From contig OZ020589.1 of NCBI GenBank assembly GCA_963971535.1, forward strand, positions 73,645,245-73,709,244: a stretch of DNA of 64,000 nucleotides. Direction: 5' to 3'. This document shows, piece after piece, positions 1-64,000 of this stretch; positions within the stretch are counted from its first letter, which is position 1, and every line of letters starts with the position of its first letter. The notes beneath the pieces are model-generated. The model was not told the origin of the DNA. It made no database searches and worked only from the letters and a program-made list of their open reading frames with translations. A program made the translations under genes and the position numbers. The stretch is from Notolepis coatsorum (taxonomy: Eukaryota > Chordata > Actinopteri > Aulopiformes > Paralepididae).

Positions 1-244
1 AAAGAGATGAAAACATACTTATACATTAGACCATACTTTACTATGAATATGTGAATGAAAAAGTTTAACGTTGCTACACAATGAACAATACATATAGGAC
101 TTTGAATGGGCCCTAATAATGGCAATGTAGCAATAGAATTTAAAAAGTTATAGCCCTGCAAAGAAGGGGACTTTCTCCATAGACAAATAGCGCTGGCAAT
201 CTATGGTATATCATTAATTTAACCTTAGGCAACCAAAGTGTTAA
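1..244. mobile_element. Right half of a TTAA-bounded, piggyBac-like nonautonomous transposon
   Basis: The segment matches 9671-9914 with a constant offset of 9670 and only scattered substitutions, so it is a second copy of the element described at 8956-9914. It ends in GGCAACCAAAGTG followed by TTAA at 241-244. The left half lies outside the window. The element interrupts a LINE reverse transcriptase frame that resumes at about 246, and TTAA is the target site. The superfamily call rests on TTAA plus the terminal motif only. Confidence 0.6.
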
Positions 245-245
245 A

Positions 246-1395
246 GGTCCTCCTCACCTCATGTTCTGTTATTCTGAACACTGAATCTCCCTCAGCAGAC
301 CCCCCCCCCCCCCCCGCCCCATTGCCGTGGCTTGTAGGCTGGTGTTGTTATTCACAGCCTCAAACCTCGCATAGAAGGTATTGAGATCATTTGCTAAGGA
401 GATGTCACTGTTCAGTTTGAGGGAGGTGCCTTTGTAATCTGTCATTGTTCTGAGGCCCTGCCACATACCTCTAGAGTCAGCCTGTTCAAACTGAAGTTCA
501 ACTTTATCCCTATAACGCCGTTTTGCCTCTATTACTGCTTTCCTGACGTTGTATCTTGCCGTCTTGTGTTCATCCATGTTGCCTGTCACAAGCCCGGTGT
601 TGTAGGCTGAGGTGCGCACTTTCAGAGCCTCACGGACGGATTTATCTACCCAGGGCTTTTGATTTGGGTAGATTCTAATTGTGGTAGAGGGGATTGTTTC
701 TTCTACCAGAGTACAGACAAAGTCAAGCACCGTTTCAGTGTATTCGTTAATATTGGCTGTGTTATCACGGAATACATTCCAGTCTGTGCATTCCAGCGCA
801 GCCTGAAGTGTCTCCTCTGACGTCACAGTCCAACGCTTAACCTCTCGCGATACTACCGGCGTTCGCTTAAGACTCTGTTTATATTTTGGCAAAAGAAAGA
901 TGGCGGCGTGATCGGACTTACCGAATGGACTAAGAGCCTGTGACTTGTACCCATTCTTAAATTGCGAGTATACATGGTCTAATATGTTCTCGCCTCTGGT
1001 GGGACAGGTCACATGCCGATAGAAATTCGGCAACACCTTTTTAAGACGCGCGCTGTTGAAATCACCCAGAACCAAAATGGCAGCGTCAACGTTAGCTATC
1101 TGTAGTTTGTTTACCTTGTTGTGTAGCTTTGAAAGTGCGGCCCCAGTGTTTGCTTGTGGTGGGATGTATACTCCGATCATGATGATGGACGTTAGCTCCC
1201 TCGGGAGAAAGAAGGGTCGGCATTTGATGGTGATATACTCCAGGTCTTGGGAGCAGTGGTTAGACAATTCCTTTGCGTTGCCTATATCGCACCACTCCTT
1301 GTTTACCATGAAAGCTATGCCGCCTCCTCTCGTCTTTAGTGATTCTTCTGCCGTTCGGTCCTTGCGGAGAAGGAAGAAGTGATCTGCCGGTTCTA
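246..1395 (-). pseudogene. Rex1/Babar-like LINE endonuclease and RT start (LINE B), fragment
   Basis: A minus-strand frame encodes the apurinic-type endonuclease of a Jockey-group non-LTR retrotransposon. Visible motifs are LGDFNSA (about residues 141-147 counting from an ATG at 1489), DHVY (171-174) and KSDH (191-194), which are the catalytic GDFN and SDH blocks of this fold. A G-tract at 300-317 breaks the frame. Beyond it, 246-300 reads like the start of the RT region (EHEVRRTF), where the TTAA element has inserted. Related RT segments occur at 19031-20245 and 55476-55952. The 5' part is missing and no functional protein is expected. Confidence 0.75.
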
Positions 1396-2327
1396 TTGCA
1401 TGGTTTGGGACGTCTGGACATGTCATTGTCATGTCAGAACATGCAACAATATGCAACAATATGTAATAATATATTATATCAGTGCGCAATTGAACATGGC
1501 GTTTGTTTTGGAAGCAGGTGTCTGCGTCATCATTTTCACAATCTCCGTCTCTGGCTGGAATCTGTAGTGTACCTAGGACATGACTTTAATTCAGCCAGTT
1601 TTACAAGTGTTGCTTGTGCTACTAATGAGTAAATTAGAGTAATCATGCAGGCACACTATTTTTGTAGCTTGCTAACATTATGCATTAGCAAGCATTGTTG
1701 TGTGATGAGTAGCAGATAATCAGCTATAAAAATAACCATTATGCACATCCCTAGTGTCATTATACACATGAAAATATGATGTGATTTTTGATTGTTAAAC
1801 TGACAACCATCATGCCTGCCATTAAAAAGATACCTAGTCATTATTTTTTCTTGATTTGGCGCAGTGGAATTTTTTTTTTAATAATTTATAACAGTGAAAC
1901 AGTGTGTCTGGAGAAAAGTGAAAGAATTTTTTCTGCAACACCTGCAAGTTACGAATAAGTGGATTTGTGAGAACTTGTGAACAGATAAAATTATATCTAT
2001 AAATCATATTCCAGGAATTGGCACGTCAGTGAAGGTGTGCTCTCAGTGCATGAATGAGAAGAGAGGAGATGGGAAAAACGAGACATGGGAGGGGTGCATT
2101 TAAAACAGCTGTCTAGACTACGAATACACATTCCTGCATCTTTGTGTCATTTCATCCATGAAAGATGTTAATATTTTGTTCAAGGGACAAAAGCCACAGA
2201 GTGGGCTGATTTGACACCATCAGTCCTCCTCTTTTTCAATTTTTTTTGCCTTTCTATCTTTTTCTCCCATCACCCCAATCGTTCCTGGTCATTGCATGAA
2301 TTGCCCCTACCGTCGGGAGGGTGTAGG
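1396..2327. other. No recognisable feature
   Basis: AT-rich sequence with short ORFs only. Apart from a small direct repeat of ATGCAACAAT near 1440-1460, I see no gene, terminal repeat or tRNA-like box. Confidence 0.5.
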
Positions 2328-2335
2328 GTTCAGAC

Positions 2336-3315
2336 TAGAGATATTCCGATACCATCTTTTCCTTCCCGATCCGATTCCGATACCTAAGCTTTGGGTATCG
2401 GCCGATACCGATCCGATACCAGTGCATACATAAAAAAATATATAAATATTTGTATAAATTATACTTTTTTTTATTTATTTTTACAGATACTGTTTTATAT
2501 ATATACTGTTTTTTAGTAATAACTAGAAAGTAATGGTATTTATTCAACAGGTGATTGTATAGATTAATATTAGTATCATTAATCAATGAGTATGGGGCTG
2601 CGGCACTGCAGATATACCCTACTCCAATGATCCGCACGGACGTTAGACGGTGTTGCACTCGCTACCCAGTCTGTTAGCTAGTATTACCGTTTATGATTTT
2701 CAATGCAAAATAAATATTCAACATTCTCTTTTGAGACTCCGCCTCAGACTCTTATCCTTTGGCACTTGGAACTTGCTGTACTTTGCTTGCAGGTCTGCAG
2801 CCATTATTGCTGGATTATGAATAGCACCAACTTTAGCCACGGTAACGTTATCAAGCTAAGCTAGCTGACCTAGCTCGTCTTCCCCGCATTGACATTTGAT
2901 AACGTTAGTCAGCTAACGCTAGTCAGTAGCTACTTGACTTAAATATGATTCACCGTGGGACGTGGGTGCATTATTGTTGATAGACGGACAGTGTCAGGTC
3001 CTGGAGAAAGGACAGGCGATCATCTGATTTGATGTAACGTTAAAGCGGATGTTGTTCCAACTAGCTAGCTTTTCAGCTAATGCTATAATAACACCAGCAA
3101 GCAAAACACATCCCGTCCGAGCTCCCCGTCACACGCTCTGTCGGTATCTGCTGTTAAAATGACAAACAGCATCACACTTTAAAACACGTTCATTTTATAA
3201 TCCTCACTCTCGGCAGGAGATAAATGATAAATGGGATCGGAGGCTAGAATGTATGTGTACTCGCCGATACCTATACCAGCATTTTACGCAGTATCGGCGG
3301 CATTTAACAACTCTA
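2336..3315. mobile_element. hAT-type MITE with 8-bp TSD
   Basis: The ends read TAGAGATAT and (reverse complement) TAGAGTTGT, fitting the TAGRG start of hAT terminal inverted repeats. The 980-bp element is flanked on both sides by the exact 8-bp duplication GTTCAGAC (2328-2335 and 3316-3323), the TSD length of hAT elements. Subterminal sequence is rich in CCGATACC/GGTATCGG motifs. No transposase frame is visible, so it is nonautonomous. Confidence 0.88.
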
Positions 3316-3344
3316 GTTCAGACTATCACATGCCTCCTCCCACA

Positions 3345-3640
3345 CATGTGGAGTCAGCGACACCCGACAAGGCCGACAGCATGGAGTTTCACTGGAGAAC
3401 GTAATGCATGTGGAGGTTCACACTATTCCCCCAGATCCCGTTCCTGCTGAACAGGCGCCCCGACCAACCAGTAGGAGTCGCTATTTGCAATGACCAGGAC
3501 TCATACCCCACCAGCTTCCCACCCGCGAACACTGCCAATTGTGTTCGTAGGGACGACTGACCAGCTGGATTCGAACCCAGAGTCTCTGCGGTGGTAGGCA
3601 AGTAAGCTCAGACCTCTACGCTACCCAGCCACTCCACCAT
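3345..3640 (-). mobile_element. tRNA-derived SINE (minus strand)
   Basis: Read on the minus strand, the head contains an RNA polymerase III A-box-like TAGCGTAGAGG and a perfect B-box GGTTCGAATCC (near 3565-3580), spaced as in a tRNA gene and followed by a non-tRNA body. It is not a functional tRNA gene because the cloverleaf arms are not complete. Ends are approximate; no TSD was found. Confidence 0.6.
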
Positions 3641-4144
3641 CTGAGCTCTCAGTGAATGAGGGAGAGGAGAGGGCGGGGGGAGGCGATTATATAACTGAAA
3701 ACAACCACAGTCGCTAAACAGCACTTTTCTCATGTATATTTTTTAAGAAATTCTAACATTGCAGCTGTATTTTGATTGCAAGTTATTGGAATTATAAAAT
3801 TTAAATAAAACAGTCATGTGACAGACCCAGCTGTTCTGTCAATTGTTCAGCCCTAAATGGGCTGTGTACTTTTCGACACAACGACGTGGTGTTAAGTTTT
3901 CCAATGCGACCCCAGGAACTTGGCCTTTTGGTCTGCCAAGTGGTGTTCTCCTGTCACTCAGAGGCTGGGAAATAATATATATAGATCATTTTCTTTTAAG
4001 TACAGCTTAAAGCTGCTTCTGGGAGTATCTGGAAAACCTCTGTTGCATGTGCAGAGCACCGGGTTTGAAAAGTGATGCAGAGCTTCATCTATTTCTGCTG
4101 GACGCTCACTCATGTTCATTTCTCTGAGATTGCCTACCCCACCT
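3641..4144. other. No recognisable feature
   Basis: AT-rich spacer between the SINE and the TTAA cluster, with no supported gene. Confidence 0.5.
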
Positions 4145-4291
4145 TTAACCCTTTCACTACCACACTATAGAAGGTTAACCCTTTCACTACAGACAGTTAA
4201 CCTTATGTAGTGTGGTAGTGTAAGGGTTAACCCTGTGTTGTGTGGCAGTGAAAGGGTTAACCCCTTGGTAGTGTGGTAGTGAAAGGGTTAA
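4145..4291. repeat. Cluster of TTAA-spaced inverted terminal motifs
   Basis: TTAA occurs at 4145, 4175, 4197, 4227, 4257 and 4288, giving spacings of 30, 22, 30, 30 and 31 bp. The first two are followed by CCCTTTCACTAC. The later ones are preceded by the reverse complement (GTAGTGAAAGGG or close variants). Each motif looks like a piggyBac-type terminus abutting its TTAA target, so the block is either nested MITE ends or a minisatellite built from such ends. Confidence 0.7.
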
Positions 4292-4993
4292 GTGGACGTT
4301 TTCAGTAATGAGCTTCCCTCTCCTCTCCCTTAACACTTTCAATGCCAACGACGAGATATCCCGTTTGTTCATGCCGACCGTTCATTGCCAACGACGATAG
4401 ATCTAGTTTGTTTTTTTATTAGCTATTTGAATTCATATTTCATCAATCTCACGTTAGTGCTGCAAACTCTCTCTGAGCTACATTGAGAAAATACCGCCCC
4501 CTATCGTGTCCCTGTGGTACTGCACCCCTTTGGAATGGATTGCATGAAAACACATGGGTGGGGGGAAATCAAGCTTCCTCATTTTACTTCAGACAAGTCA
4601 CCCGAAGAGGATCCAAGTCATTGCAGAGCCCCAAAACAGCGTGAGATACATATTTCCAGTACCCAGCATTGGATCAATAAACGCGATCGATATTTGGAAT
4701 GGCGATCAGGAATTGGAATAATCTTTTTGGAGAACATCTGATCTGAGGTAAGGAATCTATTTTACCAGTCTTAGGATAATCAGAGCTTTTTTCACAGAGA
4801 TATCAGCGTGTGCCCTATGTGTGTGTGTGTGTGTGTGCGATCAGGAAATAAGAGATTTGATTTTTCAGCTCGCTTCTCTAGCGTGCATAAGTACACATAC
4901 TATCGATAATCTAGTGTTTATTTGAAAACGATTCATAAATAGGCTGAAAAATGACCGTTTTTTGTAGGGGTGGGACGATACATCGATCCAGAT

Positions 4994-5805
4994 TAGGGCT
5001 GGGCGATAAAACGATAACTATCGCGATAAATTATTTCCTCGAAATAAACATGAAACGTGGTCGCAAAGTTTCGATATATCGATTTTCCAAGCTTGGATAT
5101 CAGCACACGCGCACTAACAACCAATCAGTGAAGGAGATGGCGACAGCGAAGGAGACCCGCGGTGCACCTCTGAGTAGTAAACAAGGCTGGCTAGGATCAT
5201 TAGCTTTCACGCCGCTATTTTATAGTTTACATGCGGAGTGGGTGTGTGGCGTGAATTCTGAGGGTACGGTTAGAGTAGTGTGGGGTATGCTGCGCCGCGG
5301 TGGACGTTGTTGCAATGTATTGTGGCGGAACGGAGTATTTTAGGGTGATAGTTAGTACATTGGAAACAAGGCTGGCTAGGATCATTAGCTTGCACGCCGC
5401 TATTTTATAGTTTACGTGCAGAGTGGGTGTGTGGCGTGAATTCTGAGGTAACGGTTAGAGTAGTGTGGGGTATGCAGTGGACGTCGTTGCAATGTATTGG
5501 GGCGGAACGGAGTATTTTAGGGTGATAGTTAGTACATTGTCGTGGAATACACTGCTTGCTCTGGCTAACTGTGTTAGTTCCATTCTTATAATGCATATGA
5601 TCCAGTGGCGGTAGGTTGCCCCCTGGTGGAATATAATAATCTATGCACTGTGCCGTGTTTACTGCGTAGAAGAACGGCGCCGGGCATAAGAAGTTAATTA
5701 AACTTGACAGAAATTATATCAACGATAATTATCGATATCGAGTGATATGAAAATTATTTTATTATTTTATCGTGATAACGTTTTTGGCCATATCGCCCAG
5801 CCCTA
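4994..5805. mobile_element. hAT element with internal 185-bp duplication
   Basis: It starts TAGGGCTGGGCGATA and ends TATCGCCCAGCCCTA, flanked by the exact 8-bp TSD ATCCAGAT (4986-4993 and 5806-5813). Inside, a segment beginning ACAAGGCTGGCTAGG is tandemly duplicated with a period of about 185 bp (5181 and 5366). It is nonautonomous and inserted only about 30 bp inside the left end of the enclosing hAT. Confidence 0.9.
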
Positions 5806-6045
5806 ATCCAGATCGATATATCGATCTATTATCAATAATCAAATAGGATCGCTGCAACGTAAAAAGATTGATTCATATTGCGATACTCTTATTTTGAAAA
5901 TCCCGCAAGTCATATCCGCTGGCGCCCAGTATTGTGAAACTCTGTGTAGACATTACAGCAGAACAGCGCTACAGAGCGTCTATTTTGCGACCCGATATAA
6001 GTCTGTGCAGTTTTTTCCCCGCAACGGGTCAAATGCATCTAACAT

Positions 6046-6835
6046 CAGGGTTTCCGTTAGAATTTTTTTTTGCAGGTCTGAGTGTCCGGTAGATTTCAAT
6101 CTACCGGACAAATGGGATAAATTCCGGTCAGAGTTTATTGAGCTTAAAAACAATTGATAGACCTATATAAAGAATGACATCATCAAGGCATTTATAATAT
6201 TTTAACTTAAAACTAGGCTACTTTTGCGTATCAGTCATTAATATATTCCAAATAAAATAAGTCCCTCGAGACTTCGTGCTGCTGCTGCCGACTTGAGGTG
6301 TCGGTGGGCAGTCTGCCCGACCTTAATAAACAGCAGTCTGTTATAATCACATTTTTATGAGCTAACTAATTCCGTTATATTGGACATTTGTATTAATTAT
6401 ATCAAGCGAAGAACTGAGAAATTTGGCACCGCTGTGTCAGCGCGAGCTGGCTGCTGATATATTTACGTGAAGCATGGAGCACTTGGAGCAGGCAGAGCAG
6501 AGCAGTGGTGTCAGCAGCGCCCCCACCCAACAGCTGAATTGCCAATGGCTGAATTGGAGTACTGCACCCTGCCAAGCCATGCTTCACGTAAATATATCAG
6601 CAGCCAGCTCGCGCTGACAGCAGGATGTCATTATTAGACCGGCTGCTTGGTGAGATTGTTTCGTTCATCGCATAGGCTATATAATTTTAGCCTATTTTAA
6701 TACAATTCAAATAATCTAATTGTGTTTAGAGGGAATTATTTTCACCGGACATTATGACCGGAGAGATTAAATATGTCGGACTTCAACAGATTTTGCCAGT
6801 CAAATACCGGTAATTACCGGCTAACGGAAACGCTG
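6046..6835. mobile_element. hAT element, CAGGG-type ends
   Basis: Ends are CAGGGTTTCCGTTAG and CTAACGGAAACGCTG, with the exact 8-bp TSD TCTAACAT at 6038-6045 and 6836-6843. A further fold-back sequence (6435-6619) is inserted inside. There is no coding capacity. Confidence 0.88.
6435..6619. repeat. Fold-back element with 43-bp perfect inverted repeats
   Basis: Positions 6435-6477 and 6577-6619 are perfect reverse complements (starting TGTCAGCGCGAGCTGG), with a 99-bp loop. The loop contains CCAATGGCTGAATTGGAGTA, which recurs at about 21561-21580, so loop sequence is shared with another repeat. Confidence 0.8.
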
Positions 6836-7214
6836 TCTAACATGCTTTGCATCGTCGCCATTCCTTTATGCCCACATCGCGTTAAATATCTAAATGAACG
6901 TCACGTTGGCTGCTTAAGCTAACTAAGCTAAGCAGCTAACCGTGAGAAAACAGGAGAGGAGAGGGGAAGGAGGAGGGGCGGGGGCAGTCTACCTTTCTGT
7001 GGGGGACTGGGGGAGGGGCATTCTGTGTGTGCGTGTTACTGAGGATGGACAGATAATGTTGATATTTAAACATGTATTCATGATCATCATGCAACATAAA
7101 ACAATTGTAGGAAGTTTGGGAGAGGAAGGGGTTTTAGCTTGCGTGTTGTGAGTTCTAGGGATGCCCCGATCGATCGGCCACCGATCGTTATCGGCCGATA
7201 ATCAGTATAAATAT

Positions 7215-8157
7215 TAGAGCTGCCGCGATAACCGCATTACCGCGGTATCGCTGTTGCATCACGCTCACCGCAGAGTTAGGCTGAATACCGCGTCACCGCT
7301 GTTTTTTATCATAATAATAAAGTTGGCTTGCGGCTCTGCAGATATACCCTACTCGGTTCCAAGCGACCCTATTGGTCCAGCCTGGCTCTGCGGCTCTGCA
7401 GATACCCCCTACTCGACGCGTCACACTTTGTAGCCTCTGAACGAAAACAGAACGCCGCCATCTTTACTGCCTCGCTAAGGATGCATTTCATTCAGGATTT
7501 GTTTGCGACAGAACCAAGTGCAATAAACAAAAAAGAATGGATTCACTGTGTATTCTGCCTTATTTATTGATGAAACAAAACCGACATCAACCCAATTTAC
7601 CACCGAGCGGAGAGTTTAGTGTCACAACAAGATCGCTGATGTGTTAAGTTTGTTGTTGTTATCCGATATACACGAGAGGTAACGTTAAACCCGGGTTTGC
7701 TTGGTAGAATACACAATGAGAGGTAACGTTAGCTTTGGCAGAATAGACGCAACGAGAGTCTGGTTAATGTTGTTATTGATTGATTGATTGAAACTGTGTT
7801 AAACTCTGGCTTGCTGCAAGCCCTCGGACATCTATGCCCACGGAGCTTTCAGTGTACATAAGCGAGCGGCGGCGGCCCCGCCTGCATCCCCATTCCCCAA
7901 ACGGAGTAGTACCTGGCTGCAGTGGAAAAGGAACGAAGTACCAGGTGCCTAAAGCGGGTCGAGTCGAGTAGGTAATATGCAGTGGAAAAGCGCCATTAGA
8001 CTAGAGGCAGGCTATAAGAGTAGACTACTAAAAAAAAAAAAAAAATGCATTCAAACTTTTTTTTTTTTTGTGCGCACTGTGCGGTAATTACCGCGGCGGT
8101 AGGAAATATTTCGCAAATTCGTGCGGTAAGGAAAATATCAATACCGCGGCAGCTCTA
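7215..8157. mobile_element. hAT element, TAGAGCTGCCGCG ends
   Basis: It starts TAGAGCTGCCGCGATA and ends CCGCGGCAGCTCTA, with the exact 8-bp TSD ATAAATAT at 7207-7214 and 8158-8165. It lies only about 60 bp inside the left end of its host hAT. It contains A and T homopolymers near 8030-8070 and has no coding capacity. Confidence 0.9.
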
Positions 8158-8955
8158 ATAAATATGCGATCGGCGAATTCCGATAATGAGTCATATTCGC
8201 CGATCGCAGAAACTGATCAAGCGGAGATCTCACTCGCTGTCTGTCTCAGACACACAGGACCTGCAAACTGCCGCTGCTCCTCCTCCCTAGCCCCGCCCGC
8301 ACCCGTGTACAGTTTGTAAACACAGAGGACTGAGAGGCGGCTCCTCTGCTCGAGTCTATAGTGCATTCGACCTGAGCTAACGTTAGCTACCTAGCTATCG
8401 TTACTGTTTAAACAAAATTACCCAGTCAACTATTCACTTTTAGTAGGCATTGTCTAACGGTATTTAGCCGGCTAGCTACTGATAGCTCCCGATATCAACA
8501 AATGCTCCAGCAAGTTTAGTAGTCCATGTTGATACCTCCGTTAGCTTGCGTTAGCTGACGCTAGTTCACTGTTCAAAACGAAATGTCCCATTGAACTAAA
8601 AAGTTCTGTCTTAACGTCATCTAGCCGGCTAGCAGTAGCTACAGATAGCTCCTGATATCAATGTCTTATAACATTGATTCAATGCGTATTCGAGCTGAGG
8701 GCTTGCTGAATGTGATATGACCAAAGCACAGTAACGTTACCAATAGGGTCCAGCTGCAGCACAGGAGAATCCTTTTTGGAGCTGGAGGCTACTAGAGTAC
8801 ACACAGACAGTGGAGCTGTTTGCAGATAGCGAGCATTTTGACTTGTTGCGTGGTGGCGATGTCTCGCAGATAATACAAGTACAAGTCTAATTATATAATA
8901 TATATATTTTATAAAAATATATATATATATATATAAAATAATTTTTAATTTCTTT

Positions 8956-9914
8956 TTAACACTTTGACTGCCATGAAACGTCTTTTCACGTCATTGCTGG
9001 CCATGCTCAAGTTGCCGGGGGACGCTGTACAGCGTCCTTATATCAATATTTCAAAAATCTGCGATCGGATTCATATGTCCCCTCCGCTGGCCTGAGATCC
9101 ACCAGCAGGACCCACTGAGCTCTCTGGCGGTTCAGGAGCGCCATCTGGTGGCCGATCGGCGCAATCGCCAAACAGGATGTTGAATAGAGGTTGTCCTAGA
9201 CGACCGTAGTACTTCCGGCGCTCGCTATAGGTCCCGCGACTCTGGCTCGTCACACTACACAGTGATCGATTGCCAATAACTCGATAAACAACATGATTTG
9301 GACGTATATACCATTATACAAGCTGGAGATGGACCGGGTAAATTTACATCCCATAATGATAAGATTTCAACTCGACGATGATCGCCCAACGGCGCGCGGA
9401 GACTGGGGTGAGTTTCAGCGTGTAACGTTACCGTCTTCGATACGAACTGCTATTATCAACATTTGACCCACATTAGATGATTGGTATAACGCTGCCCACG
9501 GAATTATAAACGCCCCCTAGCCCATCCGGTCAACATCAGATGACGTGTAGTAACTTCTAGAAGTACGTCTAGTTGGAATTTTTTATATCGCGCTGATTGC
9601 CATAAAACTGTATTGCATCATCAATATAATGCATTTGGGGCTATAGATCACGTTCTGGAGAAAGCTGCAGAAAGAGATGAAAACATACTTATACATTAGA
9701 CCATACTTTACTATGAATATGTGAATGAAAAGGTTTAACGTTGCTACACAATGAACAATACATATAGGACTTTGAATGGGCCCTAATAATGGCAATGTAG
9801 CAATAGAATTTAAAAAGTTATAGCCATGCAAAGAAGGGGTACTTCTCCATAGACAAATAGAGCCGGCAACCTATGGTATATCATTAATTTAACCCAAGGC
9901 AACCAAAGTGTTAA
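8956..9914. mobile_element. Complete TTAA-bounded, piggyBac-like nonautonomous element
   Basis: The left end is TTAACACTTTGACTGCC and the right end, inverted, is TTAACACTTTGGTTGCC. TTAA at 8956-8959 and 9911-9914 serves as target duplication. The right 244 bp match 1-244 of this window without net indels. No transposase frame is visible, so mobilisation in trans would be needed. Confidence 0.72.
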
Positions 9915-10284
9915 TCAAAAACGATCGGTATCGGATCGGTATCGGCCGATATGGCTCACGACGACCGGTGATCGGTAGCAAAAAACGTGATCGGGGCATC
10001 CTAGTGAGTTCCAAAACATTTTACTTTAAGTATAAAGCTCAATATATAAAAAGTGACAGGAGGTCTATTTGTATTAAAAACAATAGATTGTTTTTCATTT
10101 AAATGTCTGGAAGAGCTCAAAAATAAAAACATCAATTGATATTTCCGTAGCCTTTTTTTAGTTGATCTAAATGTGACCGATTGTGTTAAATGGGCACATA
10201 ACATCTCCTCATATAGATCGCAGGCACCTGAATCAAATTGTATCGTATCGTGGCAGACTTTGTGATATCAGCAAATATCGTATC

Positions 10285-11556
10285 TAGGCCTGCCGCGATA
10301 AGCAATAAATCGATTAATTGCCGCGATAATTAAAATGAATGCAATGATTTTGACGGGCGCGATTAATTGCTATTTGCGCGTTTGTTTTAATGAGGCGGAA
10401 CCAGTGCCCCTTGTCAGTCACTGTCCGTGTTGGGAGGCGGGCCGCTGGCTTTACTACAGCACAGCACAGGAGCTCCGTGGGGCAACACCACATAGCTTAA
10501 CTACATTTCTCAATAGTGTTGCTCCTTTTAACCAAGTAGCGTTATTTGTAGTGTAACGTTAGAATAACACAGAATAACGTTAATACAATTACATGCATCA
10601 TTGTTTACAATGAACGGGTGGGGCTAGTCAAAGGACTGGAGACGGGGACAAGTTAAACATGAATTAATTTATTATAACAGGTCGTTTTCGAGTCGTGCTG
10701 CAGTGCCTACGCACCACAGCTATTCTATTATAATACTGCGTTGACGCTTCCTCCTCATCGTTGATTGCCTGTAGTAGCTGCATCTAACGTTAGTAGCTAA
10801 CGTTAAAACTAAACACCGGACAGCGGTTAGGTGGCCGAGCGGAGATTGCGTTCGTCACCAGCCCCGGAGCTGTGAGCTCGATTCGCCTGTCCGAATGCAG
10901 CTCTCAGCTCCGGGGTTGTCACCAGCTTGGCTGGCCGTCTGCACTGATACAATTGGCTGTATCAGAGGGTGGGAGAAGCTGGCGGGGTGGGTCCGGGTCG
11001 TTGTAAACAGCGACTCCTACAGTTCGGTCGGGGCGCCTGCTAAGCGCGGATTGGACGTGAGGGGGATAGTGTGGTCCTCCCACACGCTACGTCCTCTCAA
11101 TGAGAATCCGCGCTGCCAGGTGAAAAGAAGCGGTGATTGGCTGGACGTGTGTCGGAGGAAGCACGTGGTAGCCTCCACTCTCCCAGATGATCTGACTGTG
11201 GGGGGTAAGTGCGCAGCGATCAGGAAGGGACTGGGAATTGGCATACGACTAACATTGGGATGGGAGAAAATCGGAGGAAAATGGAGGGGGAAAAAGACCA
11301 AAAAAAAAAAAAACTAAACACCGGACGAGACAAGTTGTCGGCTAGGATAATCACAACAATACTTCCGGTCCGGTCGGTGGGCTTCAAAATAAAAGTCTTA
11401 AACACCGGAAAAGACGGAGCGGTGGGCTTCAAAATAAAAGTTTTGGGAAATAAATTTCTCAAAAAAATTCTCTAACCGGTCGCAATAATATCGCTTATCG
11501 CGATATTTTCGGGGGCAATTAATTGCCCAGCTAAATGTGTTATCGTGGCAGGCCTA
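10285..11556. mobile_element. hAT element carrying a SINE
   Basis: It starts TAGGCCTGCCGCGATAA and ends TATCGTGGCAGGCCTA, with the exact 8-bp TSD ATCGTATC at 10277-10284 and 11557-11564. The SINE at 10822-11312 is inserted inside. A second CCGGAC-containing motif after the SINE (about 11370-11420) is repeated in tandem. Confidence 0.88.
10822..11312 (+). mobile_element. tRNA-derived SINE with perfect 14-bp TSD
   Basis: The head has an A box TGGCCGAGCGG, as in Leu/Ser tRNAs, and a degenerate B box (GCTCGATTCGC). The body is about 400 bp and the 3' end is A-rich (11299-11312). The exact duplication ACTAAACACCGGAC lies at 10808-10821 and 11313-11326, the signature of LINE-driven target-primed insertion. 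It inserted into the hAT at 10285-11556, so it is younger than that hAT. Confidence 0.85.
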
Positions 11557-11631
11557 ATCGTATCGTTGTCCAAAGAATCGATATTGTATCGTATCGTGAT
11601 GAAATTGGTGATTCCCACCCCTAGTTTTTTG

Positions 11632-12930
11632 TGTATTCCAGAATATTCCAGTAAAGGGCGATTATCACAGAATCTTTATATTTTCCTGAAACTTAAAAAA
11701 AAACAGACATGAACCATTAAAAAACAATCTGTTTCGACAATGTTGACTGCAAACAAGTCATTGATAAGCGACGGCCAGATTTGACACACAGCCATAATTT
11801 AAGCCATAATTTAAGACATCGTTTATGCGTTTGCAAATATGAGAGCTCTATCATTGAAGTGGGTGGTGGCAAGGAAGCACTAAATCGTGCACGAGCTCCG
11901 GCATTGAAAGTGTTAAGGGAAACAAATACTCCAGCAAGAAATTGTTCACCCAGTCCCGTGTAGCTCAATGGCTAGAACATGGCACTAGGACTGACAGGGT
12001 AATCCCTTATCCCACTAGTGGGAACATGCATGAAAATAACAAAACAAACAAGGTAGCAAAAGCGCCCAACTTAGTGTTGCACTTTGTTTAGATTTTGTAT
12101 TTGTGTCTGATCAGATGTGTGGATTGGAGATGAGTGGGAGATAGGGAATGGGTTGCTATTGCTGGCCAAACCTAAGGCTCTGTCAAAAGAGGTCTGGAGA
12201 AATTCACAGTATGTTAGGCTACTGCATAGGTATTATATTGTAGCTTGATTGCATTACATATTGTACCTTTAAGGTTTTCATTCCAGTGTCAGGTATAGCA
12301 AATGACTGGTCGTACAAATTGAGCCAATCATAAACACTGTTCAATAGAAAGACCATTTGGCTATGTGCAATAATGTGTATGTCGCTCTCTCTCACACACA
12401 CAGAAAAGCAGCTGTGCAATTGAGTTGTTATTTCAGATTCCAGGGATAGACCATTATAAATTCAGCAAGACAATAGTCACACAGTCACTATTCAAGCTGC
12501 TAACGTTAGTGCAAAGCAGCTGCCCATTTTACCCTGACTACTCAGTTGACAAGCTGTATCAGCACAGTGCACTACTTTAGTACTTCAGATGATTGACCCA
12601 ATGGTGCCGTGTCTAGCTAAGATTACGTTAAAGAATGTTTGGTTACATCACTTGTTAAATTAGGATGTAAGCTAATATGTTGACAACATGGCTAACTTAC
12701 TGGTGGCAATGCATAGTCACTGACTGCACGTCCAAAGAACATTAATTCAAATCTGTTGCACACAAAGTCACTGTTGAAAATAGTACACAATAAACTTGTC
12801 AGAAATCGCAATGCATGTCAAAACTCAGCACACATCCAGTGCATCGAGCTTTAGCTGCAGTAGCTTAGCTGCTAACGCGAGCAAAACAAACGCTTCCTAG
12901 CTAATTTAAAAACTGGGTGGACTGAAGGCT
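11632..12930. other. No recognised gene; possible intron of the minus-strand gene; tRNA-like relic
   Basis: If the exon at 12936-13113 is real, this is the start of its first intron. Around 11953-12020 the sequence TAGCTCAATGGCTAGAAC resembles a tRNA-type A box, but the B box has decayed, so I treat it as a SINE relic rather than a tRNA gene. No other exon is recognised. Confidence 0.4.
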
Positions 12931-12935
12931 CTCAC

Positions 12936-13113
12936 CGGAGAGCTTGCTTTTCTTTCCCTTTCTGCTGCCATTTTTGTCGTAGAACCCAGGCGTCTCCGTC
13001 AATTCAGACTTCTCCGTGTTCTTCTCTGATTTGACAGCTGTTGTTTCCCTCTCCTTGTCCTCTTTCTCGGGTTCTTTATCCTCTCCCAACCCCGCCGATA
13101 GCGAGTCCGCCAT
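12936..13113 (-). CDS. Probable first coding exon of an unidentified host gene
   Basis: On the minus strand an ATG at 13113-13111 in a strong context (GAAGATGGCGG) opens a 59-codon frame. It ends at a consensus splice donor, CTCTCCG|GTGAGAG, with the GT at 12935-12934. The peptide begins MADSLSAGLGEDKEPEKEDK and is acidic and lysine-rich, with no predicted domain; a GFYDKNGSRKGKKSKLS stretch precedes the splice site. I do not recognise the protein. The exon ends in phase 1 and would splice to exons left of 12930 or outside the window. A TSD-flanked MITE lies about 100 bp upstream of the ATG. An open frame extends upstream, but the ATG with the better context was chosen. Confidence 0.5.
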
Positions 13114-13213
13114 CTTCGCCTCTGTCAGCTGGGAAATCGTGACGTCCCCAAAGATACCGTAGAAGGCATGATGCGTCACACTCACAGCGCTCGACCACGC
13201 ATTATTTTTCAAC

Positions 13214-13942
13214 AGGCTTGTTCAAGATGGGATAGGCGGACGCAGATCTGCGCAGGTTTTACTACGGCCTCGCCAAGCGCGTTGCATGACGGTTAGAATG
13301 TTGTCCGATTTGCTCTGAAAATCTGACTAGGCGAGGCGCGGAACTCCCGCGGGAGCGAGCCGCGCGCAGCATTCAGAGCGAGGCTCCACAGTACCTCTCA
13401 GCCGGCTGCTCCCGGCTGGGAAGCGACTTGCTACGGTCGCGCAAAGCGCCTATTGGCTCAGAAAAGTTGTCAGTCACCAGCCATGTGACAGCCAGGGAGT
13501 TATGAGACGTTTGATTGATTGAAAACTTTATTATGTTATGCGTTATCACTTATCAACTTATCATCATATCATCATGATAAACTTCAAGCTGTCAGACACA
13601 CACACAAATACAGCAGTGTGTTGTGTGTGCGTGCGGCCAGGAGCGCGCAACAAGATGGTATACATTATGGTATATGAATAGTATACTATATTCCACTGTA
13701 GCAGTATATGGTGTGCTGTACATTTGAATCTGATCTAATTTTGCACACGGCCATCGCATTATAATGAGCTGGACAGGTGTGTAATGTGTGTGTGGTGACG
13801 TGAAAGCGTATCTGCCGCGCGAGACTAGGCGAGGGGCTCTCGTGAAATCGGCAGTGTCCGCCCTCTTAACTCCTCCCCCGGCTTCACTCGGCTACTCTCG
13901 TCTACTAGTCGAGGCAAACCCAAATCCATCTTGAACAAGCCT
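13214..13942. mobile_element. MITE with 17-bp inverted ends (Harbinger-like by TSD size)
   Basis: The ends AGGCTTGTTCAAGATGG (13214-13230) and its exact reverse complement (13926-13942) are flanked by AAC on both sides (13211-13213 and 13943-13945). A 3-bp TSD is typical of PIF/Harbinger elements, but the assignment is tentative. It sits in the probable promoter or 5' UTR of the minus-strand gene that starts at 13113. Confidence 0.7.
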
Positions 13943-14071
13943 AACGTCACAGGCTCTGGTTCTGCTCTTTAGATTTAAAGTGTAACACTATGTGCTTGTA
14001 TTTTGCAAGGAGCGTATTGTAATTTAAAATAATAATTATATATATATATACAACAACTTTATTAAATATGA

Positions 14072-15313
14072 TTGCAGGTTGAAAAAACCCTCAGCACGGA
14101 ACTAGGCAAAATCTGCATATGGCTCGCTGATAACAAACTATCATTACACATGGGCAAAACAGAGTCCATTCTCTTCGGTTCAAATAACAAACTCAGCAAG
14201 ACCGACGGATTCTCAGTTACAGTGGGTGACAATATTGTCACAAGGAAAGACGAAATTACCTACCTGGGTTCCATCCTAGAGGCAAATCTTTCCTGTGACA
14301 AAATGGCATCCAATGTAATAAAAAAAGTCAACCAACGAACTAGATTCTTGTACCGGATCTCCTCTCTGGTAAACAAGAATACCCTGAAGACTCTGGCAGG
14401 AGCACTCATTCAAGGGTACTATGACTATGCGTGCACCTCATGGTACCAAAGCACCTCAAAGGCGCTTAAAACAAAATTACAAACATCACAAAACAAACTG
14501 GTCAGACTACTACTTGACCTGAACCCCAGAACCCACCTCACCCCTGCCCACTTTGCCAACCTAGGATGGCTTAGAGTAGACGACAGAGTACAGCAACTTG
14601 CAATGGGCCTGGTCTACAAGATACACTATACGACCGGGGTGCCCATGTACATGTCAAAATACTTCCCAAAGGTCAGTGAATACCACAACCACTACACCAG
14701 AGGAAGCTCAACAAATCATGTTAAACCCAGATTCGGCTCAAACAAGGGACTAAACACGTTTCGCAATTATGCCACAACAATGTGGAACGCCCTACCCAAA
14801 GCTGTAAAGGAATGTGAATCCCTGCCCACATTCAAAACCGCTCTTAAAGAGCACCTACGGGAGGCTGCAATTCGAAACTGGCCACCGTAAATGCCCAAAA
14901 CCCCCACCACCTCCTAATAGACAGTCTCCTCACCACCGCATGTATATATTCCCTCCCCGCCGTATGTATATTTCCCTCCCACCCACCCACCCCCTCCTAA
15001 TGTACAGTTCCCTCCCCATCATATGTATATACTCTGTCAGGATCTAGGGGTAACAGTACTGTATATTTGAATACCGTTATGTCACAAATGTATCAGTACT
15101 AAATACCTATATGTCCCTATGCCATAAATGTCATGTATGTTGTGTATGTCATAAATGTCTATATGAATTGAAAATGGGGGACCCTGATGGAAACAAGACA
15201 AACGTCTTTCTCAGGTCTGCATCCCCTTAACAATTGTATGTATTGAGCCGTACTGTATTGTACCCATTCTGCAATCTGTTAAATAAAGTTTTCATTCATT
15301 CATTCATTCATTG
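14072..15313 (+). mobile_element. 5'-truncated CR1/L2-like LINE (LINE A), RT 3' part and tail
   Basis: The segment begins at the RT thumb region ([20 protein letters not shown]) and keeps an open frame of 272 codons to 14890. It ends in the LINE A 3' UTR with a TAAATAAAG signal and a short (ATTC)n tail at about 15291-15313. The frame is co-linear with the intact copy at 61741-64000 and differs by scattered substitutions. The sequence upstream of about 14076 is unrelated, so this is a truncated insertion. Confidence 0.85.
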
Positions 15314-15513
15314 TTGTAATCGAGTTGCTTTCGATATTACTTCTTAAATGTGTTCTTCAAAGTACAAAGTACAACCCAAAGCACATGAGCCTACATGACA
15401 TGATACACGTGAAAACAAATTGAAACGTTTAAACATATAACCCCAGAAAATATTTGTTCCGTCATAAAATACAACTACCAAGTACCAAAGAGAATGTGTG
15501 TGAGAATGTCCAT

Positions 15514-15606
15514 TTGATTTAGGTGTGCCAGTGGACAGTGCATTGACAATAGTCAATAGTATTGTTAATGTATTGTTAATGGTGGCCACTGGCACACCTA
15601 AATCAA
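15514..15606. repeat. Short hairpin-forming inverted repeat
   Basis: GATTTAGGTGTGCCAGTGG at the left is perfectly complementary to CCACTGGCACACCTAAATC at the right. Inside the stem, CATTGACAATA can pair with TATTGTTAATG, so the transcript could fold into a long hairpin. It may be a tiny MITE or a microRNA-like hairpin; no known microRNA seed is recognised. Confidence 0.55.
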
Positions 15607-15842
15607 GCAGTACCATTATTAATGTTATTAGCTGTGGCTGTGTTTAACCTGCTATGGCAGGTCTGAAAAAGGCCCATTAGATTCCATTGCTTTGACAAGA
15701 ATGAGAATGCATGTTAGTGGAATTATTTGTTCTTTGAATTATTTGGATATTTTTCCCTTTAAGATGTGTCAGATAATGTTGTTTATTCTGATAGCTTCAT
15801 TTGATCAGACTCAGTGCCTTATGTCATGAATGCGAGAGCTAT

Positions 15843-15844
<2 letters not shown>

Positions 15845-15920
<76 letters not shown>
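15845..15920. repeat. (TG)n microsatellite, about 38 units
   Basis: Uninterrupted TG dinucleotides. Confidence 0.95.
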
Positions 15921-15924
<4 letters not shown>

Positions 15925-16643
15925 TACTGTTGCGTGCAATGCTTTGTGATTTGGTGGAAGCCTTTCAACTGCATTAGACAATGCAGGGTGTTATACACAA
16001 GAGACGACAGTAAGACAACTCATGGTGTATTATAGCCTTTATTTTCAGATGGGCCACTAAGTTGGAAACACACAAATACGCAGAAATACTGTAAGTTCTC
16101 AGTTTCCCCTCAAATCACACAGCTCACGTCTGGATTCTAATCTCCCATTGACTTTGCATTGCAGTGAAAGAAGGGGAGGCCTCCCAGGTACATGAGCAGC
16201 TCATGTGACCTGACCCGGATTTCTGCTCTGGAACAGAGTCAAACTTTCTGCTTATAATCCTACTTCTCCATGGTAATAAAATATATATTTCAGAGTTGAA
16301 AATCTGCAGTATTTCGGTCAAATTACCTTTGTCAGGTAAGGTTGTCTGAGTTAATAAAATAAAACAAATAGCCTATAGTGATCTCCAAAATGTTTCAGAA
16401 TGTCCATTTATAATTTACAGTTTCAGTTTGATACATCACACTTGGATTTACGATGCAGTCTAATACAATGAAATTCAATACAGCCCATGCCAATGCAGAT
16501 ATCATATCATATCATTTAGCACCCTTTTTGTGTGTAGAACAGCAGGCCTTGTTAAATCAGGTGTGTTCTATTGAAGCAGCTTGTAGACTGATATGTAGGC
16601 TGCCCATACAATTTTGTTGTTCTCAGACAATAAAGTTCAATGT

Positions 16644-17662
16644 CTTCTTCTTCTTTTTCTTTCGGCTTTTCCCATCAGGGGTCGCCACAGCGGATCATCC
16701 GTTTCCATCTGTTTCTGTCATCTGCGTCGTCCTCCGTCACTCCCACTGCCTGCATGTCCTCCTTCACTGTGTCCATAAACCTCCTCTTGGGCCTTCCCCT
16801 CCTCCTCTTTCCTGGCAGCTCCATCTCCAGCATCCTCCTCCCGATGTACCCCACCTCCCTCCTCCGCACATGTCAGTCTTGCTTCTCTCACTTTCTGCCC
16901 GAACTGCTCAACATGGGCCGTTCCTCTGATGTAGACATTTTCGATTTTGTCCAACCTTGTTACTCCCAGAGAGAACCTTAACATCTTCATCTCTGCCACC
17001 TCCAGCTCCGCCACCTGCTTGTTGGTCAGCGCCACTGTTTCTAGACCATACTCAGACCTTTCCCTTTACTCTTGCTGGTATCCTTCTATCGCAGATCACC
17101 CCTGTCATCCTTCTCCACCCGCACCACCCGGCCTGCACTCTCTTCTTCACCTCCCTACCACAGTCCCCATTACTTTGGACTGTTGACCCCAAGTACTTAA
17201 ACTCGTCCACTTTTGGTACCTCTACTCCTTGCATCATCACCACCCCTCCGTCTTCCTTCCCATTCACACACATATACTCAGTCTTGCTTCTGCTCACCCT
17301 CATCCCCCTTCTCTCCAGTGCATGCCTCCACTTCTCCAGGTTCTCTTCCACCTGCTCCCTGCTCTCACTACAGATTGCGATGTCATCTGCGAACAGCATG
17401 GTCCACGGGGACTCCTGCCTGACCTCGTCTGTCAGCCTGTCCATCACTACTGCAAATAAGAAAGGACTGAGGGCCGACCCTTGGTGCAATCCTACCCCGA
17501 CCTTGAACCCTTCTGTCACTCCCACTGCACACCTCACCACAGTCGCACTGCCCTCATACATGTCCTGTACTACCCTCACAAACTTTTCAGCTACTCCTGA
17601 CTTTCTCATACAGTACCACACCTCCTCTCTTGGTACCCTGTCATACGCCTTCTCTAAAGTAA
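16644..17662 (-). mobile_element. RTE/Expander-like LINE, 5'-truncated, with 15-bp TSD
   Basis: The minus strand encodes the C-terminal half of a reverse transcriptase, with LFADDIAICSES (the catalytic FADD block), KVDEFKYLGSTVQSNGDCG and downstream RRGRPKRRFMD. It has a frame break between about 17052 and 17035. The exact duplication AATAAAGTTCAATGT lies at 16629-16643 and 17663-17677. The 3' end is a (GAA)n-type tail at 16644-16660. The clade name is from memory of similar fish elements. Confidence 0.82.
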
Positions 17663-18548
17663 AATAAAGTTCAATGTAATCTAATCAAATCTAATATTTG
17701 TGTGATACGACAAGTTTGTTTCTAAAGTCTATCATCTAATGAATTATTCATACATAAGAATGACAAATGCAGGGTGTTCTAGGAATAAGGTCAAGCAGTA
17801 GTCTGACCAGTCTGTTTTGTGATGTTTGTAATTTTGTTTTTAGCGCCTTTGAGGTGCTTTGGTACCATGAGGTGCAAGCATAGTCGTAGTACCCTTGAAT
17901 GAGTGCTCCTGCCAGAGTCTTCAGGGTATTCTTGTTTACCAGAGAGGAGATCCGGTACAATAATCGAGTTCGTTGGTTGACTTTTTTTATTACATTGGAT
18001 GCCATTTTGTCATGAAAGATTTTCCTCTAGGATGGAACCCAGGTATGTAATTTCTAGGGCTGTCCGTTTATCGCGTTAATTAGATTAATTAATTACACAG
18101 CAAATTATCGCGTTATGAAAATTAACTCAAAATTAATTACAAAAATAATTTTTTTTTCTCATTCATTCCATAAGAACGTAGAATACACATGTACAGACTT
18201 CTTTTTTAAATTTGTATGTTCTTGGTATCTGATTCTAGGGACATCTATGGATCTCAGGGAATGTATTCCCAGTGTCAGAAATACTGCGTCTGTTAGGCTT
18301 GAGTAAATTGTAATGAACCAAATGAGAATATCAATAAACATTTTTTTAATCTTTGACTGTGAATAACACTATGCTCAAATTGACCAGACCTGAAAAATAT
18401 AAGCAAATTAATAGATGGAAGATGATTAAACAGAAGGTTTTGTAGATACAGTACTGAATTCTGCCATCCGGACACATGCAATTTGAAATATGATTATAGA
18501 ATATAGAATATCAGGCATAAAATGGTTATGCGATTAAAATGAGATTAA

Positions 18549-20246
18549 GTTTCAAGTTTCAAGTTTCTTTAATAGTTGTCATACAGAAGTACAGAATACT
18601 TTTGTACAAAATGCTTCTTACTGTTGCGCTCCAGAGACTGTGCATGACAAGATAAGTATGAAATAAAACATAGTAAAAATTAGAAGGAAAAAAAGAGGTC
18701 ACAGTGTTCAGTTTAGACATATGTACAATGTTCGTAGACGTAGTTACCATACAATATACAATACTGTGCAGTGTACTAATATACAATACTATATAGTGCA
18801 AGGCATAAATGGACAAGGTGCAGTTTAGGTACAATTCACAGTAGGTGTACGAGTTGTAGTGCAAATCCTTTATCAATAAATATAAAGTGTAAGTGTGTTT
18901 GTGTGATCTAAAGTGTGGAGAGTGGGTGCTGCAGTGTGTTGTTTGTTTGAGTGAGTGTGTGTGTGCGTGTGGGTGTGTGTGCTGTGTGCATTTGATGGTT
19001 GTTGCATAGTGATTATTGTTCGTTTAGCGATTATTGTTCGTTTAGCAGCCTGATGGCCTGGGGATAGAAGCTCCTTCTGAGTCTTTCTGTGCTCGCCATA
19101 AGACTCCGGTATCGCTTGCCTGACGGCAGCAGTTCAAAGAGGCAGTTGTTCGGGTGGCTCGAGTCCTTAATAATTCTCTTAGCCTTCCCCTTGCACCGCT
19201 TGTTGTAAATGTTCTGGAGGGTGGGAAGCCCCCCTCTAATTGTGCGTTCGGCTGAACGTGTCACTCTTTGTAGTCTGCTACGGTCTTGTGCAGTGCTATT
19301 CCCAAACCAGGAGGTGATGTTGCCGGTCAGGATGCTCTCTATTGTACATGAGTAGAAGTTCCTAAGGATCTTCTGACTGACTTGGAACTTCCTTAGGCGC
19401 CTGAGGAAGTAGAGGCGTTGTCGTGCCTTCTTCACAACACTGTCAATGTGTGTGGTCCATGTCAAGTCCTCGGATATGTGGGCTCCGAGGTACTTGAAAC
19501 TGTTCACTCTCTCAACTGGTGCCCCGTCGATGCTGAGGGGGCTGTAGTCCTTGACCCCCGACCTCCTGAAGTCCACAATCATCTCTTTTGTTTTGCTGAC
19601 GTTCAGGGAGAGGCAGTTCTCCTGACACCACTGTGACAGGTTCTCTACCTCTTCCAGGTAGGCCCTTTCGTCGTTGGCAGAGATCAGGCCCACCACTACT
19701 GTGTCATCAGCAAATTTGATGATGGTGTTGTTGTTCCGCTGTGCTACGCAGTCATGTGTGTACAGGGAGTAGAGGAGGGGGCTCAGAACACAGCCCTGGG
19801 GGGCCCCTATGTTGAGCGTGATGGATGAGGAGGTGCAGTTGCCGGCTCTTACCACCTGGGGTCTGCCCGTCAGGAAGTCCAGGACCCACTGGCACAGGTC
19901 ATAGTTCAAGCCCAGGTCCCTGAGCTTGGCTATGAGTTTGGAGGGGACTATGGTATTGAATGCTGAGCTGTAGTCGATGAACAGCATTCTCACATAGTTC
20001 CCCTTCCTCTTGTCCAGATGTGATGCTGCTGTGTGCAGCACATGGGCTATGGCGTCCTCCGTGGACCTGTTGGGGCGATATGCAAATTGCAGAGGGTCCA
20101 GGTTGATGGGGAGGGAGGAACAGATGTAGCCCTTCACTAGCTTCTCAAAGCACTTCATGGCTATGGAGGTGAGGGCTACAGGGCGGTAGTCGTTGAGGCA
20201 AGCGGGCGTAGATTTTTTGGGTACAGGGATGATGGTGGACTTCTTC
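18549..20246 (-). mobile_element. Rex1/Babar-like LINE (LINE B), 5'-truncated
   Basis: The minus strand runs from the RT finger region ([20 protein letters not shown], just above 20159) to a 3' UTR ending in AAACTTG repeats. AGATTAA flanks both ends (18542-18548 and 20247-20253), a plausible TSD. It lies wholly inside the hAT at 18055-20323. Confidence 0.8.
19031..20158 (-). CDS. Reverse transcriptase C-terminal part of LINE B
   Basis: An open frame of 375 codons from an internal ATG; the RT frame continues upstream to 20245. Blocks in order are [12 protein letters not shown] (about residues 25-36), [15 protein letters not shown] (catalytic Asp of motif A), [15 protein letters not shown] and [13 protein letters not shown] (FADD, motif C), then [12 protein letters not shown] and [12 protein letters not shown]. 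These are typical of Rex1-type elements. The endonuclease is missing through 5' truncation, so autonomous movement is not possible. The frame is intact, which points to a fairly young copy. Confidence 0.82.
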
Positions 20247-20856
20247 AGATTAATTAGATTAATTAATTAATTACAAATCCTGTAATTAATTAGATTAATT
20301 TGTTTAATCGCCTGACAGCACTAGTAATTTCATCTTTCCTTGTGACAATTTTTTAGGGTAGGGTACCGTTTACCTCCACCATCTGTTCTCAGGTAGGATT
20401 GCATCCAGCTCACTAATAGAGTATCAAAACCAATTGCTTTAAGCTTGTCAATCAGAATGGTGTGATTGACAGGCCTTTTGTAGGTCCAGCATGACCATGT
20501 TGCAGTATTTGTTCGCGTCCACCTCTTGTTTGATGTGGTCGTTCAAATAGAGAAGGCATGTGTCAGTGGAGTGGGATGTTCTGAAGCCAGATTGGAATTC
20601 ATAGATTCGATTTTTTTCCGCAAAGGTACTTTTCGACCTGTTCGTATACTATTTTTTCCATGACTTTCGAGATGGAGGTAAGAATAGAAACAGGGCACTA
20701 GTTGCCTGGGTCTAATTTGCTGCCCTTTTTGTGCAGGGGGTTTACTATCGCAATTTTGAAGTCTTTGGGTACGTGTCCCTGTTTTATGGAGAGGTTTATT
20801 ATGTGTGTGATGACTGGGGTGATGACACAGTACACACAGTTGTTTGATAGTGGAAG

Positions 20857-21112
20857 AAGGGAACGTCGTTCAACTCTCTGGAAATATAGCTTGAAACCAG
20901 AGCTATTTATTACCATAATGGTAATACATGCCATGGCGGTGCCTGATACCATTCAAATAAGACGATTTTACTCGTCACAACATGTGTAGTCTAACCACTC
21001 TGTCCAACGCGTCACAGTGCTTTTATTTTGAAAATCGCAGGGCAAATAGGGAGAAGCATGCAACTGCAGAGCCGCAGAGCCAGCGGCGCTCTCAGGTCCG
21101 GCGGTCGGAGAA
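20857..21112. other. Unassigned sequence with a short repeat shared with 39350-39410
   Basis: No gene is recognised. The stretch at about 21056-21110 (ATGCAACTGCAGAGCCGCAG onward) is the reverse complement of 39355-39405, which ties this flank to the inverted duplication. Confidence 0.5.
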
Positions 21113-21479
21113 GCGTTATTTTTTTTCCTAGCCGCATTTCTGGCAGACGCTCTCTGATTGGCCACTGACTGACGCTCTCTGATTGGGCACTGACATGTTT
21201 GCCCAATCGCGTGACAAGCTGTGTCTTTGCCAATTTCCGCGTCGAACAGCCTGCAAACTACCTGGCGTTCTATCGCCATGCTCTAAGACAAACTCTAACC
21301 GTAACCAACTTCGAAAGAGTGCCTAAGCTTAACCGTCGAAAGAACTTGCCGTCACGCTCTAAGACAAACTCTAACCTTAACCAACTTCGAAAGAGTGCCT
21401 AAGCTTAACAAATGTAGAAACAGGCGTCGGCCAATCAGAGAGCGTCTTGCCAGAAATGCGGTTAGGAAAAAAAATAACG
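21113..21479. repeat. Fold-back element with about 54-bp inverted arms
   Basis: CGTTATTTTTTTTCCTAGCC at 21113 onward pairs with the sequence ending GGAAAAAAAATAACG at 21479. The arms share GCATTTCTGGCA and ACGCTCTCTGATTGGCC. Between them a unit starting GCTCTAAGACAAACTC is repeated in tandem with a period of 76 bp (21280 and 21356). Confidence 0.65.
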
Positions 21480-21843
21480 CGTTTGAGAACAGGTGTTCTG
21501 CCAAATTCTGCTGCACACCAGAATCCGGCGGTCTGGAGACCGCTCAGCAGCGCCACCCGCCCAATGGCTGAATTGGAGTATTGCATTGTGCGGGCACAGC
21601 TATGAGATCCGCGCGAGGCCAGATATCTTGAATGAATGCGTTTATTTAAACTTGAATTAACAGATTGCAGAATGGGTACAGTACAGTAGAGCTCAATACA
21701 CACAATTGTTAAGGGGATGCAGACCAGAGAAAGACTTTCGTCTTGTTTACATCAGGGTCCCCCATTTTCAATTCATAATGACATTCATGACATACTCAAT
21801 ATACAGATATAAAAATCTAATCTAATCATCTAATCTAAACTAA

Positions 21844-22215
21844 TGTTGAGATCAGAGGCTCTGTGTAGGATTGTTAGTAACTGTCTAACTGTACATGTGG
21901 CTGTTTACACTAGTAACTGTTTACCTACATATATAATTGTCTCCACCAGTGACTGTCTAGTTGCATATATATCTGTTCCCACTAGAGGGCGCTCTAGGCG
22001 GAGCCACCAAGGTACTCCACCTTGTGGCGAGTATAAAAGCAAAGGGATACTCCCATTTCATTCTCTCCCCCAATGTCTCTCAGTGAGAGAAGAACATGTA
22101 TGTTACTGCTGCTTTTTCCATGTCAATAAAAAGAAACCACGCCAGTTCAGGCTCAAGATAGAAACCATGCCTCTTGACCACATTATTGTCGCCCTATAGC
22201 CGAATTCTGTTAACA
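21844..22215 (+). repeat. Copia 5' LTR
   Basis: It runs from TGTTGAGATCAG to CTGTTAACA. A TATA-like GTATAAAAGC lies at 22031-22040 and an AATAAA signal at 22125-22130, so the U3/R/U5 boundary probably falls between them. It holds a 36-bp segment (near 21925-21960) that is absent from the 3' LTR. Confidence 0.93.
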
Positions 22216-22229
22216 GGTTATGGGCCCAG
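22216..22229 (+). promoter_or_regulatory. Primer binding site for a half initiator-Met tRNA
   Basis: GGTTATGGGCCCAG follows the 5' LTR directly. It is complementary to the anticodon stem-loop of vertebrate initiator methionine tRNA (CTGGGCCCATAACC), not to the tRNA 3' end. Drosophila copia and yeast Ty5 are known to prime from a cleaved half tRNA in the same way. Confidence 0.85.
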
Positions 22230-22409
22230 ATAACGCCGGGGCGAAATAGTGGAGGTACTGTAGCAAGCTTAGCTGAAGTATAGGCTAGGATAGCGCCGGG
22301 AGCACCGCGTGGCTAGACGCTAGGCCAACAAGAGCGAAAGCTAAGCATACCATTAACGAAGAGGATGGGAAAACAAGAGAAGAGGCAAATGGCCGACATT
22401 CAATGGAAA

Positions 22410-23034
22410 AGCAGAGAACTACGAGCTCTGGGAAGAGCGCATGCTGTGCTGCATGCACAGGGCGGGGCTGAAGGAGACGATCCTGGGGGCCCCCACCGGA
22501 GAACTGACAGCGGAAGTGCAAGCCCTGGACGACCAGCGGAACGCAAGCGCGTACTGTGAGTTAGCGCCGATGCTCGATGACACCAGCCTGGGGCTGATAT
22601 TCCGCGACACTAAAGACAGAGGCCGAGAAAGCCTGGCGGTATTGAGAGAGCATTTCATCGGGCGAGGAAGACCCAGAGTCGTGGCCCTCTACACAGCACT
22701 AACGGGCCTGAGGAAGAGGACCACCGAAACCGTGACCGAATACGTCAACAGAGCGGAGCAAATCACGACGCCACTGAGGAGTGCCGGAGAAGCACCAAGC
22801 GATGGGCTAATGATGGCGATGATAATGAGAGGACTACCGGAGCTGTACAAACCGTTCACACTCCTGGTAACACACGGTCCAACGGACATTACGTTGGGAC
22901 AATTCAAGGCTAAGTTAAGGAACTTCGAGGCCTCAGAAGACACCCACCCAGCCGCCGCGGAGGAGGGGGAGAGGGTGCTAAAGAGAGAGAACCAGGACCA
23001 CGACGGAACTGGCGTGTTGGCGATGCGGAGATAA
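22410..23034 (+). pseudogene. Copia Gag (UBN2-type) domain
   Basis: From about 22410 one frame reads FNGKAENYELWEERMLCC, the conserved start of copia Gag. It continues through LTGLRKRTTETVTEYVNRAE and MIMRGLPELYKPF to a stop at 23034. The first ATG of the leader (near 22365) is in another frame, and the nucleocapsid zinc knuckles (23015-23113) are again in another frame. At least two frame breaks therefore exist. Gag would normally form the cytoplasmic particle that packages the RNA. Confidence 0.75.
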
Positions 23035-23113
23035 AGGCCATCGGAGAAGCGAATGCACAAAGACTGTCTGGTGTAGCTTCTGCAAATCCACGGGGCACAC
23101 AGACAGAGCGTGC
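23015..23113 (+). pseudogene. Two CCHC zinc knuckles of copia Gag, out of frame
   Basis: The frame offset from Gag encodes C-WR-C-GDKG-H-RRSE-C followed by C-SF-C-KSTG-H-TDRA-C, two perfect CX2CX4HX4C nucleocapsid motifs. The frame closes about 50 bases after the second knuckle. Confidence 0.8.
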
Positions 23114-23159
23114 ATGAAGAAACACAACCAAGAGCGCATGATACGCGCATGGACAAGAT

Positions 23160-23350
23160 GGCGGCTACGGATGAGATGACGGCCATGAACGAGACGGAGG
23201 CCACGGACAAAATGGCGACTACAGACGAGACGAAGGCCATGGACAAAATGGCGACTACAGACGAGACGAAGGCCACGGACAAAATGGCGACTACAGACGA
23301 GACGAAGGCCACGGACAAAATGGCGGCTACAGACGAGACGAAAGGCCACG
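23160..23350 (+). repeat. 36-bp minisatellite in the gag linker
   Basis: Units containing GACAAAATGGCGACTACAGA are repeated about five times with a 36-bp period. One frame reads as a 12-residue GHGQNGDYRRDE repeat. An extra A near 23341 shifts the phase in the last unit. Confidence 0.75.
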
Positions 23351-23585
23351 GACAAAATGGCGACTACGGACAAGATAACGGCTGTGGACAGGATGACGAC
23401 AGCGGACACGACAGCGGCGACTATCGACGTGAGATTAATCGAGACGACGCCCGGAGAATCGATGGCGGCGACGATCGACGTGAGGCGAGTCGAGACGACG
23501 CCCGGAGGATAATGGGACAAGAAGACTGCGCTTTTGGAGCGCGGACGGCGGGCAGCTGCAGCGGGCCCAGAGAAGGGGACTGATC

Positions 23586-25010
23586 GTGGACACGGGCGCG
23601 TCGTCCCATGTCATCAACGACAGGGGTCGGTTCAAGAACTTTGACGACACTTTCCACCCGGAGAGGCACTGCATGGAGCTGGCGGACGGTAGACGCATCT
23701 ACGGATTGGCACAAGAGAGGGGAGACGCACAGGTATGCCTCACGGACAGCAAGGGGCGCCGGCGTACGGTGACGCTAAAGAACGCTCTATACGTACCATC
23801 GTTCCCACAAGGACTATTCTCTGTAATAGCTGCTACTGCAAGCGGCGCCAAGGTATTCTTCGATAAAGGTAAACATTTTCTTGTAGAACCTGACGGTACC
23901 CGGTTTGACATAAAGATGTACCAGAGAATATTTTATCTGAAAACGGAGTGTAATGACAACGACCAGTGTAATGATAATGATGATGTGTGTAGCGGGACGG
24001 CCAGTCACGATATTCAGACATGGCACGAGATTATGGGTCATCGTAATTACGAGGACTTACTGAAACTGCAAGTAGTGTCAGAGGGCATGCACATTGAAGG
24101 GGAGAAGCGTAGACCTGACAAAAAGTGTGCAATGTGCAAAACGGGGAAGTTTACCCAACCGAGATACAGAAATCCCACAGACAGAGTAAGGGTACCACTT
24201 GCACTAGTTGACATGGACCTAGCAGGCCCAGTAAGCAATGAGTCCATAGGAGGTTTTAGATATGTACAGTCCTTTACAGACATGTGTACAGGGGCACTGT
24301 TTGTTTACTTTATCAAAGAAAAGAGTGACACACTCCAGGCCACAGAAAAATTCCTGGCAGACGTAGCCCCTTATGGTACAGTAAGATGTTTGAGGTCCGA
24401 CCACGAAACCGATTTCACAAACAGAGAGTTCCAATCACTGTTGAGAAGGTATAAGATAAGACACGAGACGTCACGTCCATATCCCACACACCAGACCGGG
24501 GTGGCAGAGAGGGAATGGCACACCCTTTTCGAAATGGCTAGGTGTAAGCTAGCAGATAGTACCTTACCAAAGAGCCTGTGGCATTATGCGGTGCAAGAAG
24601 CCGCTTACACCAGAAACAGGCGCTTTAATAAGCACTCGGGCACCACCCCGTATACAGCGCTGACAGGAAAGAAGTGTAATCTAGCCAGAATGCACCGATT
24701 TGGATCAGTGTGTTATGCGTACCTGCAGGACAGGGGAAAACCCAAGTCCAAGGATGTAAAAGGATTTTTCGTAGGACACGACAGAGGAAGTCCTGCTTTC
24801 CTAGTTTATCACCCCGGTAACGGGAGAGTGCAGAAACACATGCTAGTCAAGTTTGTCACGAAGACAACCTGTGAGAGCGAGACACAGACAGAGGAGCCAG
24901 AGCTGGACTCCAGGGCAAGGTGTGTAGAAACAGAAACACATCACCCCAGTGTACTTAGTACAGTTGTGCAGACAGACAGTCAGCAACCCCCAGAGGGCGA
25001 TGACGAGTAG
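23586..25010 (+). CDS. Copia Pol fragment: aspartic protease and integrase
   Basis: The frame is open upstream to at least 23523, as expected for a gag-pol polyprotein without its own ATG; 23586 is the codon just before DTGASS. Counting from there, the protease active site DTGASS is at 2-7, the GAG-pre-integrase HHCC finger is at H147, H152, C181 and C184, and the integrase triad is D211 (DLAGP), D272 (RSDHETDF) and E308 (TGVAERE), giving a D-35-E spacing. The C-terminal GKP-containing block KGFFVGHDRGSPAFLVY (392-408) is also present. All catalytic residues are intact. The frame stops at 25010, just before the RT region. Confidence 0.9.
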   Translation: MDTGASSHVINDRGRFKNFDDTFHPERHCMELADGRRIYGLAQERGDAQVCLTDSKGRRRTVTLKNALYVPSFPQGLFSVIAATASGAKVFFDKGKHFLVEPDGTRFDIKMYQRIFYLKTECNDNDQCNDNDDVCSGTASHDIQTWHEIMGHRNYEDLLKLQVVSEGMHIEGEKRRPDKKCAMCKTGKFTQPRYRNPTDRVRVPLALVDMDLAGPVSNESIGGFRYVQSFTDMCTGALFVYFIKEKSDTLQATEKFLADVAPYGTVRCLRSDHETDFTNREFQSLLRRYKIRHETSRPYPTHQTGVAEREWHTLFEMARCKLADSTLPKSLWHYAVQEAAYTRNRRFNKHSGTTPYTALTGKKCNLARMHRFGSVCYAYLQDRGKPKSKDVKGFFVGHDRGSPAFLVYHPGNGRVQKHMLVKFVTKTTCESETQTEEPELDSRARCVETETHHPSVLSTVVQTDSQQPPEGDDE

Positions 25011-25019
25011 CACCTGAGG

Positions 25020-25340
25020 GTGACGTCAAGTGCCCCAAGCAGTGGGAGGTATTCCCCAAGGGAACACAAACCCCCAGAATATCTGCCAGACTATGCCAGG
25101 AAAGGGAGTGACGAGGAGGACAATACACCTACCCCCGTTGAGTACTACTACAGGGTAGTCAGTGGGGTAAAACCGACCTTTAAGGAGGCCACATTGTCCC
25201 CGAAGAGGGCAGACATACAGTGGGAGGAAAATGGGTGTATTCAACCAAGTTACCAGAGGGCAGACAGACAGTGGGAGGGAAATGGTTGTATTCGATCCAG
25301 GAGGGTATTGAAGACCACGGTAAATACAAAGTATGGTTAA
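25020..25340 (+). pseudogene. Linker and first residues of copia RT, then truncation
   Basis: The frame contains KPTFKEATLSPKRADIQWEE, which matches the entry into copia RT, and then loses similarity. A 51-bp tandem duplication (starts at 25205 and 25256) lies at the break. No catalytic DD motif is found downstream. Confidence 0.65.
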
Positions 25341-26453
25341 TAGAAAATTGATTAAATGCTGAAGAAATGAGCCATATGTTTGGTCCCATGTTTAAGTACA
25401 GAGGTGGATGAGTTACCAGGTTTAAAAATACTGAAATGGATCTTATGTTTAACCCCATGTTTAAGTACAGAGGTGGGTGGTTTACAATGTTAAAGTACAG
25501 AGGTGATTCAATGTTTAAATACAGAAGAAAGACCTAGGCAGGTTAAACCATTTTATAGGTATGGACTTCGAACAGTCTACCAACTGTGTAAAAATATCCC
25601 AGATGAGATATGTGGGAAAAAGGTCCTGAGATGTTTTTGACTGAAGTAAGAAATGTATAGATAAACTGTGGGTAGCTTCATTCTGTTGGACAACCTGTAC
25701 TCACCCTGACCTATGTTCTGTAGTGAGTAAGAGTGTGTAGTATTATTTGATAGAACATAAATCCTAAACTGTATTGAATCTTTTATTCCTAATAGAAAAG
25801 GTCATAAGATTAAGCTTTGATCAGAAAACAGCTGTCCTAGTCAGTCAGAGAGTGTGTGTGTGTGTGTGTGTTAACCGAGACCGGGGGAGCACCACAGGAG
25901 GTCATTTGCATACAACCCCTGGCAGCTGCAGAACAATAGATCAATGGTTTGTTAAACTGGTCCTGTGGCTGATTATAGCACAGGAAGCCGGTATTTTATG
26001 GCCCAGGGCTAAACCGGCAGGCCAGGTCCTCGGGTAGGATTACAACATGCTGCAGCTGCCAGGGGAGGAGCAAGCGTCTCCATTCTCTGTAACACTTAAG
26101 TACATGTTCAAATTACTATTGGTATACTTGGATTAATTTAATATGAACTATAGGAATTCCTGTTATATTGTGGACATAATATTGAATCTAATGATATAAA
26201 GTATGCCAGGTTTATGACGGGGAAACACAGAGTTTGAAATTAGGCCACGTTTGAATCTACATTGGAAAATACTTAAATGTGTGGCATACTAAACTGTATA
26301 AAATAGATATTGATGTAAGTTAAAAGAATGATTAGGCCTCATGTAGCTATTCAATGAAAGCCAAAAAGACTGTGTTGATCCCCTGCATTGTAAGATTAGC
26401 TTCACTTAAGGTGAAATTAGGCTTAATGGTAACAGAATGTGTTCAATTATGAT
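25341..26453. other. Unassigned copia-internal region
   Basis: RT coding sequence is expected here but is not recognisable in any frame. A (TG)n tract lies at 25853-25871. An LTR-like region with no matching partner cannot be excluded. Confidence 0.4.
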
Positions 26454-27030
26454 ATCTCTGTGTTTATGTAATCAATTGCAATTCAAATATATATATTGTG
26501 AGATCAATAACCAAAGTATTATGGTAGTTAGGCGGTGGTTGTTCTTTGAATGGAAAACAAAGTAAATAGAGGGTTGGCTTGCTAAGGACAACCCCCTATT
26601 TTCAAATTCAAACGTAGAGAGGCCGTGATTGGAGGAACACAGCTGCTGATGTCACTTTGATGACATCACGCAGAAGGCTCCAGGCTTTTGATATAAGAGG
26701 TGGGTGTTGTGACGGTGAGAGGATCACTCTGACACGGAACCACAAGGACAACATCTCACCTTTATCACACAGCAAGACGAAGCGGCAAAGGAGACCAACA
26801 GACAAAGGACTTTTTGGAGGGAGAACAGACTTTCCTCTTTGTTCATCAGCCAGAAAACAAAGACAACTCAACAACTACCATTCAACAATCTACTTTCTTA
26901 GTCTAGTTGGGATCGCAGACGGCATAGTGTCTAGTGATCACAACTATAGCGTTCTTTATTTTAATTGAAACAGATCATTTTTGTATACCTTTGTGGATTT
27001 TAATAAACCACTACTTTTGAAATAACTACC
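26454..27030 (+). repeat. 577-bp segment with an inverted copy at 30851-31427
   Basis: This block and its reverse complement at 30851-31427 have the same length, and their 103- and 88-codon shadow frames translate identically. It holds TATAAGAGG (near 26694) and TTAATAAACC (near 27000), which resemble LTR promoter and poly(A) signals. It lacks TG/CA ends and a TSD. Confidence 0.75.
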
Positions 27031-27278
27031 TTCTCCTCCATTTCTCCTGCTGTGCCGCTGGTCGTGAAACAAGACCATTAGGTCTTATTGGTAGTAAAAG
27101 GTTTTTAGGGAAACCATACACAACGCAGAGGGAGATCAACAGCTGGTTCTGATCTTATCAGAACAGAAGCCTTTACTACTTCAATTGTCATAGTATTTTT
27201 GTTGACCCCACAGAGAATCATTGAACTACGTCAAAAATATGTTTTTCGTTATCCCAGAGGTGCTGCAGACGGACAGCG

Positions 27279-27355
27279 GTGTTTCAGAAAAGACAACAAA
27301 GGTTTAAGGGCTTAGAGCCTACAGTGATACTATCAGCCTGTGAAGCTGAGTATAT
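27279..27355 (+). pseudogene. Copia RNase H fragment, left piece
   Basis: FKGLEPTVILSACEAEYM matches the conserved RNase H block (VALSS-CEAEYM) of copia elements. It is cut directly after the EAEYM motif by the insertion that starts at about 27356. The right piece is at 34530-34900. Confidence 0.75.
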
Positions 27356-27559
27356 GTTCTGCATCGTAGTGGCTCTCGCTCGGCGTCACTCATGCACTGT
27401 CCTCGCATGTGCACACGCACTGAATAAAAGACCACAATGTACCTTTATATCCCAATATTTGTCTGACCACACCCCTATCAGCTTACCCATATAAGCCGGG
27501 GTGGGGCCACCCCCTCGCCTCCTTCTTCGCTTCAACCACAAGGAAGTGCCTCGGTAGAT

Positions 27560-28123
27560 CCCCACTTGACTTAACGTGATGTTGTTAGTAGGAGAGAGTT
27601 GGAAAACAAGAGATACGTTGACATCATATCTTTATTTTCTCTCTCACTATATTTGAGAAAATACGGCGATATTGTCTTCGTACTGGAGTGTCTGGAAGAT
27701 GATGATCATTCTACACCTCCGTCGGGTTTCGTATTGGGAGTTTATGCCGCTACATGCCTCTCAACTGCAGTCCTCCTTGCTGTGGCTGGTTGCGGTAAAA
27801 CCTTCCAGCGACACAGCTGGACTGTAGGACGCGCCGCTGTTGTGAGAAGCGGTGGGTTCCAGGTTGGTGAGTAATGTTTTGCTTGCAAGCTCCACTTGTC
27901 TGTTAGTGCTATGGGGGCTAGCTGACAATGTTTACGAAAACCGGCCCCAGATTAGGGTCCTTTGTTCAGCCTTTAGGCGACGGCGGAGGATCCTGGTTTG
28001 AAGCCCATTATAGCAACTAGTGGGCCACACGACCAGTAACTGGTGATCCCAGGATCTCTGGATGCGTGGGTACTTCTCTGTCACCGTATAAGGCCCCGTC
28101 TTTCATATACAAATGAGAGTATA
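27560..28123 (+). other. Unique left part of the composite insertion
   Basis: A 91-codon frame (27599-27874) includes the hydrophobic stretch GVYAATCLSTAVLLAVAGCG and ends at a donor-like GGTGAGTAA. I cannot assign it. It occurs once, unlike the duplicated units that follow. Confidence 0.3.
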
Positions 28124-30853
28124 CCCTAAATGAGGAAATGTGAGCATGGATGATCGTTATCGGAAAATCCATGTTCAAGTCGGCTACAGCCCAGATGGGA
28201 TTTGTACCGGCTCCGCCGGATGGTAAAATCACTGTTGTAAAACTGTGTTAACATCTCGTTTCTCTTCTCTCTTAAAAGGTGAGGAGGGTTTCAGAACGGC
28301 GGCCTGTCTGAGTGTGACTTGTTATATCGTTGTGTACGAGTTCAGGTGATAGCTGCTTAGCTTGCGTGCTAGTTGTGGCCTACTGTGTTGAGTGAACTGG
28401 TAATCCTTTTCTCCCCTTCTTTGATGGGCATGGGTTAAAACCTCCTGTCCTTCAAGGTTCCTGTCACGTTGCTGTTCGGCACGTTACAGGGTAAGAGGGG
28501 GGGGGGGGGAGAGGGAGTTTCCTGGTCCCACGCCCTGGAATATTGGGCGTGTGCACCGCAGAAATTCCCCCGCCATAGAGTACGTCACTGTGCGCGTCTC
28601 TGTTGGTAGGACTTCCGTGTGCTGTGTGAGTTAGGACTCTCTTTTCATGTGAGGGAGCCTCCTCAGAGTACAGAGCCTCCTCCTCAGATTGTCAAGGTGA
28701 GTGGAACCTCAAGAAGGAGTCCTACTCTATTGTGTGTGTATTCGATTCAATTCGATTATTGAGTGTGTATGGGTTCAGTGCCTCCTCCCCGGAGAGCCCT
28801 AAAACCAAACTTTTACATGGCTCAAGGTGCAATATATTCTTTTCAATCTGTACAGCTCGTGTGGGAAGTCTCTCTGGGGATTTCCGTCTCCTCTCTATGG
28901 GAGGGTGGTGGAATGTAAAAATGTAAAAAATATTTACCCCCGGCTGTGTAGACTGGGATACATGCTGTTGGTGCTTCCTTCTTTTCTATTAAAAAGGGTG
29001 GAGTTAGGAAGCATCGCACCCCTCTTGTCGTTCCCCTGGGCGCCTTGGGGATTCAATGACAGGTCTAAATAGCCTGTTCATTGATGTGGTTGTGTTCCGA
29101 CGCACGCATAGTGCTAGCTCGGGGTGTTCTGTTGAAGATCAGGCGAATGACTGGCACGCCTTGGTTGCTTGAGGTTAAAACAGCGTTTTTATAAAGCAAC
29201 TGGGATGGAGGTTTTTCCTCTTCCGACGACCTGTTTTGGTTGTCGACGGATTCTCGTTCATATCTGGGGGATGATGACGGAATGGATCTGAACATATGTA
29301 GAGGGGTCTCACGCCCTGGGGGTGGGCCACCGGGCGCGGTTCGCACCGAACGTCTGGGTGGCGCCTTCTTTTCATGTTTAAGATCAACACGCTTATCTGC
29401 CCCTTCTCCTGGAGTAGGCATGTCGGCGTGGTTAGGGCACGGAACTGGTTCTGGTCACGCTGGTCCAGATCAGTTAAACCCGTTGTCCGCCGGGGATGCA
29501 GATCTGCTGTTCTGGTACCCTGAGGGACTTGGGCTTTTTTCAGGGGGAAAAATGCCAGCTCGGTCCGGGTGTCACAGGGTTAAGCGCTATGGAGACCCTG
29601 GTTGGGTACATTTTGTACTCTGCACTGTCGTAATGGCTTACGGCCATGCCAACCTGTACACGCTCGATCTCGTCAGATCTCGGCCGCTACGCAGGTTGGT
29701 CCTGGTTAGTACTTGGTTGGGAGACCGCCTGGGAATACCAAGTACGGTGTGCTTGGGGCTGGTTCTCCATTCTTTTCGCTCCTCTCTCACGCATGACGAA
29801 GAGGGGCCTGTTGGGGTGGTCTTTGACCTCCTCTGGTGACCCTGTGCTTCCCGTATCGCCGGGCCCGGTCCGAAGTAATGTTTAGTCGACCCGTAGGCCT
29901 GGGATAACCCTTTTTTGAAAACTGAAACACTTGTACTGCGGTATAGCCGGTGTATACCCGCAGGTGTGTTTTGGAGTTTTTTCTTGAGGGGTTATAGGAA
30001 CAACCACCGCATTGGGTAACGACAAGGTGGTTGATTCCCTGGTGTGTTGGAGCAGTGTCAACTCCCGGGTTACCCGGTTGAGGGTGCCCCTGCACGTTCA
30101 TGACGTCTGCCAATCATGTCAGCCTTCTCTGCCTCAACCCCTCTGGGTGGGTTTTTTTTTTTAAATGGAGGCTTGGTCATGCAACAACGCCAGCATACGC
30201 CCCTTCCGCCGGGGGGGCTGTTCTCAGCTGACTCCTTTGGCGCCTGTCTCGTCCGCAGTGCTCCAGGCTCAGGTTACAGCCTGTTGCCTGGTTTTCCCCG
30301 GTGCGCTGCCTGCTTCCGTTGGTTAACCTTTTTTGTGTGCTTACGGCCATGCTGACTGCCTGTTCTGCAGGGTCAATGTGCCAGGCGGTGTGCTATTGGG
30401 GGGAAAGGGCCCGCTCTTGGAGGGGCCTTATCCGAATACGCTGGCGATGTGGGGGGCGGTGTCACTAAGTGACCGCCTGGTGGGGTCTGGATGCCTGGCG
30501 TCATTGACCTCTCCGGGCCCCCGTTTTCCAGGGGATCCAGTCCCTTCAGTGGGTCTGGGTCTTCCTTCGCGCTCCGCTGCTACGGCCTTGCCACGGGGTT
30601 GGGTTTGCCCTTGACCCCGTGATTCTGGGGGCAGTAACGAGGTTGTTCCCTCCGTTCGTTCCCGGGTGGCATGCGGGTTGTGCGTGTGTGTAGTCGTGGG
30701 GTCAGGCCACGGTCTGCTCACCCTGTGCGTTGAGTTGCTTGAGTGCCTCTTCGCACGGTCGGGTCCGTCGCCCTCCCGGGAACCTCCAATAGGGGGAGTC
30801 GGGGGGGCTCGGTCCTCCCTGATCTGATGGTTGTGGGGGGCCTTCAGCTGGGT
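28124..30853 (+). repeat. Tandem unit 1 of the composite insertion
   Basis: A 2.73-kb unit nearly identical to 31431-34159 (offset 3307). I count about five substitutions or homopolymer-length differences. It carries a 5S rRNA-like sequence, a G-tract (28497-28509) and several strong donor-like sites such as CAAG|GTGAGT near 28693. Short ORFs occur on both strands but none resembles a known protein. Confidence 0.85.
29636..29754 (+). rRNA. 5S rRNA-like sequence, copy 1 (probable pseudogene or 5S-derived promoter)
   Basis: The 119-nt length equals that of 5S rRNA. It starts GCTTACGGCCATGCC, contains GATCTCGTCAGATCTCGG, and keeps the intermediate element and C box (TGGTTAGTACTTGG, then TGGGAGACCGCCTGGGAATA) without change. 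The 3' end (GTACGGTGTGCTT) differs from typical 5S, and no T-run follows at once; the first TTTT is about 20 bp downstream. The internal TFIIIA/pol III control region is thus mostly preserved. Not expected to be a normal ribosomal component. Confidence 0.75.
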
Positions 30854-31427
30854 AGTTATTTCAAAAGTAGTGGTTTATTAAAATCCACAAAGGTATACAA
30901 AAATGATCTGTTTCAATTAAAATAAAGAACGCTATAGTTGTGATCACTAGACACTATGCCGTCTGCGATCCCAACTAGACTAAGAAAGTAGATTGTTGAA
31001 TGGTAGTTGTTGAGTTGTCTTTGTTTTCTGGCTGATGAACAAAGAGGAAAGTCTGTTCTCCCTCCAAAAAGTCCTTTGTCTGTTGGTCTCCTTTGCCGCT
31101 TCGTCTTGCTGTGTGATAAAGGTGAGATGTTGTCCTTGTGGTTCCGTGTCAGAGTGATCCTCTCACCGTCACAACACCCACCTCTTATATCAAAAGCCTG
31201 GAGCCTTCTGCGTGATGTCATCAAAGTGACATCAGCAGCTGTGTTCCTCCAATCACGGCCTCTCTACGTTTGAATTTGAAAATAGGGGGTTGTCCTTAGC
31301 AAGCCAACCCTCTATTTACTTTGTTTTCCATTCAAAGAACAACCACCGCCTAACTACCATAATACTTTGGTTATTGATCTCACAATATATATATTTGAAT
31401 TGCAATTGATTACATAAACACAGAGAT
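30851..31427 (-). repeat. Inverted copy of the 577-bp block at 26454-27030
   Basis: It lies exactly between tandem units 1 and 2. At its left junction GGT is shared by the unit and the block (microhomology). At its right junction six bases (TGTACC) connect it to unit 2. Confidence 0.8.
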
Positions 31428-31430
31428 TGT

Positions 31431-34159
31431 ACCTAAATGAGGAAATGTGAGCATGGATGATCGTTATCGGAAAATCCATGTTCAAGTCGGCTACAGCCCA
31501 GATGGGATTTGTACCGGCTCCGCCGGATGGTAAAATCACTGTTGTAAAACTGTGTTAACATCTCGTTTCTCTTCTCTCTTAAAAGGTGAGGAGGGTTTCA
31601 GAACGGCGGCCTGTCTGAGTGTGACTTGTTATATCGTTGTGTACGAGTTCAGGTGATAGCTGCTTAGCTTGTGTGCTAGTTGTGGCCTACTGTGTTGAGT
31701 GAACTGGTAATCCTTTTCTCCCCTTCTTTGATGGGCATGGGTTAAAACCTCCTGTCCTTCAAGGTTCCTGTCACGTTGCTGTTCGGCACGTTACAGGGTA
31801 AGAGGGGGGGGGGGGGAGAGGGAGTTTCCTGGTCCCACGGCCTGGAATATTGGGCGTGTGCACCGCAGAAATTCCCCCGCCATAGAGTACGTCACTGTGC
31901 GCGTCTCTGTTGGTAGGACTTCCGTGTGCTGTGTGAGTTAGGACTCTCTTTTCATGTGAGGGAGCCTCCTCAGAGTACAGAGCCTCCTCCTCAGATTGTC
32001 AAGGTGAGTGGAACCTCAAGAAGGAGTCCTACTCTATTGTGTGTGTATTCGATTCAATTTGATTATTGAGTGTGTATGGGTTCAGTGCCTCCTCCCCGGA
32101 GAGCCCTAAAACCAAACTTTTACATGGCTCAAGGTGCAATATATTCTTTTCAATCTGTACAGCTCGTGTGGGAAGTCTCTCTGGGGATTTCCGTCTCCTC
32201 TCTATGGGAGGGTGGTGGAATGTAAAAATGTAAAAAATATTTACCCCCGGCTGTGTAGACTGGGATACATGCTGTTGGTGCTTCCTTCTTTTCTATTAAA
32301 AAGGGTGGAGTTAGGAAGCATCGCACCCCTCTTGTCGTTCCCCTGGGCGCCTTGGGGATTCAATGACAGGTCTAAATAGCCTGTTCATTGATGTGGTTGT
32401 GTTCCGACGCACGCATAGTGCTAGCTCGGGGTGTTCTGTTGAAGATCAGGCGAATGACTGGCACGCCTTGGTTGCTTGAGGTTAAAACAGCGTTTTTATA
32501 AAGCAACTGGGATGGAGGTTTTTCCTCTTCCGACGACCTGTTTTGGTTGTCGACGGATTCTCGTTCATATCTGGGGGATGATGACGGAATGGATCTGAAC
32601 ATATGTAGAGGGGTCTCACGCCCTGGGGGTGGGCCACCGGGCGCGGTTCGCACCGAACGTCTGGGTGGCGCCTTCTTTTCATGTTTAAGATCAACACGCT
32701 TATCTGCCCCTTCTCCTGGAGTAGGCATGTCGGCGTGGTTAGGGCACGGAACTGGTTCTGGTCACGCTGGTCCAGATCAGTTAAACCCGTTGTCCGCCGG
32801 GGATGCAGATCTGCTGTTCTGGTACCCTGAGGGACTTGGGCTTTTTTCAGGGGGAAAAATGCCAGCTCGGTCCGGGTGTCACAGGGTTAAGCGCTATGGA
32901 GACCCTGGTTGGGTACATTTTGTACTCTGCACTGTCGTAATGGCTTACGGCCATGCCAACCTGTACACGCTCGATCTCGTCAGATCTCGGCCGCTACGCA
33001 GGTTGGTCCTGGTTAGTACTTGGTTGGGAGACCGCCTGGGAATACCAAGTACGGTGTGCTTGGGGCTGGTTCTCCATTCTTTTCGCTCCTCTCTCACGCA
33101 TGACGAAGAGGGGCCTGTTGGGGTGGTCTTTGACCTCCTCTGGTGACCCTGTGCTTCCCGTATCGCCGGGCCCGGTCCGAAGTAATGTTTAGTCGACCCG
33201 TAGGCCTGGGATAACCCTTTTTTGAAAACTGAAACACTTGTACTGCGGTATAGCCGGTGTATACCCGCAGGTGTGTTTTGGAGTTTTTTCTTGAGGGGTT
33301 ATAGGAACAACCACCGCATTGGGTAACGACAAGGTGGTTGATTCCCTGGTGTGTTGGAGCAGTGTCAACTCCCGGGTTACCCGGTTGAGGGTGCCCCTGC
33401 ACGTTCATGACGTCTGCCAATCATGTCAGCCTTCTCTGCCTCAACCCCTCTGGGTGGGTTTTTTTTTTAAATGGAGGCTTGGTCATGCAACAACGCCAGC
33501 ATACGCCCCTTCCGCCGGGGGGGCTGTTCTCAGCTGACTCCTTTGGCGCCTGTCTCGTCCGCAGTGCTCCAGGCTCAGGTTACAGCCTGTTGCCTGGTTT
33601 TCCCCGGTGCGCTGCCTGCTTCCGTTGGTTAACCTTTTTTGTGTGCTTACGGCCATGCTGACTGCCTGTTCTGCAGGGTCAGTGTGCCAGGCGGTGTGCT
33701 ATTGGGGGGAAAGGGCCCGCTCTTGGAGGGGCCTTATCCGAATACGCTGGCGATGTGGGGGGCGGTGTCACTAAGTGACCGCCTGGTGGGGTCTGGATGC
33801 CTGGCGTCATTGACCTCTCCGGGCCCCCGTTTTCCAGGGGATCCAGTCCCTTCAGTGGGTCTGGGTCTTCCTTCGCGCTCCGCTGCTACGGCCTTGCCAC
33901 GGGGTTGGGTTTGCCCTTGACCCCGTGATTCTGGGGGCAGTAACGAGGTTGTTCCCTCCGTTCGTTCCCGGGTGGCATGCGGGTTGTGCGTGTGTGTAGT
34001 CGTGGGGTCAGGCCACGGTCTGCTCACCCTGTGCGTTGAGTTGCTTGAGTGCCTCTTCGCACGGTCGGGTCCGTCGCCCTCCCGGGAACCTCCAATAGGG
34101 GGAGTCGGGGGGGCTCGGTCCTCCCTGATCTGATGGTTGTGGGGGGCCTTCAGCTGGGT
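31431..34159 (+). repeat. Tandem unit 2 of the composite insertion
   Basis: The second copy of the 2.73-kb unit, starting at CCTAAATGAGG and ending CAGCTGGGT like unit 1. Differences from unit 1 include CTTGTGTGCT for CTTGCGTGCT and GTCAGTGTGCC for GTCAATGTGCC. Confidence 0.85.
32943..33061 (+). rRNA. 5S rRNA-like sequence, copy 2
   Basis: By eye identical to the copy at 29636-29754. The same C box and 3' deviations are present, so both derive from the duplication of the unit and not from independent 5S insertions. Confidence 0.75.
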
Positions 34160-34235
34160 GTATTTGTCGGCCGATGGCTCTCGCTCGGCCTCCCTTGTGC
34201 ATGAGTGACGCCGAGCGAGAGCCACTACGATGCAG

Positions 34236-34529
34236 AACGTTAGGTTATGACTATAACCAAGTTCTGTTAGTAGTGGTGACGCTCGGCGTCCGACGCCGCT
34301 GCAGCCCTTGATCTCGCCTTGTGGTGGAAGCTTGGGAAGGAGGCGAGGGGGTGGCCCCACCCCGGCTTATATGGGTAAGCTGATAGGGGGTGTGGTCAGA
34401 CAAATATTGGGATATAAAGGTACATTGTGGTCTTTTATTCAGTGCGCGTGCACGTGCGAGGACAGTGCATGAGTGACGCCGAGCGTCACCACTACTAACA
34501 GAACTTGGTTATAGTCATAACCTAACGTT
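34236..34529. repeat. Fold-back with 55-bp perfect inverted ends
   Basis: AACGTTAGGTTATGACTATA begins the left arm (34236-34290). The same 55 bp is found inverted at 34475-34529. The interior (34330-34475) is the reverse complement of 27398-27540, so this fold-back and the left end of the composite insertion are relatives. It could be a solo terminal structure of one element family. Confidence 0.8.
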
Positions 34530-34900
34530 TCTAGCTATGACAGTGCAAAATGTGTTTATCTAGAGCAACTGCTCGAAGTGATGAAGATAAGGTTATGAAT
34601 GTATTGCTCAAAATGGAGTAGGTAATTGAAATGTATCCTCTATACCGAATATGGTGTTTTTGAAGAATGGGCGTTCTGTCAAAACCGTTTACAATTATGA
34701 ACATTGTGTATATATGGATACTGTTGTTTATGAGGACAACCAGGGGACCATTGTGATTACTAGGAACCCAATGTGTCAATATAGATGTAAACATGTCATT
34801 ATAAATAATATCATCTCATCAGGTATGTCACCGGTTTACTGTCCAATGGACGACAGAGTAATAGATACTATGAGGGAGCCTGTTTCAAATTAAAATTGAA
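34530..34900 (+). pseudogene. Copia RNase H fragment, right piece, to the stop region
   Basis: The frame from 34651 contains VYEDNQGTIVITRNPMCQYR, then CKHV, matching the EDNQG-(A)-NP-R-KH block of copia RNase H. Upstream bases carry stops. It is followed by the polypurine-like AAGTGGGAG directly before the 3' LTR. Confidence 0.75.
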
Positions 34901-35037
34901 GGGATTTTCAAAGGTCATGTTTAATGTGAAGATATTGACTGTCATACCCTATGGATGTTTTTGGGATTCTATTATTTCCTTTGTTAAATGTTTTTCCCAG
35001 AAATCAGCCAGTATGCTAATGCAAACCTAAGTGGGAG

Positions 35038-35373
35038 TGTTGAGATCAGAGGCTCTGTGTAGGATTGTTAGTAACTGTCTAACTGTACATATGGCTGTTT
35101 ACACTAGTAACTGTCTAGTTGCATATATATCTGTTCCCACTAGAGGGCGCTCTAGGCGGAGCCACCCAGGTACTCCACCTTGTGGCGAGTATAAAAGCAA
35201 AGGGATACTCCCATTTCGTTCTCTCCCCCAATGTCTCTCAGTGAGAGAAGAACATGTATGTTACTGCTGCTTTTTCCATGTGAATAAAAAGAAACCACGC
35301 CAGTTCAGGCTCAAGATAGAAACCATGCCTCTTGACCACATTATTGTCGCCCTATAGCCGAATTCTGTTAACA
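35038..35373 (+). repeat. Copia 3' LTR
   Basis: The 336-bp repeat of 21844-22215, preceded by the polypurine tract AAGTGGGAG (35029-35037) and followed by the TSD ACTAA (35374-35378). Confidence 0.93.
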
Positions 35374-35849
35374 ACTAATCATGACATTTATGACATACAT
35401 ATATGCAGTACTGTTACATTTGTGACATACAAGATATGCAAATATACAGTACTGTTAAACAGAGATCCTAACAGTAAATATATACAAGGGGGAGGGAACT
35501 GTACATTTATGATGAATTGAAAATGGGGGACCCTGATGTAAATAAGACGGAAGTCTTTCTCTGGTCTGCATCCCACCAACAATTGTGTGTCAAGCAGGAG
35601 AAAAAACAACCAGGTGCTCAAAAGGGAGAACTTGGTTAGCTCAGTTCAATATAGGTTAAGGTGCTCTTGGATCACCGGGAATGCAAATTAAAAATATATA
35701 TCAAACAGGCTATAAGTATAAGCATAGATAAATAATCAGTAAGCAATATACAGAAAAATATAATAGCCTATGTAGCCTATGTAAGGTACAATGAATAGCC
35801 TACACACAATACAATGGCAATAAACATATAGGATAGAAATCAAAGATAA

Positions 35850-36716
35850 CACATGAAGTCAATATCCTCATTTAGCCCAGGGGCATTAAGAGCGTCAAGG
35901 CTATGAATCCAGAATGTTTCCCTCTGATTGAGTTTGCGGATGCGGTCTCCGCCCCTAATAAGAGGTTTGATATGTTCAATGCCCACAATTTTCAGTATAG
36001 AATCGTTATTGTTGTGTACTTCTGTGAAATGTCTGGCTATGGGATAAACATGATTTTTTGGTTCTGATGGCGTATTTGTGTTCAGCTAAACGATCCCGCA
36101 GACGCCGCTTGGTACGACCTACATAGAAGATGCCAGGACAAGTACATGACAAGCGATAAATGACATGAGTGGTATTACAGTTAATAAAGTCATTAATCTT
36201 GTATGATCGCTGAGATTTAAAGTCAGTGAATGTCTTGGTTTGTATGACGTTGACACAGTGTGGACAATTCATACATTTGTAGGTTCCAATAGGTCTCCTA
36301 AGCCAAGACTCCTTAGTCGCGGGAGGAAGGTAGCTATGAACTAATTTGTCTCTTAATGTTGGAGCACGTCTGAAAGAAAAAACTGGAGGTTGAGGGAACA
36401 CTTGTCTGAGAGTGGGGTCACTATCAATAATGGGCCAGTTCGCATTAATGATGCGCTTAACGTGTCCCGCTGCTGTGCTAAATTGGGTCACAAAGAAGGG
36501 GCGGGACTGAGACTCGTTCCGTCGTCTACTTTCCTTGAGCAAATCAGATCTATTAAGTGTCTGTGCCTTATTACGTGCCCTTGCCACTACATCTGGATTA
36601 TACGATCGATTTTCAAATCTGGTAGTCATATCAGCAGCCTGTTGATGAAACTCACTATCACTATCACAAATACGACGTAAACGTTGAAATTGACCAAAAG
36701 GAATGTTGTCGATCAT
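35850..36716 (-). pseudogene. Penelope-like GIY-YIG endonuclease domain
   Basis: The frame starting IPFGQFQRLRR joins the RT thumb to a CMNCPHC cysteine cluster (148-154), then HVIYRLSC and IFYVGRTKRRLRDRLAEH (GIY and YIG motifs with downstream Arg and His). Within an A-run near 36050 the frame shifts. The other frame continues to about 35850 with FTEVH, RGGDRIRKL and PGLNEDID, the conserved C-terminus including the catalytic region. The domain nicks the target DNA in active relatives. Confidence 0.85.
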
Positions 36717-37947
36717 GTGAGGGGGATGGAAAGACTGAGTCAGCTCTCAAGAGGGTGTTACGTGAAGTTTTCTTTCTAAAAATGGTGGTGGGTAATTTAC
36801 CAAATATATCTTTTGAGATAGTAAGATCTAGAAAGTCAATAGTTGTTAAAGAATATTCTATGGACAGACGGATATTGTTATTTAAAGAGTTGAGATAACT
36901 ATGAAAAGCCAACAGTTCAGATTCATTGCCATCAAAAATAAATAATAGATCGTCAATATACCGGCCATACCAGGTGATATTGTGATACCAAGGATTGATA
37001 GGGTTGAGCACATACAACTTTTCCCAAAGGCCTAAAAAGAGACAAGCATAATTAGGAGAAAAACAAGAGCCCATAGGGACACCCATAACTTGTTTGTAAA
37101 ACCCATCTGTGAACATAAACACATTGTTATGGATAATCCATCTGGTCAAGTCAACAAGAAACTTGGTAGGGGGCAAAGCATCTCCTCTATCAGATAAAAA
37201 GTGTGTCAATGCTGTAAGACCTTCCTCATGATCTATGTTCTTATACAGACTTTCAACATCCATAGTTACTAAATAATGAGATTCTAAATTGGTAAGGTTA
37301 GCTAAACTATTGAGAACATCCGTAGTATCTTCAATAAAAGAAGGGAGTTGCTTAACATACGGTTTAATGAAGAAATCAATAAATTTAGAAGCTGGTTCTG
37401 TAAGGGTACCGTTACCAGATATAATAGGACGACCAGGAGGGTTGTCAAAGGGTTCCTTGTGTATTTTAGGAAGTAAATAGAAAGACGCTAAAGCAGGATG
37501 TTCGACCAATAAAAACTTAAGATCCTTATCAGAAATCCAATTAGCCTCCTTAGCATGGTTAAGTATTGTATGAAATTGTAATTTCATATCAGATAAGGGG
37601 CTACTAGTAAGTTTGACATAGTACTTAGAGTCTAATTGGCGTATGGCCTCTGAGATATATTGGTCTTTAGAAAGAACCACAGTAGCACCCCCTTTGTCAG
37701 CAGGTCGAATGATAATATCGTCACGTTTAGCCAGTTCATCAAGAGCAGTTCGTTCCTTATAAGTCAAATTACATTTGCGCACAGATTGCAGAGTAGTACT
37801 ACTGAAAAGTTTATTAATCTCATGGTCAACTTTCCTAGTAAAGGCTATGAGACTAGGGTTCGACACAATAGGAGCAAAATTAGACTTGGGTCTAAATAAT
37901 GGAAGAGAGTCAGGCATAGTTTCAGAGTCACTGATAAGGGCCGGCAC
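36664..37947 (-). pseudogene. Penelope-like reverse transcriptase domain
   Basis: The 427-codon frame carries, in order, ADKGGATVVLSKDQY (83-97), YLLPKIHK (157-164), GRPIISG (172-178), TMDVESLYKNI (motif A, 228-238), MGVPMGSCFSP (288-298) and RYIDDLLFIF (motif C with catalytic DD, 329-338). This order is diagnostic for Penelope-like elements. The frame is lost at LLRADS, where the adjoining frame continues with IPFGQFQRLRRIC. The ATG at 37947 may not be the natural start. Confidence 0.88.
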
Positions 37948-38639
37948 AGCGTCCGTTTCGAGATCCGGCTGGGAAGCAGTGCGGGGATACTCATGTGTGT
38001 GTCCAGATTGATGGTGATACCAGGTCTTAAGATGTAAGTTACGATAAAATCGAAATAAATCGACAACATCGAAACATGTTGATTAGATTTTAAATGACTT
38101 AGCCACCTTTAATAAAGGCCTTTTAACCATCTTCCCTCTGGATTTTTACATCTTTTTGAGTGCCTGGATCGACTCTCTTCTCTGAAAAATTGTGTGTATT
38201 GAGCCGTAATGCAGATTTTGACAACAAAATTAACAATATGATGCCGCAAGTTCTGTTATATTTCAATTGCCTTACTTATTTACATAAATATAAGGTAACG
38301 GTATACTTTTGCTATATGCTATACACTACAGTCTATATGATGTGGTGGGTACGTATGATGGTAATTAAGGAATGGTGAATATTATGTTTAATGTAAATAT
38401 GTGTATACTGGATATGAACAGCAGTATTATAGGCCTTAGGCCTACAGCAGTATTGTACAGCCAGCATATACTTTTGCTCACACAATATCTTGAATGAATG
38501 AGTTTATTTATTTTGAACATAAATTGAAAATAAATAATAATAAAAACAAGTAATAAACAGATTAAAAAACAAACAAGCAGTTCATGTATTGTAAAATAGC
38601 TTAGACATAGCCTACTTGCATAGAATAGTCATGATAATG

Positions 38640-39308
38640 TATAATATTGCTGGCTGTACTGCTGTAGGCCTATAATACTGCTGTTCATATCCAGTATACA
38701 CATATTTACATTAAACATAATATTCACCATTCCTTAATTACCATCATACGTACCCACCACATCACATAGACTGTAGTGTATAGCATATAGCAAAAGTATA
38801 TACCTTATATTTATGTAAATAAGTAAGGCAATTGAAATATAACAGAACTTGCAGCATCATATTGTTAATTTTGTTGTCAAAATCTGCAGTACGGCTCAAT
38901 ACACACAATTGTTGGGGGGATGCAGACCAGAGAAAGACTTCCGTCTTGTTTACATCAGGGTCCCCCATTTTCAATTCATCATAAATGTACAGTTCCCTCC
39001 CCCTTGTATATTTACTGTTAGGATCTCTGTTTAACAGTACTGTATATTTGCATATGTTGTATGTCACAAATGTAACAATACTATATGTATGTCATAAATG
39101 TCATGATTAGTTTAGATTATGATTAGATTAGATTTTTATATCTGTATATTGAGTATGTCATAAATGTCATTATGAATTGAAAATGGGGGACCCTGATGTA
39201 AACAAGACGAAAGTATTTCTCTGGTCTACCGTCTGCATCCCCTTAACAATTGTGTGTATTGAGCAGCTGTACTGTACTGTACCCATTCTGCAATCTGTTA
39301 ATAAACTT

Positions 39309-39343
<35 letters not shown>

Positions 39344-39345
39344 CC
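38640..39345. repeat. Right arm of the inverted duplication (intact, empty site)
   Basis: Reverse complement of the left arm pieces at 21640-21843, 35374-35590 and 38188-38480. It lacks the copia element (site GTCATGATTAGTTTAGATT near 39102-39120) and the Penelope-like element (ACACACAATTG near 38911). It ends in an (AATC)n LINE A tail at 39310-39345. Confidence 0.82.
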
Positions 39346-39690
39346 AGACCGCCGGACCTGAGAGCGCCGCTGGCTCTGCGGCTCTGCAGTTGCATACTAT
39401 TCTCCACTTGCACAACCTGAAAGTAGTCACTTCCGGCTGACTTCCGGTTGCCAATGGTACTTCCTGTCCCTAAAACCTTTACATTGGTTTTAGCTACTTT
39501 TCTCCCCTTATTTAAACAATTTTGTCGTCACAGAGAGGCAATGAAACGTTTGTATTATTATAGTATAGAATGTATTTTATAAGCAAACGTTTGTCAGCAG
39601 GGTTTTTGGGCTGTATTTCATGTAAAAACGTTCACTGTTAGTTTACTTGCTCACGCTAATTAAGGCTAATACTGGCTAACAGAAGCTAGC

Positions 39691-40323
39691 GCAAGAAACG
39701 ACGCCGCAAAGTATTGTTTATAGTGCATTTCTTGCCACCTTATAGCATTTGTACATTTGTATGACAGTCTATAATGCTCCCGTGAGGTTTTTCCGGACGT
39801 TTTGGTAATGATTTTAACTATAAAATCATATTTCTAAATGACAGGAAGTTGATGAAAACTGGCCGGAATAGCTTTGAGCTAACGATCTTTGCCAATGCAT
39901 TGCAAGAAACAACGCCGCAAAGTATTGTTTATAGTGCATTTATTGCCACCTTATAGCATTTGTACATTTGTATGACAGTCTATAATGCTCCCGTGAGGTT
40001 TTTCCGGACGTTTTGGTAATGATTTTCACTATAAAATCATATTTCTAAATGACAGGAAGTTGATGAAAATTGTCCGGAATAGCTTTGAGCTAACGATCTT
40101 TGCCAATGCATTGCAAGAAACAACGCCGCAAAGTATTGTTTATAGTGCATTTCTTGCCACCTTATAGCATTTGTACATTTGTATGACAGTCTATAATGCT
40201 CCCGTGAGGTTTTTCCGGACGTTTTGGTAATGATTTTCACTATAAAATCATATTTCTAAATGACAGGAAGTTGATAAACTGTCCGGAATAGCTTTGAGCT
40301 AACTATCTTTGCCGATGCATTCC
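39691..40323. repeat. Three tandem 211-bp units
   Basis: Units start with GCAAGAAAC at 39691, 39902 and 40113, a constant 211-bp period. Each contains CGCCGCAAAGTATTG and TTTCCGGACG. Only one corresponding unit exists in the right arm, so the left arm expanded. Confidence 0.85.
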
Positions 40324-40417
40324 ATTATAAACGTAACGTTAGTTGTTCAAAACATTACCCGTCTATATAATTTGTTCCTCAACGTTATATAGACGGGTAA
40401 TGTTTTGTAAACTAACT

Positions 40418-40605
40418 GCAGCCTGCTACAGTTAGAAGCTAACGTTAGCCAGCAAGCTGCAGCTTGCTAGTTAGAAGCTAACGTTAGCCAGCAAGCTGCA
40501 GCCTGCTACTGTTAGAAGCTAACGTTAGCCAGCAAGCTGCAGCCTGCTACAGTTAGAAGCTAACGTTAGCCAGCAAGCTGCAGCCTGCTACAGTTAGAAG
40601 CTAAT
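40418..40605. repeat. 41-bp minisatellite at the centre of the inverted-repeat element
   Basis: Unit starts at 40418, 40459, 40498, 40539 and 40580 contain GCAGCCTGCTAC and the palindrome GCTAACGTTAGC. Confidence 0.85.
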
Positions 40606-41160
40606 GTTGAGGAACAAATTATATAGACGGGTAATGTTTTGAACAACTAACGTTACGTTTAGAATGGAATGCATCGGCAAAGATCGGTAGCTCAAAGCTA
40701 TTCCGGCCAGTTTTCATCAACTTCCTGTCATTTAGAAATATGATTTTATAGTGAAAATCATTACCAAAACGTCCGGAAAAACCTCACGGGAGCATTATAG
40801 ACTGTCATACAAATGTACAAATGCTATAAGGTGGCAAGAAATGCACTATAAACAATACTTTGCGGCGTCGTTTCTTGCGCTAGCTTCTGTTAGCCAGGAT
40901 TAGCCTTAATTAGCGTGAGCAAGTAAACTACAGTGAACGTTTTTACATGAAATACAGCCCAAAAACCCTGCTGACAAACGTTTGCTTATTAAATACATTC
41001 TATACTATAATAATACAAACGTTTCATTGCCTCTCTGTGACGACAAAGTTGTTTAAATAAGGGGAGAAAAGTAGCTAAAACCAATGTATTTGGATGGGAC
41101 AGGAAGTACCATTGGCAACCGGAAGTCAGCCGGAAGTGCCTACTTTAAGGTTGTGCAAGT

Positions 41161-41440
41161 AGTGTATTGGAAGCAGAGCCGTATCTGAAGGTACAAAGGA
41201 GGTAGGCGGATGTGAAACGCCGGAAACATGCTGTCAACGGCGACATTATGATAACAAGGGATGCACTGGAATCTGGAACAAAACAAAACACATCTACGAT
41301 CTATGTTGAGCGGAGCCCACGTTACAAACCCAGAAACAATTGACAAATAAAAGCAACAGCGCTCGATTCAGTTCGTGAAACACGAGTAATAATCTGGATA
41401 ACCATACCAAGACAACGAATTTACTTACCGGTTCAGGCGA
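41161..41440 (+). promoter_or_regulatory. Probable XPA promoter and 5' UTR
   Basis: Only 280 bp separate the giant inverted-repeat element from the XPA ATG. No TATA box is evident. The core promoter must lie here or inside the transposon arm. This is inferred from position. Confidence 0.5.
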
Positions 41441-41741
41441 ATGAACACAATGAACTCAACAGGGAATGCTGCTCCTGTTCCCAAGCCCGAGGACTCGGAG
41501 TCCAAAGTGTCTACCTCCTCCTCCGTCGAACTTTCCGCAGCGGTTCTGGCGAAAATTGAGCGCAACAGACAGCGGGCGTTGATGCTTCGACAAGCCCGAC
41601 TGGCTAGTCGATCTTTGGCCGCTGTTGACGGCGCGACTTTGGCAAAAGTTGCCAAGACTATCGACACTGGTGCGGGGTTCTTCCTCGAAGAAGACGAGGA
41701 TGAGGAAGATCAAAGGGCCAAGAATGTGGTCCATCAGCCAG
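41441..41741 (+). CDS. xpa: XPA exon 1
   Basis: Encodes residues 1-100 plus the first base of codon 101. It holds the RPA32-binding-type helix ([20 protein letters not shown]) and the ERCC1-binding region. The donor is CAG|GTGGGC. This single exon covers what is split into two exons in human XPA. Confidence 0.93.
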
Positions 41742-44700
41742 GTGGGCTGGGACTCGGCGTGCGTGTTTTACTCTGTGTGCATGTAACGGGGGGGACCCTG
41801 ATGTAAACAAGACAAACGTCTTTCTCAGGTCTGCACATTGATTGATTGATTGAAAAGTTTATTAACAGATTGCAGAATGGGTACAGTACAGTACAGCTCA
41901 ATACATACAATTGTTAAGAGGATGCAGACCTGAGAAAGACTTTCGTCTTGTTTCCATCAGGGTCCCCCATTTTCAATTCATCATATGACACACATGACAT
42001 ACAGATACAGTACTGCTACATCTATACATTTATGACATACCAGATTTTCAAATACAGTACTGTTTGTGATACTAAAAAAAATCCAGAAGAAGAGTATATA
42101 CATTTGACATAGAAACTGTGCATTGGGGGAGGTTGGGTAGGTGGGGTGGGGCTGTACATTGGAGGTGGGGGGGGGGGGGGGGGGGGGTTGGGTAGGGGGG
42201 GGAGGGCACTGTACATTGGAATACTGACATACATTTGACATGGAAACTGTACATTGGAGGAGGTTGGGTAGGTGGGGTGGGGTTGGGTGGGGCTGTACAT
42301 TGGAATACTGACAAAGCCATGCTTGGTCTTTATTGTACAACTGGGTTAGGACATTTGTAGGGGCCAGTTTTGAATTGCAGTCTCCCGTAGGTGTTCTTTG
42401 AGAGTGTTTTTGAAGGTGGGTAGTGATTTACATTCCTTTACAGCTTTGGGTAGGCCCCAGGGCGTTCCACATTGTTGTGGCATAATTGCGAAACGTGTTT
42501 AGTCCCTTGTTTGAGCCGAATCTGGGTTTTACATGATTTGTGGAGCTCCCTCTGGTGTTGTGATCGTGGTATTCACTGACCTTTGGGAAGTATTTTGACA
42601 TGTACATGGGTACCTTGGTCGTGTAGTGTATCTTGTAGACCAGGCCCATTGCAAGTTGCTGTACTCTGTTGTCTACTCTAAGCCATCCTAGGTTGGCAAA
42701 GTGTGCAGGGGTGAGGTGGGTTCTAGGAGTCAGGTCAAGTAGTAGTCTGACTAGTTTGTTTTGAGATGTTTGTAATTTGGTTTTTAGTGCCTTAGAGGTG
42801 CTTTGGTACCATGAGGTGCAAGCATAGTCGTAGTACCCTTGAATGAGTGCTCCTGCCAGAGTCTTCAGGGTATTCTTGTTTACCAGGGAGGAGATCCGGT
42901 ACAAGAATCGAGTTCGTTGATTGACTTTTTTTATTACATTGGATGCCATTTTGTCACAGGAAAGATTAGCCTCTAGGATGGAACCCAGGTAGGTAATTTC
43001 ATCTTTCCTTGTGACAATATTGTCACCCACTGTAACTGAGAAGCCGTCTGTTTTGCTGAGTTTGTTATTTGAACCGAAGAGAATGGACTCTGTTTTGCCC
43101 ATGTGTAATGATAGTTTGTTGTCGGCGAGCCATATGCAGATTTTGCCTAGTTCCGAGCTGAGGGTTTTTTCAACCTGCAACTTGTTCTTGTCAGAGACCA
43201 GTAGGGCTGAGTCGTCCGCAAACAGGAACAAGTTGCAGTCACAAGCTGACGACATGTCATTTGCATAAATTAGGAACAGTAGTGGTCCTAGTATGCTTCC
43301 TTGTGGAACACCACAGTTCACTGTGAGGGGGGGGGGGGATAGGGTACCGTTTACCTCCACCATCTGTTCTCTCCCCTCCAGGTAGGATTGTATCCAGCTC
43401 ACTGATAAACTATCAAAACCAATTGCTTTTAGCTTGTCAATCAGAATGGTGTGATTGACAGTGTCGAAGGCCTTTTGTAGGTCTAGCATGACCATGCCGC
43501 AGTATTTGCCCGCGTCCACCTCTTGCTTGATGTGGTCGTTCAAATAGAGAAGGCATGTGTCAGTGGAGTGGGATGTTCTGAAGCCAGATTGGAATTCGTA
43601 GATTAGATTTTTATCCGTAAGGTACTTATCGACCTGTTCGTATACTATTTTTTCCATGACTTTCGAGATGGATGTAAGGATAGAAACAGGGCGGTAGTTG
43701 CCTGGGTCTAATTTGCTGCCCTTTTTGTGCAGGGGTGTTACTCTCGCTATTTTGAAGTCCTTGGGGACGTGTCCCTGTTTTATGGAGAGGTTTATTATGT
43801 GTGTGATGACTGGGGTGATGGCGGCTGCTGAGTCTGAGGAATTTGGAGGGGATGTTGTCATGGCCAGTGGCCTTGTTCGGTTGGAGGGCGCTCAGTTTAT
43901 TGAGTACCTCATCTGTAGTTACCATTTCCAGTTTGAAATCGTCTTTGTGGACGCCTAGGTTCTTGTAGTATGCTACTATGTGTTCTACCCCATACTGCCC
44001 TGAGTGGGAGGGTAGTTTGTTTACCAGTGTTGTGGCTATGTTTGTGAAGAAAGTGTTTAAGTAATTGGCTACATCCAGTTTGTCTGTGATGAGCGTGTTG
44101 TCCGTCTTTATGTTTATGTTTGAGAACCTGGTTTTAAGTTTTTTACTGCAGCCTAGTTGATTATTGAGTAATTTCCAAAGTTCACGTGGTTTATTTTTGT
44201 TTTCCTCAGTTTTGTCATTGATGAAATTTTTTTTTGCAGTTTTTATCATGGAGTTTACGTAATTTCTTAGTCTGTTTCTTTCTAGTTTGAGTTCAGTCAC
44301 GTGGGCTTGGAGTTCACTGCTCGTGCTTTTGGTAAGCTTTGACTGACTTTTATGAAATTCAGAGCATTTTTTGTCTCTGGCTTTCATAGCGGTCAGTATT
44401 TCAGTGTGCATCCACGGCTCAGCGCGATTTTTTACCCTGGTGGTTCTTAGGGGGGCCATGTTGTTTAGTATTGTTGACGCAGGGAACAAAATTAACTTTT
44501 TGACTTACCAGCCATTTGGCTGGTAGATTTTAAAAACAACCAGCCAGGCAGATTTTTTACCAGCCAAAAATTTTAAATTGCTTTTTAGTATATCGCCATG
44601 TGTTATTATTACTATATAATACTCTCATATGCTATTTTCAATTAATATCATAAACAACATAAGGAATATTAGCATAATTTTGAGTGGACTGAAGGAATGA

Positions 44701-47700
44701 GTCAGCGTTAATAGTTTTAAATGCAAATAATTTATTGAAACATAGAAGTGGGGTCGGGGACACACACACTGTTTCAACTCACCACCCCGCATCATATTGT
44801 AGTCTAGTCTGTCTTCAAACTTCCACTCCTCTCGAAACCTTTTTATATTTGAATATCAACATTATCTGTGCATCCTCAGTAATCCTCAGTTTACTACAAT
44901 ATACTCCTCTCCTGAGTCCTGACTAGTGACTTCATCGTCTTTCCAAACGCACGCACACACACAGAGAAAGGGAGAGTGCCCCCCCCCCCCATTTCCCTTT
45001 CCCCAGACCACACTGTCTGCTGTTCTCTATGGCTCTGCCGCTGATCAGGATTAGCTTGTTAGCTTACGCTAACATAACGTTCATTTCGGGCGATGTGGGC
45101 ATAAAGGAATGGCGACGATGCAATGCATGTTAGATGCATTTGACTCGTTGTGAGAAGAAGAAAAAACCACAGACTTATTTCGGCTCGCAAAATAGGCGCA
45201 CTGCTGTGTAGCTCTGCTCTCAGGGAACAAACTTAACTTTTTGACTTACCAGCCATTTGGCTGGTAGATTTTAAAAACGACCAGCCAGGCAGATTTTTTA
45301 CCAGCCATTGGCGGTTGGCTGGTACTTATTTTGTTCCCTGTTGTTGAGAATTTGGTTTTGAAGCCAAGCCAGGTTTCTTCAACCAGTGTACCATTGAGTT
45401 CATCTGACCAGTCCAGGCTCTTCAGTTCAAGGTTAAAGGCCTCGCTAGAGTACGTTTTGAGGTCTCTAGATGTGACCATTTTGTGACAGCCAGCCTTTTG
45501 CTTTGGCTTTTTGCGGGAACAGAATATCATATAATGATCACTTAACCCGCATGCTATCACCCCTTTATTGGAGATCATGGACTTGTCGGAAGTCAGGATG
45601 AGGTCAATGGTAGTCTGGGTTGATTCACACACCCTTGTGGGTTGGGTGATTAGCTGGCTGAAACCGTGCAGATCAGAAAATCTACTGAAGGCCTTGAAGA
45701 CGGGTGCTGCTTTACGTAGCATATCCGTGTTCCAGTCCCCAATAAGGATTTTTTCTACGCCCTCCACCCCAGTTAAGCACACATCCTTAACAATTGTGTG
45801 TATTGAGCCGTACTACATTGTACCCATTCTGCAATCTGTTAAATAAAGTTTTCATTCATTCATTCACGTTACACTGTGTGTGTACTCTTACATTAGCCAG
45901 TCCAACTTTTGGGTTGTGTGTTTGTGTGAATATTGAGCTAGACCCCATTGTGTGTTTTGACTGCGTGCTGATGCCTGTGTGACTGTCTCCTTACAGCTCC
46001 AGTGATGGAGCCAGACTACCTGCTGTGTGATGACTGTGACAAACCCTTCATGGACTCCTACCTCAGCAACAGCTTTGATCTGTCAGTCTGCGACAAGTGC
46101 AGGTACCACACACACACACACACACCATACTAATTAAATTGTATGTATACCTGGCAGTCAGTGACCAACCTAAAACTGAACAAGATTAGTGGGACTAGAA
46201 ACTGAACAAGATTAGTGGGACTAGTATATTGCCGGACGCATTCTCTGGTTTCTTATACCATATTTCAATTTTGTCACAGTTAGGGGTGTAATGGTACACA
46301 AAAGTCACAGTATTGTAACGACCCTGGGATTATTGAGGTGATTGGTCAGCCGAGCTGTCACTCTGCACTCTACCAACCTGGGTCTGGCAGGTGACGCGAG
46401 CCTGGGGTTGGTAGAGGGGAGGGGGCAAGGGCTGAGGGTATAAGAGGGTGGCACACATGGAGTGCGCTCTCTTGGGGTATGGGAATGCAAGCAGAGATGA
46501 TGTACAGAGTCTTTGTACCTGAGACCCATACCCGAGAGTTGAATAAACTGAGTCTGTGAGTCATTAATAGCGGAAACGCTATGTACCTCGTTTTGAAGTC
46601 ACAATGTTTTCGGTACAGCAGGGGAGCTGGGTTTCCTCTGTTGATTGAAAACTTTATTAACAGATTGCAGAATGGGTACAATACAGTACGGCTCAATACA
46701 AACAATTGTTAAGGGGATGCGGACCAGAGAAAGACTTTCATCTTGTTTACATCAGGGTCCCCCATTTTCAATTCATCAAGACATTTATGACATACACGAC
46801 TGTGCTGTGTTTTTTCTTTGTACCAGTGATATTCACATTTGTAGGGGACTATGAAATCTGTTTAATTTTTTCACAAATTCAGTTTTGTATTTGTTTTATT
46901 TTGGGGGATTCTTCTCCTGTGGGATTAGTGTATCCATTTGCTGGCTTTGTTGTACACAACTGTAAGTTGCTTTGGATAAAAGCAAGAGCTAAATGACCAT
47001 ATAAACGTAAATGTCACATCATGCCTAATGATGTGCATTTGTTGCCACAAGGTGGCCCTAAATGACTGAATTTAGGACATTGCATGTGGCCCTCTCTGTG
47101 ACCCTGTTAAGTAGTTGAGTTATTTATTTTTTACCCAGGGACAGTGCACATTAATCAACATCTTCAGTTTCCACATCAATGTAAATGTGCCAGAATGAGC
47201 TAATGAGCTAGTTTTCATCTGTAGTCCCTGCCTACCATGCATGTCTTTATGGTGTGGGAGGAAACCAGAGTACCTGGAGGAAACCCACACGAACACAGGG
47301 TGAACATGCAAACTCCATACAGAAAGGCCCCCTGCTGGGGTTCGAACCCATGGCCTTCTTGCTGTGAGGCAGCAGTGCTAACCACTGTACCACCGTGCCG
47401 CCCAGGGCAGCTGAAGGGTCAGAGTTCAGCACAGTAGATATATGGCTATGATAACTATTTGCCAACACCAGCATGTGATCTAGTCATCAGTCAGGAATCA
47501 AACATCCCTACTCGCCACCATCACAATAAAGTCTGTGTCTCTCACAATGTTGAGTCCGCTGAGGTCTCTGTAATCAACGGTTTCATCAACTACAACAGAT
47601 ATTTTCTCAGACCAGAGGCAAATGGATTTGATGAAGGCTGGCTGCTCTAATTTTCCAGCAAAGCGCCTCCCTGCTTGCAATGTTTAATCAGGAAAAGACA

Positions 47701-50700
47701 AGCTACCTTATTTTCATCTAGTGGTCAACCAACTTTTGTTTCATATCCAAGGATTTGACTGTGCTGTCTATCATTACTTGGGTACAGGTGTAATCCTCAC
47801 TCTGATCTTTCAGATGATTTCACTGTGCTGTCTATCATTACTTGGGTACCGAAAGGCCCTCCCATTCATCACTATTGGAAAATGAAACTTATCTTCGCCC
47901 AGACCCCTCTGTAAGCTAAATATTTTTTCTATTTTAGTTGCAAATGCAAGTGAATTGCTTGCACTGTCCAGTCCTGGCTTTAGGCAGAATCAAGAACAGA
48001 CAACAACTGCTTTGGTTTGTGTTCAGCTGATACTGTTGACACGCCCACTACGCAAAGTTTGCACTCTCTCTTACACACGTCACACACACTGCTCCTCAAG
48101 TTTCAAGTTTCTTTAATAGTTGTTATATAGAAGTACAGAATACTTTCATACAAAATGCTTCTTACTGTTACGCTCTAGAGACTGTGCTAGACAAGATAGT
48201 ATCAAATAACATAGTATAGCATGTAAATTAGAAGTAGAAAATGAGGTCAGTGTTCAGTATAGACATATGTACAATGTTCGATGCAGAATAGACGTAACTG
48301 AGTTACCATATAATTAGTGCTGTCAGGTGATTAAAAAAATTAATCTAATTAATTACAGGATTTGTAATTAATTAATCTAATTAATCTCATTTTAATCGCA
48401 TAACATTTTATGCCTGATATTTTATATTCTATAATCATATTTCAAATTGCATGTGTCCGGATGGCAGAATTCAGTACTGTATCTACAAAACCTTCTGTTT
48501 AATCATCTTCCATCTATTAATTTGCTTAGATTTTTCAGGTCTGGTCAATTTGAGCATGGTGTTATTCACAGTCAAAGATAAAAAAAATGTATTGATATTC
48601 TCATTTGGTTCATTACAATTTACTCAAAATAAAATGTTCATTCAATCAATCACCGCGCAGATTGATTGAATGAAAATGTTATTAACAGATTGCAGAATGG
48701 GTACAATACAGTACAGCACACAATTGTTAAGGGGATGCAGACCAGAGAAAGACTTTCGTCTTGTTTACATCAGGGTCCCCCATTTTTTATTCATAATGAA
48801 TTGTAAGTAAGGGTGCAACTTGCACCGTGCAATCCATTCTTTGTGGATCTAGCCCACAGTATTTCTGACACTGGGAATACATTCCCTGAGATTCATAGAT
48901 GTCCCTATAATCAGATACCAAGAACATGCAAATGGACCATATTAAAAAAAAAAGTCTGTAAATGTGTATTCTACATTCTTATAGAATGAATGAGATACAA
49001 AAAAAAAATTATAAAAAAAAAAAAATTGTAATTAATTTTGAGTTAATTTTCATAACGCGATAATTTGTTGTGTAATTAATTAATCTAATTAACGCGATAA
49101 ACTGACAGCCCTACATATAATATAAAATACTATGCAGTGTACTAATATACAATACTATATAGTGCAAAGCAGAAATGGGATGAGGTACAATTTAGGTACA
49201 ATTTACAGTAAGGTGTACGAGTTGTAGTGCAATCCTTTATCAATAAATATAAAGTGTGGGGAGTGGGTGCTACAGTGTGTTTGTTTAAAGTGAGTGTGTG
49301 CTATAAAGTGTGGGGAGTGGGTGCTACAGTGTGTTTGTTTAAAGTGAGTGTGTAACTGCCCCCCGGCTTGGTGGTGAAATAAAGATGCGGTTATGTTTCG
49401 TACAGGTGCTTTTATTTATTTTTTATTTTTCTTTTGCATTTCAGCATAGCATCACTGTCGCCTTTCTTTGGTAGTTGTCGTTGCACCGTAGTTGTACATG
49501 TTGTGACGGTTGCATCGTTTGCTCCGTTTGCACCGTTTTGTACCGTTTTGCACCGTGAAAACTGTGACAGTCACAAACATATACAATTAGTTATATTGTT
49601 CACAGTTCAATATTGTTCACAACAAAGCACCTAACGTGTTCAAACAAACATTTGAATTTAATGATATTATTGAGGGTGAACTCGTCTTCCATAATAAAGG
49701 CATTTAAGGAAAAATAATGATAAATAGTAACGTTACTTGTTCGGCAGCAGGTGCCTTTGATTAGCAGGACACAGCCATGAGCGGTCGCAAATTCCTGAGC
49801 TCCCGGAGCCCTCGTCAATACAGCAAGCAAAAGAGATTTTGCACACATTTTCTCCTCGTTATGTTTTGGATAACGGATTCGTACCTCTACTCAACGATGA
49901 AGCATAACCAGACAGAAGAGGAGAGAAGAGCAAAAATAGAAAAGGAGGTACACAGCGACTTTTATTTCCAAAACGGCACGGAGCATAAGCACCTGGCCGT
50001 GGGGACAGCGACCGTTCACGCAACATTAACGGCCAATCCTGAAAGAAAGAACAGACCCCCGAATGGCAGAATGGACCGAAAGACCTTTTTGTCCCTTATC
50101 CTGCTACTCTCGGGAGACATTCATCTAAACCCAGGCCCGGTCTTGACCAGAACTCAGGCGAGAAGACTTGGTCTGGCAGCGCAAGAAGCGAAGGACGTTA
50201 CCATCGCGACCAACATCAACAACTCAACCTGTGGCTACATCCACTGCGCGGACGGCAACTCTTCCCAAATGACGCCGCAGCAGACGAGCACACGTGAGGC
50301 AGAGACGAGAGGAGGTGAACCGAGGGTCGAAACCATGACGACCATCCCGACGCGGGATTTAAACATCTCAACGCCCGATAGCCGGCTAGCCAGCGGAGCT
50401 AACGGCGAAAACATCCAGGAACAAAGGACTCTGGACCGAGTCCTTTGTTGTACCAGCACGGCGCGGGTCCCGACCCCCCCCTCCCCCCTTCCCACCCACG
50501 ACAACAAAGCCCCCCCAACCGGCAACCCACGGACAAATCGCCTGATAAATTAGCCAACCTAGCCAGGCTGGCTATGTTTACCAGCCCAGGAGAACAAAGG
50601 GTTGCCGCCAGAAAAGACAGGACAAAGGATCCCCCCTCCCCACACACCAGCACACAGACCTCACGGAGACAACAACAAAGCCCCCCCCCTCCCTCCCCCA

Positions 50701-53700
50701 CAGCAGCACCAGAAAACAATTACCTGGAACTTGAAGACATCAATAACACAGCTAATAAAAACGGACTACACATCTTTCACCTTAATGTGAACAGCATTAA
50801 GCATAAGCTGGACGAAATAAGAAACCTGTTTATGAGCGGTAAGGTAGACTTAATATGCTTTACTGAAACTAAACTTGATCCATCTGTAACAGACCCTGAA
50901 ATAGAAATAGAGAACTATACTATAGTCCGTAATGACAGAAACCAGTATGGAGGTGGTGTTTGTATGTACATACATAAGGACACCAAATTCATTACCCGTA
51001 CTGACCTTCATCATGAGACAATTGAAACCGTATGGGTGGAAATTTTATTTGAAAGGGCAAAATCTGTTCTAGTCGGCACAATATACAGACCGCCAGATCA
51101 AACTGGCTTTTATGATACTCTGGATGTGTGCTTAGCTGGAGCTGAGGATGCGGAAAAAATTCGTATTGGGGATTGGAACACGGATATGCAACAAAAAGAT
51201 GCACCCGTCTTCAAATCCTTCAATAGGTTTTGTGATCTGCACGGCCTCAGCCAACTAATCACCCAACCCACAAGGATATGTGAATCAACTCAGACTACCA
51301 TTGACCTCATACTGACCTCTGACAAGTCCAAGATCTCAAATAAAGGGGTTATAGCATGCGGGTTAAGTGATCATTATATGATATTCTGTACCCGCAAAAA
51401 GCTAAAACTAAAGGCTGGCTGTCACAAAACAGTCACATCTAGAGACCTCAAAACCTACTCTAGCGAGGCCTTTAACCTTGAACTGGAGAGTCTGGACTGG
51501 TCAGATGAACTCAATGGTACACTGGTTGAAGAAACTTGGCTTGGCTTCAAAACCAAATTTTCATCAATACTAAACAACATGGCCCCCCTAAGAACCACCA
51601 GGGTAAAAAATCGCGCTGAGCCATGGATGCACACTGAAATACTGACCGCTATGAAAGCCAGAGACAAAAAATGCTCTGAGTTTCGTAAAAGTCAGTCAAA
51701 GCTTACCAAAAGCACGAGCAGTGAACTCCAAGACCACGTGACTGAACTCAAACTAGAAAGAAACAGACTAAGAAATGACGTAAACTCCATGATCAAAACT
51801 GCCAAAAAAAATTTCATCAATGACAAAACCGAGGAAAACAAAAATAAACCACGTGAACTTTGGAAATTACTCAACAATCAACTAGGCTGCAGTAAAAAAC
51901 TCAACCAGGTTCTCAAACATAAACATAAAGACGGACAACACGCTCATCACAGACAAGCTGGATGTAGCCAATTACTTAAACACTTTCTTCACAAACATAG
52001 CCACAACACTGGTAAACAAACTACCCTCCCACTCAGGGCAGTATGGGGTAGAACACATAGTAGCATACTACAAGAACCTAGGCGTCCACAAAGACGACTT
52101 CAAACTGGAAATAGTAACTACAGATGAGGTACTCAAAAAACTGAGCGCCCTCCAACCAAACAAGGCCACTGGCCATGACAACATCCCCTCCAAATTCCTC
52201 AGAGACTCAGCAGCAGCCATCACCCCAGTCATCACACACATAATAAACCTCTCCATAAAACAGGGACACGTCCCCAAGGACTTCAAAATTGCGAGAGTAA
52301 CACCCCTGCACAAAAAGGGCAGCAAATTAGACCCGGGTAACTACCGCCCTGTTTCTATCCTTACATCCATCTCGAAAGTCATGGAAAAAATAGTATACGA
52401 ACAGATCGAAAAGTACCTCGCGGAAAAAAATCTAATCTACGAATTCCAATCTGGTTTCAGAACATCCCACTCCACTGACACATGCCTTCTCTACTTGAAC
52501 GACCACATCAAACAAGAGGTGGACGCGGGCAAATACTGCGGCATGGTCATGCTGGACCTACAAAAGGCCTTCGACACTGTCAATCACACCATTCTGATTG
52601 ACAAGCTAAAAGCAATTGGTTTTGATAGTTTATCAGTGAGCTGGATACAATCCTACCTGGAGGGGAGGGAACAGATGGTGGAAGTAAACGGTACACTATC
52701 CCCCCCCCTCACAGTGAGCTGTGGTGTTCCACAAGGAAGCATACTAGGACCGCTACTATTCCTAATTTATGCAAATGACATGTCGTCAGCTTGTGACTGC
52801 AACTTGTTCCTGTTTGCGGACGACTCAGCCCTGCTGGTCTCTGACAAGAACAAGTTACAGGTTGAAAAAGCCCTCAGCTCGGAACTAGGCAAAATCTGCA
52901 TATGGCTCGCCGACAACAAACTATCATTACACATGGGCAAAACAGAGTCCATTCTCTTCGGTTCAAATAACAAACTCAGCAAGACCGACGGCTTCTCGGT
53001 TACAGTGGGTGACAATATTATCACAAGGAAAGATGAAATTACCTACCTGGGTTCCATCCTAGAGGCTAATCTTTCCTGTGACAAAATGGCATCCAATGTA
53101 ATAAAAAAAGTCAACCAACGAACGCGATTCTTGTACCGGATCTCCTCTCTGGTAAACAAGAATACCCTGAAGACTCTAGCAGGAGCACTCATTCAAGGGT
53201 ACTACGACTATGCTTGCACCTCATGGTACCAAAGCACCTCAAAGGCACTAAAAAACAAATTACAAACATCTCAAAACAAGCTAGTCAGACTACTACTTGA
53301 CCTGACTCCTAGAACCCACCTCACCCCTGCCCACTTTGACAACCTAGGATGGCTTAGAGTAGACGACAGAGTACAGCAACTTGCAATGGGCCTGGTCTAC
53401 AAGATACACTACGCGACCAAGGTACCCATGTACATGTCAAAATACTTCCCAAAGGTCAGTGAATACCACGATCACAACACCAGAGGGAGCTCCACAAATC
53501 ATGTAAAACCCAGATTCGGCTCAAACAAGGGACTAAACACGTTTCGCAATTATGCCACATCAATGTGGAACGCCCTGCCTAAAGCTGTAAAGGAATGTGA
53601 ATCACTACCCACCTTCAAAAACACTCTCAAAAAACACCTACGTGAGACTGCAATTCGAAACTGGCCCCTACAAATGTCCTAACCTAGTTGTACAGTAAAG

Positions 53701-56700
53701 GACCAAGTAAGGCTTTGTCAATATTCCAATGTACAGTGTAAAATGTGTGTGTGTCCCCTTCCCAACCCCCCCCCACCTCCAATGTACAGCCCTCACCCAA
53801 CCCACCCAACCCCACCCCACCCCACCCAACCAACCTCCTCCAATGTACAGTTTCTATGCCAAATGTATATACACTCCTTTTCTGGACACTTTTGTATCAC
53901 AAACAGTACTGTATTTGCAAATCTGATATGTCATAAATGTATAGATGTAGCAGTACTGTCTATCTGTATGTCATATATGTTATGATGAATTGAAAATGGG
54001 GGACCCTGATGTAAACAAGACGAAAGTCTTTCTCTGGTCTGCATCCCCTTAACAATTGTATGTATTGAGCTGTACTGTACTGTACCCATTCTGCAATCTG
54101 TTAATAAACTTTTCAATCAATCAATCAATCAAACCTAATCAGTGAGTGCACCACTTTACATGTTTACCACACATAAATATAGACCTCTTCAACAACAGTA
54201 ATAATAACAATAATACATTTTAGTGTTCGACGTACCTTATTCCGCTTTACCAAGGGGTGTTATTTACTGAAGTAAGGTCCTTATATTCTACATAATTCGC
54301 TGTCTGAGTTACTTCCGCCTTTGTCACACACAGGATGCTGTGACCTTTATACTATAGGAAAGACGAGCTCTGCCCCCATGTGGACACGAAATGAAAATGC
54401 ACAAGCGGCTCTGAAATATTCTTTTCTTAAATAGAAAGCTCAGTATTCTGAGCTAATACAGAGAAGTCGATCATCTAGACCAGGGGTGGGCAATTATTTT
54501 TCCCAGGGGGCCGAATGAGCAACTGAAAAAACTCAATTATGCATAATATACATTTTATTTCTATATAAAAAGCAGTAAATGGCATTGTTTTGAACCCTGG
54601 TAAGAGTGTATGTTATTATTTGGCAATTAAAAGGTGAGGTTAGCTTTCAAAAATATCATTTATTCAAATAGAATTTATTTCCAAAAATGATAAACAAAAT
54701 GTGAAACATTAATAACAAAGGGCATTTTGAGTTTCATATACTATTGAAACAAGGATTTTCTTAGCTTTCTAAAGACATCACATCATCGTATAGCAAAAAT
54801 AAACAAGACATGTCACTGAACTGTGTAAAGAAAAGTGTCCCAGTTTTGTAGCCTTTTTTACTTTACATGCCTATATTAAACATTTAATGTTTTCAGAACT
54901 GTGCAAAAAAAAGAAAAAAAAATATCAAGTGTCCCATTTCACTTGTTATATTTCCACATTTTAGTGTTCTTCAGTTCTTTTTTTTTTTCATTCAGTGTGA
55001 GAAATCCAGTCTCTGTTGAGCTTTAACAAGTCCATCAAAGTCAGGTTGCATGTCTGAAGTGGAGATGCGAAGCACAGCTGCCAGATGTTCATCAATGAGA
55101 GAGGATCTGTACCTGGACTTGGTAAACATCATGACTGAGAATGTCTGTTCACATATGTAGGTGAAGCCAAATAGAACCAACATCTTCTGAGCATGTCTCC
55201 TAAGCGTATATTGTGCGTGTGAACATTGACATGAAAAGAAAAAAGTAAAAAAAAAAAAAAATTAAATAAAATATATTTTTTAATTTTTTTTTAATTATCA
55301 TGTAATCTTTCGCGGGCCGGTCAGAATCATCGCGCGGGCCGTACAATGCCCAGGTCTGATCTAAACCAATGTAAATGAAAGCTTACTGATAATAAAGATG
55401 ATAGGCATCTTTACCCTTGGCGGTCAGTTACAGAGTGTGTGCGTGTGGATGTGTTTGATGGTTGTTGTGTAGTGTTCATTGTTCGTTGAGCAGCCTGATG
55501 GCCTGGGGATAGAAGCTTCTTCTGAGTCTTTCTGTGCTCGCCTTGAGACTCCGGTATCGCTTGCCTGACCGCAGCAGTTCAAAGAGGCAGTTGTTCGGGT
55601 GACTGGAGTCTTTAATGATTCTCTTAGCCTTGCCCCTGCACCGCTTGTTGTAAATGTTCTGGAGGGTGGGGAGCCCCCCTCCAATTGTGCGTTCGGCTGA
55701 ACGTGTCACTCTTTGTAGTCTGCTTCGGTCTTGTGCAGTGCTATTCCCAAACCAGGAGGTGATGTTGCCAGTCAGGATGCTCTCTATTGTACATGAGTAG
55801 AAGTTCTTAAGGATCTTCTGACTGACTTGGAACTTCCTTAGGCGCCTGAGGAAGTAGAGGCGTTGTCGTGCCTTCTTCACAACACTGTCGATGTGTGTGG
55901 TCCATGTCAAGTCCTCGGATATGTAGGCTCCGAGGTACTTAAAGCTGTTCACTCTCTCAACCGGTCACGCAATCACGCATCTGAGTATTGGACCATTTTT
56001 AACGACTGTGTATCAATACTTTTCTACTATCAGTGTATCGTACAACCCTAGTTATCAGTGTGTTACCCACAATAGAGCACAGTAGAGACTGACAGGACAC
56101 AGAGAGAGAGAATGGATAACATGCAGGATTGGAACTACCCATGATGTTGCGGTTACGTGGTATCTTGCCTGTGTGTCCCTCTTTTTGAACACATGCACTA
56201 TGCACCTTTCCCTGTTCAGGGACAATGAGGAGAAACACAAGCTGATCACCCGCACCGAGGCCAAGCAGCGCTACCTGCTGAAGGACTGCGACCTGGACAA
56301 GAGAGAGCCTCTGCTCAGGTTCATACTGAGGAAGAACCCTCACAACACACACTGGGGTGACATGAAGCTCTACCTCAGAACACAGGTACTGTGTGTGCCT
56401 GAGATACAGCAATCACCACCTGTCCATCCATCCCTCCCTCCCTCCCTTTTTGTGTGGTTATTTGTATTTTTCTTTCTTTGCTAGCATTTATTTAGTTCTC
56501 ATCTGTTTCTACACATTTGTCTGTGTTAATTCTTTTTGTACTATATGCGTATCCTCCAGGTGGAGAAGAGGTGTATGGAGGTGTGGGGATCGGAGGAGGC
56601 GATGGAGGAAGCCAGAGAGACGAGGGAGGAGAACAAGGAGGTGCATAAACAGAAACGCTTCAATAAGAAGGTCAAAGGTCAGTACTCCAGCTTCCTTCCT

Positions 56701-57703
56701 GCTTGGTGAGAGTAGGCATAGATATATATAGAACACTAGATAGCTTGCCCGCGCTGCCGGCCAATGGAGAGCGACGTCACTGAACCGCCGCCATCTTGCT
56801 CCAGTTAGCCTTGAGTGAGAGTGAGTGAGCTGCACAGACAAAAATACTCATAACTCGCTGAAATATTGACGGATTTACAAACGGTTTGGTTTATTACAAG
56901 CATTATTAACGTGGCTATGATTCAAGCGGTTTGTAAAAAAAGATTTTCCTTTTATAAGTATGCAGTATCATAACTACCGGTACATCTTTGATGTTTATAG
57001 CAAACCAACCCGTTTGTAAATCCGTCAATATTTCAGCGAGTTATGAGTATTTTTGTCTGTGCAGCTCACTCACTCTCACTCAAGGCTAACTGGAGCAAGA
57101 TGGCGGCGGTTCAGTGATGCTGGTGACTCCGCCTTAAGCTATCTAGTGTTCTATAGATATCTATGAGAGTAGGGCTGGGCGGTATGGCCTAAAATCTATA
57201 TCACCATATATTTCGAAATTTGGACGGTAACGGTATACATCACTGTATATTAGTTTTTCTTATAATAATAATAAAAAAATGCTTTAGGAGCAGTACAAGG
57301 GATGGTAACAATTTATTCCACGTGCGCACGCACACACACACACACACACACATACACACACACATACATACACACACAAGAGAGAGGGAAAATGGCTTAT
57401 AGTAGACTTAATGGTTTTAGAATATTTCAGTTAATGAAGTGAAATATTTAAATTGGTCGCAGCTGACCCTGAATTACATGCTTGTTTGTTGTTTGTGTGT
57501 GTTGTTAACATAATATGTGTGGTCACACACATGTACATCAACATGCAGAGTTGCGCAGGGCAGTACGTAGCAGTATGTGGACCAAAGACATCAGCGCTCA
57601 CCAGCATGAGTACGGACCTGAGGAGCTGCTAGACGAGGAGGAGGACCTCTACAAGAAAACATGCACCACCTGTGGACATGAACTCACCTACGAGAAGATG
57701 TAG
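41441..57703 (+). CDS. xpa: XPA, DNA damage recognition/verification factor of nucleotide excision repair (5 coding exons)
   Basis: XPA acts in the nucleus, where it helps verify DNA damage and scaffolds TFIIH, RPA and ERCC1-XPF. Five exons (41441-41741, 45997-46102, 56220-56385, 56560-56677, 57549-57703) join in frame with GT-AG introns to give 281 residues; human XPA has 273. Visible parts are the basic [13 protein letters not shown] segment (41-53), an ERCC1-binding-type DTGAGF motif (75-80), an acidic run (83-90), the CX2CX17CX2C zinc finger (C111, C114, C132, C135), the DNA-binding domain to about 240, and the conserved C-terminus ending in [15 protein letters not shown]. Two in-frame ATGs start exon 1; the second (codon 4) has the better Kozak context. 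All exons look intact, so the gene is probably functional despite 14 kb of transposons in its introns. Confidence 0.95.
41789..41834 (+). repeat. Small LINE A 3' UTR fragment, plus orientation
   Basis: GGGGGACCCTGATGTAAACA onward is the LINE A tail block. It abuts a minus-oriented LINE A copy head to head. Confidence 0.7.
42428..43861 (-). pseudogene. LINE A reverse transcriptase, intron 1 copy
   Basis: The frame retains [31 protein letters not shown] (motif A), [20 protein letters not shown] and [10 protein letters not shown] (motif C). The upstream frame, 43626-44489, holds the region between endonuclease and RT ([16 protein letters not shown] onward). The two are offset by the 2-nt deletion. 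Confidence 0.88.
44480..45340. mobile_element. hAT element inside the intron 1 LINE
   Basis: Starts CAGGGAACAAAATTAAC and ends TTATTTTGTTCCCTG. The flanks are TTGTTGAC (44471-44478) and TTGTTGAG (45341-45348), an 8-bp TSD with one mismatch and an extra G. The left end sequence recurs in direct orientation at 45222-45307, so a shorter element of the same family may be nested at the right end. Confidence 0.8.
45246..45782 (-). pseudogene. LINE A endonuclease C-terminal part
   Basis: Contains [11 protein letters not shown] and GLSDHYMIF, the GDWN and SDH blocks of apurinic-type LINE endonucleases. The 3' part of this frame runs into hAT sequence. Confidence 0.75.
45787..45868 (+). repeat. LINE A 3' tail, plus orientation, (ATTC)n
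   Basis: CAATTGTGTGTATTGAGCCG, then TTAAATAAAGTTTTCATTC. Only the last 80 bp are present; adjacent to the antisense copy. Confidence 0.8.
45997..46102 (+). CDS. xpa: XPA exon 2 (zinc finger)
   Basis: Acceptor TCTCCTTACAG, donor AG|GTACCA. Encodes residues 101-136 including all four zinc-binding cysteines. Confidence 0.95.
46287..46643. other. hAT left-end fragment and possible solo LTR
   Basis: TAGGGGTGTAATGGTACACA at 46287 looks like a hAT start, with GTTTTCGGTACAG near 46605 as its continuation. Between them, TGTAACGACCCTGGG (46313) opens a block with TATAAGAGG (46439) and GAATAAACTG (46540), similar to a Gypsy-type solo LTR. No clean TSD was found. Confidence 0.4.
46644..46790 (-). repeat. 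LINE A 3' tail, minus orientation
   Basis: TTGATTGAAAACTTTATTAA at the left, then the standard 3' UTR block ending CCCCCATTTTCAATTCATC. Confidence 0.85.
47115..47405 (-). mobile_element. tRNA-derived SINE-like repeat (minus strand)
   Basis: On the minus strand the head GGCGGCACGGTGGTACAGTG carries an A-box-like segment followed by a perfect B box GGTTCGAACCC. The body contains TTTGCATGTTCACCC and TTTCCTCCAGGTAC, a repeat type common in fish. Ends are approximate. Confidence 0.65.
47410..48094. other. No recognised feature within XPA intron 2
   Basis: A 33-bp segment (CTGTGCTGTCTATCATTACT and flanks) is repeated about 64 bp apart near 47760 and 47824. Nothing else is recognised. Confidence 0.45.
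48315..49113. mobile_element. hAT element in the 3' UTR of LINE B
   Basis: Starts TAGTGCTGTCAGGTGATT and ends CGATAAACTGACAGCCCTA, with exact 8-bp TSD CATATAAT (48307-48314 and 49114-49121). It is of the same family as 18055-20323. A LINE A tail (48655-48800) is nested inside. Confidence 0.88.
48655..48800 (-). repeat. LINE A 3' tail nested in a hAT
   Basis: GATTGATTGAATGAAAATG then ATTAACAGATTGCAGAATGG. Minus orientation, only the terminal 145 bp. Confidence 0.82.
49777..50553 (+). CDS. LINE A N-terminal region with 2A-like motif
   Basis: A 258-codon frame with the hydrophobic stretch [11 protein letters not shown] followed by GDIHLNPGP (residues 113-121). This resembles the ribosome-skipping 2A motif D-V/I-E-x-N-P-G-P but has His in place of Glu. 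Such motifs are known near the start of LINE polyproteins of several animals. The region after residue 125 is polar and low-complexity. The frame loses register with the endonuclease near 50470-50550. Confidence 0.7.
   Translation: MSGRKFLSSRSPRQYSKQKRFCTHFLLVMFWITDSYLYSTMKHNQTEEERRAKIEKEVHSDFYFQNGTEHKHLAVGTATVHATLTANPERKNRPPNGRMDRKTFLSLILLLSGDIHLNPGPVLTRTQARRLGLAAQEAKDVTIATNINNSTCGYIHCADGNSSQMTPQQTSTREAETRGGEPRVETMTTIPTRDLNISTPDSRLASGANGENIQEQRTLDRVLCCTSTARVPTPPSPLPTHDNKAPPTGNPRTNRLIN
50445..52127 (+). CDS. LINE A endonuclease and linker to RT
   Basis: Recognisable endonuclease sequence starts at about 50760 with [17 protein letters not shown]. It continues with [49 protein letters not shown] and GLSDHYMIF, the catalytic blocks of apurinic-type LINE nucleases. 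The stretch before 50760 is proline-rich and may be a wrong-frame reading. A 2-nt deletion (CTCAACC for CTCAAAACC) at 51904 diverts the frame, so residues after about 486 are not authentic. Confidence 0.85.
   Translation: MLYQHGAGPDPPLPPSHPRQQSPPNRQPTDKSPDKLANLARLAMFTSPGEQRVAARKDRTKDPPSPHTSTQTSRRQQQSPPPPSPTAAPENNYLELEDINNTANKNGLHIFHLNVNSIKHKLDEIRNLFMSGKVDLICFTETKLDPSVTDPEIEIENYTIVRNDRNQYGGGVCMYIHKDTKFITRTDLHHETIETVWVEILFERAKSVLVGTIYRPPDQTGFYDTLDVCLAGAEDAEKIRIGDWNTDMQQKDAPVFKSFNRFCDLHGLSQLITQPTRICESTQTTIDLILTSDKSKISNKGVIACGLSDHYMIFCTRKKLKLKAGCHKTVTSRDLKTYSSEAFNLELESLDWSDELNGTLVEETWLGFKTKFSSILNNMAPLRTTRVKNRAEPWMHTEILTAMKARDKKCSEFRKSQSKLTKSTSSELQDHVTELKLERNRLRNDVNSMIKTAKKNFINDKTEENKNKPRELWKLLNNQLGCSKKLNQVLKHKHKDGQHAHHRQAGCSQLLKHFLHKHSHNTGKQTTLPLRAVWGRTHSSILQEPRRPQRRLQTGNSNYR
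52381..53682 (+). CDS. LINE A reverse transcriptase (C-terminal 433 codons)
   Basis: Contains [27 protein letters not shown] (catalytic Asp), [23 protein letters not shown] (catalytic DD) and the thumb region ending [10 protein letters not shown]. The RT frame continues upstream of the ATG to the deletion at 51904. Clade placement as CR1/L2-like is by motif resemblance only. Confidence 0.9.
   Translation: MEKIVYEQIEKYLAEKNLIYEFQSGFRTSHSTDTCLLYLNDHIKQEVDAGKYCGMVMLDLQKAFDTVNHTILIDKLKAIGFDSLSVSWIQSYLEGREQMVEVNGTLSPPLTVSCGVPQGSILGPLLFLIYANDMSSACDCNLFLFADDSALLVSDKNKLQVEKALSSELGKICIWLADNKLSLHMGKTESILFGSNNKLSKTDGFSVTVGDNIITRKDEITYLGSILEANLSCDKMASNVIKKVNQRTRFLYRISSLVNKNTLKTLAGALIQGYYDYACTSWYQSTSKALKNKLQTSQNKLVRLLLDLTPRTHLTPAHFDNLGWLRVDDRVQQLAMGLVYKIHYATKVPMYMSKYFPKVSEYHDHNTRGSSTNHVKPRFGSNKGLNTFRNYATSMWNALPKAVKECESLPTFKNTLKKHLRETAIRNWPLQMS
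54133..54472. other. Unassigned sequence within the insertion in LINE B
   Basis: No gene or repeat terminus is recognised between the LINE A tail and the hAT. Confidence 0.45.
54481..55358 (-). mobile_element. hAT element with transposase C-terminal remnant
   Basis: Starts CAGGGGTGGGCAATTA and ends AATGCCCAGGTCTG, with 8-bp flanks ATCTAGAC (54473-54480) and ATCTAAAC (55359-55366), one mismatch. On the minus strand 55183-54992 encodes a hAT dimerisation-domain-like peptide with [19 protein letters not shown] and [10 protein letters not shown]. The rest of the transposase is deleted. Confidence 0.85.
55964..56219. other. End of XPA intron 2 with a hAT right-end-like motif
   Basis: TGTATCGTACAACCCTA at 56033-56049 resembles a hAT right terminus. 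No partner with a convincing TSD was found, although 46287 is a candidate. Confidence 0.35.
56220..56385 (+). CDS. xpa: XPA exon 3 (DNA-binding domain)
   Basis: Acceptor CCTGTTCAG, donor CACAG|GTACTG. Encodes residues 136-191, including [19 protein letters not shown] and [15 protein letters not shown], highly conserved in XPA. Confidence 0.95.
56560..56677 (+). CDS. xpa: XPA exon 4
   Basis: Acceptor TATCCTCCAG, donor AAAG|GTCAGT. Encodes residues 192-231, the C-terminal helix of the DNA-binding domain ([20 protein letters not shown]). Confidence 0.95.
56727..57155. mobile_element. MITE with long inverted arms in XPA intron 4
   Basis: TATAGAACACTAGATAGCTT at the left pairs with AAGCTATCTAGTGTTCTATA at the right. 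Inner arms of about 110 bp (56780-56893 and 57002-57115) are near-perfect inverted repeats. It begins 49 bp after the exon 4 donor. TATA at both ends leaves the TSD ambiguous (TA or longer). Confidence 0.82.
57171..57400. other. hAT left-end fragment and (AC)n tract
   Basis: TAGGGCTGGGCGGTATGGCC at 57175 looks like a hAT terminus. It is followed by an (AC)n microsatellite at 57329-57378. No right end was seen before exon 5. Confidence 0.4.
57549..57703 (+). CDS. xpa: XPA exon 5 (TFIIH-binding C-terminus and stop)
   Basis: Acceptor ACATGCAG, stop TAG at 57701-57703. Encodes [14 protein letters not shown] and the CX2C-containing end [16 protein letters not shown]. Confidence 0.95.
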
Positions 57704-57714
57704 ACACCACACAC

Positions 57715-58546
57715 CAGGGTAAAAAATGAAAAATCCAGGGCTTTTTTTGCCCCCCTTAATTGATTTTCAGGGGCTTTTTTTGTATTTCGGGGGCACCGAA
57801 TTTTTATGATGAAAATTAACATAAAGATTATAAACCATTGTCGACACTTTTTTTTTTATAGTCTTCGTCCCTATGTTTTATAACGTAATGTTAATGTCTC
57901 CATATATAGGGCTCTACGCTAACCTTTTTCCCAAGGAGCACATGTGCTCCTAAATAAAATTAAAATAAATAAAATCAAAAATTTGGAGCATAGTGAAAAT
58001 TGTTCAAGTAACAGAGTTTATTAACAAACTATTTATTACATGCATATTATACTGTGCGTGTGCATACTAGGGTTGGGCGTGAGTAATCGTTACTCGTAGC
58101 TATGAGAAAAATCGGGGGGAAAAAAATCTAAATTATGAATAATGTTTATGAAAAAAAAAAATATTAAAGTTTTTTTGTAATTTATTTTTTTACATATTTG
58201 TTCACATGTATGTGTACGATTATAACCGTTTGTTGGTTTCCTTAAACATATATACGTGAATGAACAAAAATAAGTAAAAAAAATTAAAGAAAATAAAAAT
58301 CAAATATAATTTTTTTATTTTTTTTTTATTTTTTCCCTTTTTGAGTAATACACGATCACCCGAGTATAGCATGCGATCAATCGATCTGGATTTTTCTTTA
58401 AAATGCCCATCCCTAGTGCATACTAAGGGCTAAACATCTGTGCAAAGTGTCTGGGGCTTTTCTTGCCCCCCTTAACTGATTTTCGAGGGCATTTGGTAAA
58501 TTTTCGAGGGCATTTTGCCCCAAGCCCCCCTTAATTTCGAACCCTG
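57715..58546. mobile_element. hAT element in the XPA 3' UTR
   Basis: Starts CAGGGTAAAAAATG and ends TTAATTTCGAACCCTG, with exact 8-bp TSD CCACACAC (57707-57714 and 58547-58554). It begins 11 bp after the XPA stop codon. It contains several AATAAA-like signals (near 57955-57975) and a nested hAT (58068-58415). Confidence 0.85.
58068..58415. mobile_element. Small hAT nested in the 3' UTR hAT
   Basis: Starts TAGGGTTGGGCGTGAG and ends AAAATGCCCATCCCTA, with exact 8-bp TSD GTGCATAC (58060-58067 and 58416-58423). Confidence 0.88.
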
Positions 58547-58671
58547 CCACACACACACACACCTGTGGATACCATGTCAAAAGGATTTAAATGAGCAAGC
58601 GTGTGCACACAACCACAGCTACCATCCTACGGAACTACTGGGTAAGACCTCAATGGGGAAGCCTTCATCAG

Positions 58672-58672
<1 letters not shown>

Positions 58673-58720
<48 letters not shown>
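58673..58720. repeat. (TG)n microsatellite
   Basis: Uninterrupted TG dinucleotides. Confidence 0.95.
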
Positions 58721-58722
<2 letters not shown>

Positions 58723-58879
58723 AGAAACAACACAACAAACCACAAACACTTTGTTCTGTGACAGTTAGGTATTTTGGTTGTTGGGTGTGTTTTAAGTGGG
58801 TGAGCAGCATTAACACCCAAATTTTCTGTTACATAATATGTATATGTGTATATTATACTGTATACCTCAGGCCTCTCTC

Positions 58880-59320
58880 CCCACCGTATGTATATTTCTC
58901 TCCCACCCACCCACCCCCTCCTAATGTACAGTCTCCTCCCCACCGTATGTATATATTCTCTCCCCATCGTATGTATATTTCTCTCCCACCCACCCACCCC
59001 CTCCTAATGTACAGTCTCCTCCCCATCATAATGTATATACTCTCTGTCAGGATCTATGGGTAACAGTACTGCATATTTGCATATCATATATGTCACAAAT
59101 GTAACGGTACTATATACCTGTATGTCCCTATGCCATAAATGTCATGATGTCATATGTTGTGTATGTCATAAATGTCACTATGAATTGAAAATGGGGGACC
59201 CTGATGTAAACAAGACAAACGTCTTTCTCTGGTCTGCATCCCCTTAACAATTGTATGTATTGAGTGTATTGTACCCATTCTGCAATCTGTTAAATAAAGT
59301 TTTCATTCATTCATTCATTC
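58880..59320 (+). repeat. LINE A 3' UTR, plus orientation, (ATTC)n tail
   Basis: Contains the pyrimidine-rich CCCACCCACCCACCCCCTCC repeats, the GGGGGACCCTGATG block and a TTAAATAAAG signal before (ATTC)n. No coding part. Confidence 0.85.
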
Positions 59321-60213
59321 TTTGTAAAGTATGTGGCTCTGTCCGTTTTAAGAGCCTTTTGCCGTTATTGCATTATGTCTGTTAATGTTATTATTATTGT
59401 ATTGTTTTCTGTAGAAATTTACCGATTTCTAGATGAACTGAGGAGCTTTGTTGAAATGAAATGTGACATTTGGGACATCAGCACTGCTGGTCACTCTTTG
59501 ACTGAATCTACTATTGCATAACGTCTTGACCAATGCATACATTTTAACCTCAAAAGCCCCAAGAAACTAGCTCAGTATACTTGTTTACTTGTTATCATCT
59601 CTGGTATATTACCTGCTTTGATTACCACAACATACATATCACTGTGTTTCAAATACAGTAGGGAATTCCTTGAGGGCTTGAAAGTGGGGGTTGAAACCAT
59701 TTAAACTTGGTGGGGGTGTGTGATATGCTACCTGATAACGACTGGGAACAAGTCGACCATCGTTGGTCGTTATTAGTCTTTGCTCAGTTGATGATGTGCA
59801 AACAGATGTGAAAATTATTTCAGAGGTGAAACCAAAATGTCATGAAATGAATAAATAATTTCTGTTGTATTTGTTCGCTGTGTAAGGTACAATAATCCTT
59901 TGCTTTATTAACAAAATTATATATACATTTTCTTCCTATCCGTTCATTGTGTCAAGTACTGTAAGAATGAAATGACAAGAAACACCTCTCATAGAATCTC
60001 ATATAGTCGGCCCCATCACCTTTCCCCACAGAATCAGATATCAAATAAATAAACTAAAATATATATTTTTTTTCAAATATACATGCACGTGCATACACAC
60101 ACATACTTTCATCCATCTATAAACAAATACCTACAACAGTTGACTGGACCTGCAGCCAATACAAAATCACCTACTTAGTTAAACAAACATTAATTTAGCT
60201 AAGAGCACTTGGA
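59321..60213. other. No recognised feature
   Basis: AT-rich sequence between the LINE tail and the ADP-ribosyltransferase-like remnant. It could contain 3' UTR of that gene. No exon recognised. Confidence 0.45.
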
Positions 60214-60723
60214 CTAAATCCGTAAAGCCTGGCAGTTCAGAGCACTGTGAACCCCAGCGCTCTCCAGGTTGTACAACACATCACAGTCTAGATCGTTGTC
60301 CCCTGACCTGTCAACAGCCACAATGTTGAATATCTCATAGCACCTCATCCTCATCTGATTCAAACTCCGAGTATGATTTGAGGTAGGCACCGTAACATGT
60401 GTGAATCTTGAAGCAGGTCTTCCTCCCAAACTGTGCCAGGTCTTTGTTGAACGAGCTGGAAGCGAACGAGCCAAAGCGCATTGTCTGACCAACCTCTCCA
60501 CTGAAGTGCAGCTTGGTCCTCCGGTGTGCGGTGTAGCAGTTCCTCTGGCTCAGCACGGTTGAAGTCGCTGGCCGTGTACGTGCAGATAGCTCTAAAATGA
60601 TCCTTGGTGAGTGGATCATGGGCATCCTTGATTTTAATGTTTTTGTCGACACATAGTTCCGTGTATTTGGAATGCAGGCCTTCTGTCTTGCGGGGCATTA
60701 GGGGCTTTGACAAGGATGTCAGT

Positions 60724-61170
60724 GTCCAGAGAAGGGGCCTCTGTAGCATTCAGGATAGTAGACTTCATAGGGGCCAGCGTATAGACTTCAGAGTCCAGAG
60801 AGGAGGCATGTGTAGCATTCAGGATAGTATACAGTACATTTCGCTGAGTAAATTTTACTCAAACTGAGTACATTTTACTCAAACTGAGTAACATTGTACT
60901 CACTTGGGCTCAAATGGACTCAGTTTGAGTAAAATCTACTCTGCGAAATTTACTGTGATATAGTCTTCATATGGGCCAGTGTGGAGACTTCAGAGTCCAG
61001 AGAGGAGGCATGTGTAGCATTCAGGATAGTAGACTTAATAGGGGCCAGCGTATAGACTTCAGAGTCCAGAGAGGAGGCATGTGTAGCATTCAGGATAGTA
61101 GTCTTCATATGGGCCAGTGTGGAGACTTCAGAGTCCAGAGAGGAGGCATGTGTAGCTTTCAGGATAGGAA
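60724..61170 (-). repeat. 69-bp tandem repeat coding for 23-residue units
   Basis: Units containing GTCCAGAG start at 60724, 60793, 60995, 61064 and 61133, period 69 bp. On the minus strand each unit reads like STILNATHASSLDSEVYTLA, then PMK, with an N-A-T glycosylation sequon in most units. The array is interrupted by a fold-back at 60832-60955. Confidence 0.82.
60832..60955. mobile_element. Small fold-back insertion in the 69-bp array
   Basis: CAGTACATTTCGCTGAGTA at the left pairs with the right end (inverted: CAGTAAATTTCGCAGAGTA). Inside, TTTTACTCAAACTGAGT is repeated. It adds 133 bp to the array. Confidence 0.75.
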
Positions 61171-61272
61171 CCTGCCAAAAACATTTGAAAATGCTTCACA
61201 ACATAGAATAATTATGAAGTAGTAACATAGTTGGCAGATACATAGGCGTGTTCTTTTTCAGATATATACAAA

Positions 61273-64000
61273 ATTGATTGATTGATTGAAAAGTTTATTA
61301 ACAGATTGCAGAATGGGTACAGTACAGTACAGCTCAATACATACAATTGTTAAGGGGATGCAGACCAGAGAAAGACTTTCGTCTTGTTTACATCAGGGTC
61401 CCCCATTTTCAATTCATCATAACATATATGACATACATGACATACAGATAGACAGTACTGCTACATCTATACATTTATGACATATCAGATTTGCAAATAC
61501 AGTACTGTTTGTGATACAAAAGTGTCCAGAAAAGGAGTGTATATACATTTGGCATAGAAACTGTACATTGGAGGAGGTTGGTTGGGTGGGGTGGGGTTGG
61601 GTGGGTTGGGTGAGGGCTGTACATTGGAGGTGGGGGGGGGGGGGGGGGGGGGGGGGGTTGGGAAGGGGACACACACACATTTTACACTGTACATTGGAAT
61701 ATTGACAAAGCCTTACTTGGTCATTTACTGTACAACTAGGTTAGGACATTTGTAGGGGCCAGTTTCGAATTGCAGTCTCACGTAGGTGTTTTTTGAGAGT
61801 GTTTTTGAAGGTGGGTAGTGATTCACATTCCTTTACAGCTTTAGGTAGGGCGTTCCACATTGATGTGGCATAATTGCGAAACGTGTTTAGTCCCTTGTTT
61901 GAGCCGAATCTGGGTTTTACATGATTTGTGGAGCTCCCTCTGGTGTTGTGATCGTGGTATTCACTGACCTTTGGGAAGTATTTTGACATGTACATGGGTA
62001 CCTTGGTCGCGTAGTGTATCTTGTAGACCAGGCCCATTGCAAGTTGCTGTACTCTGTCGTCTACTCTAAGCCATCCTAGGTTGTCAAAGTGGGCAGGGGT
62101 GAGGTGGGTTCTAGGAGTCAGGTCAAGTAGTAGTCTGACTAGCTTGTTTTGAGATGTTTGTAATTTGTTTTTTAGTGCCTTTGAGGTGCTTTGGTACCAT
62201 GAGGTGCAAGCATAGTCGTAGTACCCTTGAATGAGTGCTCCTGCTAGAGTCTTCAGGGTATTCTTGTTTACCAGAGAGGAGATCCGGTACAAGAATCGCG
62301 TTCGTTGGTTGACTTTTTTTATTACATTGGATGCCATTTTGTCACAGGAAAGATTAGCCTCTAGGATGGAACCCAGGTAGGTAATTTCATCTTTCCTTGT
62401 GATAATATTGTCACCCACTGTAACCGAGAAGCCGTCGGTCTTGCTGAGTTTGTTATTTGAACCGAAGAGAATGGACTCTGTTTTGCCCATGTGTAATGAT
62501 AGTTTGTTGTCGGCGAGCCATATGCAGATTTTGCCTAGTTCCGAGCTGAGGGCTTTTTCAACCTGTAACTTGTTCTTGTCAGAGACCAGCAGGGCTGAGT
62601 CGTCCGCAAACAGGAACAAGTTGCAGTCACAAGCTGACGACATGTCATTTGCATAAATTAGGAATAGTAGCGGTCCTAGTATGCTTCCTTGTGGAACACC
62701 ACAGCTCACTGTGAGGGGGGGGGATAGGGTACCGTTTACTTCCACCATCTGTTCCCTCCCCTCCAGGTAGGATTGTATCCAGCTCACTGATAAACTATCA
62801 AAACCAATTGCTTTTAGCTTGTCAATCAGAATGGTGTGATTGACAGTGTCGAAGGCCTTTTGTAGGTCCAGCATGACCATGCCGCAGTATTTGCCCGCGT
62901 CCACCTCTTGTTTGATGTGGTCGTTCAAGTAGAGAAGGCATGTGTCAGTGGAGTGGGATGTTCTGAAGCCAGATTGGAATTCGTAGATTAGATTTTTTTC
63001 CGCGAGGTACTTTTCGATCTGTTCGTATACTATTTTTTCCATGACTTTCGAGATGGATGTAAGGATAGAAACAGGGCGGTAGTTACCCGGGTCTAATTTG
63101 CTGCCCTTTTTGTGCAGGGGTGTTACTCTCGCAATTTTGAAGTCCTTGGGGACGTGTCCCTGTTTTATGGAGAGGTTTATTATGTGTGTGATGACTGGGG
63201 TGATGGCTGCTGCTGAGTCTCTGAGGAATTTGGAGGGGATGTTGTCATGGCCAGTGGCCTTGTTTGGTTGGAGGGCGCTCAGTTTTTTGAGTACCTCATC
63301 TGTAGTTACTATTTCCAGTTTGAAGTCGTCTTTGTGGACGCCTAGGTTCATGTAGTATGCTACTATGTGTTCTACCCCATACTGCCCTGAGTGGGAGGGT
63401 AGTTTGTTTACCAGTGTTGTGGCTATGTTTGTGAAGAAAGTGTTTAAGTAATTGGCTACATCCAGCTTGTCTGTGATGAGCGTGTTGTCCGTCTTTATGT
63501 TTATGTTTGAGAACCTGGTTTTGAGTTTTTTACTGCAGCCTAGTTGATTGTTGAGTAATTTCCAAAGTTCACGTGGTTTATTTTTGTTTTCCTCGGTTTT
63601 GTCATTGATGACATTTTTTTTAGCAGTTTTGATCATGGAGTTTACGTCATTTCTTAGTCTGTTTCTTTCTAGTTTGAGTTCAGTCACGTGGTCTTGGAGT
63701 TCACTGCTCGTGCTTTTGGTAAGCTTTGACTGACTTTTACGAAACTCAGAGCATTTTTTGTCTCTGGCTTTCATAGCGGTCAGTATTTCAGTGTGCATCC
63801 ATGGCTCAGCGCGATTTTTTACCCTGGTGGTTCTTAGGGGGGCCATTTTGTTTAGTATTGATGAAAATTTGGTTTTGAAGCCAAGCCAAGTTTCTTCAAC
63901 CAGTGTACCATTGAGTTCATCTGACCAGTCCAGACTCTCCAGTTCAAGGTTAAAGGCCTCGCTAGAGTAGGTTTTGAGGTCTCTAGATGTGACTGTTTTG
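61273..64000 (-). mobile_element. LINE A copy with intact RT frame, running off the window
   Basis: The 3' tail (TTGA)n and AAAGTTTATTAACAG lie at 61273-61310. A G-tract occurs at 61630-61657. The coding region is open from 61741 to the window edge. The 5' end lies beyond 64000. Confidence 0.9.
61741..64000 (-). CDS. LINE A endonuclease end and complete reverse transcriptase (partial at 5' side)
   Basis: Open for about 753 codons to the window edge; the first ATG inside it is at 63846. Counting from that [15 protein letters not shown] is at 256-267, MLDLQKAFD (motif A) at 325-333, [14 protein letters not shown] at 382-395, FLFADD (motif C) at 411-416, and the thumb region ends at 701. Upstream of the ATG the endonuclease-RT linker ([20 protein letters not shown]) is in frame, so the ATG is internal. 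No frameshift is seen, unlike the other copies here. It makes cDNA at the nicked target in active elements. Confidence 0.92.
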   Translation of the reverse strand, partial: KTVTSRDLKTYSSEAFNLELESLDWSDELNGTLVEETWLGFKTKFSSILNKMAPLRTTRVKNRAEPWMHTEILTAMKARDKKCSEFRKSQSKLTKSTSSELQDHVTELKLERNRLRNDVNSMIKTAKKNVINDKTEENKNKPRELWKLLNNQLGCSKKLKTRFSNINIKTDNTLITDKLDVANYLNTFFTNIATTLVNKLPSHSGQYGVEHIVAYYMNLGVHKDDFKLEIVTTDEVLKKLSALQPNKATGHDNIPSKFLRDSAAAITPVITHIINLSIKQGHVPKDFKIARVTPLHKKGSKLDPGNYRPVSILTSISKVMEKIVYEQIEKYLAEKNLIYEFQSGFRTSHSTDTCLLYLNDHIKQEVDAGKYCGMVMLDLQKAFDTVNHTILIDKLKAIGFDSLSVSWIQSYLEGREQMVEVNGTLSPPLTVSCGVPQGSILGPLLFLIYANDMSSACDCNLFLFADDSALLVSDKNKLQVEKALSSELGKICIWLADNKLSLHMGKTESILFGSNNKLSKTDGFSVTVGDNIITRKDEITYLGSILEANLSCDKMASNVIKKVNQRTRFLYRISSLVNKNTLKTLAGALIQGYYDYACTSWYQSTSKALKNKLQTSQNKLVRLLLDLTPRTHLTPAHFDNLGWLRVDDRVQQLAMGLVYKIHYATKVPMYMSKYFPKVSEYHDHNTRGSSTNHVKPRFGSNKGLNTFRNYATSMWNALPKAVKECESLPTFKNTLKKHLRETAIRNWPLQMS

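Follow-up and report, generated by a model that had tools for sequence, protein, structure and literature searches.

The window analysed here is a stretch of 64,000 nucleotides of the Notolepis coatsorum genome (contig OZ020589.1, positions 73,645,245 to 73,709,244 of the forward strand). It contains a 7.2-kb insertion, the features of which are given below by window position and strand, together with an upstream sequence that is also represented within it.

26454..27030, plus strand: segment of a longer dispersed repeat, from which the 577-bp inverted piece derives
27356..34529, plus strand: the insertion in full, GTT...GTT, representing a rearranged member of a non-coding, DIRS-like family with copies mostly of 5.1-5.2 kb
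27356..27525, plus strand: left inverted terminal repeat (ITR); 27377-27525 is common to the right ITR and the first 21 nt differ
28125..30850, plus strand: body unit, first copy, missing some 1.2-1.3 kb and some 74 bp found in other loci
29636..29753, plus strand: 5S rRNA-like sequence, first copy, of which the first 106-109 nt are 87-90% identical to host 5S
30851..31427, minus strand: inverted 577-bp duplicate of 26454-27030 that separates the two units, not present in the other loci read
31432..34157, plus strand: body unit, second copy, with 4 substitutions and 1 homopolymer indel relative to the first
32943..33060, plus strand: 5S rRNA-like sequence, second copy
34197..34238, minus strand: left internal complementary region, the exact complement of the left terminus
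34236..34290, minus strand: right internal complementary region, the exact complement of the right terminus; it overlaps its left counterpart by AAC, the circle junction
34336..34485, minus strand: right ITR
34486..34529, plus strand: right terminal stretch past the common ITR, with the core GGTTAT-AGTC-ATAACC and the end AACGTT, related to right ends of DIRS elements of the genome

The left ITR also holds CATATAAG near position 27490. On the minus strand, at 36006-38082, the window contains frames resembling, by eye, a Penelope-type reverse transcriptase (RT) with a GIY-YIG part.

The element is inserted directly after the letters EAEYM of a frame that an earlier note, made from the letters of the window alone, had assigned to copia RNase H. 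Both ends of the element read GTT, with no longer target duplication at its junctions. The genome was searched with the copia flanks rejoined over a single GTT (304 bp), and the rejoined site was found uninterrupted, at 97-99% identity, in all 40 scored matches (the best 40 of 1,344 first-look candidates), 38 of which covered the full 304 bases. Because all 40 scored empty sites cross the junction, the element is delimited exactly at 27356 and 34529, and the GTT is the only sequence common to the element and the rejoined copia site. The precise interruption after EAEYM and the GTT at both junctions without a longer duplication, both put forward in the earlier note, are borne out by these single-GTT empty sites. 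Empty sites with a single GTT were also found for two other copies, in tandem-array units (loci L019 and L023), and a looser one, in a diverged dispersed repeat with 83% identity, was found for L016. A trinucleotide common to site and element, with no target-site duplication, is the arrangement of DIRS1-like elements.

The ITRs of the element are about 150-190 bp long. They comprise the inverted pairs 27377-27475/34387-34485 (98% identity) and 27472-27525/34336-34389 (100%), and in the nine complete copies analysed the inverted ends were 178-189 nt long with 92-94% identity, as in DIRS1-like elements. The perfect 42-bp inverted pair that had been described as the ends of the block (27356-27397 with 34197-34238) does exist, but its right-hand member is not a terminus: it forms the left half of a complementary region inside the element, which ends on the right at 34529. 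Likewise, the related fold-back recorded at the right edge proved to be a perfect 55-bp pair (34236-34290 with 34475-34529), and it corresponds to the right half of the same region. Positions 34197-34290 thus read as the reverse complement of the right end followed by the left end, with one GTT in common, at 94 of 94 nt. The same layout was observed in all nine complete copies tested, with 95-100% complementarity in the left half and 85-100% in the right half. This stretch is an internal complementary region with a 3-nt circle junction, the signature of DIRS1-like elements, in which such a region and junction are described (PMC3266345). Table 3 of the same source lists, for the fish element TnDIRS1a, GTT/GAT termini, a divergent ITR part of 21, a conserved ITR part of 146, internal complementary regions of 36-57 and the junction AAC. 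The fish DIRS1-like elements of the DrDIRS1 group, as presented there, have in common with the window element a short divergent and a long conserved ITR part, a right extension and similar part lengths, as well as two internal complementary regions overlapping on the 3-nt AAC junction, a GTT terminus and no target duplication.

The left 769 bp of the element matched the window itself and 39 other places at 96-99% identity (the best 40 scored of 6,171 first-look candidates), and 38 of these 39 other matches started at base 1, the remaining one starting at base 15. Twenty loci were read from the top of this list and are, for that reason, the copies closest to that of the window. With the window included, 14 of the 21 copies had both ends within the stretch, and 13 of these 14 ran from GTT to GTT, the exception being L013 (GTT...GAT). 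Eight of the 13 complete copies other than that of the window were 5,139-5,232 bp long, and the others, altered in length by deletions or insertions, measured 3,559, 4,494, 5,828, 6,364 and 6,440 bp. Loci L014 and L021 only appear to have no body, as they are broken by unrelated inserts, LINE-like by eye. In L012, a match to UnaL2 reached 43 bits, under its gathering score of 55. Genome-wide, a 37-mer representing the circle junction was found at 1,094 places, and its control at none. The family is thus multi-copy and its ends coincide across copies, so the doubt raised in the earlier note, that the unit might occur only here or have discordant ends in other copies, can be set aside.

Two unusual arrangements of family members were observed. 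At L059 (C30:111334250-111334850), two copies meet inverted through the complementary region, one continuing as the other's reversed right end, which is perhaps a product of fold-back replication; the pair at C30:111334335 and 111334620 had been considered as head-to-tail elements, and this was rejected on finding the two copies inverted. On C8 (G000), three circle junctions in the same orientation, at 100702035, 100705497 and 100708954, are spaced by about 3.46 kb; the first of these (L060) was read, and the trio may represent a shortened element repeated in tandem.

The window does contain two direct copies of a 2.7-kb unit. Both are without a 1283-bp and a 74-bp stretch that are present in 16 of the 16 other loci covering these places; splicing was rejected as the cause of these gaps, the boundaries of which are not GT...AG. 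The 577-bp piece between the units is identical, at 577 of 577 positions, to its inverted source, which lies 4.4 kb upstream, the two forming a perfect inverted pair 3.8 kb apart. The 38 other scored relatives of 26454-27030 have no more than 98% identity and extend past both ends of the piece, which was therefore most likely copied from the neighbouring DNA, with no independent insertion. GGT microhomology was found at one of its junctions and a short filler at the other. Neither the two units, nor the 577-bp piece, nor the full junctions were detected in any of the 17 further loci for which body sequence was read. Because the doubled unit encloses a 100% identical copy of nearby DNA, it is a local rearrangement (or an assembly error) and no feature of the element type, and the idea of a composite built of two 5S-bearing units, present in none of those 17 loci, has to be given up as a description of the element. 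Template-switching repair after insertion would be the simplest account of the doubling. It is unlikely that the tandem unit and the inverted piece reflect an assembly error, the true copy having a single unit with two deletions: a misjoin could give both a 577-bp piece without a single difference and a structure seen nowhere else, but the units differ by four substitutions and an indel, and the junctions consist of microhomology or short filler, not long identical overlaps.

The two 5S rRNA matches in the window scored 70.2 bits each, against a gathering score of 38. All 118 nt of the 5S lie in the element, and the sequences around it are unrelated to host 5S spacers (three host stretches). 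A second, partial 5S near 30339 was rejected, as its score of 24 equals the maximum obtained with 300 shuffles and is at chance level. The complete 118-nt 5S was present, once and at the same position of the body, in 15 of the 20 loci read; half of it was found in L016, and it was missing in L014, L019, L021 and L026, through interruption, deletion or the extent of the stretch covered. The 5S belongs to the family and, on the best reading, was captured before amplification. A 41-mer specific to the element 5S, differing at nine positions from the three host 5S stretches, was found with up to three mismatches at 7,103 places (3,593 + 3,510; places counted only) and its reversed control at none. 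Because these places outnumber the circle junctions by 6.5 to 1 (7,103 versus 1,094), many copies may be truncated, diverged or members of other subfamilies. A first look gave 112,738 candidates resembling 5S, and repeats derived from 5S may therefore be very abundant in the genome; the top-scoring 5S gene clusters were located at C29:129.2-129.8 Mb, C7:113.2-113.7 Mb and C7:172.9-173.9 Mb (G000).

The presence of the full 118 nt at one place in most loci could be taken to mean that the element 5S is a working Pol III promoter or a functional RNA module driving or protecting the element, as a DIRS counterpart of the elements Cassandra and Ajax. The region that we take to be box C differs from that of the host by a single base, a TTTT begins 20 nt past the 5S and is kept in 15 of the 16 other copies examined, and the diversity of the 5S across copies is under the mean for the element (0.0086 versus 0.0164). 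However, 11% of the 118-nt windows of the element are equally little diverged, so no constraint on the 5S is demonstrated, and the region presumed to be box A has two substitutions and one deletion relative to the host, the 3' end of the element 5S being decayed as well. The 5S is also located about 3.6 kb into the 5.2-kb element, a position that, with the TTTT behind it, argues against a full-length transcript from the 5S and allows a short one, as a Pol III transcript would end after about 140 nt; moreover, L019 has kept both ends without the 5S. We therefore regard a promoter or RNA-module role as quite improbable. The same low credence is given to the broader proposal that elements with a 5S and without proteins form a class of their own within the DIRS order, in which the captured 5S would give a Pol III transcript, or a ribosomal-protein or packaging handle, and would have aided the spread to thousands of copies.

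The earlier note had seen no RT or recombinase frame in the insertion, an absence that extends to the other copies tested. The longest stop-to-stop frame in the nine complete copies was 216 aa, and no Pfam match at E≤1 was obtained for the five window frames or for the eight frames tested from copy L012. Pfam is a weak test for DIRS proteins, as it failed to detect either long frame of a DIRS element sampled from the genome, and a direct frame-to-frame comparison was used for this reason. Fourteen frames, each 200 aa or longer, taken from five DIRS stretches (L050-L054) gave no match at E≤1 to ten copies of the element, and matched one another across these DIRS loci. The gag, RT/RNase H and tyrosine recombinase frames of an autonomous DIRS element are thus absent from the copies tested of the family, which, with no frame longer than 216 aa, no Pfam match and no match to DIRS frames, is non-autonomous with DIRS ends. 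A search of a plasmid collection with one body unit yielded no match.

Potential helpers were sought among the DIRS elements of the same genome, with a generic DIRS-type RT motif as the query. All 150 places scored matched this motif (150 scored of 22,284 first-look candidates), so DIRS-type RT frames are abundant in the genome. One DIRS element, read only at its ends (L054 and L053), has a 366-aa frame near its left end and a 437-aa frame near its right end, together with a complementary region and ITRs. The 437-aa frame contains RVGE, HSTRG and, later, FVRFY, read by eye as tyrosine-recombinase motifs. Neither the gag-like nor the recombinase-type frame of this element had a Pfam match at E≤1, and the frames were named from their position, agreement with other DIRS loci and motifs recognised by eye. 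Right ends related to those of the family were found in four of the five DIRS 3' regions sampled (L053, L055, L057 and L058), with 78-80% likeness over 41-51 nt and a common core GGTTAT...ATAACC...GTT; none was identical, L053 and L057 represent one subfamily (99%), and the fifth region, L056, showed no terminus. The stretch adjoining the complementary region was also related in L053 (68%). The earlier note had looked to full-length relatives with the same ends and an RT or recombinase: full-length relatives with the same ends were indeed found, but none of the sampled DIRS elements has termini identical to those of the family. At L053:1897-1899, a relative of the family (83.5% over the first 882 bp) starts, head to tail, at the exact GTT ending another DIRS element, a junction that fits expectation if a DIRS terminus can serve as an insertion site. 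The DIRS marker PF05869 had no match in the genome, its control being positive in one of 14 genomes (E. coli).

The search with PF00589 revealed 18 recombinase places, with frames of up to 419 aa, which are Crypton-like by eye and might suggest that the element is a cut-and-paste or Crypton-like DNA transposon; this is very improbable, as the similarity of these loci to the element does not exceed chance level (best E 0.24), a result for which, together with their Crypton-like look, they were also rejected as helpers, and the complementary region of joined ends, a DIRS1-like signature, is present in nine of the nine copies tested. Eight of the Crypton-like loci (L035-L042) keep open frames of 405-419 aa, which suggests that this recombinase family is young. 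It is also hardly credible that the 7.2-kb form, duplication included, transposed as a mobile composite with two 5S units: these units differ very little and are enclosed by perfect ends, but the structure was absent from the other loci with body sequence, and the complete identity of the 577-bp piece to upstream DNA outside the element points to an event after insertion here.

We conclude, with a probability of about 0.92, that the window element belongs to a family of large DIRS1-like retrotransposons that are non-coding and non-autonomous, that the 5S was captured before the family amplified and that the body was duplicated locally afterwards. The earlier note offered two options, an element type not yet described and a non-autonomous derivative of DIRS, and the latter is supported by the 94-nt complementary region and its layout in all the copies tested, the coinciding ends, the single-GTT empty sites and the presence in the genome of DIRS RT frames and DIRS elements with related right ends. 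Transcription of the element would start from the left terminal repeat, and the element RNA would be copied in trans by the RT and RNase H of autonomous DIRS elements. The internal complementary region would hold both ends of the cDNA together and allow a circle to close over the common GTT, and a tyrosine recombinase, probably that of autonomous DIRS elements, would then join this circle to a chromosomal GTT, yielding a precise insertion without target duplication. The 118-nt 5S rRNA-like sequence would have been captured before the family amplified. The copy in the window would then have undergone two internal deletions, followed by a recent duplication of the 2.7-kb body around the inverted 577-bp upstream piece, possibly by a process resembling template switching.

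Large non-coding derivatives of LTR elements (LARDs) also have a non-coding body of several kilobases between functional ends, but LARDs have LTR ends and an integrase, whereas the element has inverted ends and GTT sites. TOC1 of Chlamydomonas may be a non-autonomous relative of DIRS and would, in that case, set a precedent for non-coding members of the DIRS order; no mention of it was found in the open-access literature searched, nor was any paper retrieved there with ‘nonautonomous DIRS’ and similar exact phrases. No 5S-bearing DIRS element was found described in this literature, judged by the titles listed. The 4.6-kb body of the element is unrelated to the DIRS frames sampled in the genome, and the element differs from the fish DIRS1-like elements described in PMC3266345 in having no RT, recombinase or other DIRS frames and in carrying a 5S-like sequence. 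Three groups of dispersed 5S-bearing elements can be compared with it on the basis of PMC10853983 and PMC10886601, in which DIRS is not mentioned, the latter source dealing with 5S- and tRNA-bearing elements. The Cassandra and Ajax TRIMs are, like this family, non-autonomous retroelements with a 5S rRNA-derived sequence. Both are short and carry this sequence within their LTRs, and Ajax has 5-bp target duplications (PMC10853983, PMC10886601), whereas the element described here is 5.2 kb long, with an internal 5S, DIRS ends and no target duplication; no direct terminal repeats were found in it. The 5S serves as a promoter or module for the element in Cassandra, a role also proposed for Ajax. 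The 5S-headed SINEs, or SINE3 (PMC10886601), likewise have a 5S-derived sequence in a dispersed non-autonomous element, but with the 5S at the head and with target duplications, whereas the 5S of this family lies 3.6 kb inside, between DIRS ITRs, in an element without target duplication.

Non-autonomous DIRS elements may be little described in the open-access literature. As the family has little else in common with the DIRS elements sampled, the ITRs, the complementary region and the GTT are suggested to be sufficient as the cis parts of DIRS. The annotation of 5S genes can be misled by this family, because some 7,100 places in the genome carry 5S of the element type. Alongside SINE3 and the TRIMs that carry 5S, the family would represent a further lineage of retroelements with a 5S.
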